Positions 1-64,000 of a stretch of DNA of 64,000 bases are shown here, in pieces. Position numbers and translations under genes: made by a program. The stretch lies in assembly GCA_025786725.1 (NCBI GenBank), contig JAHLTZ010000006.1, positions 124,001 to 188,000 on the forward strand. The letters run 5' to 3'. Origin of the DNA: Syncephalis fuscata (taxonomy: Eukaryota > Zoopagomycota > Zoopagomycetes > Zoopagales > Piptocephalidaceae). Below the pieces are notes generated by a model, which ran no database searches, was not told the origin of the DNA, and saw nothing but the letters and a program-made list of their open reading frames with translations. How positions within the stretch are numbered: position 1 is the stretch's first letter; each line of letters begins with the position of its first letter.

Positions 1-1949
1 CTATCACACCATCATTCATTAGTATCGCTTTAACTATTGAATCTACATCAAGTATCACTTTTAACCAATTGATTGAGTGACTGTGTTCATCAAGTGCAGT
101 GACTGTGTTCATTAAAGACTTGTAGCTAGCCTCACATACGATTTTGACCACCATCACACTGTTTTGTTTAATTCAACGGTAAGTTAAAGAAGTCTAGACA
201 CTGGTATAGACCATCTATTGTCAATATCAAACTCTTTATTATTTGTTATTATTCTATTATATTATGGTTATACTGTTTGTTTCAAAATGCTGTCAAGGTA
301 GTTTTGGTCAGACTTACTAAAGCTTGCTTCTCCATGTTTAGCTTTACAACTTGATAAGCTGGGACGCATGCTATTGCGACATGGACGCACTTCTCCCTTT
401 TGTATCATCTTTGTAGCATGCGTATATTGTTGTGTGTAGACATTGATATCTATGTGTGTGTTTGTGTGTGTGCACGTAGAATGTGCGGGGATATGACAAT
501 GGCCATAACACCACGTCCATGCTGCAGCACCTCAGACCAACACTCCTAAGCATGGCATAGCATAGCATAGGAGAGAGTGAACGAGGTACAGGGTGGTTGG
601 TGTGATCATAGTTGTTGCCACCAGTTGTCATAATATGAATGATAATAGAATAATAGCAACCATTTATATCATAACAATAATACTATATAGTTTATATGAC
701 CTTATTTCCCCTTTTTGTTGTCCATCTCCTTGTCATAATGGTCGATAGAAGGGCCGTAGAGGATGAGTGGTGTCTATTATTTATGTAGTATGTATGTAGG
801 TGTAGGTGTGTGTGTATGGTCTCGCCTTTTGTTCTTATGCCAACAATACTTGCACGCTTTTTTGTTAATGGTGTGACGATGTCTCGTAGAATGTGATCCC
901 CTTTTTTCTTCAATCCATCAATTAATGTGTGTGTGTGTGTAAGTCATGGCTTGCATGCGATATGACCACATACACATACCCATACACATACACATATACA
1001 CCTATAGACACACATACACATATAGATAGATAGACACATTAGTAGATAGATACCCTCATTTCTATTTGGCACACCCGTCTATCCTCGTGGTCCTATGATG
1101 ATCCTACCATTGGATTTGTTGTATTGTGTTAATAACATACACTTTGTATTCAATGTATCAATGATGTAAAACGAGAACCATTGCTCGCGCCTCTTTACGA
1201 CTACCATCCTTGAAGGGGAGTTTTCTATGACCTATTTTGGTTGACGACCTGTTATTCCTCTAAATGATGATGATATGATTCGCACACTTACCACGACTAC
1301 TCTCATTCTCACTACATCCACATTCACACTCTATTCCTTGTCCTCCTCTTTATCTACTCTCCTTCTCTCTTTCTCCTCACACACAAAACTCAAATATTTA
1401 CCACTCACTCACAGACGGCTTTTTCCTTTCCGTTCTTATTTCATTCCCGCTTTTTCAATTCTCTTCTCCTTCTTTTAACTACTACAACACTCTTTGCACT
1501 CGTTGTTGCACCCGCCTGGTTGTTATAGGTGCTTGTTCTCTCTTACTCTCTCTTACTACCACTACCACTCACTCACTCTCTCTCTGTCTGTCTGTCTCGT
1601 GTCGCTCGTTCATTTCTTTGCTTTGCTTTGCTCTGCCATATTGGTTTGCTTTATTCATTTCATTTCATTCACTTGTTCTTTCACCGGCTTTGTGTTTTAC
1701 GCATACAATAGTAGTGCCAATTGTCGTCGTTTAGCGTGCTTAAAATACATTACGCTTTTACTTTTCGTTCAATATCATCTCCGTTGTGTTACTGTCTTTG
1801 TTTCGCCACCCACCTTCTTCTATTGTTTGGTCGCTTGTCTTCAATCTTGACTAACCAGTCCTTTCGCCGTTGTACTACAGATTATACTGATTCGCACGAC
1901 TTTGCTGTGTTTTGCCATCCCCCGTTATACACCGTGTCCGTCCTTCAAT
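1..1949. other. Gene-free flank and pyrimidine-rich 5' region of the BTG gene
   Basis: I see no convincing coding region here. The left part holds GT/CA simple repeats (about 451-473, 926-940, 961-1030). From about 1275 to 1949 the plus strand is strongly C+T rich, with CTCT and CTGT runs just before the BTG start codon. This looks like a promoter or 5' UTR. Short open frames inside the tract are low-complexity by-products of the base composition. Confidence 0.6.
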
Positions 1950-2824
1950 ATGCTTAAAGAAATCAACGTTGCCATCGAGTTCTTTGCTCGTATCTTCCGT
2001 CTACAGCCACAGACACAGCAGTATGATGCGTTTGCTGCCGCGCTTAGAACCTCATTACAAGAACGATGTGAAGGTCGCTGGCATCCGACGCTGCACTCTG
2101 CTCATCGTGCAGTAACTATTTTTGGCGGTGTCGCCGACCAAGCATTGTTGGCTGCATTACGGGTGGCCGGTCTTGCCGATGATTTGGACAAACTATCAGA
2201 GTGTGTCCCTAAAGAGTTGGTCGTTTGGGTAGATCCAGGTGAGGTGGCCTTCCGTATCGGTGATCGTGGTCAGCCGTCGACCCTTTACAAGGAGAATAGC
2301 CATGGTAGTGACTCAGACTCAGATAGCGGCATTTCTGAGGGAAGTGATTTTATGAGCTGTCGTTCACCGTCCCCAACGAGTAATAGTCTCGGCTATTCGC
2401 CACCTCCTTCTCGCGCTGTACGCATCACAGCTCCTGGATCTGCCCCAACGATCCAGGCACCCGTCTCAAACGGTACAAAGCCGGCTGCACTTTCTCCACT
2501 TGGACAGGCCGTCATGAATGCATCACGATCACATGCGCAAATGTATAATCCCATTGCTGCCGCTGCCTCAGTAAATGCATTTTCACAACAGCAACACAGC
2601 AACAGCATTTTATTCAACAACAGCAACAGCTATTTCATCATCAACAGCTAATGCAGCAACAGCAGCAGCAGCAGCAGCAGCAGTTTTATCATGCTCAGCA
2701 GTCGCAGTTCCGTCGTCATCACCACCAGCATCAGCATGCTATGATGATGAATAGTGTCCAGCAGCAACGCCCGCGTGCCAACAGTCCAACAAAGTCTATG
2801 GTACGCTATGTTGAGGCTCGCTAA
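1950..2824 (+). CDS. BTG/Tob family antiproliferative protein (one frameshift)
   Basis: The protein has an N-terminal BTG domain of about 115 residues. It opens MLKEINVAIEFFARIF, and BTG box motifs follow: a GRWHPTLHSAHRA segment (box A) and ELVVWVDPGEVAFRIGD (box B), ending near LYKEN. BTG/Tob proteins bind the Caf1/Pop2 deadenylase of CCR4-NOT and promote mRNA decay, so a cytoplasmic or nuclear role in mRNA turnover is inferred. After the domain come an SDSDSD acidic stretch, a Ser/Pro-rich linker and a Gln/His-rich tail with a run of about ten glutamines. The frame breaks near 2590-2600 in a CAACA repeat, where one base appears to be missing. The downstream frame continues the Q-rich tail and ends SPTKSMVRYVEAR at 2824. 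With the base restored it is about 291 aa. ATG 1950 is chosen because the BTG domain starts there. Confidence 0.85.
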
Positions 2825-4175
2825 TGTCTACGCTGTACACACTGACCCTTACTTGTGTACACGTACGTGACATTGGCTGGCATTATCGCGGCGACTATTT
2901 TATCATTTGCGTTTGGCGTGGCTATTGATCATAGACACAATATATACGACATTCTATTGCATCGTCGGTCAAGTCACTGTTATTCTAGTCGTAGTATTAG
3001 TATTAGTAGTTTATACTGCCATTCTTTTTGCTTTCTTTTTTTGGTCGTTTCCGGCTACTTTATGACGTGATCTATTTCGTCGTAGATAGTAGCTGGCCAT
3101 TCGACACTGCGTGTACACTTGTATTTGTCGCTTGTCTCTGTGACGTTACCTCTTTTCATTGTTTATCTCCGTATTTTCACGGCTATTCGTCCTTTTATAT
3201 TTTGCATGCATTATCTCGTTGTTGTTCTTGTTGTAGTTGTCGCTATTAATATACGGCTATGGCTACCGTGTTGCTATTATGAGTATTATATTAGCATGGC
3301 CGGCATTAATAACAATAGCTACTTCTATCCGCCTGCTTCTTATTACATCTACTCTCTCTACTCTCTACTCACACACTCTCTACCCTTTATATTCTCCTTT
3401 TCGTTCCATTCCGTTTGTTGTCCAATCTTTTCTTTTACGCTGTGTTTTGTTTAACCTGCGGTTTTATCACTCTCTGTCTTTTATTTGCAGCGGATGTTGA
3501 TTCTCGTATGCGAGCTATTCTTCTTGTTTGCTTTTCGCTTCTTCTATTCTACCGGTACACAAAACACTTGGTAATAGAATTTCTATTCAATTTATCTATA
3601 CACTTTTATTAAGCTTAACCACCATTGCAACTATTGTGTATTCATTTATTCTATATATATAATGCTCTAGCAATAATAGTTGAGACCAAAGTAAATTAAG
3701 ATTAATTTTGCACTAAATATGAAAGATAGAAAACGTGTAAATATTATAGCAGGTCCATTAACGATCAAATGATATCATTAATTGTAATAATAACAGTAAT
3801 TTGACATTTCATCTATCCAATTGGCATAATGGTCATCCATATAAATATATAAATGTATAAATATATAGATATAATATGTATGTGTTGTGTGTGATGATCT
3901 GCTGACAATTGACGTATCATGTGCCTCACACATCATTCTATAATGATGATTATTACGATAATAATGATGATAGTGGACCATTTAAAGACTATTCATTTAT
4001 TTCATTGCTGTTACGTAGTAGTTTGATTATAGTTAACACTTTCTTCGTTATACTATTTTACATCAGTTCCGTAAAAACATCTTGCACCAAAATTAACTGC
4101 TCTATCTCTACTACTCACTTCAGAAAAGCTTACGTGTCTTGAATAACCTGTATCGCGTGTGTATTATCGGTTAAG
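2825..4175. other. Intergenic region between BTG and V-ATPase D
   Basis: The first 700 bp are T/C-rich, probably 3' UTR and flank of the BTG gene. The rest is AT-rich with short TA/AT runs near 3840-3880. No homologous coding sequence, tRNA or strong repeat is visible. Confidence 0.5.
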
Positions 4176-5272
4176 ATGAGTAGTAATGCACAACGTCCTT
4201 TTCCAACTCGAATGTAAGTACTATAGTGAGGCCGGTGATAGACCAAGCGGATTCTACGTAGATGACGGCTAATCTGTAGCAATATTGCTATAACGACTAT
4301 ATAGGACCTAACGGTCGTGAAGAGTAAGCTAAAAGGTGCACAGACTGGTCATAGTCTATTGAAGCGAAAGAGTGATGCGTTGACCAAACGGTTTCGAGAT
4401 ATTGTCAAGCTTATTGAAGAGGCAAAAATGAAAATGGGCCGTGTTATGCAAACTGCTTCATTCTCACTGGCTGAAGTTACGTATATTGCCGGTGATGTTA
4501 GGTGAGTAATTGATACTTTTATGTTACTGCTTGATTATTCATACGACAATACTGCTAGTTATCAAGTACAAGAAAGTGCCTCTACAGCTCAGCTTAAGGT
4601 GCGTACACGACAGGATAACGTATCCGGTGTAATGTTGCCAGCCTTTGAAACGTTCCAAGAAGGTGCCGATGGTAAGTGGTATAGATACATGATTTGTAAC
4701 GTTGTTTTAATAGTATCAATACTGCTGCCACTATTAAATCACTTCTATTGGTATAGCCTTTGAACTTACGGGTCTTGGTCGTGGTGGTCAGCAGATACAA
4801 CGCTGCAAGGAAACGTATATTAGCGCAGTAAAGACTTTGGTAGAATTAGCCTCGTTACAAACGGCCTTCGTTATTCTCGATGAAGTCATTAAAGTGACAA
4901 ACCGACGTGTCAATGCCATTGAACACATTATTATTCCACGACTTGAGAATACCATTTCGTATATTGTTTCCGAATTGGATGAACAAGATCGTGAAGAATT
5001 CTTCCGGTCAGTAACATTGATAGGATTAATATGAATTAATGACATTTAACATTATTATTATTGTTATTATTAGATTGAAAAAGGTACAAACAAAGAAGAA
5101 GGAGTCACGTGAACGTGAAGATAAGAAGCGTCATGAATTATCTCTTCAAAAAGGTAGGCTATATTAATAATACGAGTTAATTAATTAATGTGATTGCTAT
5201 TTATTAGAAGAAGCGGTCAGTCAACCACGTGATATTTTGCAAGAAGATGAAGACGAAGATATTATTTTTTAA
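4176..5272 (+). CDS. V-type proton ATPase subunit D
   Basis: Six exons: 4176-4213, 4305-4501, 4559-4671, 4757-5006, 5074-5153 and 5208-5272, about 247 aa, the usual family length. Family landmarks are PFPTRM at the N-terminus, then [37 protein letters not shown], and a C-terminal helix from [11 protein letters not shown] through [18 protein letters not shown]. Subunit D is the central rotor stalk of the V1 sector and couples ATP hydrolysis to proton pumping at vacuolar and endosomal membranes. All exon phases agree except the exon 1/exon 2 junction, where one base seems to be missing next to the acceptor (ATAG|GACC), or a different acceptor is used. The tail is Lys/Glu-rich and ends DEDEDIIF. 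Intron 4 has an unusual GTCAGT donor. Confidence 0.93.
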
Positions 5273-7295
5273 CATTATCACTGACCATAACAACAATAGC
5301 CATCATCATCACCACCACAATCAGAACTACAATGATAACAGCAGTAACAACAGCGGTGATGGCAATGATATTTGTCACAAATTATACATAAATTACTGTT
5401 GTTACAAAGTATAGTAAATGATACTGCTTGCTTGATCATTGACCGTGCATAGTCGATAAAGTAAATGGTCTGTGTTTTATCGAGAGATTAAGCGGGTTGG
5501 AAAGCGGTTTGATGTCACGTATAACTCCATGTTATGCTGTAGACTACGAATACGTATGCACTCCTGAGTTCAAGCCAGATGCTGCACATTGATAATATGC
5601 AGAATGGTTCACAGGACCCAGAAAATAGTATTTTTATTATATTAGTTATCAATTTAAATAATAACTGTCATTGCGTATGCTGAGTGTTAATAGATAATGA
5701 CGACTATTATTGAGTATTATTATGATTATATAGTTATTGTTAAGCTTAATTAACTATACAGTATTGAGTGAATTAATCAATGAGTAATCGTATTGGCGTT
5801 ATCTAACCTTTGACATCTAAGTAAACAGGTGGTACAGTCTTTGCTTTTTAGGTATTCTATTAAGAGAAGGTGCCATTTCGGCCTTTAAAGCACGGTCATG
5901 CGTGCAGTCAAAGTCGACGCTTGGTGGGAAAAGTGTGCTTTATCTGTATGGTAGTGCATTCTATTGCAGCTATATACACAACTGACACCTTGAATCTGCT
6001 ATCGATAATGTTGACACGGATAGATAGTGTTGGTTATTGCTAGCTACAACATGATCCTTGCCATTTGACATGTTAATAAACGATAGAATAATTACTAATT
6101 AAATACTTGATTATTAATAATAATAATAATACGTAAAATAGATACAATACCCAATAGAATTGCAAATCTTTTAATTTTATTATAAATGTTATAAAGATAG
6201 AATTAATAAGTGCAGATTAATGTCAACACACATTTGCACAAGTTCTGTTGACATCGAATAATGATGATACTGCACGGTATTAACCTTGGTTTGGGAATTA
6301 TATTACTGATTGCTGGTATGGAGTGCAGCTATTGACTTCCACGATGCTTGTCAGCGAGTGCGTGCAGTATTACTCGGCCAACAATCCGCTTATAACAACA
6401 ATAAAGCTATCGGCAAATTAGTGCCACAACTCTGTCCATATCTATGGATTATTTCCTCTTCTATTCTCTTTCTATTCAATACTAATAACACTAATACCAA
6501 TACTCACCGGTGGTTACTGTTGACAGTGACTCGTCTAATTTGTCCCATCACAAAACATTCCATTATCGTATATCCTATTGCTCCTCTCCTCATCATTTAC
6601 ATTTTTGCTACGGCAATCTCGTTTATTGCCATCCATTGATCAATTAAGAGCGAGGAAGAGATAGAAGGCGACTAAATATCATAGTGTTTTGTGGTCGTAC
6701 AGCGTATTGGTGGTTGGTTAGTGTTGCTATACATTAGAGCCAGTAATAGCCGTTTTAAAAAAGCATTGTATTCATTCTAGTTACACGGTTAATCTTCAAG
6801 TAAGTCATTGGTTCTAATTAGAACAAAGATGTTTCTATAAATGTATTACGACTACGACTAGCCAAAGTGTTTGATTATGGACTGGATCAACTAATGATTG
6901 GTTATTAATGCCTATTTTATTATGATTATTCAGGAATAACAACGTGGCTCGTACAGAATTGTGCGTAAATACGAACAAGTCGTTGTCCCTCGCCCGCTTG
7001 TATTAGCAATAGTGCCATTGATTATTGGTATTGGTATTGGCATTGCTATTATACAGCTAGACAAGTGCCGTTGTCCCTTTTGTGACAACAAGTACCATTT
7101 GTTCGCTCATTATTTCGTTATTTTGCTATTTTGTTATTTCGTTCAATTGGCCATCTGTCCACTCGTACGTTGTTCGCTTCTTTATTCATCCGTTCATGCG
7201 CGCACAGTCCTGTGCACCAATGAACCAATTCGACTTGTCTTCACTTTGCATATTCTACACGCCCTCATACAGGTACACACAGAATTATTCACATC
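5273..7295. other. Intergenic region upstream of RasGEF
   Basis: AT-rich DNA with TAA/TAT runs around 6110-6130. Two open frames at 6310-6639 and 6961-7317 encode hydrophobic, compositionally biased peptides with no recognisable family. They may lie in the RasGEF leader and I do not call them genes. Candidate donor-like sites such as AAGTAAGT at about 6799 leave room for 5' UTR introns. Confidence 0.4.
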
Positions 7296-10200
7296 ATGCC
7301 GCCAGCTAATTCGGTGAGTTCCTAAAGTGGCATGTTATACAAAAACACGGCATCAATGGATTACTTTTACTGATCATCACGCACGCACACACACCCGTAC
7401 CTTTCTACTACTTCTTTTACTTTTTTGTTATCAACGTATAGACACTCGTTACCAACGATTCTTTTTGTAGCTCCTCCTCCTCTTGTTGTTGCTGTTCTAT
7501 CCATAACCGCGACAATATCGGCGTATCTTGTCAAAGCCATCCTGCTATAGCTGCATCTGCCACCAACACACTGTGCAGCTATCTAGTACAGCACCGCCAA
7601 GCTGTAATCGCTCAACAACGGATACAGTCCCATCGATCTGCAATTGTAACTCTAACGACGTAGAATTAACAGCTGCTGAACCATATCATTCTTTTGAACA
7701 ACAACCGCATCTTATTGTCGTACCTGACAACATTGCTGATATATCCAATTTAACCAACAACAATAACAACAACAACAACAGTCATCCTTCTCACACTACT
7801 CTTCCCGCTGCACACTCTAGTGGTCATAGGCTAAGTTATAGTGGCCGTGATAGTAGTGAACATAGTAGCATTGTGCCATATCACTCTAAATATCATTTGC
7901 ATTTGCCCTTTTCTACAACATCACTTTCAACTGCCCGATTCAGTACAGAATCTGACGATTTGTACAACCAATCATCATTCAATTCGTCATCGAGACAACT
8001 AGACGACACATCTCAGTTACCACCAAACGCGTCTCATCCTTATCGGGATCGTTCTGGTGTATTTTCCGCTTCTACACAAACCGTAGACTATTCTCGTCGC
8101 GGTATACGCGGTAAAATCAGTGAGCTTGGCCTAAAGAAAGGACTTGAAACAGTGACCGCCAATTTGCGATCCCGACTCCGACGACCGTTATTTCAAGAAC
8201 AGCAAGTATTTGATCAGCCAGATAGCTGTGCTTCAGCAAGTAATATGTCTCGTCCTTCTTCGTACATCTTGTCTACGCCAAATGAACAGAATATGAATAC
8301 AAGCAATGCTGTGACACTGGCAAACAATGGCGACAAATTACCTGCCAAAAAAACCAGTCGCGTTAAAGCTATGTTTTCAAAGTTAAAGCCAAAGGGCCGG
8401 CGTGGACAAACGGCCGCGGCCACATCCAACACTTTAACGCTGGTCATTCGGTACCTTCATTACACCATCCATACGCTCGCGCCAGTATGGCCTCTACGAT
8501 TAGTGCTAGTGAATCAGATGTTGTCTGTATTCAGGATGATATAGATGGGCAAGGTCCATCGATGGCTGGCCCACCCACCATGACCGAGAACAATTTATCT
8601 GGTCGTCAACGCGATGCTACATTCTTTGAAGCTAGCAATTCAAAGCTATCCACTGGCGAACAGCACCGTGATTACAATCAAATGTCCAGTACATACACGC
8701 CTTCTTCTAAAAGTACTTCAACATCAGCCCATTCAGCAGTTGGTATTAGCTTGTCACCACCGGCTAATAAACTACGCGTGGCCATTCCTAATAGCTTTAA
8801 ATTGAATGAAATCAATGCTGCCTCTGGCCTGCCATCGCCTATATCACCTGGCATTGATTTGCAACAACGTGAATTACATACAGCGGCCGATTCATTCGAT
8901 TCAATGCCATCCGTTGTTGATCCAAATACTCATCTTCGCGTTCCTAATACGCAGTATTTGTCTATTAATAGCGATCAAGTATCGATAGCCCAATCTGAAT
9001 CACCATTAAGGTCTGAATTCGCTACAAATGGCGATATTTATTCGGACGAGGACGATAACGACGACGAAGAAGCAATGTCATTGGCTGCTGCTGCTGCCGT
9101 TGCAGCTTCTGTTGTCGCTACGGCATCGACAGTTGTAGCTGCTGCTTGTGAACCTCTTCGTTCCAATGGCAGCGACAGCGATAACGACGTCTTTCCCGAA
9201 TCTAGTAGTGCTACACCTAGCTATAAAGCTAGAGAACTGTATTTGGCAAATAGAAAAACTCCATTTGTTCAAATCAATGGAACTAATGTCGTCGGTGATA
9301 CTTCTAGGCCACGTCCTATTGTTAATGCCGATCATCGTTCAGCCAACAACAATGATTGGTCAAAGACTGTGCCTACTACTGCTACTGTCACTATTGCTAC
9401 TACTACTATATCCGACAATGTTCGTCAGCCACCTACCGTTTTTACTTCGACATTAACACCTGGTTGCACTCCGCCAACATCAGTTGCTAATACACCACAA
9501 TTAACGGTTCGTACTATGGCTCGGCCAGCCATTGAATCCGGCCTTAATCGTTCATTGTTCGATGGCAATATTGGCCGTATTCTTGTATCTGAACATGTCC
9601 ATGGCCGACTATTAGAACGTGGCGGTGCTTCTTTAGTCAAGTTACTTGATGTACATGTTGTTTGGAGTGCTTCTCCTCCTTTCAATCCCAGCTTTGATAT
9701 TATGTGGCCATTTTCATTCACTGGACAGCAAATTAACCAATATGGCGATTTACCAAATGGAGACAATATTACTCCAGAATCACTACAAGAACTACGTGGC
9801 GATGCTACTATTGCACGTGTTATCCATGCCATGACACTGGAACGTGACCGTCGTATGTTAGTGGCGGCGTTATGTGTTCGTCAACGATTTGTTTCTACAT
9901 ATGACTTACTTCGTTTATTGGTACTGCGCTATCTTGAACCATTCTGCCAATTATCGACTGCAGAACAGCTTAACTCGAAGATGATGACTGCCTTAGCGAT
10001 GATAGCCAATATAGAAATGGTTCATTTGGCCAACGTTCTTTTGGTGGCCTATGTGAACCAGGTACTGGTATTGATGCAGTTCGTGTATTTGATACTTGGC
10101 TGCGTGACTTTCCTGATGACTTTGCAGGCAAATCTGCCAGCTCAGCTAATCAGTATAAGCCAGATATTATTCACTGTCATCAATTGGCCATTACTTGGAT

Positions 10201-12699
10201 GGATTTGGTTTGCCAACTGGATGGCGTACGTGGAGCTGAAGTAGCCCAGACTGTTCAGGATCGTTTACGCAGCTGTTTTGCACCTGAAGGATCTACTACA
10301 GTGCATTCGCCTATGGCATCGCCTACTGAGCATAGCTCATCTAGCAATCCATTGAAAGCGACCGAAGTAAGTGGCGATACACCCGCAGAAGATCGCCATG
10401 TACGCGATGCAAGTCGTATTTCGCTAGAAATATACTCAACATTGCCCGACCGGCGTTAAGCGATATTTTCATGACCGAAAAAGGCAGTGCATGGCTAAAA
10501 GAACGTCAAAGCAACGAGCTAACAGCATTGCTAAACCTGAAGCCACTGCCTTTAAACGTGATTGAAGCGACGACTCAAAATGAATGTGTATCGCCTGGTG
10601 GCACACAACGGACTTGTTACGAAGAAGATCCACAACTTGGTGAATATCCATTTGATTATGCTGGTACCGATCTTAATCAAGAAGCAGCCAATAATGGCAA
10701 CGATCCATTTGGTAGACCATGCAATAATAGTATAAACATCGATTTATTCAAAACAAAGCATTTGACCGCATTGCCTGGTCAATTGTCTAGTCAAGCACTG
10801 TCACTCTTGTCGGAAAATACACTTATTTGGCCGTTTATTGCGTATTGCCCGCGTAATACGAGTCCACGTGCTTCTCGTGCCGTCACATTGCCTTCGGTGC
10901 TGGCTGATCTAGTTTGGACGCGTGAATCTGGCACGGATCGTTTGCAGAGATTTGTCGGTGCTGCGCCTTATCTGTTCCACGAGGACGACATTGCACGCAC
11001 TATTGTACTTCTATATTTGGAAGCACTTTATATGCGTGATACAAGTGGCGCCGATACTACCATTGCTCGTCTACGTCTTGTCAATCTTACCCGCAAGTGG
11101 ATCGAGCATAGATCACTTGGAAGCCATGCATGCTGTCTTGTAGACACATTACTACGTGTTGTCGTTACACGTGATCCAGATACCGCGACATTTGCCTATC
11201 CAGTGTTAGACAAGCTGCACAAAAAAGGCACAGCAGCAATGATCACTACTAGCAATTATACTGGCGAAGCAGCTAACCAATCGTCACAGCAAACGACGAA
11301 TACGGATACTGAGCAGTTGACTTCTATCTCAGCGAATGCACTAACGCCACTTGAGCTTGGCGCATTTCCAATTAGAACTGCATCAGCACTGGCTTACCGA
11401 TTATTACACGCGGATCCAGAACAATTGGCAGCCCGACTTGTACGATTGGACCATGCACAGTTTATCGCCATTCCATTGCGTGATCTCGTTCCACCTGCCA
11501 AAGGGCAGCCACGGCCAGTAGCTTTAGAGAAGCATGCACGCTGGTTTGATGCTTTGGCCTACAATACTGCTGCTGCTATTTTGGCACCCGACAATATTGC
11601 CCATCGAGTCGATGTACTTGAACGAGTTATTGTCTTGGCCGGTGCATGTCTAAAACACCGTGCATTTAATGCTGCATTTGCATTAAGAGCTACATTATCA
11701 CTTTCAGCCATTGAAAGGCTGCATTCGACATGGAACATGCTTCCAACAAGCGTAGTGCGTATTATGACGCAGTTAGAACATAGCTGCAGTACAAGCGATA
11801 ACTATGCCACCTATCGAACTGAACTTCGTCGTGCAGAAGGCAAAGCTACTGTGCCATATATCGGCCTCTGTCTCAGCGATATGATGCGGCTCTATGAAGG
11901 CTCGCAAGTCATTCCTTCTACAGTAACGGCCACTGCTATTTCGCAGTCCAATTCATTGCATGGTCCTTCAAGTCCAACTAGTCCAGTCATGGCAGAGGTG
12001 AAAGTGGCGATCGATTTGCCAATCAAATACATTTAGCCGACGTCGTGCTAGCATTACCGAAAGTGTCAAGGCATGGATGGCCAGTAACTTAATTGTTGAC
12101 TCGGACGAACCACGTCTTGAGCCAGCTCATATCGAGCCTAATACAACCACAGCTACCACCGTTTCAACGCCTGTTCATGGCAAAGAAAACTCTGGTGAAG
12201 GCCCGATGATTCGCTGGCAGTATTGGAAACGTGTAGGCATTCAAGTTGAACGATTGCGTGGCTGGCAGCATATTAGCTATCGTAATTTAGGCGAAGCTAC
12301 AACAGCACATAATAGCGTAGATCATAACGGCTCATGTCGTTGTATTGCTACGACACCTGCTGCAGCACCCGCTGTACCTGTTCGTCCACAGCGACAACGA
12401 GCCAATACAACGCCCAATGATTGTATTCGTGAAATTATGGCTGTAAATCCAAATGCAGTAAACGATGCTAAATCTTCTTCGTTGTATCGTTGCCTCAACA
12501 ACAACAACAACAGTCACAGCAACAACAAAATCGTTGCCGCGCTGGTACACTTCATTCTACTAACGTATCCAATACCAATGAACGTCATGCACCTACTGAA
12601 TGGCGTTGGCGCTGGTTAACTGATTTATTATGTAATCCCGATCGAGCACCATCTCAAGAACAACTTATGCACGTTCACAGATTGTTGAACCCGTCATAA
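7296..12699 (+). CDS. Large Ras guanine-nucleotide exchange factor (several frameshifts)
   Basis: Exon 1 is 7296-7313 (MPPANS), then a 128-bp intron, then one exon from 7442 to 12699, about 1760 aa. The first 800 residues are low-complexity (Asn, Ser, Thr, Ala runs). About 9800-10240 resembles a RasGEF N-module: a MTLERD...FVSTYDLLRLLVLRYLEPF part, then AVRVFDTWLRDFPDDF. About 10900-11230 looks like a second such module (ARLRLVNLTRKWIEHR). The Cdc25-type catalytic domain spans about 11380-11920: DPEQLAARLVRLDHAQF, RVDVLERVIVLAG, SAIERLHSTW and VPYIGLCLSDMMRLYEG. RasGEFs load Ras-type GTPases with GTP at membranes. The reading frame changes at about 7530-7660, 8430, 9977, 10400-10460, 12000 and 12490-12610. 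All changes fit single missing bases (two near 12000). The catalytic domain itself is uninterrupted. The start is tentative. Confidence 0.8.
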
Positions 12700-13439
12700 G
12701 ACGAGAATCAGCCGGCAGTGTTCTGGCCAGTATCTTACCTATGACTTAGTGATGCATTGTGAATTCTGATATTATCTTTTCTTTTTCTTCTCATTTATAT
12801 TATTTGTTCTTTCTATGATGAATATTTTGCTGAATTAAATAAATTTATCCACGAAATAGTTACTACTAATGAAGCTGGCCAACTATAATTTATTATACTT
12901 TATAATTGTCGTTGTAAAATAAATTTATTTCAAAACAACTATTTAATGCCATTATTTTATTGAATAAAGGGTGATCGTTTTAAATTATGTAAGCATAGTC
13001 TAGCATGGATCACGGCAACTATAATAGCTAATGACCAGCATAGAAAAAGAAAAAGCTTCATATTTGCACGATGATAATAGTGGTAACAATAAAGGAAAAA
13101 ACTATTCGGTACGGTATAAAGACCGGTTGCTTGGTCGTATAGAGATCATTGTAGAATATTTAGGTGTAATAACGCACAAAAGGGCATGCTCAAAAACGTT
13201 TTCTTTTCTTTTTAAAGTAATAATGTAAAGTAAATCAATGAAATAAACGATTTCCAATAAGGGAATCATGAACCAACTTAATAAAAATAGTCAGCCCAAT
13301 GCAAACACATTATTTTATGTGTTGGCCATGCAAGAAATGTTTAAAAATAAGCAAAATTGGACTGATTTATGAATCAAGCAAGCAAAAAAAGAACATAGGT
13401 AAATATATAGATAAACGTATCTATATAAATATACACGCA
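12700..13439. other. Convergent intergenic region, RasGEF / homeodomain gene
   Basis: AT-rich 3' flanks of two convergent genes, with AATAAA-like signals near 12835 and 12963. An open frame at 13031-13228 encodes a basic 65-residue peptide with no recognisable motif. I treat it as chance. Confidence 0.5.
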
Positions 13440-15405
13440 TTATTCGTCGCCATCTATTAATATAGCCATGTCCGCGGTATCAAGTGGCTTGTTAGATCTT
13501 GATTCATACGAATGGCTAGGACTGTGATCGCTATCAATTGGACTATTTTTCTGCGAACGATCCTCTAGGCCAGAATGCATAAAATGTTGTTGCTGTTGTT
13601 TTAAAGAGTTATCGGGTGTGGCCGAGCAGTGGCGTATTGGTGAATTGGATGCACTTTTATTACCAATACGGCGTACTTGACCATGGTTAATTTGCTCCAA
13701 TTGTGCATAGGCCAGACCATTGGATGTTGTATTGATTACATTTTGATGTGCAATATCAATAAATATGATAACACCATGTCGCAAATGAATAGAAGCAGGC
13801 TCATCCAGCTGTGAAGCCAGTAATAAAACGTGCTTTTTTGTCTGTGGATGAGTACGAGCAATAACAAATCGTTGTGGCAATACACTGCCAAATAGCTTTT
13901 AATATAATAATATTAAGCATTATTATAAATACGGCAACAATAGTAATAATCATTATTATTAAACAACAACTAATAGACTATTACTTACCTCGATGCAAGA
14001 CTGAACTACAGAAATAGTATTTGTATGACTTGGAATAGGAAATGCACCAATAACATCATCGTCTTGACTCATGACCAATAAATCTAATAGTATTCAATAA
14101 TAGTATTCAATATACTATTTGTTATACTATTCATTCAGCTTACCAATATCCGAGTAGGAGAATGATGTATCTTTTAGGAATCATTAGTATCAATTAAAAT
14201 ATTTATTAAATGGTTATAATAACTTACCACTTTGAGATGGCCTTTGACTGAATTGTTCAGTCGATTCAGTACGTGCACGCTTTGATTTTGATGAGAATGG
14301 TGAAGCAATAGACATTGAATCATCAGCATTTTCACTGTGGCTGTTCAGAACTTGTGACGGTAATGGGTTACTATCGTTTGAAGACATAAGAATAGCTTCA
14401 GGTGCTGCAGTTGAAGAGGGTAGCGATGACATTACATTGACAGGGAAATTAGGACCAGAGCCTGAACCTGTTGAATAGGCAGCACGATCATTAACTGGCG
14501 ACGAGCTATGTCCTGTTTGACGCGTATCAGATAGCCAAGCAGAGCCAGGTGTATCCGACATCGAACGTTTCTTCTCCTTAACGGCCAATTGACGAATACG
14601 TTTATTATTGTTATTGATCCAATTCTAATGAATAGCATTAACGACAATATCGTCATATTGGCTACTAATTATCAATTACCTTGACTCGATCATAGCTAAT
14701 ATTCAATTGGTTTGCCGCGGCTTGAATTTCTAAATGACAGCTGGTGCGTGTGACACCGCTCGAATACAATTGACGCAAAAAGGTCAATTGCTCGGGCGTG
14801 AAATTCTCCCGGGCTTTAGTCACGCCACCATGATCGGTGTAAGTAGGTCTGAAATCAGCAGTGGACGCAGGATACTTACACCGTCGTGATTGTTGATCCG
14901 GTGACTGCGCCGATGGCACATCTTGCGACAACAGTCCCGATGCGGCCCATGGAACAGTGGCCGGTGTACTTGGCTCCGACGATGGCGCATGTTTACTTGG
15001 TGAATACGGCGATGCATCAACAGATAATGGCCCAGTCTTCATGGACGTGTTATTAAAGTCGACCGAAGATGGAAAGGGCCGATCGGTATGATTAGGGGTA
15101 ATCTCCGTCACCATATCTTCACTGTGCAGCAATTGTTGGTGTTGTTGTTGCTCTGGTGTCTCCTCGTGCGTGTGGATCTGCGTCGACAAACGCTGCGAAT
15201 AGCTTTTAGCCTCAGTATGATTATGGGCCATATTGGCCATTATGGGCAAATGTGTAGCTCTTAGTGGAGCTGAATCGTTTGATACCAGTGTAACTGCAGT
15301 TGTTGACTCGGCCGTAGGTGTTGGTAGAAAGGTGGGCCCAGTTTCTGATGGCTTGGAATAATCAATGTTAACGGAAGAATTGAAAAATGAATGGTTTGAT
15401 TGCAT
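13440..15405 (-). CDS. Atypical homeodomain transcription factor
   Basis: Five exons read on the minus strand: 15405-14680, 14624-14228, 14170-14144 (27 nt), 14083-13989 and 13895-13440, 566 aa with every phase consistent. A homeodomain of about 60 residues lies near residues 200-260 and crosses the first intron. Helix 1 is FTPEQLTFLRQLY, helix 2 follows EIQAAANQL, and the recognition helix is YDRVKNWINNNNKRIRQ. The invariant Trp48 and Asn51 are present, but position 49 is Ile rather than Phe and position 53 is Asn rather than Arg. The N-terminus is Ser/Thr/Pro/His-rich. A C-terminal part of about 150 residues (LLVMSQDDDVIGAFPIPSHT onward, through FVIARTHPQTKKHVLLLASQ) looks folded but is unrecognised. 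A nuclear DNA-binding regulator is inferred. Unlike several neighbours the gene shows no frameshift. Confidence 0.85.
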
Positions 15406-17671
15406 TTTAATCACAACTTAATACAAATGATTAAATATCATTTGACAATTGATCAGTAAAATAAACACGGCTACCCTCGGGGTAAACAGCTGGCAATCAA
15501 TTTAGTGCTAATGCTCAAACAGGGATAGCTAAGAAAGTCTAGTAAATATGTTTCCTATACTAAATGGGATGATAATGATGGGTGACACAACAGATTAGTA
15601 AAAAGTCGATCTCGCATTTACGTCATTTACATCACCAACTATAAATTAGTGTTCAAAAGAGCCAGTAGCAAATAAAAAAAGGCTAAACATTAGATTATTA
15701 GTTACGATGAATAATCGATGGCTTTACATACTTATAAATGGATACAAAGGTTAGATAACGCTCCGAATACTTAATAGCCGGGACAGAAGGTCAATAAGCA
15801 CCAATGGCTAATTGGAGCGTTTATCAAATTGGGAATGGAGTGAAAAGCGCGTAAATGAAAGTAAAGGTTATGGAAAGAAGACAGTGCAGAAATGAGGCCG
15901 ATTGCGCTACTTATAAACTGAAATACATTGCATAAATACGAATATGTCTGTCACTTGAGTGACTAATGCTAACAGCCGGTGTGTGCAGGAGCACAGCTCG
16001 GTCTTACCGCCTCAAAACAGGGTGCAGCAATAATCGAGCTGTGGCGCTAACCGAATATTCTCAATATAGTGGGGCGTGTGTACCAGCACTAAAACTAAGC
16101 TGCCCGACATGGAGTACAGGAGCAGGTCGCGTGTAACATGTTTGTAAAGCCGCAGCTGCATACACAGGATGTCTTTTGGACGTTATACAAGTTGCGGCCA
16201 ATATCTATAGGTCATCATTGCTTTGTACTGGGATGGTTGCCATTGGCACTATACCATGTAAACATCAACTTGTAGCCGTTGTTGTACAACGACCGATGTG
16301 GGAAGAAGAGCATTGTTTGTTACATATGCTTTCGTACAGGTCAATGCACGTGGATACTGCGCAATATTAAATAGATTCTGGTCTTTCTTGCTGGCCTCGC
16401 ACAAAACCCAAAACACATGCTTTGTTGCATATTAGTTTGTCGCTGCAAATCATGCTCCGCATCAAACTTGATTACGGAAAGTGCATCCATATGCCTACGA
16501 CATAGCTCGTTTGCTCACGCACACATGACCTGTCATACGATGAAGAGACATGTAGAGCAATGAACATGACGTGTCGTGGGTGTTGTCGCTGCATGTGCCT
16601 AGCCTGACTTTCTCCTAAACTAACAATGCCAATACATAAAATATTCCCAATATATGCACACTATCGTGCGTGCATACCAATATTTTCAAGAGTTTGCCAG
16701 ATACAAGCTGAGGACTACTTGTGCATACACTCTTTCTTTCTTTCTCATTCTCTCTCTCGCTCTCTCTTTCAATTATGTGTTCTATTTCTTTCTATTTGCA
16801 TACATACACCCATCTACACGCTTAACCATGGCCATATGGTCTACATGCATTAAGTTGTCTTAGCCATGTTTCACACGAGTTATCTGACCTCACATCTCCC
16901 ACAGCACACGATAACTAAGGATAGCGCATTGGATACAAGCGTAACACTTGCATTAGCCTACTTTTCATATAAAAAGAGTACAGTCCAATAATAGAAACAC
17001 AAGTAAATACTAAAGTGCTTTAAATAGATTGATATGCGTGAATCAATGTTTTATCAGTCAGATATAAATTTGACATATGGTATTGCGTATCGTAATAGCT
17101 ATCGTGGATAAATGTATTGTGTACGACATGCAATTAATACAGGTTATGACTATCTAACCAATAAGGAATAACTTGACTATTAAGTAAAAAGGACACCTAT
17201 AGTCATGGCTAGCTGTGTATATATGTGTGTATATACGCTGGAATGAGCAAAAATAAATTAAATGTATAATGAATGTATTGTATAAAGCAAGTAAAAGAAT
17301 GACTACGTCAAGACGTGTCTACTTACGCCGTGTGCTATTGTTTTGTAATTAACAAGTGCAATGCTTAAACGGTGCAATGTCAAAAAGTGTTTTAAGAAAA
17401 TCTAACTATTGAAACTGGTTAACCAAATAAAGTACGTCGCAATAAGACGTTTATAACTAGGCGGAGAGCAAGCGAACAAGCTAAAGTGAGTGCAGTAATA
17501 GAGAACAAAAAGAGAGGAGAGCCGAGAAAGAGAGAGAGAGGATAATTTGTATGTGTGTGCGTGTGTATAGACGATAATGACAATCGGATGAGAATGAGTA
17601 TTGGTGATGAGGATGGGACAAAAGTTAACAAGTAACGGTTGAAGTACTTACTAATGATAATAATAAGCGAA

Positions 17672-17717
17672 GGCTTGTTACTTGGCGATTGGTATCCAAC
17701 TTGCCAAGTAACAAGCC
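17672..17717. repeat. Perfect 15-bp stem hairpin
   Basis: GGCTTGTTACTTGGC at 17672-17686 is exactly repeated in reverse complement at 17703-17717, leaving a 16-nt loop. It lies in gene-free DNA. It could be a structured RNA element, a regulatory palindrome or the remnant of an inverted-repeat element. Confidence 0.85.
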
Positions 17718-18753
17718 AAGATTCAACTACGTCCGTGCGCCGGATAGTCCTTTAGCCGTAAGCAGGCGACTCGATTGACAGCGGTGTCAACAAAAAAAAA
17801 GAGTAATGCACCGCTTCAATTGATTTCGCGGCAATAGTAGGACAATGGCTTTTTTCGAAACAAAATTGCAAAGGTGGATACCGTCATGTTGCGCCGTGTT
17901 GCCGAATTACTGGCGATTTGTGATGGGCGGTGGCCATCATCCACAAGCCATATCATATGTTTAAAAAGATGCAACTATTGCATGTGGCCTTCGCATCCTG
18001 TCGCGAGCGACGATCAGTCCTAATTCCAATGCCATCATTTATGCACTGATTTCTGCTGTCTGTATGTCTTTGCACATTGCATGATACGCTCATTACCTCG
18101 ACTGTCCCCAAGGTAATTGAATTATTTATTACGCCGAGGTTGACATGCTAATGTAATAAATCTTTATATTGCATAACCAAATAGCGAGCTATTAGCAGCT
18201 ACTTTATTCGTGTTCCATTAAAATAGCATAGTGATACCAATAATACTAATAATAGTGGTAATGGGTATCATTCAAGCCATTGCGATAATGTGTTACCATT
18301 TGGTCCAATAATAATGAGCCAAATAGTAAACTGGTTTGACATTTCAATCTCGTGTCGAAAACTGAGCTTTTACCAATGGCCAGTCAGTTGATGTTGGCAT
18401 TTTCTTCTGCGAATACCCGTTTTCTATTTGGCTGGCTATTGTGAACAATGGCTGCAAGCAGTGTCGTCATTGCTGCTGGGGCTACGGACATGTGTGTGCG
18501 TGTATTGCGTGTTCGTATTGCATTTTAATTGATAAACAATTCGGCTAGTGCACGTGCGAAATGGTCAACGGATAAACAGCGCCGTTTCGTATTTTTTTCT
18601 CTCTCTCGCTCTATTCTATTTATGTACGGCCTCCGGTTACAAATGCGGTAATATTAGTGGAGTAGCAAAAATAATAGAATTAGCATTAGAATTAGTAAAA
18701 TAACAGTGTAGAGCCTGTTGGGTATTTTTTTTAATGAAACAAGTATCGTCCTT

Positions 18754-18973
18754 ATAGCAAGTTGAACTTGCTATGTGTCAGCTATAGTACTTGTATAGAA
18801 ACCAAGTATTCATGGTGGTGCATCCATTGCTCCTACAAATATCTGTATTGTTCTTTAGGGTTGCCTTTACCTTTGTAAACGCCAAGATTTCTTATCTATT
18901 TGTACGTAGTTTCATGATTATCATTGGGCCTATTATTGAGATAAGGCCGCTTGATTTACAAGTTCAACTTGTA
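18754..18973. promoter_or_regulatory. Pair of palindromes sharing CAAGTT-N-AACTTG
   Basis: At 18754-18774 there is a perfect 10+1+10 palindrome, ATAGCAAGTT-G-AACTTGCTAT. About 190 bp downstream, 18957-18973, lies TACAAGTT-C-AACTTGTA. Both have the same 13-bp core with a different centre base and different flanks. A dyad site for a dimeric regulator is a reasonable inference; no factor is identified. Confidence 0.5.
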
Positions 18974-20675
18974 CATTCTGTTTTACATATTTACCATTTC
19001 ATATTCCGGCTATAAACCACGCCAAATACACGAATAATTGTGCTGACCGGCTCACTGACTAATACTAACAAGTACAACCGTAACATTCCATTTTCTCTAC
19101 GTTATTCTTCATTCTTTTTATTTTGGTAACACCTCATTGCAAGATTCCACTTCAAATAACCACGCCATTACTTTAAATACTAGTTTTGTCCAACTATTTT
19201 CATTTACAAGTGTTTGCGGTAGCGTTGTATTGTGCTAAACATACAACTTTAACTTTCTTTCGTATTATCCACTATACGCTACAATTAATTGATTACCGGC
19301 CAACTTTTAATAGTAGTATTGTAGCATTCTATATTATTGCTCCACGAGTAGATTATTGGCACGTCAGCCATTATTACTACTGCTACTACTATATTATATT
19401 ATATCATATCATATCATATTATTATTATTATTCGTTTTTTTACGCAACTACTTATATAAAGTAAAAGTAAAGATATTATATAAAAGTAGCTGCCACGCCC
19501 TCTTTTACAGCAAGACAACGAACCACTTTACACTTGTATCTTGTGGTAGTTAGGAAGAGAAGCTATTATCAAGTCTTATCATTGCCATTGTACAAGGTTT
19601 TAACGCGATAGGCGATCTTTCTTTATACTGATACAGTTAAGCACACAAAAGAACACAAACACAAGCACAAGAACACAAGCAGTTATTATTTATCCTACTG
19701 CACTTATAATATATATATATTTATATATTTATATACAGTCATCTAATTATATACAATTTCGACACTTTAATATTGCTCCATTCCTTTTAACTATCGTGAT
19801 TTAGTCTGCCTTACTTGATACCACGCCATTTTAGTTAATACTAACGAGCCATATCACTAATTTGCCCGCCGCCGCCACCATTGCCACCACCTTCGCTCCT
19901 CTTACTCTCTTCTCTCAATTCAATTGCCGTATTCTTTTAAAACTATTTCGGTAAGTTACTGAACATCAATGGGGGAAGATAAAACAACGGTGCAGCAAAA
20001 CACATGCCTACTATTCTAGAATAATAGCCAAAACAATATTTACTCTATATTATACACGAAATGCTGTAACAGATACAACAGTAGATTATTTATAGAGCTA
20101 TCTATTATGTATTATACCTCATTGTATATTTGCATTTGTATTTGTTTCATTATATATCGACTCCTAGTTTGTATCAATAGGACTAAAATGGATGATGCAT
20201 TTATGTTTTGCATTCTTTTTGTAAATTCATACCATTCATGGATAATGGATCGGCAATGATTAAATAACTTGCTACCCCTTTACTTTTTGTTAATGGCCGC
20301 CATTAGGCTCATTATATGGATGCATCTGCTTTTGGTTCTTTGTTGTTGTTCATCATAAGACTTTGAAAGGATTGGCCTAGTAGAGAATAGGTGTTGGTCG
20401 TGTGGTAGAGCGTAGATGTAACCGGCTTGAGGCCATGCCTATGAAAGGGGAGTCTGAGGGAAAAAGTGTATCGGCGATTCGGCAACAATACTTGATCCAT
20501 TGCTAATTCTATCGGCCCGTTGTCGGATTCTATTCACTATTACCATTTCCATTATTAATACATTTACGATAATAATAATGCAATAATGGAATACTAATGA
20601 ATGCCGTCATTGTTCCTTTATAAGAATTCTTTCTCTTTCTATTCTTTCTATTCTCTTGTGTTTATACTAATTGGT

Positions 20676-20720
20676 CACACACACACACACACAACCACAA
20701 CAACCACAACAACCACAACT
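20676..20720. repeat. CA and CAACCA simple repeats
   Basis: A (CA)n run grades into CAACCA units inside a C+T-rich stretch upstream of the CCCH gene. It is a microsatellite with no coding role visible. Confidence 0.9.
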
Positions 20721-22528
20721 CACACACATATTTACTTGTTTCTTTTATTCCCCCAGTTGATCTCAAACATATTATCATCATCTACATCATCACCATATCA
20801 TATTATCATATAGTTACTATTCTATGCTTACTCGCCTCACACATCAATTCTTCCGTGCTCACTTTTTCTTTTCCTCTTCGCTTTTACTCTTCTTCTTCTT
20901 CTTCTTCTATTTACGCACACGCACGCACGCATGCACGCACGTCTAACCACGCACAACTAAACACACTCACACACGCCTTCTTATCCACACGCTTCTCGAA
21001 CTACTGTTACGGCCATAACATTCAAGTCGTTGTCGTTGCGGTTATCACCTTTTTCTCCTCCATCTAAACCTTGTCGTTGCGTTTGTTACATCTTTGTCTC
21101 TCCTCTCTACCACGTTTGGTCTTAGTTTCATTATTGGTTACTGAGGCTTGCATTTCCCCACCTTCTTTATTCATCTGTTCGCACAAGCTATTTTTATTCC
21201 AGTGGATTTGAGATTCCATATCGTCCATTTTTAACTTACGTGGTTACTTTGTCGTGCTTGACGTTTCAACGTTTCTCTGCCGGTCGACTCCTGCTTTGGA
21301 CTTGGGAGTACGCTTATAGAGATTGTTTATAAGCATACGTGATCTTTTGATATACACTATACACTTTATATGCTTACGCTCGCTGGCGTGTTCAACTATA
21401 CTCGACTGACCCATTACTTTTTATCTAGCCGATCGGCCATTCTATTATATTAGCACAGCTCTGGCAACTATCAGTCCATTTATTTGGTTCAAGTTTATTC
21501 ATTAGGTAGGTTCTTGTAAAGTTGGAAAAGATTGTGTCACGAGGTATATTATTTTTACTAGTCCATTATAGTATGACAGTAGTATTCTATTTAATTCTAT
21601 AGAAATAGTAATATAAATAGCTTTTATCGACGAGTATTAGTGCCATTTACATTATTCATATTATATTTATACTAGTTTATAATATTAATCTACTGATACT
21701 CATCGATCAAAGTTGTATAAATTATTATAGCATTCAATAGAATGTTACTATGATAATATGATACTATGGACTGGTGATTTGTTTTTGTTTTCTGGCCAAC
21801 TGGCGTGTACATATCAGCCATTCATAACACACACCATACACACCATACACACACATATATTGTTATCCAATCTATTTGCCTTGGCTTTAGATTACTCAAC
21901 CGATTGAGTGACTAATACTGAATATGTCTTAATTGTCTCCCTCGTGACCAATCATGGATCATTTATATTATTAAGATATTAACGCTGACTTTTAATAATG
22001 ACACCTATATACACACACACACACACAAATGATTCGCTTATCCACCCGTCCATACCATGGCCACCCATTTCATAATTACCCATGTGTGCTACCATCACTA
22101 CCATAATTTATATATCACTCTATACCTTCAATGATTCACTTCCTAATGTTACCATAGTGCGTCTTTTCTCTTTCTCTCTCGTTCTCGTTATTCATCATTT
22201 AACTTCTTCTATCCGTTGCTATATTTTCATTGTACGCATTCTTTCCTTGCTTGTCTAAACACTATTTGTTTTCTTTGTCTTCGAACGCGCGCGTGTTTGT
22301 CTGTCTGTCTGTGCGCATATATCTGGTATTTCTATTTCATTTAGGCACAGTCTGTTCACGTTATACGAGTTCAACGCTTGTTGCCTAGTTTAAAAGGCCA
22401 GGTGTCAACACATTACAGCATAGGATTATTGAATCTTTTGTTATTGTTTCAAGTGTTTGTTAACTACAACAGCCTTTGAACTGCTTAGAAAAAAGTATTT
22501 TAATCGAAAACGCGTAGCAGTAGCTGTT

Positions 22529-24553
22529 ATGAGTGCTGCGGAAATAGCTACGCGGATGAATACAATGACATCTAGTACTGCCATGGAGTCGGATAATGGC
22601 CAACGACGCAGCTTCCCTGCTTGGCCACTACTTGAAAACCAATCCACAACGTCTGGATCAGAAGGATGTTTAGCACCGCCGTTAACGCATGGCGTGGTGG
22701 TCGACGTAATAGCGATGTAGGTCCTAATGGATCGCGTACACTTTCCATCGAAGCGGCTATGTCGGTTGGAAACGGCAAACTTACGATTGGTGGGATTGCT
22801 GCAACCGATGGTAACACAGCCGGACAATTAGTAACAGCGGCAGTGACTGCAGGCCGTCGTAGAGCCAATTCCGATTTGGATCGTTCAAGTAGTATTATTG
22901 TTGGTGCGGAAAGACCGCTAAGTACATCGTCGAATGTTTCTGTAGTCGACGAGACAGATGATGACGATCAATTGGCTATTAATGCACGTCGCGATCGTGA
23001 TCCAAAAAAATCAGCTTTATACAAAACCGAATTGTGTCGATCATTCGAAGAGACAGGCCATTGTCGTTACAGTGCAAAATGCAATTTGCCCATGGCATGA
23101 ACGAGTTGCGCCAAGTACAACGACACCCGAAATACAAGACTGAGATCTGTAGAACATTTTGGGAAAAGGGCACGTGTCCATACGGTAAACGCTGCTGCTT
23201 TATTCATAATGAAGGTCCAGGCAGTATGCAATTAAGTGCAAATGGTTCATCAGCCAGTCTGGTTAGTGAGACGGCGAGCGATACACCCGCTACAGTAACT
23301 GGATCTGTAAATGTAACGGCTAGTGGCGGTACGGGAGGAACAGCACTTGCTAGTTCATTGGCTGCATTAACCGTGAGTGGCAATGCAAATGCCAATGACG
23401 GTATTGGCTCGTCATCAACGTCAAGTGTTTCATCCTCACCTATGATTACGGCTATGCGTACAAATATACTAATTGGAGTAGTACTGATTTATCCACGACA
23501 CTTACTATGTCGACCATGGCTCCAACTACAGCTACGACACCTACTGTTGTATTATCGAGTCAACATGCCTCACCGGCCGAACAAGCAACTACATCACTAT
23601 TTCCCGATCTTATGGGTGGCAATACTTCACCAAGTTTAACAGCAATGCGTCTACCAGATGCAGTTACCGGCAATATGTGGACACAATCCACTTTACTAGA
23701 CAATAACGACAATGATAATGATCGACAGAGCAATAGCAATAATAACATTTCAATGCCATCTTGTTTACTAAGCTCAGATCTTTTACAACAGCTTGATATC
23801 CGACCTGATGTCAAATCACCACAGCGTTCTCGTGCCTGGACCATTGACTCAATGAACGACAGTGTACGCTATACCGGCACCGGCCCAACTGATAACCGAT
23901 TTGGTATATCTAATAGTAATGTTGATTTATCATCTATAAGCTACAACTCACCTAGCTTATTACCGGCTGCCACTTCGTTATTGCCAGCATCGCCAGCATT
24001 GTCTGCAGCATCGGTTCATTCGACGAATGGAGGCAGTGGCCCACTTACACCACCGGTACTTGGACCCATTGGCGGTGGTTTGCCATCAGCTTCTGCCAAT
24101 GCCAGTGGTGCTTTAGGCATGCTTCCAGTACCTGTTATGGGAGGACTTAGCACATCAGCTCTACGAAGCATTGGTGGACGACCAAGATCCTCATCAGTTG
24201 GCACGAATAATAACAATACTATGGGTAGTATTGGCAGCGGTAGTGGTGGTAGTGGTGGTAATACACCAGTAGCATCTTTATTAGCGTTACAGTCCACCTT
24301 TCATCCGCATTATCAATTGCATCAGCCGCATAATCCTTCGTTGCTTGGTACTTCTAGTTCTACGACTATTGGAGCATCACCAGCACCCATAGGTACGACA
24401 GCAATTGGATCAACAATGGATGCTACTGTTACACCATCGCCCACCATTGCCACTGCCAATGTCAATGCCACAGTAACGGCAACAACAACAACAAACGGTG
24501 ATTCGACAGAACAGCGTCGTTTACCAGTGTTTCGTCGATTTGGTCATTCGTAA
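22529..24553 (+). CDS. Tandem CCCH zinc-finger RNA-binding protein, TTP/Zfs1 type (frameshifts)
   Basis: The protein carries two CX8CX5CX3H fingers of the tristetraprolin class. Finger 1 is led by KTELC and finger 2 by KYKTEIC, with the usual spacing between them. Family members bind AU-rich elements in mRNA 3' UTRs and recruit deadenylation. The remainder is low-complexity (Ser/Thr/Ala/Gly/Asn), about 675 aa in total, ending PVFRRFGHS. The frame changes at about 22670, at 23083 (inside finger 1, after its third Cys codon) and at about 23470. Each fits one missing base. At 23083, restoring one C makes finger 1 complete with its His. ATG 22529 is the first in-frame ATG, but an upstream exon is possible because the frame stays open to about 22457. 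Confidence 0.87.
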
Positions 24554-25544
24554 TTCGGTAGAGATGGCTACGTAGACAATAGTAACAACAACAACAACAA
24601 CAACAACAACAAACGGCAACTCAACAACCAATTCTATTGTTATCACACTTGCATTTATTCAATTGCACTTTCTCTTGCAACATACAATCACATATTACTT
24701 ACTTATTTACAAGCATATTATTGCAGCGATCTTCTCTGATCTAGGTTGTCGTCGTCATGTTATTATTACATATCAACTTTTGAATAATGTACACATGCAT
24801 ATGCGATGATACTCGTGTTGACGATAGAAGAGAAGCTGCTTTGTGGCATACATCATCCATATGCGCTACTATGTGTACGTCATCTCTTTAGTTTCATAAT
24901 TCTATTTCATTTCTATTTCTCTATTATTTCCGTTTGTAGGCGTGTGCTGCATGTGCGTTGCCAATGGCTGTATATCAGTATATCTAATATCCACGATCTC
25001 ATTCTCACCATCCACTATCACTCTACTCTCTATCTATTACAGGATGTGTGGGTGTAATGCAGTTCGTATTTTCTTCCTTGTTATCATTGTTCCAAATTGG
25101 TTATAGGCACGATGGGACGTGTAGGAACAATAATATAGATTAGCGTAAGCGATAGAAGGCAGCGGTAACTCGCCTCCTCCTATACAAACGATAGTCCTTA
25201 TTTCACAATAGATATTCATTCGTTCATATTTATCTAGTATAGTTAACATGTGTGTGTATGTGTGTGTCATTGGTGTATTTAATTAATAGTATGAACTGTA
25301 CTGGTTATATATTACTAATACAACAGTGTTTATTCGTGGATTTATTTGATTGCGTCACTGTAACATAGGCCTATTACCATTTGCTATTTGTCATCTACCA
25401 AGCGACAAAACCATTTAAATAGACAGCATGTTTAACAATAAACAGTTTCTCGTTACCCACTTTCAACCGACACTCTAGTCATTTTATTTACTACAGTTCA
25501 TACATTTGTGCGTGTGTGTCCATATCTCTCTATCCACTTGCAAT
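24554..25544. other. Intergenic region with CAA repeat
   Basis: A (CAA)n tract at about 24583-24612 lies just after the CCCH stop codon, in the presumed 3' UTR. The rest is AT-rich, and a GT-rich patch near 25250 precedes the promoter of the aldo-keto reductase. No gene is visible. Confidence 0.6.
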
Positions 25545-27148
25545 ATGTCTACCACTAACGACACTACCGAGTTTCCAGCTATGAGATATCGCCATTTGGG
25601 CCATTCGGGTCTTAAGGTATCCGTGTTATCCCTTGGTGGCTGGTAAGTATCTATGAAGTGACAGTAAAATAGCAATGCTTACTAGTCAACTACGTCTAGG
25701 TTGACTTATGGTGGCCATGTACAAGAAGGTACGTATAGACGTGCCATGTCAAATAATAATAACTATAATATAGCTAACATGAATATCATGTTTAGACACT
25801 AGCTACGAATGTATGAAGCGAGCCTATGAACTAGGTGTCAACTTTTTTGATACAGCCGAGACTTATGCCAGTAAGTTAGATATATATATATATAAATACT
25901 GGTGATTCTAATGTATGTTATATTAGAGGGTCAATCTGAGATTGATATGGGCAATGTTATTAAGAAATGTGGATGGAAACGATCTGACATTGTTATTTCT
26001 ACAAAGTTATTCTGGGGTGGCAATGGTAAGTTAAAAGAATTAATTGATATTTATAAATAATATAATACAATTAATATTAATGACATGTTATATTTATATT
26101 TATACTCTGTCTAGGTCCAAATGATCGAGGATTGTCACGCAAGCATATTGTTGAAGGACTGAATGCTTCATTGAAGCGTTTACAACTCGAGTATGTTGAT
26201 ATTATCTATGCTCATCGACCAGATCCTGAAACACCTATGGAAGAGGTTGTACGTGCTTTTAATCATGTTATTGATCAAGGCAAAGCATTCTATTGGGGTA
26301 AGTTGTAATGGATAATTGACAGTATATTGTAAATGTTTATTAATGTTGTTATGCTAGGTACAAGCGAATGGAGTGCTGAAGAACTAACTGATGCTTATGC
26401 CATTGCTGACCGTCTCAATCTTATTGGCCCAATAGTAAGTTGATTTGTTAATAGTGCTATTTATTTATATTGAATTATCCTAGACTGAACAACCACAATA
26501 CAATATGTTTACTCGAGAGCGATTTGAGAAGGAATATGCTCCAGTGTACAGAAAGCGTGGTCTAGGTAAGTAGTAATGGCTATATAGATAAATTACAATC
26601 TATTAACCATAGTAATAGGCACTACCATTGGAGTCCATTGGCGGCGGTGTTTTGACTGGCAAGTACAACAAGGGTGTTCCTGAAGGTTCACGTCTTGCTC
26701 AAAAGGATGATGCGCTATTGGCCCATCTCCGTGCGGTCTTGAAACGGAAGATGGCAAGAAGCGTTTGGCCAAGGTGGATAAGCTTATGGTAATTAGAATA
26801 GACTAGACTAGACTAGATTAGTATTGTTAACTAATTAAATGAATCATGTAATATTTAATCTATGATAGGTAATTGCCGAACGTCTCAACTGTAGCTGTGC
26901 CCAATTAGCACTTGCTTGGTGTGTCAAGAACCCACACGTCTCAAGCGTTATTACTGGTAAGTAAATGGCTTTATAAAGTTAATATATTTACATTTCTATG
27001 TTTAATAGGTGCTTCACGTCCCTCTCAAGTTGAAGAAAACATTCGTTCTCTAGCTGTGGTGCCACACTTGACGCCAGAGATTATGCACGAGATTGAAGAA
27101 ATCTTGGAGAATAAGCCAGCTCCAGTTATAAACTTCCGCAACAACTAG
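25545..27148 (+). CDS. Aldo-keto reductase, voltage-gated K+ channel beta-subunit-like
   Basis: Ten exons: 25545-25642, 25700-25728, 25796-25870, 25927-26025, 26115-26297, 26358-26434, 26484-26565, 26619-26788, 26869-26956 and 27009-27148. The product is about 347 aa. Landmarks of the Kv-beta/AKR6 group are [29 protein letters not shown] (catalytic Asp and Tyr), [52 protein letters not shown] and [14 protein letters not shown]. These are NADPH-dependent cytosolic carbonyl reductases. Exon 8 needs three extra bases: one in ATTGG near 26629, one in GCGGCGGT near 26645 and one near 26740. With them restored all phases close exactly at the stop codon. Clustering three errors in 120 bp is odd, because the other nine exons are clean. 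Confidence 0.93.
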
Positions 27149-27231
27149 ATAAAGCATAGTAGATAAAACGCAATTATCATCATTAAATGGCAATAAAATT
27201 AAGCGTTTTGTTTAACTGTTTATTATTATTA

Positions 27232-27744
27232 TTAAATGGCTACATTCTTTAATGGTTCATCAAAATGTTTTACCAATGCTTCAGCCTATTAAAATATATT
27301 AATAAAGAGGTATAAAGACGTTTAGAATTACCTTTAATTTAAGCATGCCTATTTCGCATTGTGTATTGGCCACTAATGCCACTAATAGCTCGCCTACTGG
27401 ATAGACCATAGCTCGGCCTTGTTCGCATTCTAGCAGTATCCAACGAGCATTATCGCCAGTACTTGACCAGTTTTGGAGACACGCCTCGTAGCCTTTCCAT
27501 ACACTGGCTGCCACTGCTGCTCGAATAGCTGTATCAGCACCGGATGCCGTGGCCGAAGCCAATATGGCACCATCCCTTGTCAATAACCTATGCAATAAAT
27601 AAATACCTTTAGTTTTAACCATACCATAACCAGATAGCTAGCCAACTAACTAACTAATCTATAGTTTATTACGTACAATGCAGTCTCTACGCCACCGGTC
27701 ACTGCTTGTTGAAGTACTTGAGCAATTACCTTGGGTTTTATCAT
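27232..27744 (-). CDS. LAMTOR2: Ragulator subunit LAMTOR2 (roadblock/LC7 fold)
   Basis: Three exons on the minus strand, 27744-27677, 27587-27332 and 27285-27232, encode 125 aa, matching the family length. The start MIKPKVIAQVLQQAVTGGV and the following LLLTRDGAILA, then ILLECEQGRAMVYPV, IGMLKLKAEALVKHF and the ending LDEP-like DEPLKNVAI, follow LAMTOR2 closely. The protein pairs with LAMTOR3 in the Ragulator scaffold, which holds Rag GTPases and TORC1 at the lysosome or vacuole. Exon phases are fully consistent and no frameshift is seen. Its 3' end faces the aldo-keto reductase gene with only about 80 bp between stop codons. Confidence 0.92.
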
Positions 27745-27854
27745 GGTGAATAAAAGGTGCTGTTGTTGTTGTTAGTCGAAAGAGTAGGAAAAAGCGCAAT
27801 AAGGCGACGTTGTTTTATTTTCATGGTTGTTGTTATCTTTTATGTTTATTTACA

Positions 27855-30062
27855 ATGGCATCACAAGGTATCGACTTGTCTAGCCTGTACTTATTAGCAA
27901 TGTAACGCCTCATGTGTATATATATGTATATATAGAAACGAGAAAGTCAACGACATCCCGTCAATTGCGATCACGGCAATTATCACGAGATAATACGTAA
28001 GTAATGGGACATTGAAGAAAGTGGCGCCTAATAAACAGCTGTATATACTAGTAGTCCACAGGATAGGCGCGAGCAGAGAACACCAAGCCGGAATGCTATA
28101 GGCAAAGAGCGGACCTCTTCGACTGATTCCTCAGGTTCAGCTCAAACGGCTATATCGCCCATTGTTCCAGGTTCAATATTTGACAGTTCAACGCCTATAC
28201 GTAATCATTTAAGTAGTATACCAGAACAGCAAACAAGTTTTGAGCAACGTATAGCAAATCGTAGTAACATTGATAGCATAACTGAAGATGATTTGGATAT
28301 AACAGATCCAAATATGTCATTAAATGTGATGATCGGTTCATCAACACCAAATCAATTAATACGTCGATCCGGTAGACGTAGTAAGTTGTTAATAGTGTAG
28401 ATCGATGCGTAGATTAATTCATTTTAATAATGCAAATCAATATAAAGAACACCATACAGAAATATAGATCATAGTATGCTTTTATCTAATGAATCTAGTC
28501 CAGATACTTATCCGTATAGTTCAAATACGACACGCGATTTGCAATCAACTGTTCGACAAGGTAGTAGACGCCAGAGTAATTCGGTAAGCTGTTTATATTT
28601 AATTAATATCTAAAATAACATATATATATATATATTGATTAGTCGTTACGTCAAGCTGTCACTACAGACCAACATCAACGTCAAATAGGTGTTGGATCTC
28701 CATCTTCAACATTTGATTTGACACAAGCATCGTTTCTATCCAATAATTATCTAGATTTAGGACATGGTCAAAAAGATTTACCTTTTGAAGAGCCTAGCTC
28801 GATGGATTTAACACATTTAAGTTCTGATTTGTCTCTATTTAATACAAATAGTTTCCAATCACATTCAAAGTACCATACTGCCTTGTATAGCAGTAGACCA
28901 TCGACACCATCAATTCTATCTAAAACACCAGCTGATACTCGAGCGGGAAAAAGTTTAGAAATTAGTGGTAATATTTCAAGTATATTTAATGGTTCAATTG
29001 AGCCTCAACAGCAGCAATTAAATACAAATACTGCATTTAATCGAGATATGTCGACGCAAGATAGTGCGCCATTGACAACCATTAATGCTATTGCTGATTC
29101 AGTTTTAACAACTATCGATGGTTATATGTAAGTATGAATTATAATAATGATATTATAATTTATAGTTTATATCCCAATTAGAACAAATTACGAAGAAGAA
29201 TTGAACGAATTGAGTATATTACTAAAGAAGGGGCGGAGAGGCATCCAAGGAACAAATAAATCGATATTTGGTATTATTCCGTGATTTAACCGAGGAATAT
29301 TTTGTTAAACAACAAGTAAGTCGATGTTTAATTTAACTTGTATATTTTATTAATAATTAATAAATAACTATAGAGCAATCCAACTGCCGAACAATCAACT
29401 TACAATTATGCTGATAAAATAAGTAAAGTTCGCGCTAAACAGTTCCAAAAGATTCCTCAGATACAAAATGAACATCAACAAATATTGGCCAGTATATCTA
29501 TGAAGCAAAAGGAAATGGCTAGAGAACATCAGATGCAACAGGTAGATCAAATTATACATGCTATATATATAAAATAGCAATAAACTAATGAATATCAATA
29601 GACGGCACAACTAGCCAACGATCTTATGACGGATATTAGTGAATTAATCGCTTTAACATCAAAGGCTAAACAACAACAACAACAACAGTCACCAATAACC
29701 CTTGATCAATCTGATAACAGCAAATTAAAAGAACAAAGACTACAGGCTGTAAGTAATTAATTATTAATTAATTTAATTGTAATTTCTTATATAATTGTAA
29801 TTCCTAGATTAATATTAATACAACATTATCCAGATTACTGGATCCAAAATACAACTTTCCAATTGGCGCTCGGAATGATGATGACCTTAACGACTGGAAT
29901 GAATCCAATTCATTAGATGATATTATAGCAAAGTTATCGTTATTATCACCTCAAGAAAGAATGGCCTTTATTAACAAAAAGTATTCAAGTCATGTCTCAA
30001 ATCTACCAACAATAATGGGGCAACTTAAAGATTTATTGCAAATTAGCTCTATCTTATTCTAA
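27855..30062 (+). CDS. Uncharacterised Ser/Thr/Gln-rich protein with C-terminal helical region
   Basis: Nine exons: 27855-27867 (13 nt), 27936-27996, 28067-28380, 28468-28583, 28643-29127, 29182-29315, 29374-29541, 29602-29748 and 29808-30062. The product is about 563 aa. The first 60 residues are basic with RS/RQ repeats. The middle is Ser/Thr/Asn-rich and probably disordered. From about residue 370 (TNYEEELNELSILLKK onward) the sequence is strongly helical with heptad-like stretches (QIQNEHQQILASISMKQKEM) and ends LKDLLQISSILF. I do not recognise a family; a scaffold, kinetochore or nuclear-pore-like coiled-coil protein would all fit. Exon 6 carries one surplus base, most simply an extra G in the GGGG run near 29231. 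It is head-to-head with LAMTOR2, only about 110 bp away, suggesting a shared promoter. Confidence 0.75.
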
Positions 30063-30232
30063 CTGCCTATGCTATAGCAAATGGCAATAAAATGGTAGCG
30101 GCGCTACTAATGCTAATAAAGATATAATAGTGCAGCTAGCATATACACACTAAAGATAAATCAAATATTAAACGAATAGAACGGTGTTTATATGTTATTC
30201 TATTGTTGTGTGGACTGCGATGGCCGCGGCGA

Positions 30233-30439
30233 CTACGATGGTGGTCCATACTTCAAAAAAACAGGTCTACCACCGCTCCAAATCATTAAAGGCTTATAGT
30301 CAGGAGCATTTAGGTTGTTATCGGTATTAGTGGTTGCTGCTGGTGTTGTGTCTTCTGGTGTGGGTGAGGCAATGACCAGCCCTGCCGCAACTAATACTAG
30401 ACTTATAACGACAGAAACAGCCTGGTAACGGAACAACAT
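30233..30439 (-). CDS. Small secreted or membrane-anchored peptide, 68 aa
   Basis: A single exon begins MLFRYQAVSVVISLVLVAAG, a typical signal peptide or anchor, with a likely cleavage after IAS. The remainder of about 42 residues is Thr/Pro/Asn-rich and ends VFLKYGPPS. There is no cysteine. It lies between two convergent or tandem genes and has its own AT-rich upstream region. No family is recognised. The ordered signal sequence argues for a real gene, but chance is possible at this length. Confidence 0.5.
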   Translation of the reverse strand: MLFRYQAVSVVISLVLVAAGLVIASPTPEDTTPAATTNTDNNLNAPDYKPLMIWSGGRPVFLKYGPPS

Positions 30440-30616
30440 ATTTATATTGCTGTTAATAAAGGATACTTCAAAAAATTTAAAAAGTCACAAAGATGATGAA
30501 TAGTAACGGTGGCAATAGTAACGGTAGAAGACAGTAGGCAAAATGAGAAAGAAGTACTTTATATGCACGAATGATGTGCGTCCACTTCTTTTATTCTTTA
30601 CTTGGCCTTATCAGCT

Positions 30617-32057
30617 ATGGAACAGCAGCAGCAGCAGCACAAAGCACACTCTGCTTCACCAAGAACAGAGACAAGCAATGCTTCTCGTCTCAATGAATCC
30701 ACTGAAACAGCTCCTTTGGCTTCTTTGGATCAACAAGCTCAATTAGCGGTCGATGACTTGGTATCTAAAATACGTGGTGGGCGTGTATTGCTTGAAGAAC
30801 GTCGCCAAGATATAACTGGACAATCAACGACAACACCAACTAACGAGACTATACATAATGATGGCGGATTCGTGTCATTAGCGTAAGTTAGTAGAAAGTA
30901 TTTTATTTAATGTATAAGTAGTTATTTTATTTTATAGAGCTACGCGAAAAAGAACGGCATCACCAACTACTGCTGAACCACCAACAATAACACCGGCTCA
31001 AGTGCCCGTATCAGCAATAGTAACCACGGGAAGGGATAATGCCACAGCGCAATCCTCACGTGTACGACAAACGCCGTTAGAAACAACGTGGAGACCTGCT
31101 TCTATTAATAGCGTACTAGTCAATCGATGTCAGGCAAGTAGCAATGGCATATACATGATATAGCATAGTAGATAGTAACTATTTAATCTAGGAGGGCAAT
31201 TCTGTGCTAAGATACATTAAGAACGTTAGCTGGGAGTGGGGCGAAAATCTTTTACCAGACTATGTTGTAGGGGTCACTCAATGTATTCTTTATCTTAGGT
31301 AAATAGCTTATAACGTATTGTATATATATATATAGTATGTATTATACTAATTCTATTCTAATTGACAATAGTCTACGCTATCATCGATTGCGGCCTGAAT
31401 ATATTTATGATCGAATCCAGAAACTAGGCAATCGATATGTATTACGTGTTCTATTGGTACAAGTCGATGTGGTAAGTAGCTATTGCTATTACGTATTAGA
31501 ACGTGGTATAAATCTGAATGAAATATAGACAGACCATCAAGAATTAATTAGAGAGTTGACCCGGCTAGCTATGGGTGGCAATATGACACTATTTCTCGCT
31601 TGGAGGTAGTTATACAATTACAGTGACAAGTAATCAAACTAATCGCAATATCATTTAATAGTGCCGAAGAAGCAGGCAGATATATTGAGACATTTAAAGC
31701 GTATGAACATCGTCCACCCGATGCCATTCGTGAACGAGTAGATGACATTTATTTAGCAAAGGTAGAATGTATATAATATGTAATTGACAATCTACTAATA
31801 GTGACTTAGTTGACAAAATTCTTGACAGGAGTCAAATCAATTACAAAAACGGATGTTCTTACTTTAGTATCCCACTTTAATGTAAGTGCATGCCTATTTG
31901 GATTATTCACTTTTAACATCATGTATATGTAATCCAGTCGGTTAAACGTATAATAGAGGCAACACCGGAAGAATTAAGTACATTGCCAGGATTTGGTGAA
32001 CAAAAAGTACGCCGATTATGTGAAGCATTTTCACAGCCATTTATTACACGCGAATAA
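30617..32057 (+). CDS. ERCC1: DNA excision repair protein ERCC1/Rad10
   Basis: Eight exons: 30617-30882, 30938-31133, 31192-31298, 31372-31471, 31529-31605, 31662-31761, 31810-31881 and 31938-32057, exactly 345 codons plus a stop. The core starts at [16 protein letters not shown], then [30 protein letters not shown] and [17 protein letters not shown]. It ends in a double helix-hairpin-helix ([25 protein letters not shown]). With XPF/Rad1 the protein forms the nuclease that cuts 5' of bulky lesions and processes crosslinks; ERCC1 itself is the noncatalytic partner. The N-terminus is disordered with a short Gln run. Intron 2 (31134-31191) is GC-AG with a GCAAGT donor. No frameshift is seen. The ATG is chosen as the first in frame. 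Confidence 0.95.
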
Positions 32058-32142
32058 TCTGTTAATGCTATTTTGTTTAATAAATATTATTTAATGTGTA
32101 ATATTTATTGTTATTATTATTGATTCGTACTATTTATTGTAA

Positions 32143-33057
32143 TTAAAGCTTGCTATTTTGCCAACGTGGTGGTCGGCGTTCAGCAAATGCTTTTACACCT
32201 TCAATTGCATTCTGTCCTGAGCTAGTAATACGTAGCTCATCCGACTGAATTAGATGCTTTGTAGCCTCACCCGTCGAATCGTTTAATGCCCAGTTAGCGG
32301 CTAGTTTTGTTACGCCAACCGCATCGGGTGATGCTGTCGTAATTAGCCGAGCATAAGCAAGTGCCGTTTTAAGTGCTTCCTTTTTACTTTGCACAACCTC
32401 GTTAACAAATCCGTATTCTTTAGCTTCACGCGCCGATAATACTCGGCCCGTTAGTAGGATGGACATGGCTCGCTGATAGCCTACAACACGTACAAGCTGA
32501 GCAATACCGCCATTAGCTGCAACAACACCTCGTTTTACCTCGGGCATAGCAAAGGTAGCCCGTTCTGTAGCCACTACGACATCACACGCTAGTATAATTT
32601 CCATACCGCCACCAAAAGCATAGCCTTGAACAGCGCAATGACTGGTTTGCGTGCCCCTTCCCGTCGAGTCAGCCCACCAAAGCCCGATGATGGATAAGCA
32701 TGAATATCGATGGCGCCGACACTTTTAGACGAGTTGTCATTATTTGTTAACAGTGACTTCAAGTCGGCACCAGCACAAAAGCTCTTTTCGCCCGCACCAG
32801 TTATCTATACACCGCACAATGACGTTAACAAGCTATATAAGCATTTGCACATAGTATCTACCACTTACAACTGAACACCAGATTTCCGGCTCACTTTCCA
32901 CATAGTCAAAGACGGTTGCCAATTCGTGGTGAGCAGGTAAATGAAGCGCATTGCGCATATCCGGTCGGTTTAGCGTAATAAGTAGCGTATGCGACGCGAC
33001 CAACTGCAACAAACAGTATCTCGTCGGCGGCAATGGTGATGTTAGTTTATGGCTCAT
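32143..33057 (-). CDS. Enoyl-CoA hydratase/isomerase family protein (one frameshift)
   Basis: Two exons on the minus strand, 33057-32869 and 32804-32143, about 283 aa. The crotonase fold is shown by LLITLNRPDMRNAL, ITGAGEKSFCAGADLKSL (oxyanion hole), GGGMEIILACDVV and MPEVKRGVVAANGGIAQLVR. Both glutamates used for catalysis by hydratases are present, in GGGME and MPEV. Hydration of trans-2-enoyl-CoA in fatty-acid or branched-chain breakdown is the likely reaction. There is no clear mitochondrial presequence or PTS1; the C-terminus is QNSKL, a possible weak PTS1-like SKL at the very end, which would direct it to peroxisomes. One base is missing near 32626 (GCG-CTG should read as GCG-GCT-G), just before the GGG motif. 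Confidence 0.88.
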
Positions 33058-33759
33058 TGTGCTTGGGCAGTAGGTAGGTAGGTAGGTATATACGCAAGCC
33101 TAGTGGTTATAGTAACAACAGTGTTGTGAAAGTATATCAGAAAGAACGTATTTTGTGTGGGGGCGTGTACGTATTACAGTATCTTGAAACTCAATACCAA
33201 TCGGAAGTGATTCGGCAGATTCTCGATATTATCATGATCATAGACAGCAATCTAACTGTTGAAACATATTCAATTAAAAATAATATAAATATAAATAATA
33301 TACTACCTTTAATTTGCAATATACTGTTAATTAGTATTACTGTGCTTATTCATCTATTTGTATGACAATTATCGTTACTTCAATCCATACATTACAATAA
33401 AGAAATGCTTTTTAGCACCACATTGATTCGTAGATGTATTTTGGCACTAGTTGGCCTATAATTATGCATTGTTGCTTTAGCTAATTATAATAAGCTAAAA
33501 TGTACATTTATGTTTTATTAGCAAGTGTGACCGCACTTGAATCTTGAATTTGGTGATTTTGAGTAGTCGTGACACATATTATAGCAATGCAAAATGATTA
33601 ACAATGCGTCAGTACTAAATATAAATAGTACATCTATATGGCACTAGTCCGTCCACACACTACCGCACTTGCTAAATTTATCAAAGCGTCTTGCTCAAAT
33701 CTACTTGCAAACTAGCGATTATCACAAGTATCCAACTTTTACTGAATTTTATACTTGAC
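33058..33759. other. Intergenic region, divergent promoters
   Basis: Divergent promoter space between the hydratase (-) and the RBR ligase (+). A short GGTA tandem run (about 33070-33086) lies immediately upstream of the hydratase start. An open frame at 33126-33365 is AT-biased and not recognisable. Confidence 0.5.
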
Positions 33760-35488
33760 ATGTCAGCCAACACCATCACTACTACGATGCAAAATAGTCA
33801 TTGTAGGACTATGACTACAAATACCAAAGTCACTCAGAATAATAGTCACGCCTTTTAGAACAACATCAGGAGCTAGAAACGCTACAGGTACTAGCCTAGC
33901 TATTATCATATCATTTCCCTCTAACCAACTATTGTGTAAGATGATATTTCCGGATACATTTAGTTATCACTTTGATAACGACGTAGGTTATTCCGGTGTA
34001 CTTCAGGTACCTATTGAACTCGATAGTGAACATCCCATAGCTGCTAGTACAGTAACAATTGATGCAACAACAACAACAACAACAACAGTAGCTAGCGAGC
34101 CTTGTGTTATCGGCAATGTTCGCCATCTGCCACCAATAGTACTATCATTTACACTTTCACATGACTATCCGTCAGTCTCTGCGCCACAGCTAACACTAAA
34201 CTGTGAATGGTTGAATTCGGGTGTACTAAATAATATTGAAAATAATTTAATTGATGCTTGGTCGGATATAAAGGATGTGGTAAGTCATGATTAAATAGCT
34301 ATTTAACATTTAGTAGCTATGATAGCGTTTTTACTTACTGCTATTTTATAGATTCTATTTCAGTGGAAGGATATTTTAAACGATATCCCACTAACTATGC
34401 CATTGGCCGTGCCATTAGTTTTTTCAAATGGCAAGTCAGCTAGGCTACTCGTAGCAATTAGTTAATTTTATTATTTATTATATTCTTATAGACCATGCTC
34501 AGCGAATTTTGGATTATAATCAAACGATTTTAGATGCAGAGTTTGCTCGCACCTTGCATTCGTGTCCAGTTTGCTTAGAGGAGATTCGCGGACAAAAGTG
34601 CTTTCGTTTAGGCTGTGGGCACGTCTTTTGCACCACTTGTCTTGTTGACTATTTTACGCTGTTAATCCGTGAAGGCCAACTTGAAGCAGTACGCTGTCCA
34701 GATACATCGAATGGACATACAGCCTATAATCCAACTGTATTGGAGCTGAAACAAATTGTTGGTGCTGAACTGCAAAAGCGTTTTGCAGATTTAAAGGAAC
34801 GGCGCAGTAATGAAGCAAATCCAGCTATATTTTGGTGTCCACGACCAACTTGTCAAGGACCGGCACTTTGCGAGGCACTTGTGCCAAAACACGCAACAAG
34901 TATTAAGCAAGAGGATGTATCACAAGTTGCCCAACTTGCAGTGTGCCGGCGATGCAATTTCTGCTTTTGCATTTCGTGTCGTCGAAGCTGGCATGGGCCG
35001 GCAAATCCATGTGATTTACCAAATACACCTGAAGATCGTCAAGAGCTTGCAGAAAATTATGCAGCAGCCGACAAAGACGAACGTCTTGTACTAGAAAAGC
35101 AGTATGGCCGTAACACAATTCGTGAACTAGTACGTCAAACACTAGACGAAGATGCTATATCCGAAGATGAAGGGGAGGAAGAGGAAGAAGCTAGTAATAC
35201 AAATAATCCTAGCACTTCATCGTCTACTCGTTCTAGGAAGCGAATTGGCCGCACTAAAGAACGCAAGGAATCGCGTGCTTGGATTCAGTCCCACACAAAA
35301 AAATGCCCCACTGTCGTTCACCTATACAAAAAAATGCAGGGTGCAATCGTATACGCTGCAGCATTTGCTCTAACTCATTCTGTTGGCTTTGTAATGAATT
35401 ATTGTCAGTACATACTCCTTATGAGCATTACTCCGATGCCAGCTCACGATGCTATAACAAATGTTATACAGATGATGATCAACATTAA
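33760..35488 (+). CDS. RWD-RBR E3 ubiquitin ligase, RNF14-like (two frameshifts)
   Basis: Four exons: 33760-33887, 33941-34279, 34352-34430 and 34492-35488, about 514 aa. The N-terminal RWD domain begins EQHQELETLQMIFPD. RING1 is CPVCLEEI...CGHVFCTTC, the IBR region spans FWCPRPTCQG to CNFCFCISC, and RING2 is CPHCRSPIQKNAGCNRIRC with the active-site Cys in NAGC, followed by FCWLC. RBR ligases accept ubiquitin on the RING2 cysteine before passing it to a substrate. An acidic SEDEGEEEEEAS insert lies between IBR and RING2. One base is missing in the TTTT run near 33856 and one C near 35308, exactly between the first and second cysteines of RING2. Exon 3 has a GC donor (GCAAGT at 34431). The start is the first of three in-frame ATGs. 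Confidence 0.9.
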
Positions 35489-36132
35489 TTGGGCATCAAC
35501 ATATACAAAGAAATAAATACTTTCTTTATAACGCAAATCTGCTGATTTATAACAAAAGCTGCGACTGTATAAATCCTAATAATAAGTTGACGTAAATTGG
35601 AATAAAAAGCTATTTTTATTATTGTTTAGACCACAGTATTAAATATTTATAAAAGTGTCAGAGTTCTAATAAAATTATATAGTATAAAACGCGTGGTGGA
35701 AAAAATATAAAGTACAACAAATGTAGCAAAGCTTAAATTGAAACTTTGCTTATTGATGTAATTTAGTTAGTTAATTACAGCATCACCATCTTAGCACGTA
35801 TATACTACTGATGTATTAAAAAACAAGCTAGTTTATTGAATATATTGATTATGAAACACTGTTGCGCCATCGTATTTTAATGTGGTTTTATAGTATAAAA
35901 AGTTAGTATTTATGCACGTACAGCAGATATATCGCAGAGTTATAATGATTTAAGCAAAAAAATGCTTGATGAGTGACAAGCATAATGTAATAAGACTGAA
36001 CGAACACAAAAAATGTTCAGACAGTCGAATTCAAGTAAATAGCTTGCAAGTTTAAAGAAAATGAAATGGAAACGAAGACAGAGGCCAAGTTCTACCGCAA
36101 TGGCAATAATGCAATAGTAATGCTTGCTTACG
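35489..36132. other. Convergent intergenic region
   Basis: AT-rich 3' flanks of the RBR ligase and the Cut8 gene. AATAAA-type signals are present and no coding or structured element is visible. Confidence 0.5.
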
Positions 36133-37344
36133 CTAGTAAATGCTTGATGAAAATAGGCCATGTCCAGATGGCGTTGGATTGACGGTAGGCACAGCCGGAT
36201 GAATGCCAATCATCCATCCTAGACCTTTTCTAAACGAATCAAGTACATTGTCTAGAGTGCCGTCGGATTGTGCGCAGTGTCGCTCTAAGCAACGATACCA
36301 CTCGGATACCGTTTGTTCGCCGTATATTTTACCTTCAGTCGCGCATTTTGCAGCAACATCAACTGCCAACTGCCATCGTTCTGCCAATCGACGATATAGA
36401 TCACCGCGATAGGCACGTTCGTGTTCAGGATTGTCCCAGTGTGGCATTTGTTCTATAATGCTTGCTGCCAGTGCTAGATAGGCAAACGAGGTGACAGAGT
36501 GTTCGGATGCTTGTACAAAGTGATCGCCGTATTGTAGCAGACTTGTACGCAATTCATCGAGTACAGGTCGGACGCGATAGAAAGTATAATCATCACGGCC
36601 AGGACCAGTGCGTGAGTAGGGAAATGCAGCGTGTAAACGACGACTTAGAGCATTTAATGCCGATGTGACATTTTGAATGGTTGGTCGTGGCAATTGAGCC
36701 ACAACTTCAGGACGTAAATGAGGATGTTTATCGACGAGTGTAGTAAGCAGCGTAGTAAGCTGCTGTTTATCCAATGATTCTAGATAAATAAAATTAAATT
36801 AGTTATTTGCAAAGTATTTATCGATAATAACATACCTAATAGTTTTGGTAGAGGCAACTGTACTGGCCCAGCTACTGTACGGAATCGTTTGGTTGTAGCC
36901 ACTGGACGAGATGCTATCGATGAATCTCGTGTGTTATGACCATTAATGCTGGATGATAGTCCTGGCGAAGGGGAACGATCGGATCGGTCGTGCATTTCTT
37001 CATCATCTTCAGAGGTTGCTCGGCGTTTTCGACCTGTAAATGTTACGATTAGCTCGTGTAATGTAAATTAAGCAGCTGCATGCGTCATCATGTATAACAG
37101 TTGGTTACACGTGACAGTTTATCAAATAAAGAGACTTACCATTGCTTCCGGCTACTAGCGAGCCAGTAATGGAGCCAGATGTTGCTATATGAGATGACAA
37201 TGGTGATAATTCGCGACGGAATATCATCTTCTGTGGTGTTCCATGTGGGTGTTGATGTTGATGCGGATGCCGCAAAGGGAACCCAATGCCAGCATTGTCG
37301 CTAGTAAGCACGGGGAAACAAGGGGAGCTTGCGTTGAAGGCCAT
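36133..37344 (-). CDS. Cut8/Sts1 nuclear proteasome tethering factor
   Basis: Three exons on the minus strand, 37344-37140, 37033-36836 and 36779-36133, 349 aa with consistent phases. The first exon is Pro/His-rich. Exon 2 opens with GRKRRA, a probable nuclear localisation signal, followed by acidic and Ser-rich stretches. Exon 3 is the Cut8 helical domain: LTTLLTTLVDKHPHL, NVTSALNALSRRL, DDYTFYRVRPVLDEL, VTSFAYLALAASIIEQMPHW and ERWQLAVDVAAKC. Cut8/Sts1 binds the 26S proteasome and holds it at the nuclear envelope, and is needed for mitotic protein degradation. The family is best known from fungi, which supports the assignment of the organism. It shows no frameshift. Confidence 0.88.
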
Positions 37345-38430
37345 TATATAGCACAGGAGTGAGGCAATAGTGTAGTGGAGAGAAGAAAGGGGCCGAGAGC
37401 GATATTAAACTTCGTCGTGGCAGTTGTAGTGACAGTAATAGTGATAGCAAATAACAACGTGAAGCGGCACAGAGTGTCTACACGTAAGTGGCGTAACAAT
37501 ACGCAGGATTGGCTGTAAACAAAACAAGAGACAAAAAGGAGTGGAAATAAAGGAAAATAAAGTAAGCGCTGGTCGTTGTTGTCGTTGTCGTTGTTGATAA
37601 CAGTAAATCTGCGGTTGACTAGACAACACTGTACGTGAACTCGATGCAATGCTACACGTCAACACCGACACAGTATATATGGCCGCTGACAATGGTAGCC
37701 TAGCCAGAAAGCTAACGCACTTGTTTATCCTATCAACAGCGATAAGCGCTGACGGACGTGGGATTCAGTAGAAAAGGGTGGTAATAAAAGCTATATGTTT
37801 GAGTAGTAACCGAGCCAATGCAGAATATTCTACACTTGGTCAGCGATGACTTGCAACACGATCGGCAAGCAGTGCGCCACAATGGTGTACAGAATATGCC
37901 CGCGAGAGTGGACGAGAGAGAGAAAAGAACGGTATAAGCACTAGGAAACTGTATGGTGTGTGGATAGAATAGGAATGAGAAAGAAAAGCAAATGGGAAGA
38001 AAGGTGGACGAGAAAGTCAAATGATTGTGGAGGTAAGAAATTGTATTAGCACAGTAATGATGATTATTACAATAATATTAATCTATTGATTATAATACTA
38101 ATAATAGCACCATTACGCACCACACTTAATCGTTTCCTCTCTCACACTGATATATATGTGTGTGTGTGTGTATGGCATAGACTTGTTTTAAAAATGTCAA
38201 TTTCACAAATCAGACTTTGGGTGGATTTAAATCCTTGTTTTTCAGTGGTACCAATGAGGTCACTGAATAAATTAACTATGACTCGTTTAACAATCATCTA
38301 TTAATATGTCTGTGTCTCTCTTCTATGTGTGTGTGTGTGTGTGTGTGTAAGCGGAGTGATGCGGTATTTCTTTGTTAACACCACTTTTTGTCAAAGGTTT
38401 TAGAACCAACGGCCATCTATAGATTACAAT
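37345..38430. other. Intergenic region, divergent, with GT microsatellites
   Basis: Upstream of Cut8 the minus strand is pyrimidine-rich (37380-38030), like other promoters in this window. Two GT runs lie at about 38157-38171 and 38325-38348. Open frames on the minus strand here reflect the biased composition. Confidence 0.6.
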
Positions 38431-38832
38431 ATGACCATCACTAGCAATATACTATGTTCAACAAGTAGGCCATCGTACATTTGGCGTCGACAACAACTGA
38501 AACGGCTACTTGCAGCACGCGCCATCTCCACGCCTTCTACTTTGTCATCCTCGTCAACTTTGTCTTCTTCGTTATCAGTTTCTCAGCGCCATCCTATGAC
38601 GATTGGTTATCACCAGCGGGACCTTTTACAGTTTTATGGAGGAGACGCGGCTCGACTTCGTCTCCGTCCTATTAGACTGGATTCACAAGAATTGCAACAA
38701 CAACGACAACGCCGTCGGGATCAACGCCAATCAAGTGCTGAGCAAGAATCTGATGAACATAATGATTTATTTGGATTCTTCCGACCATTTGCCGTTGGAA
38801 CAATAGGCTATCTAGGATATGAGCATTTTTAG
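38431..38832 (+). CDS. Probable small mitochondrial protein, 133 aa
   Basis: A single exon starting MTITSNILCSTSRPSYIW followed by RRQQLKRLLAARAIST, an Arg-rich, acid-free N-terminus typical of a mitochondrial presequence. A Ser/Thr linker, then an Arg/Gln-rich helical part (ELQQQRQRRRDQRQSS) and a hydrophobic Gly/Phe ending, DLFGFFRPFAVGTIGYLGYE, that could be a short membrane segment. No family is recognised. The plausible targeting peptide and full-length frame argue for a real gene. Confidence 0.6.
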   Translation: MTITSNILCSTSRPSYIWRRQQLKRLLAARAISTPSTLSSSSTLSSSLSVSQRHPMTIGYHQRDLLQFYGGDAARLRLRPIRLDSQELQQQRQRRRDQRQSSAEQESDEHNDLFGFFRPFAVGTIGYLGYEHF

Positions 38833-40755
38833 ACGATGATGAATATGCTTTTTCTTAACTGATGGCATTTCTTGATAGCCCAAGCCTATATGTATATGTA
38901 CTGGCATTGAAAGTATATAATATAGCTTACACAGTTTTCTATTAAATAGTATTATTTCAAAAGTGCTTATAGTGTTACAACTCTAGTTTAGAGACTGTAA
39001 CTCAGATGACCAACTACATCTTGTCTTAACATATCTATATACTAACAAAAAGCAATATAATGATATCATGCTATATAATAGCTAATAAATAAATACCACT
39101 TTTTAGCTGTAGCTATGATTCCAAAAGTCTTTTTTAATATTGTGTAGTCGATAAAGAATAAAGCAGCATAAAATTCTACGAGTGAGCAAGTAAAGGCGTG
39201 TAAATTTAGTGAAAAGCTACAGCGGCTATGACTACAAGATGAACCAATATTTGCAATAAATGCGATCAGCAATACACAAACAATGTTTCATTAATACTGT
39301 ATTATCAGTAAATCATATAGTGGTATATAATAAAATGAATATACATTGGTGATGATATGAATAAACAGATGATATATGTGTAAAGATAATAATGATAGTT
39401 TTTATCACTGACCGCAGTCATTGTCTAGTTCCATGTTTAGTAGGCCAAATAGTAGTTCAGTTGTACAATTATTAGCAAACAAAATTAAATGTTTAATAAA
39501 AGCCAATATTATAAGATGAATGCCAGTTGGGAATGTGATGTATATAAATACTAAAAATGCCGTGCATTGTTTATTATAAAAGGATCATACAGTAATTTTA
39601 TAGTCAATCCATTGTAAGAACAAAGTATAAATGTATTAATAATAGAATTTTTGGTAATACTATTCATAGTACAATATAGACGTCAGTGTTTACAACACAG
39701 CATAATCAGCCAAGTATTTAGTGTTATATAAATAGTATAATGGTGTATAAAAAGAAGTAAAAGTATTGAAATCTAAATCTAATTTTATGGATCTAGAATT
39801 TATAGATAGATATAGCTTGCAGATAGGTCAAACATTCAACATCGATGTATTTACAGTGCTATGTCTTGGAAGAAGTGCGAGTAAAAAGTATTATGTTTAA
39901 TAATTAACTAGCACCAAATATACAACGAGATTGATGACAAGACTGCTCAACATTATAACAGCTACTCTGTGTGCAAATACAACAAGAAAGATTTATACTG
40001 CCAGTGCTTAAGTTTTTGGCAGCTACCAAGGATAAATTGTTTTGTTGCTTCAGGGCTTTGCTGTACGTGCTATTCTAGTAAGCAACTATGTAGATTGGAC
40101 ACTAAGAACCTTTGAACAGATGTATTTTATTTATATAGCATATCACTCAATTTACCTGCCATGCCCGCATTGTTCCAAATCGTACATCTAGGATGTATAT
40201 AACAAAATACAACAAATAGCACAGCTGTTTTTACAAAATTAATAACTTTGCGTTGCTGCATGTTGATAGTCATGTATCAGTAGGGTTTATGCTTATTATC
40301 GCCTTCAAATTATATGTACTGCTTAATGGCTTTTATCACATCATTTGCATATATAAAAACAAGTTATATAAAAATTTGGACTACGACGGTTGAACCTTTG
40401 CTTTACTGCTGATATGCATATCATATGCTTATGTGAACGCATTTCAATGGATGTGAATTGTGTCCACATGATGCCCTTTATAATCTTTGCGTTACTGACA
40501 TAAATCCAATTAATTCTTCATGCGGCTGCAGTTTTGTCGGCGTAAATTATGTACACAGCGTATCATACATTGAGTTAATATTCACATTTCTGCAGTTTTT
40601 ATGACTTTAAATAGCTCACTCTAGCGCAAAAATAAAATTATGCCTTATCTAACCGCTCGTTCTTTGTTCACCCATACATAGTAGCTGTTACATATCCTGT
40701 ACTGAACACGCATTGACATCTAGTAAACTATCCATCCCAGCAAATCGATATCAAA
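38833..40755. other. AT-rich gene-free region
   Basis: Nearly 2 kb of very AT-rich DNA with no recognisable coding sequence. Toward its right end (about 40530-40642) begins one copy of a roughly 110-bp diverged direct repeat whose other copy follows the next gene. Confidence 0.55.
40530..40642 (+). repeat. Left copy of a direct repeat flanking the secreted-protein gene
   Basis: This segment aligns with about 41210-41324. Both contain TACATTGA, then a T-rich stretch, then ACTTTAA(A/G)TAGC. The copies are diverged, with many substitutions and small gaps. They bracket the gene at 40756 and suggest local duplication. Confidence 0.5.
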
Positions 40756-41115
40756 ATGAAACTTTTTGCTATTGCTGTATATACCGTTGCTTTATTGCTT
40801 ATAGCTACAACAACAAATGCTAGTCTAAGTCGTCTTCGTCGAAGACTACCGTTGAATCAAGCACAAGGTTCATACACACCTAACGAAAGTGGCAACGCTG
40901 TAAAATCAAGCTCAGGCCATTCAGTTCAAAATCAGCCAAATGTGGAGGCATGGTCAGTCCAATCTCAACCAAAACAAGCTCAAGAAGATACAGCAAATCA
41001 ACCAGGTCAAAAACAACTATATCGAAGCGCAGGGCCAATCCAGTTCCAACCGAATCAAGCCCAAGCAAATCAAGTGGCACCAAATGGGAAAGGCATAGGA
41101 GCATGGCCAGTTTGA
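40756..41115 (+). CDS. Small secreted Gln/Asn-rich protein, 119 aa
   Basis: A single exon with a clear signal peptide (MKLFAIAVYTVALLLIATTT, cleavage near NAS) followed by a basic LSRLRRRLP segment that could be a Kex2-type processing site. The mature part is Gln/Asn/Ser-rich with no cysteine. It contains two related motifs, VEAWSVQSQPKQAQ and, at the very end, GIGAWPV, plus repeated QPN/QPK units. The role is unknown: a processed peptide precursor, an adhesive or wall protein, or an effector are all possible. The start codon sits in AATCGATATCAAA-ATG, and the signal peptide resembles that of the micro-exon gene 2 kb downstream (both begin MKL and have an AV pair). Confidence 0.72.
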   Translation: MKLFAIAVYTVALLLIATTTNASLSRLRRRLPLNQAQGSYTPNESGNAVKSSSGHSVQNQPNVEAWSVQSQPKQAQEDTANQPGQKQLYRSAGPIQFQPNQAQANQVAPNGKGIGAWPV

Positions 41116-41209
41116 TTTTAAAAGCAGCAAGTCCGAGATAGAGCTAGTGCCATTAGCTAAATCATATTTCACATATAATATAATGATTGATACTTGCAGT
41201 CAGCATGCT

Positions 41210-41324
41210 TTAATTCAGTTGATGTAAACTATATACGTAGTGCATATTCTACATTGAAGTGATATTTGTATTTTTGTTGTTGTTATAACTTTAAGTAGCG
41301 TACACCGACTCAAAGTTAAAATGA
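41210..41324 (+). repeat. Right copy of the direct repeat flanking the secreted-protein gene
   Basis: This is the partner of 40530-40642, in the same orientation and immediately downstream of the 40756 gene. It is diverged but alignable over most of its length. Confidence 0.5.
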
Positions 41325-41489
41325 CCGTTTATTGTTTATTGTGCAATATATATATATATATTAAATATCCTTCGCTAGACACGTATTGCTATCTAGTCTA
41401 TTGTTTATCATTGTAATATTTAAATTAGCAAAAGTTATCTTTAAACGTTTACATAATATAACATTCAACAATAATAGGTATGCATATAA

Positions 41490-42130
41490 TGGATACCCTC
41501 TAGTATCTTTACATTAAGATCAAATAATTGACAACACCAATACCTGGATCTAATGTTTGATTGTCAAACAAGTCGATGCATAACAAACAAGAATCAATAC
41601 AAATAATCAGTAGTCAAGAATAAGGCCTGTATCAGCGGTTGTTCACACTGTGTCAAAAATAACCCGTTTACTTCTGTAACCAAACTGCAATATTGTCAAT
41701 TAAATTAATTGAATTTACTAGCTTAAGACAATGGATTATCAGTATTTGTTTGCGCATTGCGGAATTTTCCGCCATACATAGAAGAAAATACAGTTTCTTT
41801 TGAACATATCCACGTGCAAAGCAGACCCGCCACATACAGTATTTTCTATAGTGGCTTCTTACATCTTACAACATTGACCACTCTTTTTACGGAATAATTC
41901 ATTATGCATTCATAAAACAGGTTCAAACTAAACGAAACCTTCCCCCCTCTCGCTTTCTAAAACTGGGGAGGGCGTGTTAACCAACCAATAGGCCAAAACA
42001 CCATTTCAGGCCATCATGTTAGATCACTCATTAACAATAAAGCTTGTATCAGCATTTATTTACACGGGCTAAATATAACCCGTTTATTCTTGTAGCTTAA
42101 TTACAATGTCACATTAAATGAATTTGTAAA
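41490..42130 (+). repeat. Diverged repeats sharing a TAACCCGTTTA core
   Basis: About 41620-41735 and 42035-42130 align: both have TGTATCAGC, then ATAACCCGTTTA, then TCTTGTA/CTGTA and CAAT. A third partial match lies at about 44735-44800, which shares CTTTTACATTAAGAT and CCTGGAT with 41510-41560. The copies therefore sit on both sides of the micro-exon gene. No coding capacity or transposon ends were found. Confidence 0.45.
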
Positions 42131-42730
42131 CTAATCGATATATTTATAATTTAAAAGTGTAGCTAGCTTGTGCATAAAAGTATATACCTGTAAATAATAC
42201 AAGTTTAGCGTTATACTCGGTTTGAAAGGGTAAAAATATTTGAGATTGAGTTGTTGTTGATAAAAGCGGCGGCAAAAGGCATAGTGATGCATTGCAATGC
42301 TCCAATGGAACCAGTATATTTCATTTGCGACGCATGTCCAAATTCTAAACAAGGCAATAGAATTTTATTGCAACTCTACACATATGTACGGAATCGCTGA
42401 AATTGCTGTTTCATCTGGCCCAATCCGAGCATATTGGGTTAAGGCCTAATTACATATTACTATGGCGTTGCTACATCGGTATATGGATGGTTTAAGCTAT
42501 CACATGGATGTGTTTCATTGATTTACATCGCGTATCAGTGTTGTAATTGATAGAACACATTGTTTGGTTCTCCAAAATAGCAATGTATTTAAATAGTCCA
42601 CAAAAAACGCACACTTACCAGTGGCATCATCACATCAAACCCCACTTTCTGCTAAACACCCTCTATTCCTTACGCTGTTTCAAGAATCTTGCAGTATTCA
42701 TTTCACTTTGACTCAACAATCAACATCATC

Positions 42731-44665
42731 ATGAAGCTTTCTATTGCCGTTATCTGCACCCTCGTCGTGGCTTTTGTAGCCAGTACATCCACAGTGGATG
42801 CTAAGCCAGTTTTAGCTGGTCGCAGTAGGTTACAATTATAATAAATATGCAATGCTAATATGTAATAACAACATTGATAGGATGTAAGTGGTGTTGCACG
42901 TTGACTAAATATTTAACTAAATATTGTTTATATTTGCCAAACTAAAATTAGTCAGAGGTAAGCTATATTATATGTCAACTGACAATTTAACTAAATATAT
43001 GTTTCATTTAACACCTTAAATTAATAGCTTGTAAGTACACCATATAATGACTGGATATGCATTAATTATATACCGTTTATTGTGCATGTCAATAACTTAA
43101 CATTAATAGGCAGTAAGTGGCATTGTATATTGATTAGCTGTATACTAATTAAATGTACTGTACTATGTGTATCACAACTTAATACAATAGATCGTAAGTT
43201 TTGCTAAATATTAATTATTTATGTACTAATTGCATTATACGTATAATCTACATCAACCACTTGATACTAATAGTTGGTAAGTGATATTTTGCATTAATTA
43301 ATTGTAAATCAATTACTTACTATGTACCATCTGTATTGACAACTTGATATCAATAGCTTGTAAGTAATATTGTATCTTAATCGAGTTTGCACTAATTGCA
43401 TAATATTGCTGTGTGCATTGACAACTTAATATAATAGGTCGTAAGTAACATTATGTATTAATCGTTTATATACTAACTACATGCTACACATTATGTGAAT
43501 GAACAACTTAATATACTAGCTCGTAAGTAATATTGTATATTAATCAATTAAATAATAATTATATGCTATGCATTATGTAAATGAACAATTTGATACACTA
43601 GGCGGTAAGTAAGATTGTATATTAGTCGACTACACACTAATCATATGTTATTTGACACTTAAATTGATGCTTCAATATTAATAGCCGGTAAGTGGCGTTG
43701 TGCACTAGTTGAATATACACTAATTTCATGCTATCTATTGTTTATATCAACTTAATATTAATAGGAGGTAATTAATATACATATTAATTAGCTATATACT
43801 AACTATATCCTATCTATTGCGTGTATTATCAAATTAATGTCAATAGAAAGTAAGTGATATTTTATAACAATTAGCTAGTACTGACTACATTCTATGCGTT
43901 GTATTTATTAAATAACTTATAGGAATAAATAGTAGGTAATATTATATATCAATTGGCTATGTACTAATTGCATGTTATGCAACGTGTATCAATATTTTAA
44001 TATTATAGCTGGTAAGTGGCATTATATGTCAATGGATTATACACTAATTACATGCTATGTGCTATGTTCGATAACTTGACATCAACAGAGAGTAAGTCGT
44101 ATTATATATTGGCCATCTATATACTAATTACAATTTATTTTCATATCAATAATTTAACACTATTAGAATGTAAGTGCTATTATACAATAATTACTATTTA
44201 CTAATTGCATATTCATTGCATATCAATAACTTAATATTAATAGGCAGTAAGTACTAGCGCATATTAATTAACTATGTATTGCTTATACACTACATGTTTT
44301 TATATCAATAATTTAATGCTAATAGGATGTAAGCGATACTGTATGCTAATTAACTGTTTACTAATTATACGCTCATTGTGTATGTTGATACTGATACTAA
44401 TAGGCGGTAGGTGATAATTTATATTAATTATTTATGCGCTAATTACATATTATATACTTTGTGTATCAATAATTTAACACTACCAGATAGTGAGTAATAT
44501 TATATATTAGTTGATTATGCATTAATTTGTGCAATGTCTTGTGTTTGATAACTTGGCATTAATAGAGAGTAAGTAATACTGTAATTGGTGGTTTATATAC
44601 TAATTAATATTATTTATGTATCTATAGTATTTTCCTCAGCCGATATATTCAAAAAAAGGAATTAG
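42731..44665 (+). CDS. Secreted cysteine peptide gene built from 22 micro-exons
   Basis: Exon 1 (42731-42824) encodes a signal peptide, MKLSIAVICTLVVAFVAS, and a short pro-region. Then come 22 micro-exons starting at 42881, 42952, 43028, 43110, 43191, 43274, 43357, 43438, 43520, 43602, 43685, 43765, 43847, 43933, 44009, 44089, 44167, 44244, 44326, 44404, 44487 and 44566. All are 3 nt except 42952-42957 (6 nt). The last exon is 44628-44665. Each micro-exon sits between an AG and a GT, mostly GTAAGT. Exon 1 ends in phase 1, so every codon of the array straddles a splice junction. The fully spliced frame is 201 nt, 66 aa plus a stop, with no internal stop even though one exon reads TAG. The mature part has four cysteines spaced CX3C-X9-CXC, formed at junctions 3/4, 7/8, 17/18 and 19/20. 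That layout recalls the core of cysteine-stabilised alpha-beta peptides; function is not assigned. Exon 14 has an alternative reading (acceptor at 43922). Confidence 0.75.
42825..44627 (+). repeat. Tandem array of 23 related introns, about 80-bp period
   Basis: Introns run 42825-42880, 42884-42951, 42958-43027, 43031-43109 and so on to 44569-44627, most of them 73-83 nt. Nearly all begin GTAAGT (variants GTAGGT, GTAATT, GTGAGT). Most carry a central TA(C/T)ACTAATT-like motif and end in a shared segment close to CAATAACTTAATATTAATAG. They look like copies of one ancestral intron. The intervening trinucleotides are not conserved. The first (56 nt), the second and the last (59 nt) are the most divergent, as expected for array edges. 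Confidence 0.85.
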
Positions 44666-45306
44666 TAGTGTAATTGAACTACTAATTTAATACACTTCAG
44701 GCGTGCATTCGGTGCAAATCAGGAATTTGACAACTAAGCCGTTTATTTCTTTTACATTAAGATATTACCAATAAGCCTGGATTCAATTGTGTTTATTCAA
44801 CTATTTAGATTTTTAGTAATAAATACATGGTTTCATTCTGATTATATTTGATTAAGTTATTGTCACGATCTGAAAATAGAGCCAAAGGTGTGAAGCTCTT
44901 AAAGATTGCTCAGTATATATATATTTAAATATTTGTGTAGTACATACTCGATACAAATACACGCATAATTTGCCTAACTTCAATAAACACTATCCTCACT
45001 ATACTAGTAGTCTATTATTTAATTAGCTGTTTTATTCATGACAATCTAATGGTTGTAATAATAAGTTAATAAATGTGTAAAATAGCCGTTTTTTATCACC
45101 CATAGCTTATTATAATAACTATAGCTGATAATAGAACCTAAATGCTTCATACTATTTCATTATTAACATAGCGTTATTCGCTCATTTAACTGTTCACATG
45201 GTGTGGTTTTAGACATATTATTATAAAAACATGATCCCACATTGACATTGCAATGGCAGCTTACTTAAACAACAGAATTTATTGTTATTCATTGTACCTA
45301 TACTAA
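44666..45306. other. Intergenic region after the micro-exon gene
   Basis: AT-rich 3' flank. It contains a partial copy of the dispersed repeat seen at 41510-41560 (about 44735-44800). No gene is visible. Confidence 0.5.
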
Positions 45307-47586
45307 CTACATAGGCTGAAGTCCAATAGCAATCAACTTCTTCTCCACATAGTCTTCGATACCGTACTTGGATCCTAATAGTTTAATAAATATATATGAG
45401 TCTCGTGGGTTAATCGTCATATAGCATAGCAATTACCTTCGCGACCTGAGCCCGATTCTTTGACCTATCAATAATAAACAAAATATAATAATTATGATTA
45501 ATTTAATTAATTGCTATTGAGCTATCACTTACTCCACCAAATGGCGTAGCGTCAATACCAAGCGTGCTGGTATTCACACCAACCATACCGGACTCGAGGG
45601 CTTCAGAGATGTGGAAGACTCGGCTAATGTCTCGAGTGTAGACGTAGGCGGCAAGACCAAATTCCGTTTTATTCGCTAGTTCAATCACTTCTTCTTCGGT
45701 GGAGAACTTCTTGATGGCCAACAAGGGTCCGAATGTCTCATCAGATGAGATAAGTGCATCCTCATGCAGATCAGTAAGCAGCGTTGGATGGAAGAAGTAG
45801 CCGTCTTTTTGTCCAGATTGACGTAGCACTTCACGACCATCAAGAAGAACACGGCCACCACGTTCAACAGCATCATCGATATGCTTGTGTACTTTCTCGC
45901 GGCACGTTCCGAGATAAGTGGGCCTGTGGTCACACTTTCGTCGAATCCACTGCCCACACGCAACTTCTTCATCTTCTCAGTAAGCGTGGAAGCAAACTGA
46001 TCGTGAATGCCCTCTTGTATATAGATACGATTAGGAGCGATGCACACCTGGCCAGAGTTCTTTAGCTTGGCTTGCATTAAACCTGATGGAATATATTATT
46101 AATAAAATACTAACTGCTATTCATCCATCAATCTAAGCCTACCTTGAACAGCTTTGTTACATCGGCATCATCTAATATTTGTATAGCGTTAGTAGCTACA
46201 CTCTATCTATTACGTCTATTATTTAATTACCAAAGACAATGAATGGTGCATTGCCACCTAGTTCTACGACACTTTCTTGACACCAGCAGAGCATTGTTCC
46301 ATAATCAATTTACCAACAGCTGTCTATCAAGCATAAATTGTTAATAAAGCTATTTAAGCATTTGATACAAGTATATTGCTTACTGAACCAGTGAATGACA
46401 CTTTGCGCACTATAGAGTGCATGCATAGTTCACGGCCTACATCCTTGACATTTTTGTCGGTAGTAATAACATTGATAACGCCATTGGGAATACCGGCACG
46501 CTTGGCCAGTTCACAAAGGGCCAAAGCAGAATAAGGTGTTTCCGCAGCTAATGTTCATTCAAGAGGCGGTTAGCTAAATGACACGGCATTAATCTAGTCC
46601 CTATTCATTACCTGGCTTAATAACCACCGAGCATCCTGGTAGATATTGAGTTAGATATTTGTGTTTAAATAGTCAACAAATAACAACTTACCAGCAGCTA
46701 ATGCAGCACCGGCCTTGCGTGTTATCATAGCACATGGGAAATCTAAATAATACAATTAGCTAACTAAATGGTAAATAATTTAGTAGTTTACTTACTCCAT
46801 GGCGTCAGAATAGAGCAAACGCCCACTGGTTGGCGGATTACCAAAAAGCGATTGTTATGGTTTGGTGCAGGAATCACGTCACCATAAATACGACGGGACT
46901 CTTCGGCATACCATTGTATAAATGAACGTGAATATTTCACTTCATCAATGGCCTAACAGCGATATGGATTATAAGTATGTGGTTCTTTATACTAATATAA
47001 AGCATCATATAACTTACTTCCTTGTATGGCTAATAACAATAATAAAACAACGGATAGATAAATGATATAATAATAATAATCTTTTCCTACCTTGCCATTT
47101 TCCAATGTTAGAATTGTGGCCAAATCTTTTTCGTGGACCTTCATTAAATTGCTAAATTCTAACAAGATATCATGGCGTTCCTAATTAATTGCAATTACTC
47201 TAATGTTAATACGCTTTTCTTAATACAGCAAACGACTTACTTCACATGTCTTCTTTTTCCAAACGTTATAGCCACGTTGAGCTGCTTGCAAAGCATCTTT
47301 GACGTCATCGACGTTCATTTCTGGCACAGTGCCGATACTTTTGCCAGTAGATGGATCTAGCAGGTTGCATCGTTAGCATCATGCTATCAGCTTATAGCTT
47401 CAATCCATCGGTATAGAACCTACCGACAACTGGAAGTGTATCGCCACTCTTGGCTGCAACCCACTCTCCATCGACGAATGCAGAGGTGCGGAATAGACTG
47501 CTATCTTTTAACTAATTTATTTTAATGTCAGTACAATATAAGTAACAGCAGTCTGAACCTACTTGGTCAATACGAGGGTGCGACAT
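45307..47586 (-). CDS. Succinate-semialdehyde dehydrogenase-type aldehyde dehydrogenase
   Basis: Fourteen exons on the minus strand: 47586-47563, 47511-47424, 47356-47241, 47180-47091, 47039-47028 (12 nt), 46952-46796, 46742-46692, 46635-46612 (24 nt), 46547-46384, 46323-46231, 46171-46143 (29 nt), 46082-45533, 45464-45437 (28 nt) and 45374-45307. The product is 498 aa once three missing bases are restored. Landmarks are FVDGEWVAAKSGD, CSILTPWNFPCAMITRK, VVIKPAAETPYSALAL, VSFTGSTAVGK, the catalytic ELGGNAPF glutamate, the SGQVCIAPNR cysteine and ETFGPLLAIKKF. SSADH finishes the GABA shunt by oxidising succinate semialdehyde to succinate with NAD(P)+. The missing bases are near 46275 (two bases before the catalytic Glu codon), 46157 and 45890. 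The N-terminus has no evident mitochondrial presequence. Substrate choice is inferred from family resemblance. Confidence 0.9.
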
Positions 47587-48390
47587 TGTTGAGTAATGAA
47601 ATAGACAAGAGCTGCGTGCAGAAAAAAAGTAAAGACGGTATGGTTTGAGTAGCGTGCGTTGTGCAGAAAAGCGATAAAACATGGTGCTGCCTCAAACAAT
47701 TCCAGTTGATTTTAATAGCAATATGATATTTGTAAGCACGGCACAGGAACAAGCCGAAATGTATCGGTTCCTTAAGAACTGAAACTAAACAATATGACGT
47801 GCTGCTATGATTATTAATGCACACGGTACAGCAAACCAATGTATAAGATAGATATTGAGAATGAGCCAATGCTTATCTATTTGCTAATACGTGGGGCTTC
47901 ACTTGAGTAGCTTCATCTATAGTGGCAAAATGACGATGCTTGTTTTAATTTGTTGCGGTGAATACGTAATGGATGGCTGTTTCAAACACGTTAATTCTAT
48001 CACCAAAAAGGTAATTAAAAACGTGCATATGAAAGACTATGGTGATTGGTCCAACACCACTCACACAATTAATACCAACTCTGTACTAAAAATAACAATA
48101 TACTAAGCTGTAAACAATATTCATATACTACATATTTTATTACTAATAAAAGTTTTTAATTAGTTTTGTTTCTCGTCTTTATCTTACATCAAGCAAATAT
48201 AATTAAATTAAAATATCCAGCTATGGCCTGGAGTATAACATAGGGCATAATATAAACATTAGCAACACTAGCTAACTAAACTGAAATACAAATTAAAGCT
48301 ATTTAATAAATAATACTTGTGTAAAATGTTATTCATAAGCGCAACATACGAATAAACCGAAAGATATTGATTTATTAATAACAATCTAAA
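47587..48390. other. Intergenic region
   Basis: AT-rich promoter flank of the dehydrogenase and 3' flank of SDE2. A short open frame at 47891-48106 has no recognisable features. Confidence 0.5.
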
Positions 48391-49499
48391 TTACTGACGT
48401 TTTCCACGCTTGCGCTTTGTTGGCGTGCTTGCTTCTGGCTTCACTGATGGTTCCGGTTTATTTGTTGTAAACTTGGTTGTCTTATCATTTGTTACAACTT
48501 TATCGGCACTGTCTATTGCTGTACCATTGCTGCTATCTTGATTCTTATTGATATTATTGTTGCTATCATTATTGCTTTCATCATCAGAACTGCTTATATC
48601 GCCTACATCCTCATCCCTAATCCATGTATGATTATTAATGCTATTAATTAGTAGCAATTACTTACCACATAGCAAATGCTGATACTGCTGGTCCTTTGCC
48701 TTTATCCAAAGCTGATGAAGAGGATGACGACGATGATATAGGTGATCCAGTGTCATTTGTTTTATCAGCAAGAGCTGTCTGAACATCGTCCTTTACTTCC
48801 TCCTGTTGAATGGCTATAGCAATTCTATAAGTTATGTCTAACTCCACCCACTATACTTGTAACTTACCTTGTTGCACAGCCAATCTTACATCTTCTTGAA
48901 TACGCTCATTATCCTCAAAGTACGCAGTATCATCAAAGCGGTGTTTCTTGTTAAGTGGTTCCTTGTTGTACTTTGCAATCTTTTTCTTTATTTTATCCTT
49001 CTTTTGTTGCTGTCGATCCTCTTCGCCTTCCATATAATTGGCCAATCTATATATATATATATATATATATAAGTATTAATAAAAAACTTAATACCACTTT
49101 ACTTTTTACTTACGCCTTAGCCCGCTTTACCGTCTTTAGTCGGCGTCCGTTAAGATCGCGGCAACTATCAAAGTTTGTCGCCTTTCTAGCAGCCAACCGT
49201 GCACCCATCTTTCGCAATTCACTACCAAAACCGCCCTTACCTCCACCCATACGCATACTGAGCGACAGGTAGATGATGCGTTCGTGGCTATTGGCATTGC
49301 CCACTGGACAAAGTGCCGAGAGTGGCATATCTACAGACGAACAGACTAGTCCACCTGCTGTTGTTAGTCGTTGCATATCCATAGGAATGCCCGTTGCAGC
49401 CACCAATCGTGATTGCACCTCGCTCATCGTCAATCCGTCTGACTCAAGGTCAATAACGACGGATGGACGATTGACTTGTGATACAATAGCACTAATCAT
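48391..49499 (-). CDS. SDE2: SDE2 ubiquitin-fold splicing/genome-stability protein
   Basis: Four exons on the minus strand, 49499-49114, 49046-48868, 48813-48666 and 48616-48391, 312 aa. An N-terminal ubiquitin-like domain of about 85 residues (IDLESDGLTMSEVQSRLVAA, LSALCPVG) ends at the hallmark MGGGKGGFGSELRKMG. In known SDE2 proteins, cleavage after the GG pair exposes a Lys-starting fragment that joins the spliceosome or acts at stalled forks. A second family motif, FDSCRDLNGRRLKTVKRAKAL, follows, then a basic coiled region and an acidic Ser/Asn-rich tail ending in KRKRGKRQ. Intron 1 contains a long (TA)n run at about 49048-49070. No frameshift is seen. Confidence 0.93.
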
Positions 49500-49630
49500 A
49501 GTGACAGATGAATAAGTAGAAGACGGATTGAGGAAGAAAAAGATATTAGACTGAAAATAGTCACATTAATTAAGTGTGCTTCATTTATTAATGCAACTCA
49601 ATATTTTCTATTAGTAAATATAACATATTA

Positions 49631-50792
49631 TTAGTTCCATCCCCAGTCATCGTCTTCATTGTCGTTCTCTTGGCTATCATTGCCATTGCCGCCATTACTG
49701 TTACGTTTATTGGTGCGTCTAATATTTCTATTATCCCCATCTTCGCCTCCATCAGAACTGCCTAATTGCCAGGGTGTACTGTCCATAGGATACACCTCTC
49801 CTGGAAGATGGCCATGCTCTATGGCTTCTTCATCAATCTCATCTATTGTTCGACGAGCTAGTCGATAAATATAAAAGGTTACGCCTATACCGAATGACAT
49901 TGCTATTATACCAAGTATAATTTTGCCCGGTGATGGATGTTGGAATAGCGCATCTGTCAAGCTTTCCAGGTTTGCACCAATGATTACATGTGTAATAACT
50001 TTAGCAAGAGAGACTCCTGTAGCAATGGCAAATGTCTTTAAAGAGATGCCAGACAACGAAAGCAAAGCATTCATTAGACTGTATGGATACGGTGCCAGTC
50101 TGACTAGTATTAAAAGCTATTTTGATTGTATAATTTAGTAGTTTGTTTTATATGTATCTGCCAACCTACTTTAATGCCTTTTCGACTGACTGCCTTCAAC
50201 ACTGCGCCCAAATGGGGCGAACTATTGACGAGCTGCTGTGTATAATGCCGTCCAAATTTCTGACAAATAATAAAACAAGCACATGCACCTGATAATGCAC
50301 TAAGGACAGATACAGTAAAGCCCAGTGGGACACCATAGACATAACCAGCAAATGTAGCCAATGTGCCATATCCCGGTACAAATGGGAAACTTGTCGCAAA
50401 TATAAGGCTCATAACAATTAGTGCGCCTCTATAAATATACAATTCACTACAATTAGCCGATAAACATGTTTTAGTCGAACTACGCACCCTAATCCATGAT
50501 CGTTAAGCCAAACACTGAGTTCTTGTAAGAGATGAAGAAATGCGCTATAATTTACTAGGAAAAAAACACCAATAACTGTATAAATAGCGCCAATAACTAG
50601 TATTGGTAGAAAGCGACGTAATCGCGCCGGTAGATAGGCTGTAAAGCGGTCAAGTATACGCGGACCCGAGTGCGATTGTTTTGTTCTAGCGGTCACTAGA
50701 CCAACATTGTCTGCATCCATGTTTAATACAGCGCTACTCTCTAGCCTGTTTATATCGCTAGCGTGTCCATACTGGCTATGTTGTGTGGCCAT
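49631..50792 (-). CDS. Tvp38/TMEM64 (VTT/DedA-like) membrane protein
   Basis: Three exons on the minus strand, 50792-50488, 50428-50170 and 50116-49631, 349 aa. After about 65 cytosolic residues comes FLPILVIGAIYTVIGVFFLV, then the VTT core: FATSFPFVPGYGTLATFAGY, GFTVSVLSALSGACACFIIC, LVRLAPYPYSLMNALLSLSG and further membrane segments (IILGIIAMSFGIGVTFYIY). Yeast Tvp38 resides in Golgi vesicles, and animal relatives (VMP1, TMEM41B) scramble lipids, so a role in membrane traffic or lipid movement is inferred. The C-terminal tail is acidic and Asn/Gly-rich, ending DDDWGWN. The gene is divergent from the thiolase gene and free of frameshifts. Confidence 0.9.
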
Positions 50793-51460
50793 GATGAACA
50801 AGCAATGGGCTACAAGCTATAGAATAGAAAAGAATATGGCGACGTGCATTAATGGCGGATAAAATCATGTAAATATACTTTTGTGTATTTAAAGTGAGTT
50901 ACAATCATTACAAGTAAAACAGTCTTTAATACGCTACTCTAGTATGTATTATATAGAATATCATTTTAATGAAACAGCTTTATATTAAATGTTTAGTACC
51001 ATTAATACTATAATTGCAATATACTTCTTATATGGACATCCATTAATCATAATAGTATGTGTAAACATGCTAATTGTAATCAACAACATTAAATAGATTA
51101 CTTTTACATTTTACGCTATTATTAATTATTACTTTTATTCATTCATATGAAATACTAATCTTACATAGTCACTGGACAAGTCAATAGCTAATTAAATAAG
51201 TAAGTAAATAAGCTACGCTAATAACAGTAAATGATATATCAACACCATCCAGCTATGCTAATTCTACGAATCCACCAATAACAATTATTTCACGTGCTCT
51301 TTTACCCACACTCACGTCTTTTAACCGGTAACGAAGTGCCGTCGGCAATCTCGGCCCAGATCACATCCGGTGGGTGCTTATATGAACTGGAAGTGGTGGC
51401 CACGCACACACACTTGGCTACACATATCTTTCTTTATCTTCTACGCTAAACTACAACACC
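50793..51460. other. Divergent promoter region, Tvp38 / thiolase
   Basis: AT-rich for 450 bp, then shifting to C-rich DNA (51280-51460) just upstream of the thiolase start. The switch in composition matches the higher GC of that gene. No coding sequence is visible. Confidence 0.5.
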
Positions 51461-52726
51461 ATGTCGGCTACGCAAAACCGTGTTAAGCAAATCGCCCAAC
51501 ACCTCTCGACCCAGCAGGGCTCTAGCTCTCGTGTGGCCACCAAGATTGGTGTCAAGTCGCCGGATGACGTCGTGATTGTCTCTGCCTTGCGTACACCGAT
51601 TACTCGTGCGCGTCGTGGTGGTTTTAAAGACACGTTCCCCGACGAGCTACTTGCTGCCGTATTCAAGGCTACCCTTGAACGCACAAAGCTCAACCCGGCG
51701 TTGGTTGACGATGTTGTCGTTGGCAACGTATTGCCACTTGGTGGTGGTGCGACCGCAGCTCGTATGGCTACATTGGCTGCCGGCCTCCCCGATACAGTCT
51801 CCGTTATGACCTGCAATCGCCAATGCTCGTCGGGTCTGCAAGCTGTCGCCCAAGTTGCTGCTGCAATCCAAAATGGTAGCATTGAGATTGGTATCGGTGC
51901 CGGCGTCGAGTCGATGACGAAGGGCTACGGACCAACCGCCATGGGTGAAACGGCCGATGCCACCCAAGAGAATAGCGAGGCTGCCGACTGTCTTTTGCCT
52001 ATGGGTATTACCTCCGAGAATGTAGCACGCGAATTTAACATCACACGCCAGAAACAAGACGCATTATCGGCTGAATCACATCGTCGTGCTGCTGCTGCCC
52101 AAAAGCAGGGTCTATTCAACGACGAGATTGTTCCAGTTACAATTAACGTCACTGATAAGGAAGGCAATACAAAGCAGGTTACCATCGCAGCTGATGATGG
52201 TGTACGTGCCACCACAACTGCCGAAGGATTGGCCAAGCTAAAGCCAGCCTTTTCAGAGACCGGCACCACTACAGCCGGTAACGCCTCTCAAGTATCTGAC
52301 GGTGCCGCGGCTGTTTTGTTGATGCGCCGTGCTAAAGCACAAGAGCTTGGCCTTCCTATTCTAGGTAAATTCGTCACTTCAGCCACTGTTGGTGTCCCAC
52401 CAAATGTGATGGGTATTGGTCCAGCATTTGCCATCCCACAGGCTGCACACCAAGCTGGCATTAAGGTATCCGACCTTGAGATCATCGAATTGAACGAGGC
52501 ATTTGCTTCACAGGCCGTCTACTGCATTGAACACCTCAAGCTCAACCCAGCTAATGTCAATCCAAAGGGCGGTGCTATTGCCATTGGACATCCATTGGGC
52601 TGCACTGGCTCTCGTCAAATTGCCACCATTCTACCAGAATTGAAGCGCCAGAACAAGCGTATCGGTGCCATTTCCATGTGCATCGGTACTGGTATGGGCA
52701 TGGCCGCTATTGTTGAACGCGAGTAA
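51461..52726 (+). CDS. Peroxisomal 3-ketoacyl-CoA thiolase
   Basis: An uninterrupted single exon of 421 codons, the usual length for ACAA1/Pot1-type thiolases. RVKQIAQHL at residues 7-15 fits the PTS2 import signal (R-V-x5-H-L). Catalytic landmarks are CNRQCSSGLQA (nucleophile Cys), NEAFASQ, GGAIAIGHPLGCTGSR (His) and CIGTGMGMA (second Cys). The enzyme cleaves 3-ketoacyl-CoA to acetyl-CoA and a shortened acyl-CoA in the last step of peroxisomal beta-oxidation. The gene is intronless and its codons end in C or G more often than those of its neighbours, which suggests high expression. It contains no frameshift. Confidence 0.96.
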   Translation: MSATQNRVKQIAQHLSTQQGSSSRVATKIGVKSPDDVVIVSALRTPITRARRGGFKDTFPDELLAAVFKATLERTKLNPALVDDVVVGNVLPLGGGATAARMATLAAGLPDTVSVMTCNRQCSSGLQAVAQVAAAIQNGSIEIGIGAGVESMTKGYGPTAMGETADATQENSEAADCLLPMGITSENVAREFNITRQKQDALSAESHRRAAAAQKQGLFNDEIVPVTINVTDKEGNTKQVTIAADDGVRATTTAEGLAKLKPAFSETGTTTAGNASQVSDGAAAVLLMRRAKAQELGLPILGKFVTSATVGVPPNVMGIGPAFAIPQAAHQAGIKVSDLEIIELNEAFASQAVYCIEHLKLNPANVNPKGGAIAIGHPLGCTGSRQIATILPELKRQNKRIGAISMCIGTGMGMAAIVERE

Positions 52727-53016
52727 ACTATAATATTGTTGCGATGGGCCATAGCAACTTATTGATTCGTTGATAATTACAATATATCAGCAGAATTTGC
52801 TTTTTCTTATTGTTAATAAAAACACATCTATACAGAATTAATGAGCTATTAACTAAATATTATTTACAATTATTATTAACAGCATTAGTATTCTTTATAA
52901 TTAATAATAAGTATTGCTAATATTTATAACATTAACAGCACTTATTACCATCAAGTATATATTATGTAACAATTGTTTATTTTTACATAAAATGTAAAAT
53001 AAAATAGAGCAACTTA
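52727..53016. other. Convergent intergenic region
   Basis: Short AT-rich 3' flanks of the thiolase and the Frizzled-like gene, with AATAAA-like signals near 52815 and 52991. Confidence 0.5.
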
Positions 53017-55882
53017 TCAAGGCATCGGATAAGCATTGGGTGGAGTGCGCACCCTTTGCTGGTTACCATCAGATTCGTTGAATTGCTGGCTAACGGCGCG
53101 TGCCAATCCAACAAACATCGGCCCACGACTTGATGCAGAAAACGATCTATTCATACGAGTACTCTCGTATCTGCCATCTTCCATACTTTCGCAACGGTTT
53201 TCAATGTCGTCGCTATCGTTGTTACTATAATTATAGTTATAATTATAATGGTTATAGTTGTTATAGTTGCTATAGTTGTTGTTATTGTCGTGGTTGTTAT
53301 TATAAATGTCGCTAAGTTGTCTTGGTATTAAATGTATATGATTTGTATTGGCTTCAAATACATTCCGTGTTGGCGAGTAATTGTCTTGTTCATCCATTAA
53401 CCTTGGCGGCTGTAAGGATGGAGTAGGATAACAATGTCTGATGGGGCCTGTAGACTTCGTTCGCCATTACTGAGCGTAGAGGATGTAGCAGTTGAACCAG
53501 CTGGCATGTCCAACATATTGCTAGGTGGTTCCAATTGAGGCCGATCATCAATGTACTCTTCTGCATAAACGTAATCGCTTAATACACTAATCTCAGTTAA
53601 TCGATTAGAATCAGGATATGAATCAGGCACATCGCTCATCTCCATGTTTGGTATAGAGTCGCGTAGTTTTGTCGGCGATAATAAAACACCACTAATGGAC
53701 CGTCCCCAAGAGTTGGTGCTTTTATAGTCAAGATCGCGTTGTATAGCCTTTGGACTTTGTGATTGTCGGCGATTGACCAGTTTAATAGCAGAGCGTCGAG
53801 CTGCACGTCGAGTGAATAGCATACGCCATTCTAGATAGAGACGGCGCTGCAAGCCAAATATTAAGAAAAAGACAATGCCTTGCATAGATACTAGAACTTC
53901 GGCAGCAATCATTATTTGGAAGCTAGGCAGTACCTCGTCCATAATAGATGCACAATAGCCTGTCCATTACCGGCCGCAATACACTTAAACCAAAGCGGTA
54001 TTAGTTCTTGGCGATGTGTATGTGATGTTCGGTTGATTTCAGTAAAATAAAACACCCAATAGAACACTAAAGAGCACATCAATGAGAGAGATAGTAGCAC
54101 GGCACGCCATTGAAGTCGAAGTGTTCCATAGCTGCAATTTTTTGTGCACGTCGGACAGCTCCGTTACTCGATGGATTGGATCCTGGCACTGTATGGCCAT
54201 GAGCACGACGACGTACACGGATAATATGAACAAATGTCCAGAGATGTAGAAATCCAGCGGGGAATACAATGGCACCTAACGGCCAAAAGAATACCCCAGC
54301 ATGATCTTTGCTAACTAGGCAAAGTTCGGCAAAGTCTATTGTACGACATTTAACGCTAATGGAACAGCTGTGCCAATGGCAGAATAAGACCAGCCAACGA
54401 TAACCACCCATTTGTAGTATCTACTCATCCACTGGTTGTTCCATACGGTATGCAAATGCAAATTTAAAATAATTATGGCCACCCAGAAGCAAGCGCTAAA
54501 CGAGCCAAATATTAGGATAGCGCCTTGTATACCACAAAGTGGGTTGTTGTTCATAGTGCTTTGGGTAATGGCATCTGCACATTGTATCGTTTTTGGATCA
54601 GTAATTACAAAAAAGGCTGACAAGGAAAATATTACGATACTAATGGTGGAGAAAAAGATAAGTGAAGTGGGATATTTACGTTTTCCAGGCAATACCAAAT
54701 AGGATGCAAATAGAAATAAAACTAACAGCGTAGAAATACCGCGTAGCAGAGATGCTACACGGAATCCAATTTCCAGTGTATTTGGTGGATAGAATGCATT
54801 GGTTACCGGGCAGGGAATACAGCAGCCATTGACACACTGCGGAGATTGACTTTTGCCCGGCCATAAAGGATCTTGAATAAGTGGAGATGGACAGACGAAT
54901 GTATCGACCATACGGCCAGTTAAATTCCAATTAGAGGCAGCGGCAGTGGCCATAACAACATTATCTTGGGAAGCTCTTGCTTTTAGTATAACTACATTAG
55001 ATAAATAAATAAAAAACATTAGCGTTAGTAAATTATTTCATTTTATATTTATATAACATGTCGCCTACCTAGTTCGGGGCATTGCTTATACTCGATGCCA
55101 TCGCGTGGCGCTACACAAGTCGCATCCTTGGGAACGATACAAGCTGTCGCTGTTCGCTTGGCCGCTGTAGAGAAAATAATTTATTTCGGCATTCAGTGTC
55201 GCTAGCCAAGTCGGTGCAAGTTTGCCGGCAGCGATATTCAGCTAAATGTCCTATAGTAGAAATGCAAAGTGTTAGTAATATAAAAATAGTAATAACAGCA
55301 TATTTACCAGTCGACGAATCAGAGCATCGGGGATAGGCCAGTTCGCATAAATATGCGCTGTATTTAGCAGCACAATCACTGCCAAGCGCTTGACGCTCTT
55401 TGGCGGATAGCCATTGTCTAGCAATCTGATTCTCTTTCTGTTTTAGTAGTAAAGAGGCTGTTGCTGTGTTGGACAGCACTGCTGGTGTGTTCAAATAGAA
55501 TGGCCTGTCCCCAATAATGGTGTGACAGAATCCGTTCTTAGGATAAAGCGTCGGTGTGATACACTCTATATAACAAATAAATAGGTGGTTTAGTATAAGC
55601 GAAGTTCAAACGATGTCTCGCCCGTGATGCTTTTGTGTTGCCCATAATAGACAGGCAAGTTGATCAGCACGCACATCAGTATAGCCACATTAAGAAGATA
55701 AATTTTAAAATAGAAGTTGATTGGGCTCAAGTCCCTAATTTCATTTCCGCTCATGTTCAAATATAATAATAATAATAATACTAAACCAACCACCAATCTA
55801 CCCACGATATGTGCTTACCTCCATTTACAAAAATAATAAATGTCAATAAAACAAGGAAAATAATGGTGTGTTGAAAGAACAT
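53017..55882 (-). CDS. Frizzled/Smoothened-like seven-transmembrane receptor (frameshifts)
   Basis: Four exons on the minus strand, 55882-55819 (signal peptide MFFQHTIIFLVLLTFIIFV), 55565-55308, 55250-55069 and 54991-53017, about 827 aa. The ectodomain is cysteine-rich in Frizzled-CRD style: ECITPTLYPKNGFC, DCAAKYSAYLCELAYPRCS, EYRCRQTCTDLASDTEC. Seven membrane segments follow (VASLLRGISTLLVLFLFASY, TSLIFFSTISIVIFSLSAFF, ILIFGSFSACFWVAIIIL, WVVIVGWSYSAIGTAVPL, FFWPLGAIVFPAGFLHLW, VLLSLSLMCSLVFYWVFYF and SMQGIVFFLIFGL). The long cytosolic tail is Ser-rich and ends in an Asn/Tyr repeat (NNNNYSNYNNYNHYNYNYN). Fungal Frizzled-like proteins are known without Wnt ligands, and the ligand here is unknown. 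One base is missing in exon 3 near 55180 and four in exon 4 (about 54345, 54130, 53945, 53425). With these restored, all phases close. Confidence 0.85.
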
Positions 55883-58800
55883 TGTGGTGTCGTAGCCGCC
55901 GTTAAAGTGATCGTAGCTGTGGTGTTGAAGTCCAATAAGTAAAAAGTAAGAGAAGTTTACGGAAGGCTATAAGCTACAACAGTGTGTTAGTGCCAATACA
56001 ACAACTATAATACAGGGTAATCATGAAAATCGTGAAAATGAAACAGCCAGGATAAAACAAAAGGCTAAGCGTTACTGGCAGGTGTTAGGATAGCAGTAGT
56101 GGAAAAAGAGGAAAAATAGTTCTGTACTTGTGCTCAAATATGGCATTAAATAGACATTAAGACGGCACACGATCCTAGCAACGACGCGTAATACAGACGC
56201 CGTGCCACTGAATCCGATATCGATACTGCTAAACTGAGTAGTATTTGGGATTTCAGAATAATTGTTACCTTAGGCTAACGTGGTATTACAGCCAGCACTT
56301 AGCACCCGAAACTTTGTTGATGTTCGGTGATACACGTATATTAGATATATAATAAAAATATACAATTAATAGTCAATATACGTTTTTGGGGAATAAAATA
56401 TGACTTAAGGAAGATGGACTACAAATGGTTCGAGGTAAAGGAAGGAAGCATTAGATTATAAACAAGAAGTACGCGAATAACCAGTAATGGTGAATAGTGA
56501 TCACTCGATACAGTTTGTATTACGCTGGACTGAGCGTGGTAAAGACGACACAGCCCCGACTATTGTTACGTTCAGAAACTTCAAAAGCCGAAATAATCCC
56601 CACCAGCAATAGTATAATTTGCATAAGGCATGGGAGAAAAGCCTGATTATATTGCTAGCCAGGCAAATGATTCAATTGGGGAAAAGCGAATATCGACTCA
56701 ATTTACTAACCGACGAACCAACCAAATTACAGCACACAGGCCATTCATAACAAATACGGAGTTATTACCAGATTCTTGCAGCAATATTTGTATATAGCAT
56801 GGGTAGAATAGTGGTGTGCTATTATTTCATTGGTGGCATATCTGCAAGGCGGCAAGCAAATCAATTGTTGCCATTGCATTGGAATGTGCTATCAATACTG
56901 CCTTGCCCATGGGTCATAAGACTAGAATCTGGTCATGTGTACATTCACTGCTGGTAATGCTACCGATATTGAGTAACGCAGGTGTACGTGCATGTTATCA
57001 TCGGCGTGCAACTGCCGAACTATCATCATGATTTAGAATCATTTGCAGTATTTTTACTTCAAATATTATACATCACTGCCCCACACAAAATTGCCCCACA
57101 CAAAATGACCGTCCTGGTCGTACGATTACAATAGGGTAAAAGTTCGGCAAAATAGCTATTAAAGAATTGTGGGGCAGCGCTGATAACCACGCCGCGTAAT
57201 TTCATGTGACAAATCGGGTAGCGGCTGCCGCTTGAAAAGCACAGTAGAAACAATACCCTGGCACGCAATAATCACCAGTGCGCATTATATTCACGTCGCT
57301 AAACTAACCACTCATACAAAAGTTTACCTTGTATTAATAAATGTAAAGTATCTGTAAATAGTATTATTAGTTATAAGCCAGTTTATGTATTATAAACGAA
57401 ATCACTACGCGATACACATTAATAAATTGTTTTAAGCTGCGAAAGAAAGCGAATAAGGAAAGCAAGCATTCTCCAGACGTAAAAGAATGTTCAGTATTAA
57501 TACCAACGGTAATTGCAAGTCACACAGCAGATAACATACGGGAAAACATTAATCAATGATTGCTGTATTTGCCGACAATAGACTATCATACCAAGTCTTC
57601 CATAGAGACGTTCGACGAGCATAGGAAACCCCATCATATAATTGAAACGCTAGTTGCATGCGCAATACCATAATATGCATATAAAATACTAGTTATGATT
57701 CTCCTTAATGCATCACTGACTGCTTCCACTTAAAACTCTTACCGGAAATACCTCTACAATAATAGTGCGAATGTTCAAGTGATTCGGCTTTATCTATAAC
57801 CCGAGGCCGTTTTTGATAAGCCTTACATATACTTTTCTTAAAGAAAAGCACAATAAATGAGTAAATTAAAAACGGCAATAATAACTAAATATTGAAAGAA
57901 TGTTAAGGCGCATAAAACATTGAAACTGGAACAGCTGATCGATTGAAGTGCTGCCATTATATTATCTAGAGGCAACTAGATAGCAATTTAAAACAGTCTA
58001 CTAACTGTCAGGTATTTAGTAAGTGAAGCGTGGCGACCTAGGTGGCTCACGTCGAAAGAGGTAAACTAAAGCCCAACCCAACCAAGGAGTGTGTGACAAA
58101 TAGCTATGAGACTTACTAAATAGCACCTGTACAAGGTCAGAATACAATTATAACATGTAGATCAGATGATAAATCAAAAACGTAGTCGATAATGATGAGG
58201 TTTGAGAGCATAGACCTTTTCTAAAAGCAACAGGTTTATGTAGTGTTCCTACAGCCTTGGTATGCATTTGCCTCAAAGACACTATAGCGCATTATACAAA
58301 ATAACTAGTATATAATGACATTACGACATGCACTGCTGCATATGCCGTGCAATCATGTTGGTGAAATACTCGTCAGGCTGCCTTTGCTTCCTTGAGGCCA
58401 AGCTTCCATTGTTTTTTACTACAATAACTACCAACAACAAAAAACTGCCTAAATTAGATGTGAAGGACCAGAACCTGATCGCACTAAACTCCACGTTCCT
58501 GTCAGTACAACGTGTGTGTGCGGGTATGTGTGCCTGTACGGAAGATAAAACATCCAGAGTTCATTGGATAGTCAATAATGAAATTATTAAACCAAGATTT
58601 AAATAAAGCAATACAACACGTGTGCAATGAACTAAAAGTAATTTTAGTAACATTTGTCGCGAAAAAGGCGAAATTTTTGCGTTTGTTTAAAACGTGGAAT
58701 CCTTGATAAAAAATTATAATTTTTTACATCGTCTAATTAAAATATAGAGTAGAGTGCTTGTTTCTATTCTTATATATAATGCATAATATCTACTTAACAC

Positions 58801-59489
58801 AAAAATCAGGCAACCTAAAAAAGTAAATCACTATACTATTAAACTTTAAATTTTAATTCAAGATTACTACTTTTGGACATTTATTTTTAATAGCGGTAAA
58901 TGTATCATTGAAACTCCCGTGTGCACCTTTTGACTTGTTTTTTACTCCTTGATATGCACTGTCATAAAACGCCGTTACTGTTATTTATAACTTCACCTCT
59001 GCTGTGACGCCGACAGTGATTGTATCTATGATAGAATATGATAACATGCATTTGACCATTGGGCTGTTATCGCGGAGTCCATGAAATCATAATGGTTTAT
59101 CCTGTGGCCTATGCTTGGAATTTAGCCATCCATCATTCTCATAAAAGTAAATAGTATTAAAGCCAATTTAACATAAAACTTGCTACATGGCTACGTCTTT
59201 TACTAAACACAGATGGCTACAGCGCCACAATTTCATTTGTTAATTACTATTGAATCACCAATAGATTTGTCCGTTTCAAAAATAAGCTATTTTTAAATTA
59301 ATTCAATGAATATTTGCTAATAATCTAATAATAAAGCATCGAATGCTATTTTGCACAATCTTTTTATATCTCAATATTTACATTCCAGCCTGAACTATAC
59401 ACCAATATATCTACATCTTGCAATGACTACTTTGATAAAAAACGAAGAACGGCTTAATCTAGTGATAATGGAAAATATACTATAGACGA
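55883..59489. other. 3.6-kb region with no convincing gene
   Basis: AT-rich DNA upstream of the Frizzled-like gene. It holds a small inverted-repeat structure at 57078-57177. An open frame at 58328-58606 encodes a Cys-rich N-terminus (MHCCICRAIML) but has no recognised motif, signal peptide or splice support, and I leave it uncalled. Confidence 0.5.
57078..57177. repeat. Tandem 15-mer with an inverted partner
   Basis: TGCCCCACACAAAAT occurs twice in tandem at about 57077-57107, and its near-complement ATTGTGGGGCA lies at about 57166-57176. The ends resemble the terminal repeats of a very small nonautonomous element, or a hairpin in RNA. No target duplication is obvious. Confidence 0.5.
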
Positions 59490-59970
59490 TTAATCTGCGA
59501 ATGCTGCATAACATACGCGTCGTTCAGTGAACAGCTTCTTCGCGTTCTTCTCTGCCAGCCCGGTTGCACCAGCTACATAAAACCAGCTGCTGCAGTCTAG
59601 GCCACCAACGCGCATCCGTAGACTGTCGTCGCCAAGCTTGATCTTGTGCATGTCTCCGCAGACTGTTAGCGCTACTGGGTAATCCCCTTGACAATTCGGA
59701 ATCGATAGATATTGATGACATACTAGGTGTATATCGCTGTTGATAATCGTAATCATCTGATGTTTGCTCACTGCAATCACTATCATAATAATACGAGGTT
59801 CCATATGCAGCAGACGACAATCGATTAACAGACAGTGCAAGTTCAATAGATTTAGTTGACGCTAATTGCCATAGTGCTTCGTTGTTTGTGTGTTGTACAG
59901 AGGCTCGTCTTTTCGCGGCAAATAGAAAACTGACCGGAAACGGTGCTTCATACATAGTGGATATTGTCAT
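59490..59970 (-). CDS. Uncharacterised protein, probably frameshifted
   Basis: On the minus strand a frame opens MTISTMYEAPFPVSFLFAAK and runs through a Ser/Tyr/Asp-rich middle (YYYDSDCSEQTSDDYDYQQ). Near 59650 the more ordered-looking sequence moves to another frame: IKLGDDSLRMRVGGLDCSSW, FYVAGATGLAEKNAKKLF, ending RRVCYAAFAD at 59490. The shift here corresponds to one surplus or two missing bases, or to an unrecognised intron. I do not recognise a family. The total is about 160 aa. Confidence 0.4.
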
Positions 59971-60328
59971 GCTTGAAAATAGGATGCTTATAACTAATAA
60001 ATTACACGTCGATTTACTACTACAATATAAATGTTTTAAACACAAGTAGTAGATTAACGCGAATGAAATGGCTGGAATGGCAAGAAACGCTCTGTACTAC
60101 TGCTGACGTATGTATTCTATCACACACGTCACTATCCTATTTTATTTTATTAAACTTTTAAACCAGCGTTTTACTTTTCCAATGTATAAGTAATGCTTTT
60201 CAACATTGTATCAACGCGCCCTTTATGACAATGAGTCTGATCGTCGTATCTTTACATAAATTGGTTTGGTATTAGTATCGGTAATTTTATTTGGCAAATT
60301 ATTTTTTATTTCTATTATTGCTACTAAA

Positions 60329-61140
60329 CAATCTATTAGCAATGCAATGTTTGTTTTTGTGGTAAATGACTAAAACTAATAACATCCAACTATTGAACAT
60401 GATGATGGGTGGTGAGTGACATCAATCATCAAATACTCATCATCATAGATTCATTATCAGTATGCATATGTCCAGTATACACATATACTTTATTCACTTA
60501 TACCATTATTATTCTATGACATATTGGATACATTATATTTGCTATATATCCGAATACATATGCTTTGATGAATAAATAAGTTGAAATGAATAGACTTTTA
60601 TCAAGGATAAAGCTAGAACCAAACGGACAACGGCACTAGGTAGCACGTAGTTATTAGACAATAAAGCAATGTGATGAATATACAAGATGAAGTGGCGATT
60701 AGCTGTGTTAAAGCTACATTGCATATAGGCTAGTAAGCGAATGAGCAACATTAGTCGGGCTTTATCAATAATAAGACTAGAACAAACATAAAAGCTGTTT
60801 TGGATAGAGGAAGGCTAGGTGAGCATGAAATGACATAGGATAGAATGAGTACACAATGGGAAGAATGTGTATAATGCAATGACGGGAATAAGCAAAGTAT
60901 ATCAGAATATATAAAAAATAGAATGTGTCTAGTATGTCATAGAGTATTATATAGTAGTATGTAATAGAATGGAAATGATATAAATACTAGTTATATGCAT
61001 ACTGGATAATGAATCTATTATGATGAGTATTTGATGATTGATGTCACTCACCACCCATCATCATGTTCAATAGGTTGGATGTTATTAGTTGTTAGTCATT
61101 TACCATCAAACAAACAATAAATGTGATGATGTAATGATTA
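60329..61140. mobile_element. Foldback (long inverted-repeat) element, MITE-like
   Basis: A left arm of about 60329-60541 is matched in reverse complement by about 60905-61140. The best part is nearly identical: TATTGAACATGATGATGGG then GTGGTGAGTGACATCAATCA at about 60392-60431, against 61033-61073. The arms enclose about 360 bp with no coding capacity. A partial extra copy of the CTCACCAC...CATGTTCAATAG motif follows at about 61147-61173. There is no transposase. It looks like a nonautonomous DNA transposon or foldback element, moderately old given the scattered mismatches and small gaps. Confidence 0.75.
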
Positions 61141-61374
61141 AGTAAAACTCACCACTTGTCCCATGTTCAATAGATTAAATGTGTAGTTCAATTACGCGAA
61201 TGTTATCAAGTTTATTCATTTGCTCCAATTACACTAAGTGTCCAATAAACTGCTAATAAAAATATCATTATTATTATGGTATTACTTTTGCATACTTAAT
61301 GGACTATTCAATTTGGATATTCAATAGATGTAATACAAATTTTATTTACAATAAGAGTTTGCAATTAAAGCTCT

Positions 61375-63320
61375 TTATAACATATAAGCTTTGTAGGCAA
61401 CATTGCCTTCTTCTTTGGCAATTCGACCAAAGACGGCACTTGATATATGATAGTTCGACCATTCAGACTCTATTTCAAAACCTGGAAAGTTGCTAGTTTC
61501 TACTCTAACAAGACCTCGAGTTGTAGCATTGGCGTCACGAACTCGTCTGCCAGTAAGGCATGGCGGTGCTTCGTAATACTGGCGGGTTTTCATATCAGTA
61601 AACCAAATTTTCTCTATCTTGTTGCCGACCATGGCGCACAAAGACCCAAGGAAAGGCGCAAGTCTTTCGTGGTACGGATAAATAACTACAAGCAGGCTAT
61701 TTCCACTGCAAGCATCCAGCACTCTATAGTTTTCACCAGTATTGACAATAATCAGTTTTTTGCTGAATAACTTTGTAATGTTGTCGCTATCTATCTTTCG
61801 CTGCCATAATATACGTCCTTGTTCAGAGCTATCAATTGGCAGTGACTGGCAATAATCGCTGGAGTCGAATATTGACTCTGGCACATTGTCCGATGCAAAT
61901 TTTCCGAATACGAGCAGTGATAATACAGTGCCATATTTTGGATGGAAAAAGCTTTTTGCCATGACTAAACACATTTTGTTTGAATACATCTCGACCTTAA
62001 TGATGACGTCCAGGCAGTATGGAATGGCGATTTGACCTGATAATATCGCCTTACACTGCAAATGACCTTTCTGAGCCTCTAGTAGCTCCCATTGGATGTG
62101 CGTTCTTTCACGATCGCTGCCAATAGTTTCGGAATGGTGAGCTGCTGCAGCTGTAGAAGCAGCCTCATTTGCAGATCCGGACATTACTGTCCATGTTAAA
62201 AACTGGCATTTGTCGGGAGAAGCGAATTGGATACAGGCGCGTGAAATGTTATCGATTACTGCTGGACCTTGTACCCATCGATTGCCATCCAAATCAAATA
62301 GATCGAATCGATAATATTGTTCTTCGATATTGATGGTGCGGAAAAGGACCCATTCGTTATAAATGTCAGCCAAGTCCAGTCGCTCTTCATGGCGCACTCC
62401 TCCATTTTCGCGTTGAAGCTGAATAACTTTTGGAGATGAGCAGTCAGTAACAGACCATACTAAAATGACCTTTTGCGGCCAACTTTCTTGTTCCTTTGAA
62501 GGTTCGGTTGTTGAAATAGTAGGTGTGTGTTTATATAAAGCAACTGGATTTTCTAGCTTATTTTTTAATATGTGTTGTGCTTCTATATCATCAATACTCA
62601 CTATATAACAGTATTAATAAATATTTAGTATTATCGTTAAAATTGCCATTACTACTTGCTTATTGGATCGCATGCGTAAATGGAAGCTAAATCTTCATAT
62701 GTGTCTATGAAAACACCAGCCAACACAAACTGATGTGTTCCATAGACAGTCTTGATTCGAGGTTGACCGGTAAATAATGATGCGGGCAAAGGAATGGTCA
62801 GCTCGTTGCAGGCCAGTTCTTCGTTGCTGTGTTCATCATCATCGCCAAAACAGCCATGCTGAATAGACCATAGCTTCGATGCTTCTTTGTCTTGTGCCAG
62901 CACATGCCAAGGATTTAAATCAACCAATTTCAGTTGATCACATTTATCGACCGGTAGTTGGCAGTTTCTTCTTTCGAATTGGCCTGCCATTAGGTTGCGA
63001 TCAACCTGTTGGCGTCGCTGGTAGGCTTGAAACCATGACGCAGGCTCAAGACTAGAGGTAGACGATGAAGGAGTAGAGTTTGGTATGGCATTTATATTCC
63101 AATTGTACCATTTGATCCACTCTTGTTCCCTTGGATCGCCTAATGAAAACGTCCGTCTGTACTGTCGCTTCCAATAGTCGGGACGATTGGCCATCGTCCG
63201 ATACAGAAGACGACAAGTACTTGTAAGGAGGACTACCTCTTTATCATCCATAAAACGCCGCATATAGAGCACGACGTCATGGTGTTCAAAAAAACGGTAG
63301 CTATTTGTATTCGATGGCAT
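61375..63320 (-). CDS. F-box-containing protein
   Basis: Two exons on the minus strand, 63320-62660 and 62600-61375, 628 aa. The intron is GC-AG with a GCAAGT donor; joining across it makes the ATG of the second part from A plus TG and keeps the frame open. An F-box-like region of about 45 residues lies near the N-terminus: FFEHHDVVLYMRRFMDDKEV, then LLTSTCRLLYRTMANRPDYW. The rest has repeated beta-rich stretches with Trp-containing motifs (VILVWSVTDCSSPKVIQL, WVLFRTINIEEQYYRFDLF, GRILWQRKIDSDN), which may form a propeller-like or other beta domain. F-box proteins link substrates to SCF ubiquitin ligases; the substrate is unknown. No frameshift is seen. Confidence 0.75.
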
Positions 63321-64000
63321 ATTCAATGGCAATAGCTTCAATATGAATCTGCTATGCAACAATGAAAATACGCAGCAGCCGCGAATAAAAAGGAAGGTCA
63401 CATACGACTGCTGGCTAGTTTGCTCTTTTCACAGTGCACTAGTTACACAGTTACAGATGTCTATCGGAATACAGCGAGTATTGCTATTGCTTTATTTATG
63501 AATAATATACACTAAAACTGCATACAAACGCGTTAAGTTGCCAGCAAGACTAAACATACTTTATTTTATTTATTAAAGGTCCGATTGTTGTGAACTAACC
63601 AATTAATCGGCGCTGTAATATTAATGGCGTTAAAAGTCGCCGCGACAGCAATACACATAACATGCTGCTGCCATAATGACGATTTTGTATAGATGAAACT
63701 GGTCTTACTTTCTTTACACAATTGCTGTTCCGAATGGATGACTCACTAAATTGATATTGAGTATCTGGTTAACATAGCAAGCGATACGCGCAACATTGCG
63801 TAAATTATATGCTAATCAGTAGTATTACACCACTTTATTTCCTGCATGCTTATTTACTTCTTTGTCATTCGTTGCATTTAATTATCAAGCTGTTACATGA
63901 ACTGCACAGCCCTTGCATGTTGTTCAATTATTTTAAGGTGCATTTGCAAACTTTAACGTATAATCCTTTTTCCATTGTGCTACCATGCCTGAGTTTATTT
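63321..64000. other. Promoter flank of the F-box gene
   Basis: The region continues in frame upstream of the F-box ATG to about 63401 but without another ATG. The remainder is AT-rich with no recognisable gene before the window ends. Confidence 0.5.

Follow-up and report, generated by a model that had tools for sequence, protein, structure and literature searches.

The window analyzed here is a 64,000-nucleotide stretch of contig JAHLTZ010000006.1 of Syncephalis fuscata, a fungus placed in the Zoopagales. Its plus strand carries, at 42731–44665, a gene (L039) that consists of a 94-nt leader exon, 23 introns, 22 micro-exons and a short last exon. A possible promoter with the TATA-like sequence TATTTAAATAG was seen by eye at 42586–42596 on the same strand, and a TATAAATA/TTTAAATA box occurs at one position in the aligned 5′ flanks of two related genes, L051 and L053. 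Exon 1 (42731–42824) is predicted to encode a signal peptide and a short propeptide with a basic end (VDA/KPVLAGR, the next codon being R), with both the signal peptide and the cleavage sites judged by eye. This exon ends in phase 1 (CGC A/GTAGGT), so that the introns are phase 1 and codons are split after their first base. The minus strand of the window has, at 54336–55605, a membrane region of the Frizzled/Smoothened type (PF01534, E 6.3e-9) with a sub-threshold match to the Fz domain upstream of it. A thiolase encoded in the window has 86% identity to one from S. plumigaleata.

The array of L039 extends from 42825 to 44639 and has introns of 56–80 nt. Its micro-exons, all on the plus strand, are GAT (exon 2, 42881–42883), the 6-nt TCAGAG (exon 3, 42952–42957), CTT (exon 4, 43028–43030), GCA (exon 5, 43110–43112), ATC (exon 6, 43191–43193), TTG (exon 7, 43274–43276), CTT (exon 8, 43357–43359), GTC (exon 9, 43438–43440), CTC (exon 10, 43520–43522), GCG (exon 11, 43602–43604), CCG (exon 12, 43685–43687), GAG (exon 13, 43765–43767), AAA (exon 14, 43847–43849), the 9-nt GAATAAATA with the donor GTAGGT (exon 15, 43923–43931), CTG (exon 16, 44009–44011), AGA (exon 17, 44089–44091), AAT (exon 18, 44167–44169), GCA (exon 19, 44244–44246), GAT (exon 20, 44326–44328), GCG (exon 21, 44404–44406), ATA (exon 22, 44487–44489) and AGA (exon 23, 44566–44568). 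The coding part of the last exon (44640–44665) ends in a TAG stop, and a possible polyadenylation signal, AATAAA, was noted by eye at 44818–44823 (plus strand). The sequence AGTAATAAACAT is present in the tail of another family member, L050.

The gene is ambiguous at exon 3, exon 15 and the last acceptor. Exon 3 had a length of 0 nt when looser splice sites were used and of 2 nt in the parse preferred under a TAG/CAG acceptor rule, which gave the same 2-nt exon in each of L039–L041 and a stop at codon 33; the acceptor was reset by hand, giving 6 nt by analogy with the class of 6-nt exons that follow ATTAG. Exon 15 may alternatively be TAG (43933–43935, plus strand, 3 nt, donor GTAATA), which is also in frame and, because the array is in phase 1 and not phase 0, is no stop. 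The last exon may begin at 44628 on the plus strand, at an acceptor 12 nt upstream, again in the same frame. None of the alternatives at exon 15 or at the last exon shifts the frame, and the coding sequence is 189–207 nt long depending on their combination. The joined frame, MKLSIAVICTLVVAFVASTSTVDAKPVLAGRRFRACNLACPRAGE followed further on by EKCRCDK, ends in TAG and has four cysteines in the mature part, with the middle and end of the peptide varying with the reading of exon 15 and of the last acceptor. An earlier note had described an array of consecutive introns with 3-nt exons at 42731–44665, and this is confirmed, since 20 of the 22 internal exons are 3 nt, one is 6 nt and one is either 9 or 3 nt. 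The single 201-nt frame that it gave corresponds to its own combination of the alternatives.

The window gene is very probably one member of a large S. fuscata family whose products are small secreted peptides, most of them rich in cysteine. Among 320 candidates, the leader peptide was matched at all 150 loci that were scored (all E<1e-5), so that the family has no fewer than 150 leader matches. Thirty loci retrieved with the leader search comprised 23 arrays and 7 intronless genes, and a further 20, sampled at approximately regular intervals along the leader list with two substitutions, comprised 14 arrays and 6 intronless genes. By extrapolation, about 110 of the 150 leader loci would be array genes, a number that is rough because some loci may be allelic or on duplicated contigs and counted twice. 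An assembly artefact was ruled out by the presence of arrays on many contigs with diverged sequence. The public annotated proteins that matched the family were all from S. fuscata (two of two in one search and 14 of the 14 matches listed by a profile search). None of these 14 demonstrably contains spliced micro-exons; the two annotated proteins that were tested among them, P0123 and P0126, are intronless members. In P0002 and P0130 the leader appears by eye to continue into intron sequence (RKLYC...), and from these two records it is probable that array genes are misannotated in public records.

Chance is excluded genome-wide as the origin of the array pattern. The motif TAG-N3-GTAAGT occurs 4287 times in the 28.95-Mb genome vs. 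302 times for the reversed pattern, and triple consecutive units occur 2314 times vs. none in the control. The corresponding genome-wide counts for a spacing of four between TAG and GTAAGT are 431 vs. 531 in the control, and for a spacing of six, 494 vs. 297. In a set of 20 family loci that includes some other than arrays, 381 of the 415 GTAAGT hexamers lie exactly 3 nt after [CT]AG, as compared to 2 of 52 on the opposite strand of these loci and 1 of 53 for the remainder of the window.

Gene models were obtained with a dynamic-programming parser that uses splice-site scores and an exon-length penalty and is blind to codons and to multiples of three; the initial scores came from splice sites spaced 3 nt apart and were subsequently re-estimated. 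The first splice models were discarded as they fused weak introns into exons of 82–95 nt, as were looser splice sites that allowed exons of 0, 1, 2, and 4 nt. Requiring a TAG or CAG acceptor converted the 4-nt exons to 6 nt and removed several odd lengths. The loci being modelled had also served to select this rule, and 14 additional arrays were therefore scored under it without modification. In the resulting 40 models, 752 of the 806 internal exons are 3 nt, 42 are 6 nt, two are 9 nt and three are 15 nt, so that 799 are divisible by three and seven are not. The first intron interrupts a codon after its first base (phase 1) in all 40 models, which rules out that the triplets are themselves codons (phase 0). 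Donors are GTAAGT in 673 of 846 cases and acceptors TAG in 799 of 846, and introns shorter than 110 nt have a mean length of 76.9 nt (s.d. 4.6, n = 689, 26 models). The longest arrays have up to 50 introns, the number found in L051, which has 49 exons of exactly 3 nt and a predicted coding sequence of 243 nt. The 6-nt exons tend to follow the shorter acceptor TTAATATTAG and not TTAATATTAATAG (L042, L054, L055, L057, L061, and others). Five loci have one overlong array intron each, which exceeds the usual length by 0.4–0.9 kb (L054, 890 nt; L042, 495 nt; L038, 494 nt; C1_475, 502 nt; L032, 987 nt); the extra sequence in L042 and L054 is alike at its start by eye, which suggests an inserted element.

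As judged from these sequences, the triplets are coding when joined in order. Nineteen arrays, with 566 internal exons of which 540 are 3 nt, have no stop in 593 codons of the predicted frame, as compared to 68 in 593 and 4 in 592 for the other two registers. When exon order was shuffled within these arrays (1000 trials, composition kept) the mean was 26.2 stops and the minimum 14; since codons straddle the junctions, the shuffle probes the joining of neighboring exons in order. The count left out the partial models L026, L030, L032, L034, and L038, the degenerate C1_475 and L064, which has one 15-nt exon. With no exclusions, the 40 models have 2 stops in 871 codons vs. a shuffle mean of 38.8 and a minimum of 23. 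The 14 arrays that were outside the building of the rule have 1 stop in 160 codons vs. a shuffle mean of ~9, although 11 of these are 5′-terminal pieces only, some are visibly misparsed (exons of 15 and 17 nt) and one, L078, is a near copy of L061/L062. The three longer held-out arrays include two, L073 and L076, that are open to the stop in the last exon, and L072, which does not read through because of a 2-nt exon. Such a frame-breaking 2-nt exon occurs once each in L056 and L072; C1_475 has a 13-nt and a 2-nt exon, and the 2-nt exon of L034 adjoins the cut end of its locus.

The intronless paralogs serve as natural cDNAs for the arrays. Four of 20 family regions start with an intronless member. 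When the joined mature peptide of L051 (from its 49 three-base exons) was used as a query, it had a single match in the genome, the intronless L053 (C79:328078-328182; E 1.3e-8, 69% identity). The DNA alignment of the two genes is co-linear through the micro-exon junctions, and over TATAGYGAATGCATGGAAAARTGCAAAACYTATTGCG, a 37-nt stretch that spans ~12 micro-exons, there are three differences, all synonymous by eye. None of 200 shuffles with cysteines fixed reaches the score of the L051–L053 pair, which has a z of 11.6 and ranks first among 288 comparisons. The joined exons of L031 similarly align over ~39 nt with the intronless L052, L035, and L033 (z 4.9, 4.5, and 3.3, respectively). A pooled query of ten mature peptides, that of L031 among them, found no match in the genome and was insensitive, in that it missed even the known intronless relatives of L031. 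Together with the order-dependent stop-free frames and the genome-wide controls, the intronless paralogs support the proposal of the earlier note that the window holds a signal-peptide gene made of single-codon exons.

L051 and L053 have a homologous 5′ flank (~200 bp) and 3′ UTR, and the introns therefore seem to have been lost in place. A simple dispersed retrocopy is an unlikely origin for L053 given the ~200 bp of 5′ flank that it has in common with L051; loss in place is what recombination with a reverse-transcribed message would produce. Reverse-transcriptase-mediated loss of the introns around micro-exons has also been inferred in plants (PMC8831610). A tree of the leader and upstream sequence of 51 loci (40 arrays and 11 intronless genes) requires at least seven changes of state, and supported branches force four of these. 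Three intronless genes are nested in a supported clade with 28 arrays. Nested intronless copies would be expected if fully spliced array mRNAs exist. The intronless L075 lies near L035 on this tree, but beyond the signal peptide the two frames part; the reading of L075 is identical to the public protein P0134.

In most models, a leader with a cleavage-like site at alanine (VDA) is followed by a short segment ending in RR, as judged by eye. The motif Cx3C is present in 16 of 21 mature parts, some of which have two, and cysteine accounts for 88 of 719 mature residues (near-duplicate genes included). Four peptides, those of L044, L047, L050, and L064, are cysteine-free. The spacing Cx3C-Xn-Cx3C is the motif of alpha-hairpinin-like peptides. 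No Pfam family scored above the cut-off for the five proteins tried. Syncephalis species are described as mycoparasites (PMC10386755), and this lifestyle, the leader and the divergence of the mature parts would be consistent with peptides that help the fungus to attack its fungal host or to compete with it.

Comparisons of close paralogs indicate that most of the arrays vary by whole units. Seven of nine paralog pairs differ by complete intron+codon units; L041, for example, has one unit more than L040, which amounts to one extra arginine. Exons are more diverged than introns in eight of nine pairs (e.g., 0.452 vs. 0.101 in L057/L058 and 0.309 vs. 0.091 in L043/L048), the exception being L042/L043 (0.012 vs. 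0.030). In blocks with ≥95% identity in each of the two flanking introns, 21 of 393 exon positions differ vs. 228 of 19164 intron positions, and the exons are unchanged in 7 of 17 pairs; the changes in 3-nt exons number 9, 8, and 2 at codon positions 2, 1, and 3, respectively, in pairs that are not independent. Exons 30–31 of L056 and L057 differ at four of six nucleotides (GCA/ACC and TCA/ACG) between flanking introns that are 99–100% identical, a change that seems confined to the exons. The pairs L056/L057 and L043/L048 are near-identical at their ends and far less similar in their middles; we infer that they are mosaics of the kind expected from recombination between units. When two units are joined at random, a stop arises in 4.6% of cases, and single-exon skips produce a stop at the new junction in 41 of 760 cases and none in the other 719, so that most unit recombinants and exon skips would stay open at that point.

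The best explanation of these genes, with a probability of roughly 0.9, is in our view that their hypervariable mature peptides are encoded by single-codon exons and that these exons are genuinely spliced, one step at a time. It is highly improbable that the triplets never enter the mRNA, as they would if each array were a non-coding satellite of decoy sites within one long intron, with the spliceosome either joining exon 1 to the last exon or ratcheting through. A satellite would be compatible with the homology of the introns, which are tandem copies, with the resemblance of AG-NNN-GTAAGT to recursive splice sites and with the finding that none of the 14 public family proteins demonstrably holds the triplets; the avoidance of stops when triplets are joined in order in phase 1, but not when they are shuffled, the appearance of Cx3C in 16 of 21 models on joining and the matches of triplets to intronless paralogs in two gene groups speak against it. 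Another proposal that we regard as unlikely is that the arrays, although real, are for the most part silent and serve as an archive of donors or relics, with the intronless paralogs as the working genes. Intronless members are indeed common (7 of 30 and 6 of 20 loci), the two annotated proteins tested are of this type, and some arrays have frameshifts or insertions. However, L051 retains the 5′ flank of its intronless relative, strong splice signals have been kept in the arrays (673 of 846 donors being GTAAGT) along with open frames, changes in the 3-nt exons of close pairs fall 17 to 2 at codon positions 1 and 2 vs. position 3 (in pairs that are not independent), and the intronless copies nested among arrays would themselves need spliced array mRNA.

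It is quite improbable that the intronless state is ancestral and that an introner-like element was inserted at every codon, always in phase 1. Such an origin would fit the look of the array introns as one sequence family, with a mean identity of 68.8% between arrays vs. 54.2% for shuffled introns, but random insertion would not be expected to yield an exact 3-nt spacing in a single phase. In addition, there is no excess of array introns elsewhere in the window (28 matches vs. 25 for reversed introns in the ~62 kb examined), three intronless loci lie within the supported clade of 28 arrays, and the spacing is accounted for by tandem duplication of a unit of intron plus codon.

The reading that we prefer, stepwise splicing of single-codon exons, takes as its basis features that can be read from the genome itself: the exon grammar, the frame, the avoidance of stops, the unit indels and the intronless counterparts. 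Exon 1 would encode the conserved signal peptide of a presumably secreted product and a short propeptide, usually ending at a dibasic (Kex2-like) site, and the hypervariable mature peptide would derive nearly entirely from exons one codon in length, with a homologous ~77-nt intron after each. All of the introns are predicted to be in phase 1, with each codon divided N/NN over a junction. Splicing most likely proceeds stepwise and by intron definition, with which the short uniform introns and strong donors are consistent; two spliceosomes could hardly flank one 3-nt exon, and neighboring introns would therefore be removed sequentially. If the order were 5′ to 3′, the upstream exon would always be the long, growing one, and each AG-NNN-GTAAGT triplet would be a coding ratchet point that adds one codon. 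Because each unit comprises one codon and its intron, recombination could add, drop or swap single residues without a frameshift wherever introns are similar, and this is the probable cause of the unit indels. Arrays may also be replaced in place by copies of their spliced message. A more tentative proposal, which we regard as possible rather than probable, is that this codon-by-codon gene format, with a 5′-to-3′ ratchet through up to 50 introns together with recombination, is a diversification engine for peptides that are weapons of a mycoparasite. If this is true, DNA recombination and splicing noise would both yield usable peptide variants.

The number of likely 3-nt exons in this one genome is in the thousands, with dozens in succession, and their size is far below that thought to be recognizable; the limits of intron definition and of ordered splicing thus become directly testable. 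Standard annotation can easily overlook genes of this kind, and the secretomes of early-diverging fungi may consequently be undercounted. Among the matches listed in a search of the open-access literature there were no arrays of consecutive 3-nt exons and no micro-exon genes in Syncephalis, and the word "intron" is absent from the main text of PMC10386755 and PMC6784888.

Isolated micro-exons of 1–3 nt have been reported in several organisms, including 1-nt exons in plant APC11 and VPS55 (PMC8831610), a 3-nt exon in Drosophila homothorax (PMC7392893) and two 3-nt exons in the fungal gene lipS (PMC5639578). These number one or two per gene, in contrast to the dozens found consecutively here. 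Recursive splicing is similar in its stepwise removal of intron sequence and in the juxtaposition of acceptor and donor, but its ratchet site AG/GT has zero length, and each step in S. fuscata would add one codon. At the 20 S. fuscata loci none of the 415 GTAAGT hexamers is at distance 0 from the acceptor. Recursive splicing has been described for very long introns (PMC13149111). The conserved pre-pro leader and hypervariable, cysteine-rich mature part of the family resemble those of conotoxin precursors, which are not known to be split codon by codon.

Two further counterparts are groups of genes for variable parasite proteins. The micro-exon genes (MEGs) of schistosomes have exons of 6–81 bp, mostly 15 bp, and introns of 0.1–5 kbp (PMC10526429, the abstract of which gives 3–81 bp). 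Like the MEGs, the S. fuscata arrays are genes of a parasite that are hard to annotate, have a predicted secreted and variable product (signal peptide judged by eye) and a coding sequence made up mostly of consecutive symmetric micro-exons (799 of 806); unlike in the MEGs, 3-nt exons dominate (752 of 806), and the introns, which look like one sequence family, have a mean of ~77 nt, below the MEG range. The bicycle genes of aphids have a mean of ~17 exons, nearly all internal exons starting at codon position 2 (PMC9168663). They also resemble the arrays in being fast-evolving putative effector genes with many small internal exons of the same phase, codon position 2 being where the internal exons start in S. 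fuscata as well, given that the first intron is in phase 1 in each of the 40 models and that nearly all internal exons (799 of 806) preserve the frame, but they belong to an unrelated lineage. Bicycle exons are longer than those described here, and no bicycle gene is known to be made of single-codon exons. The S. fuscata family would thus be a third and extreme case, beside the MEGs and bicycle genes, of same-phase micro-exons being used for the variable secreted proteins of parasites, and one in which intronless paralogs allow the process to be traced.
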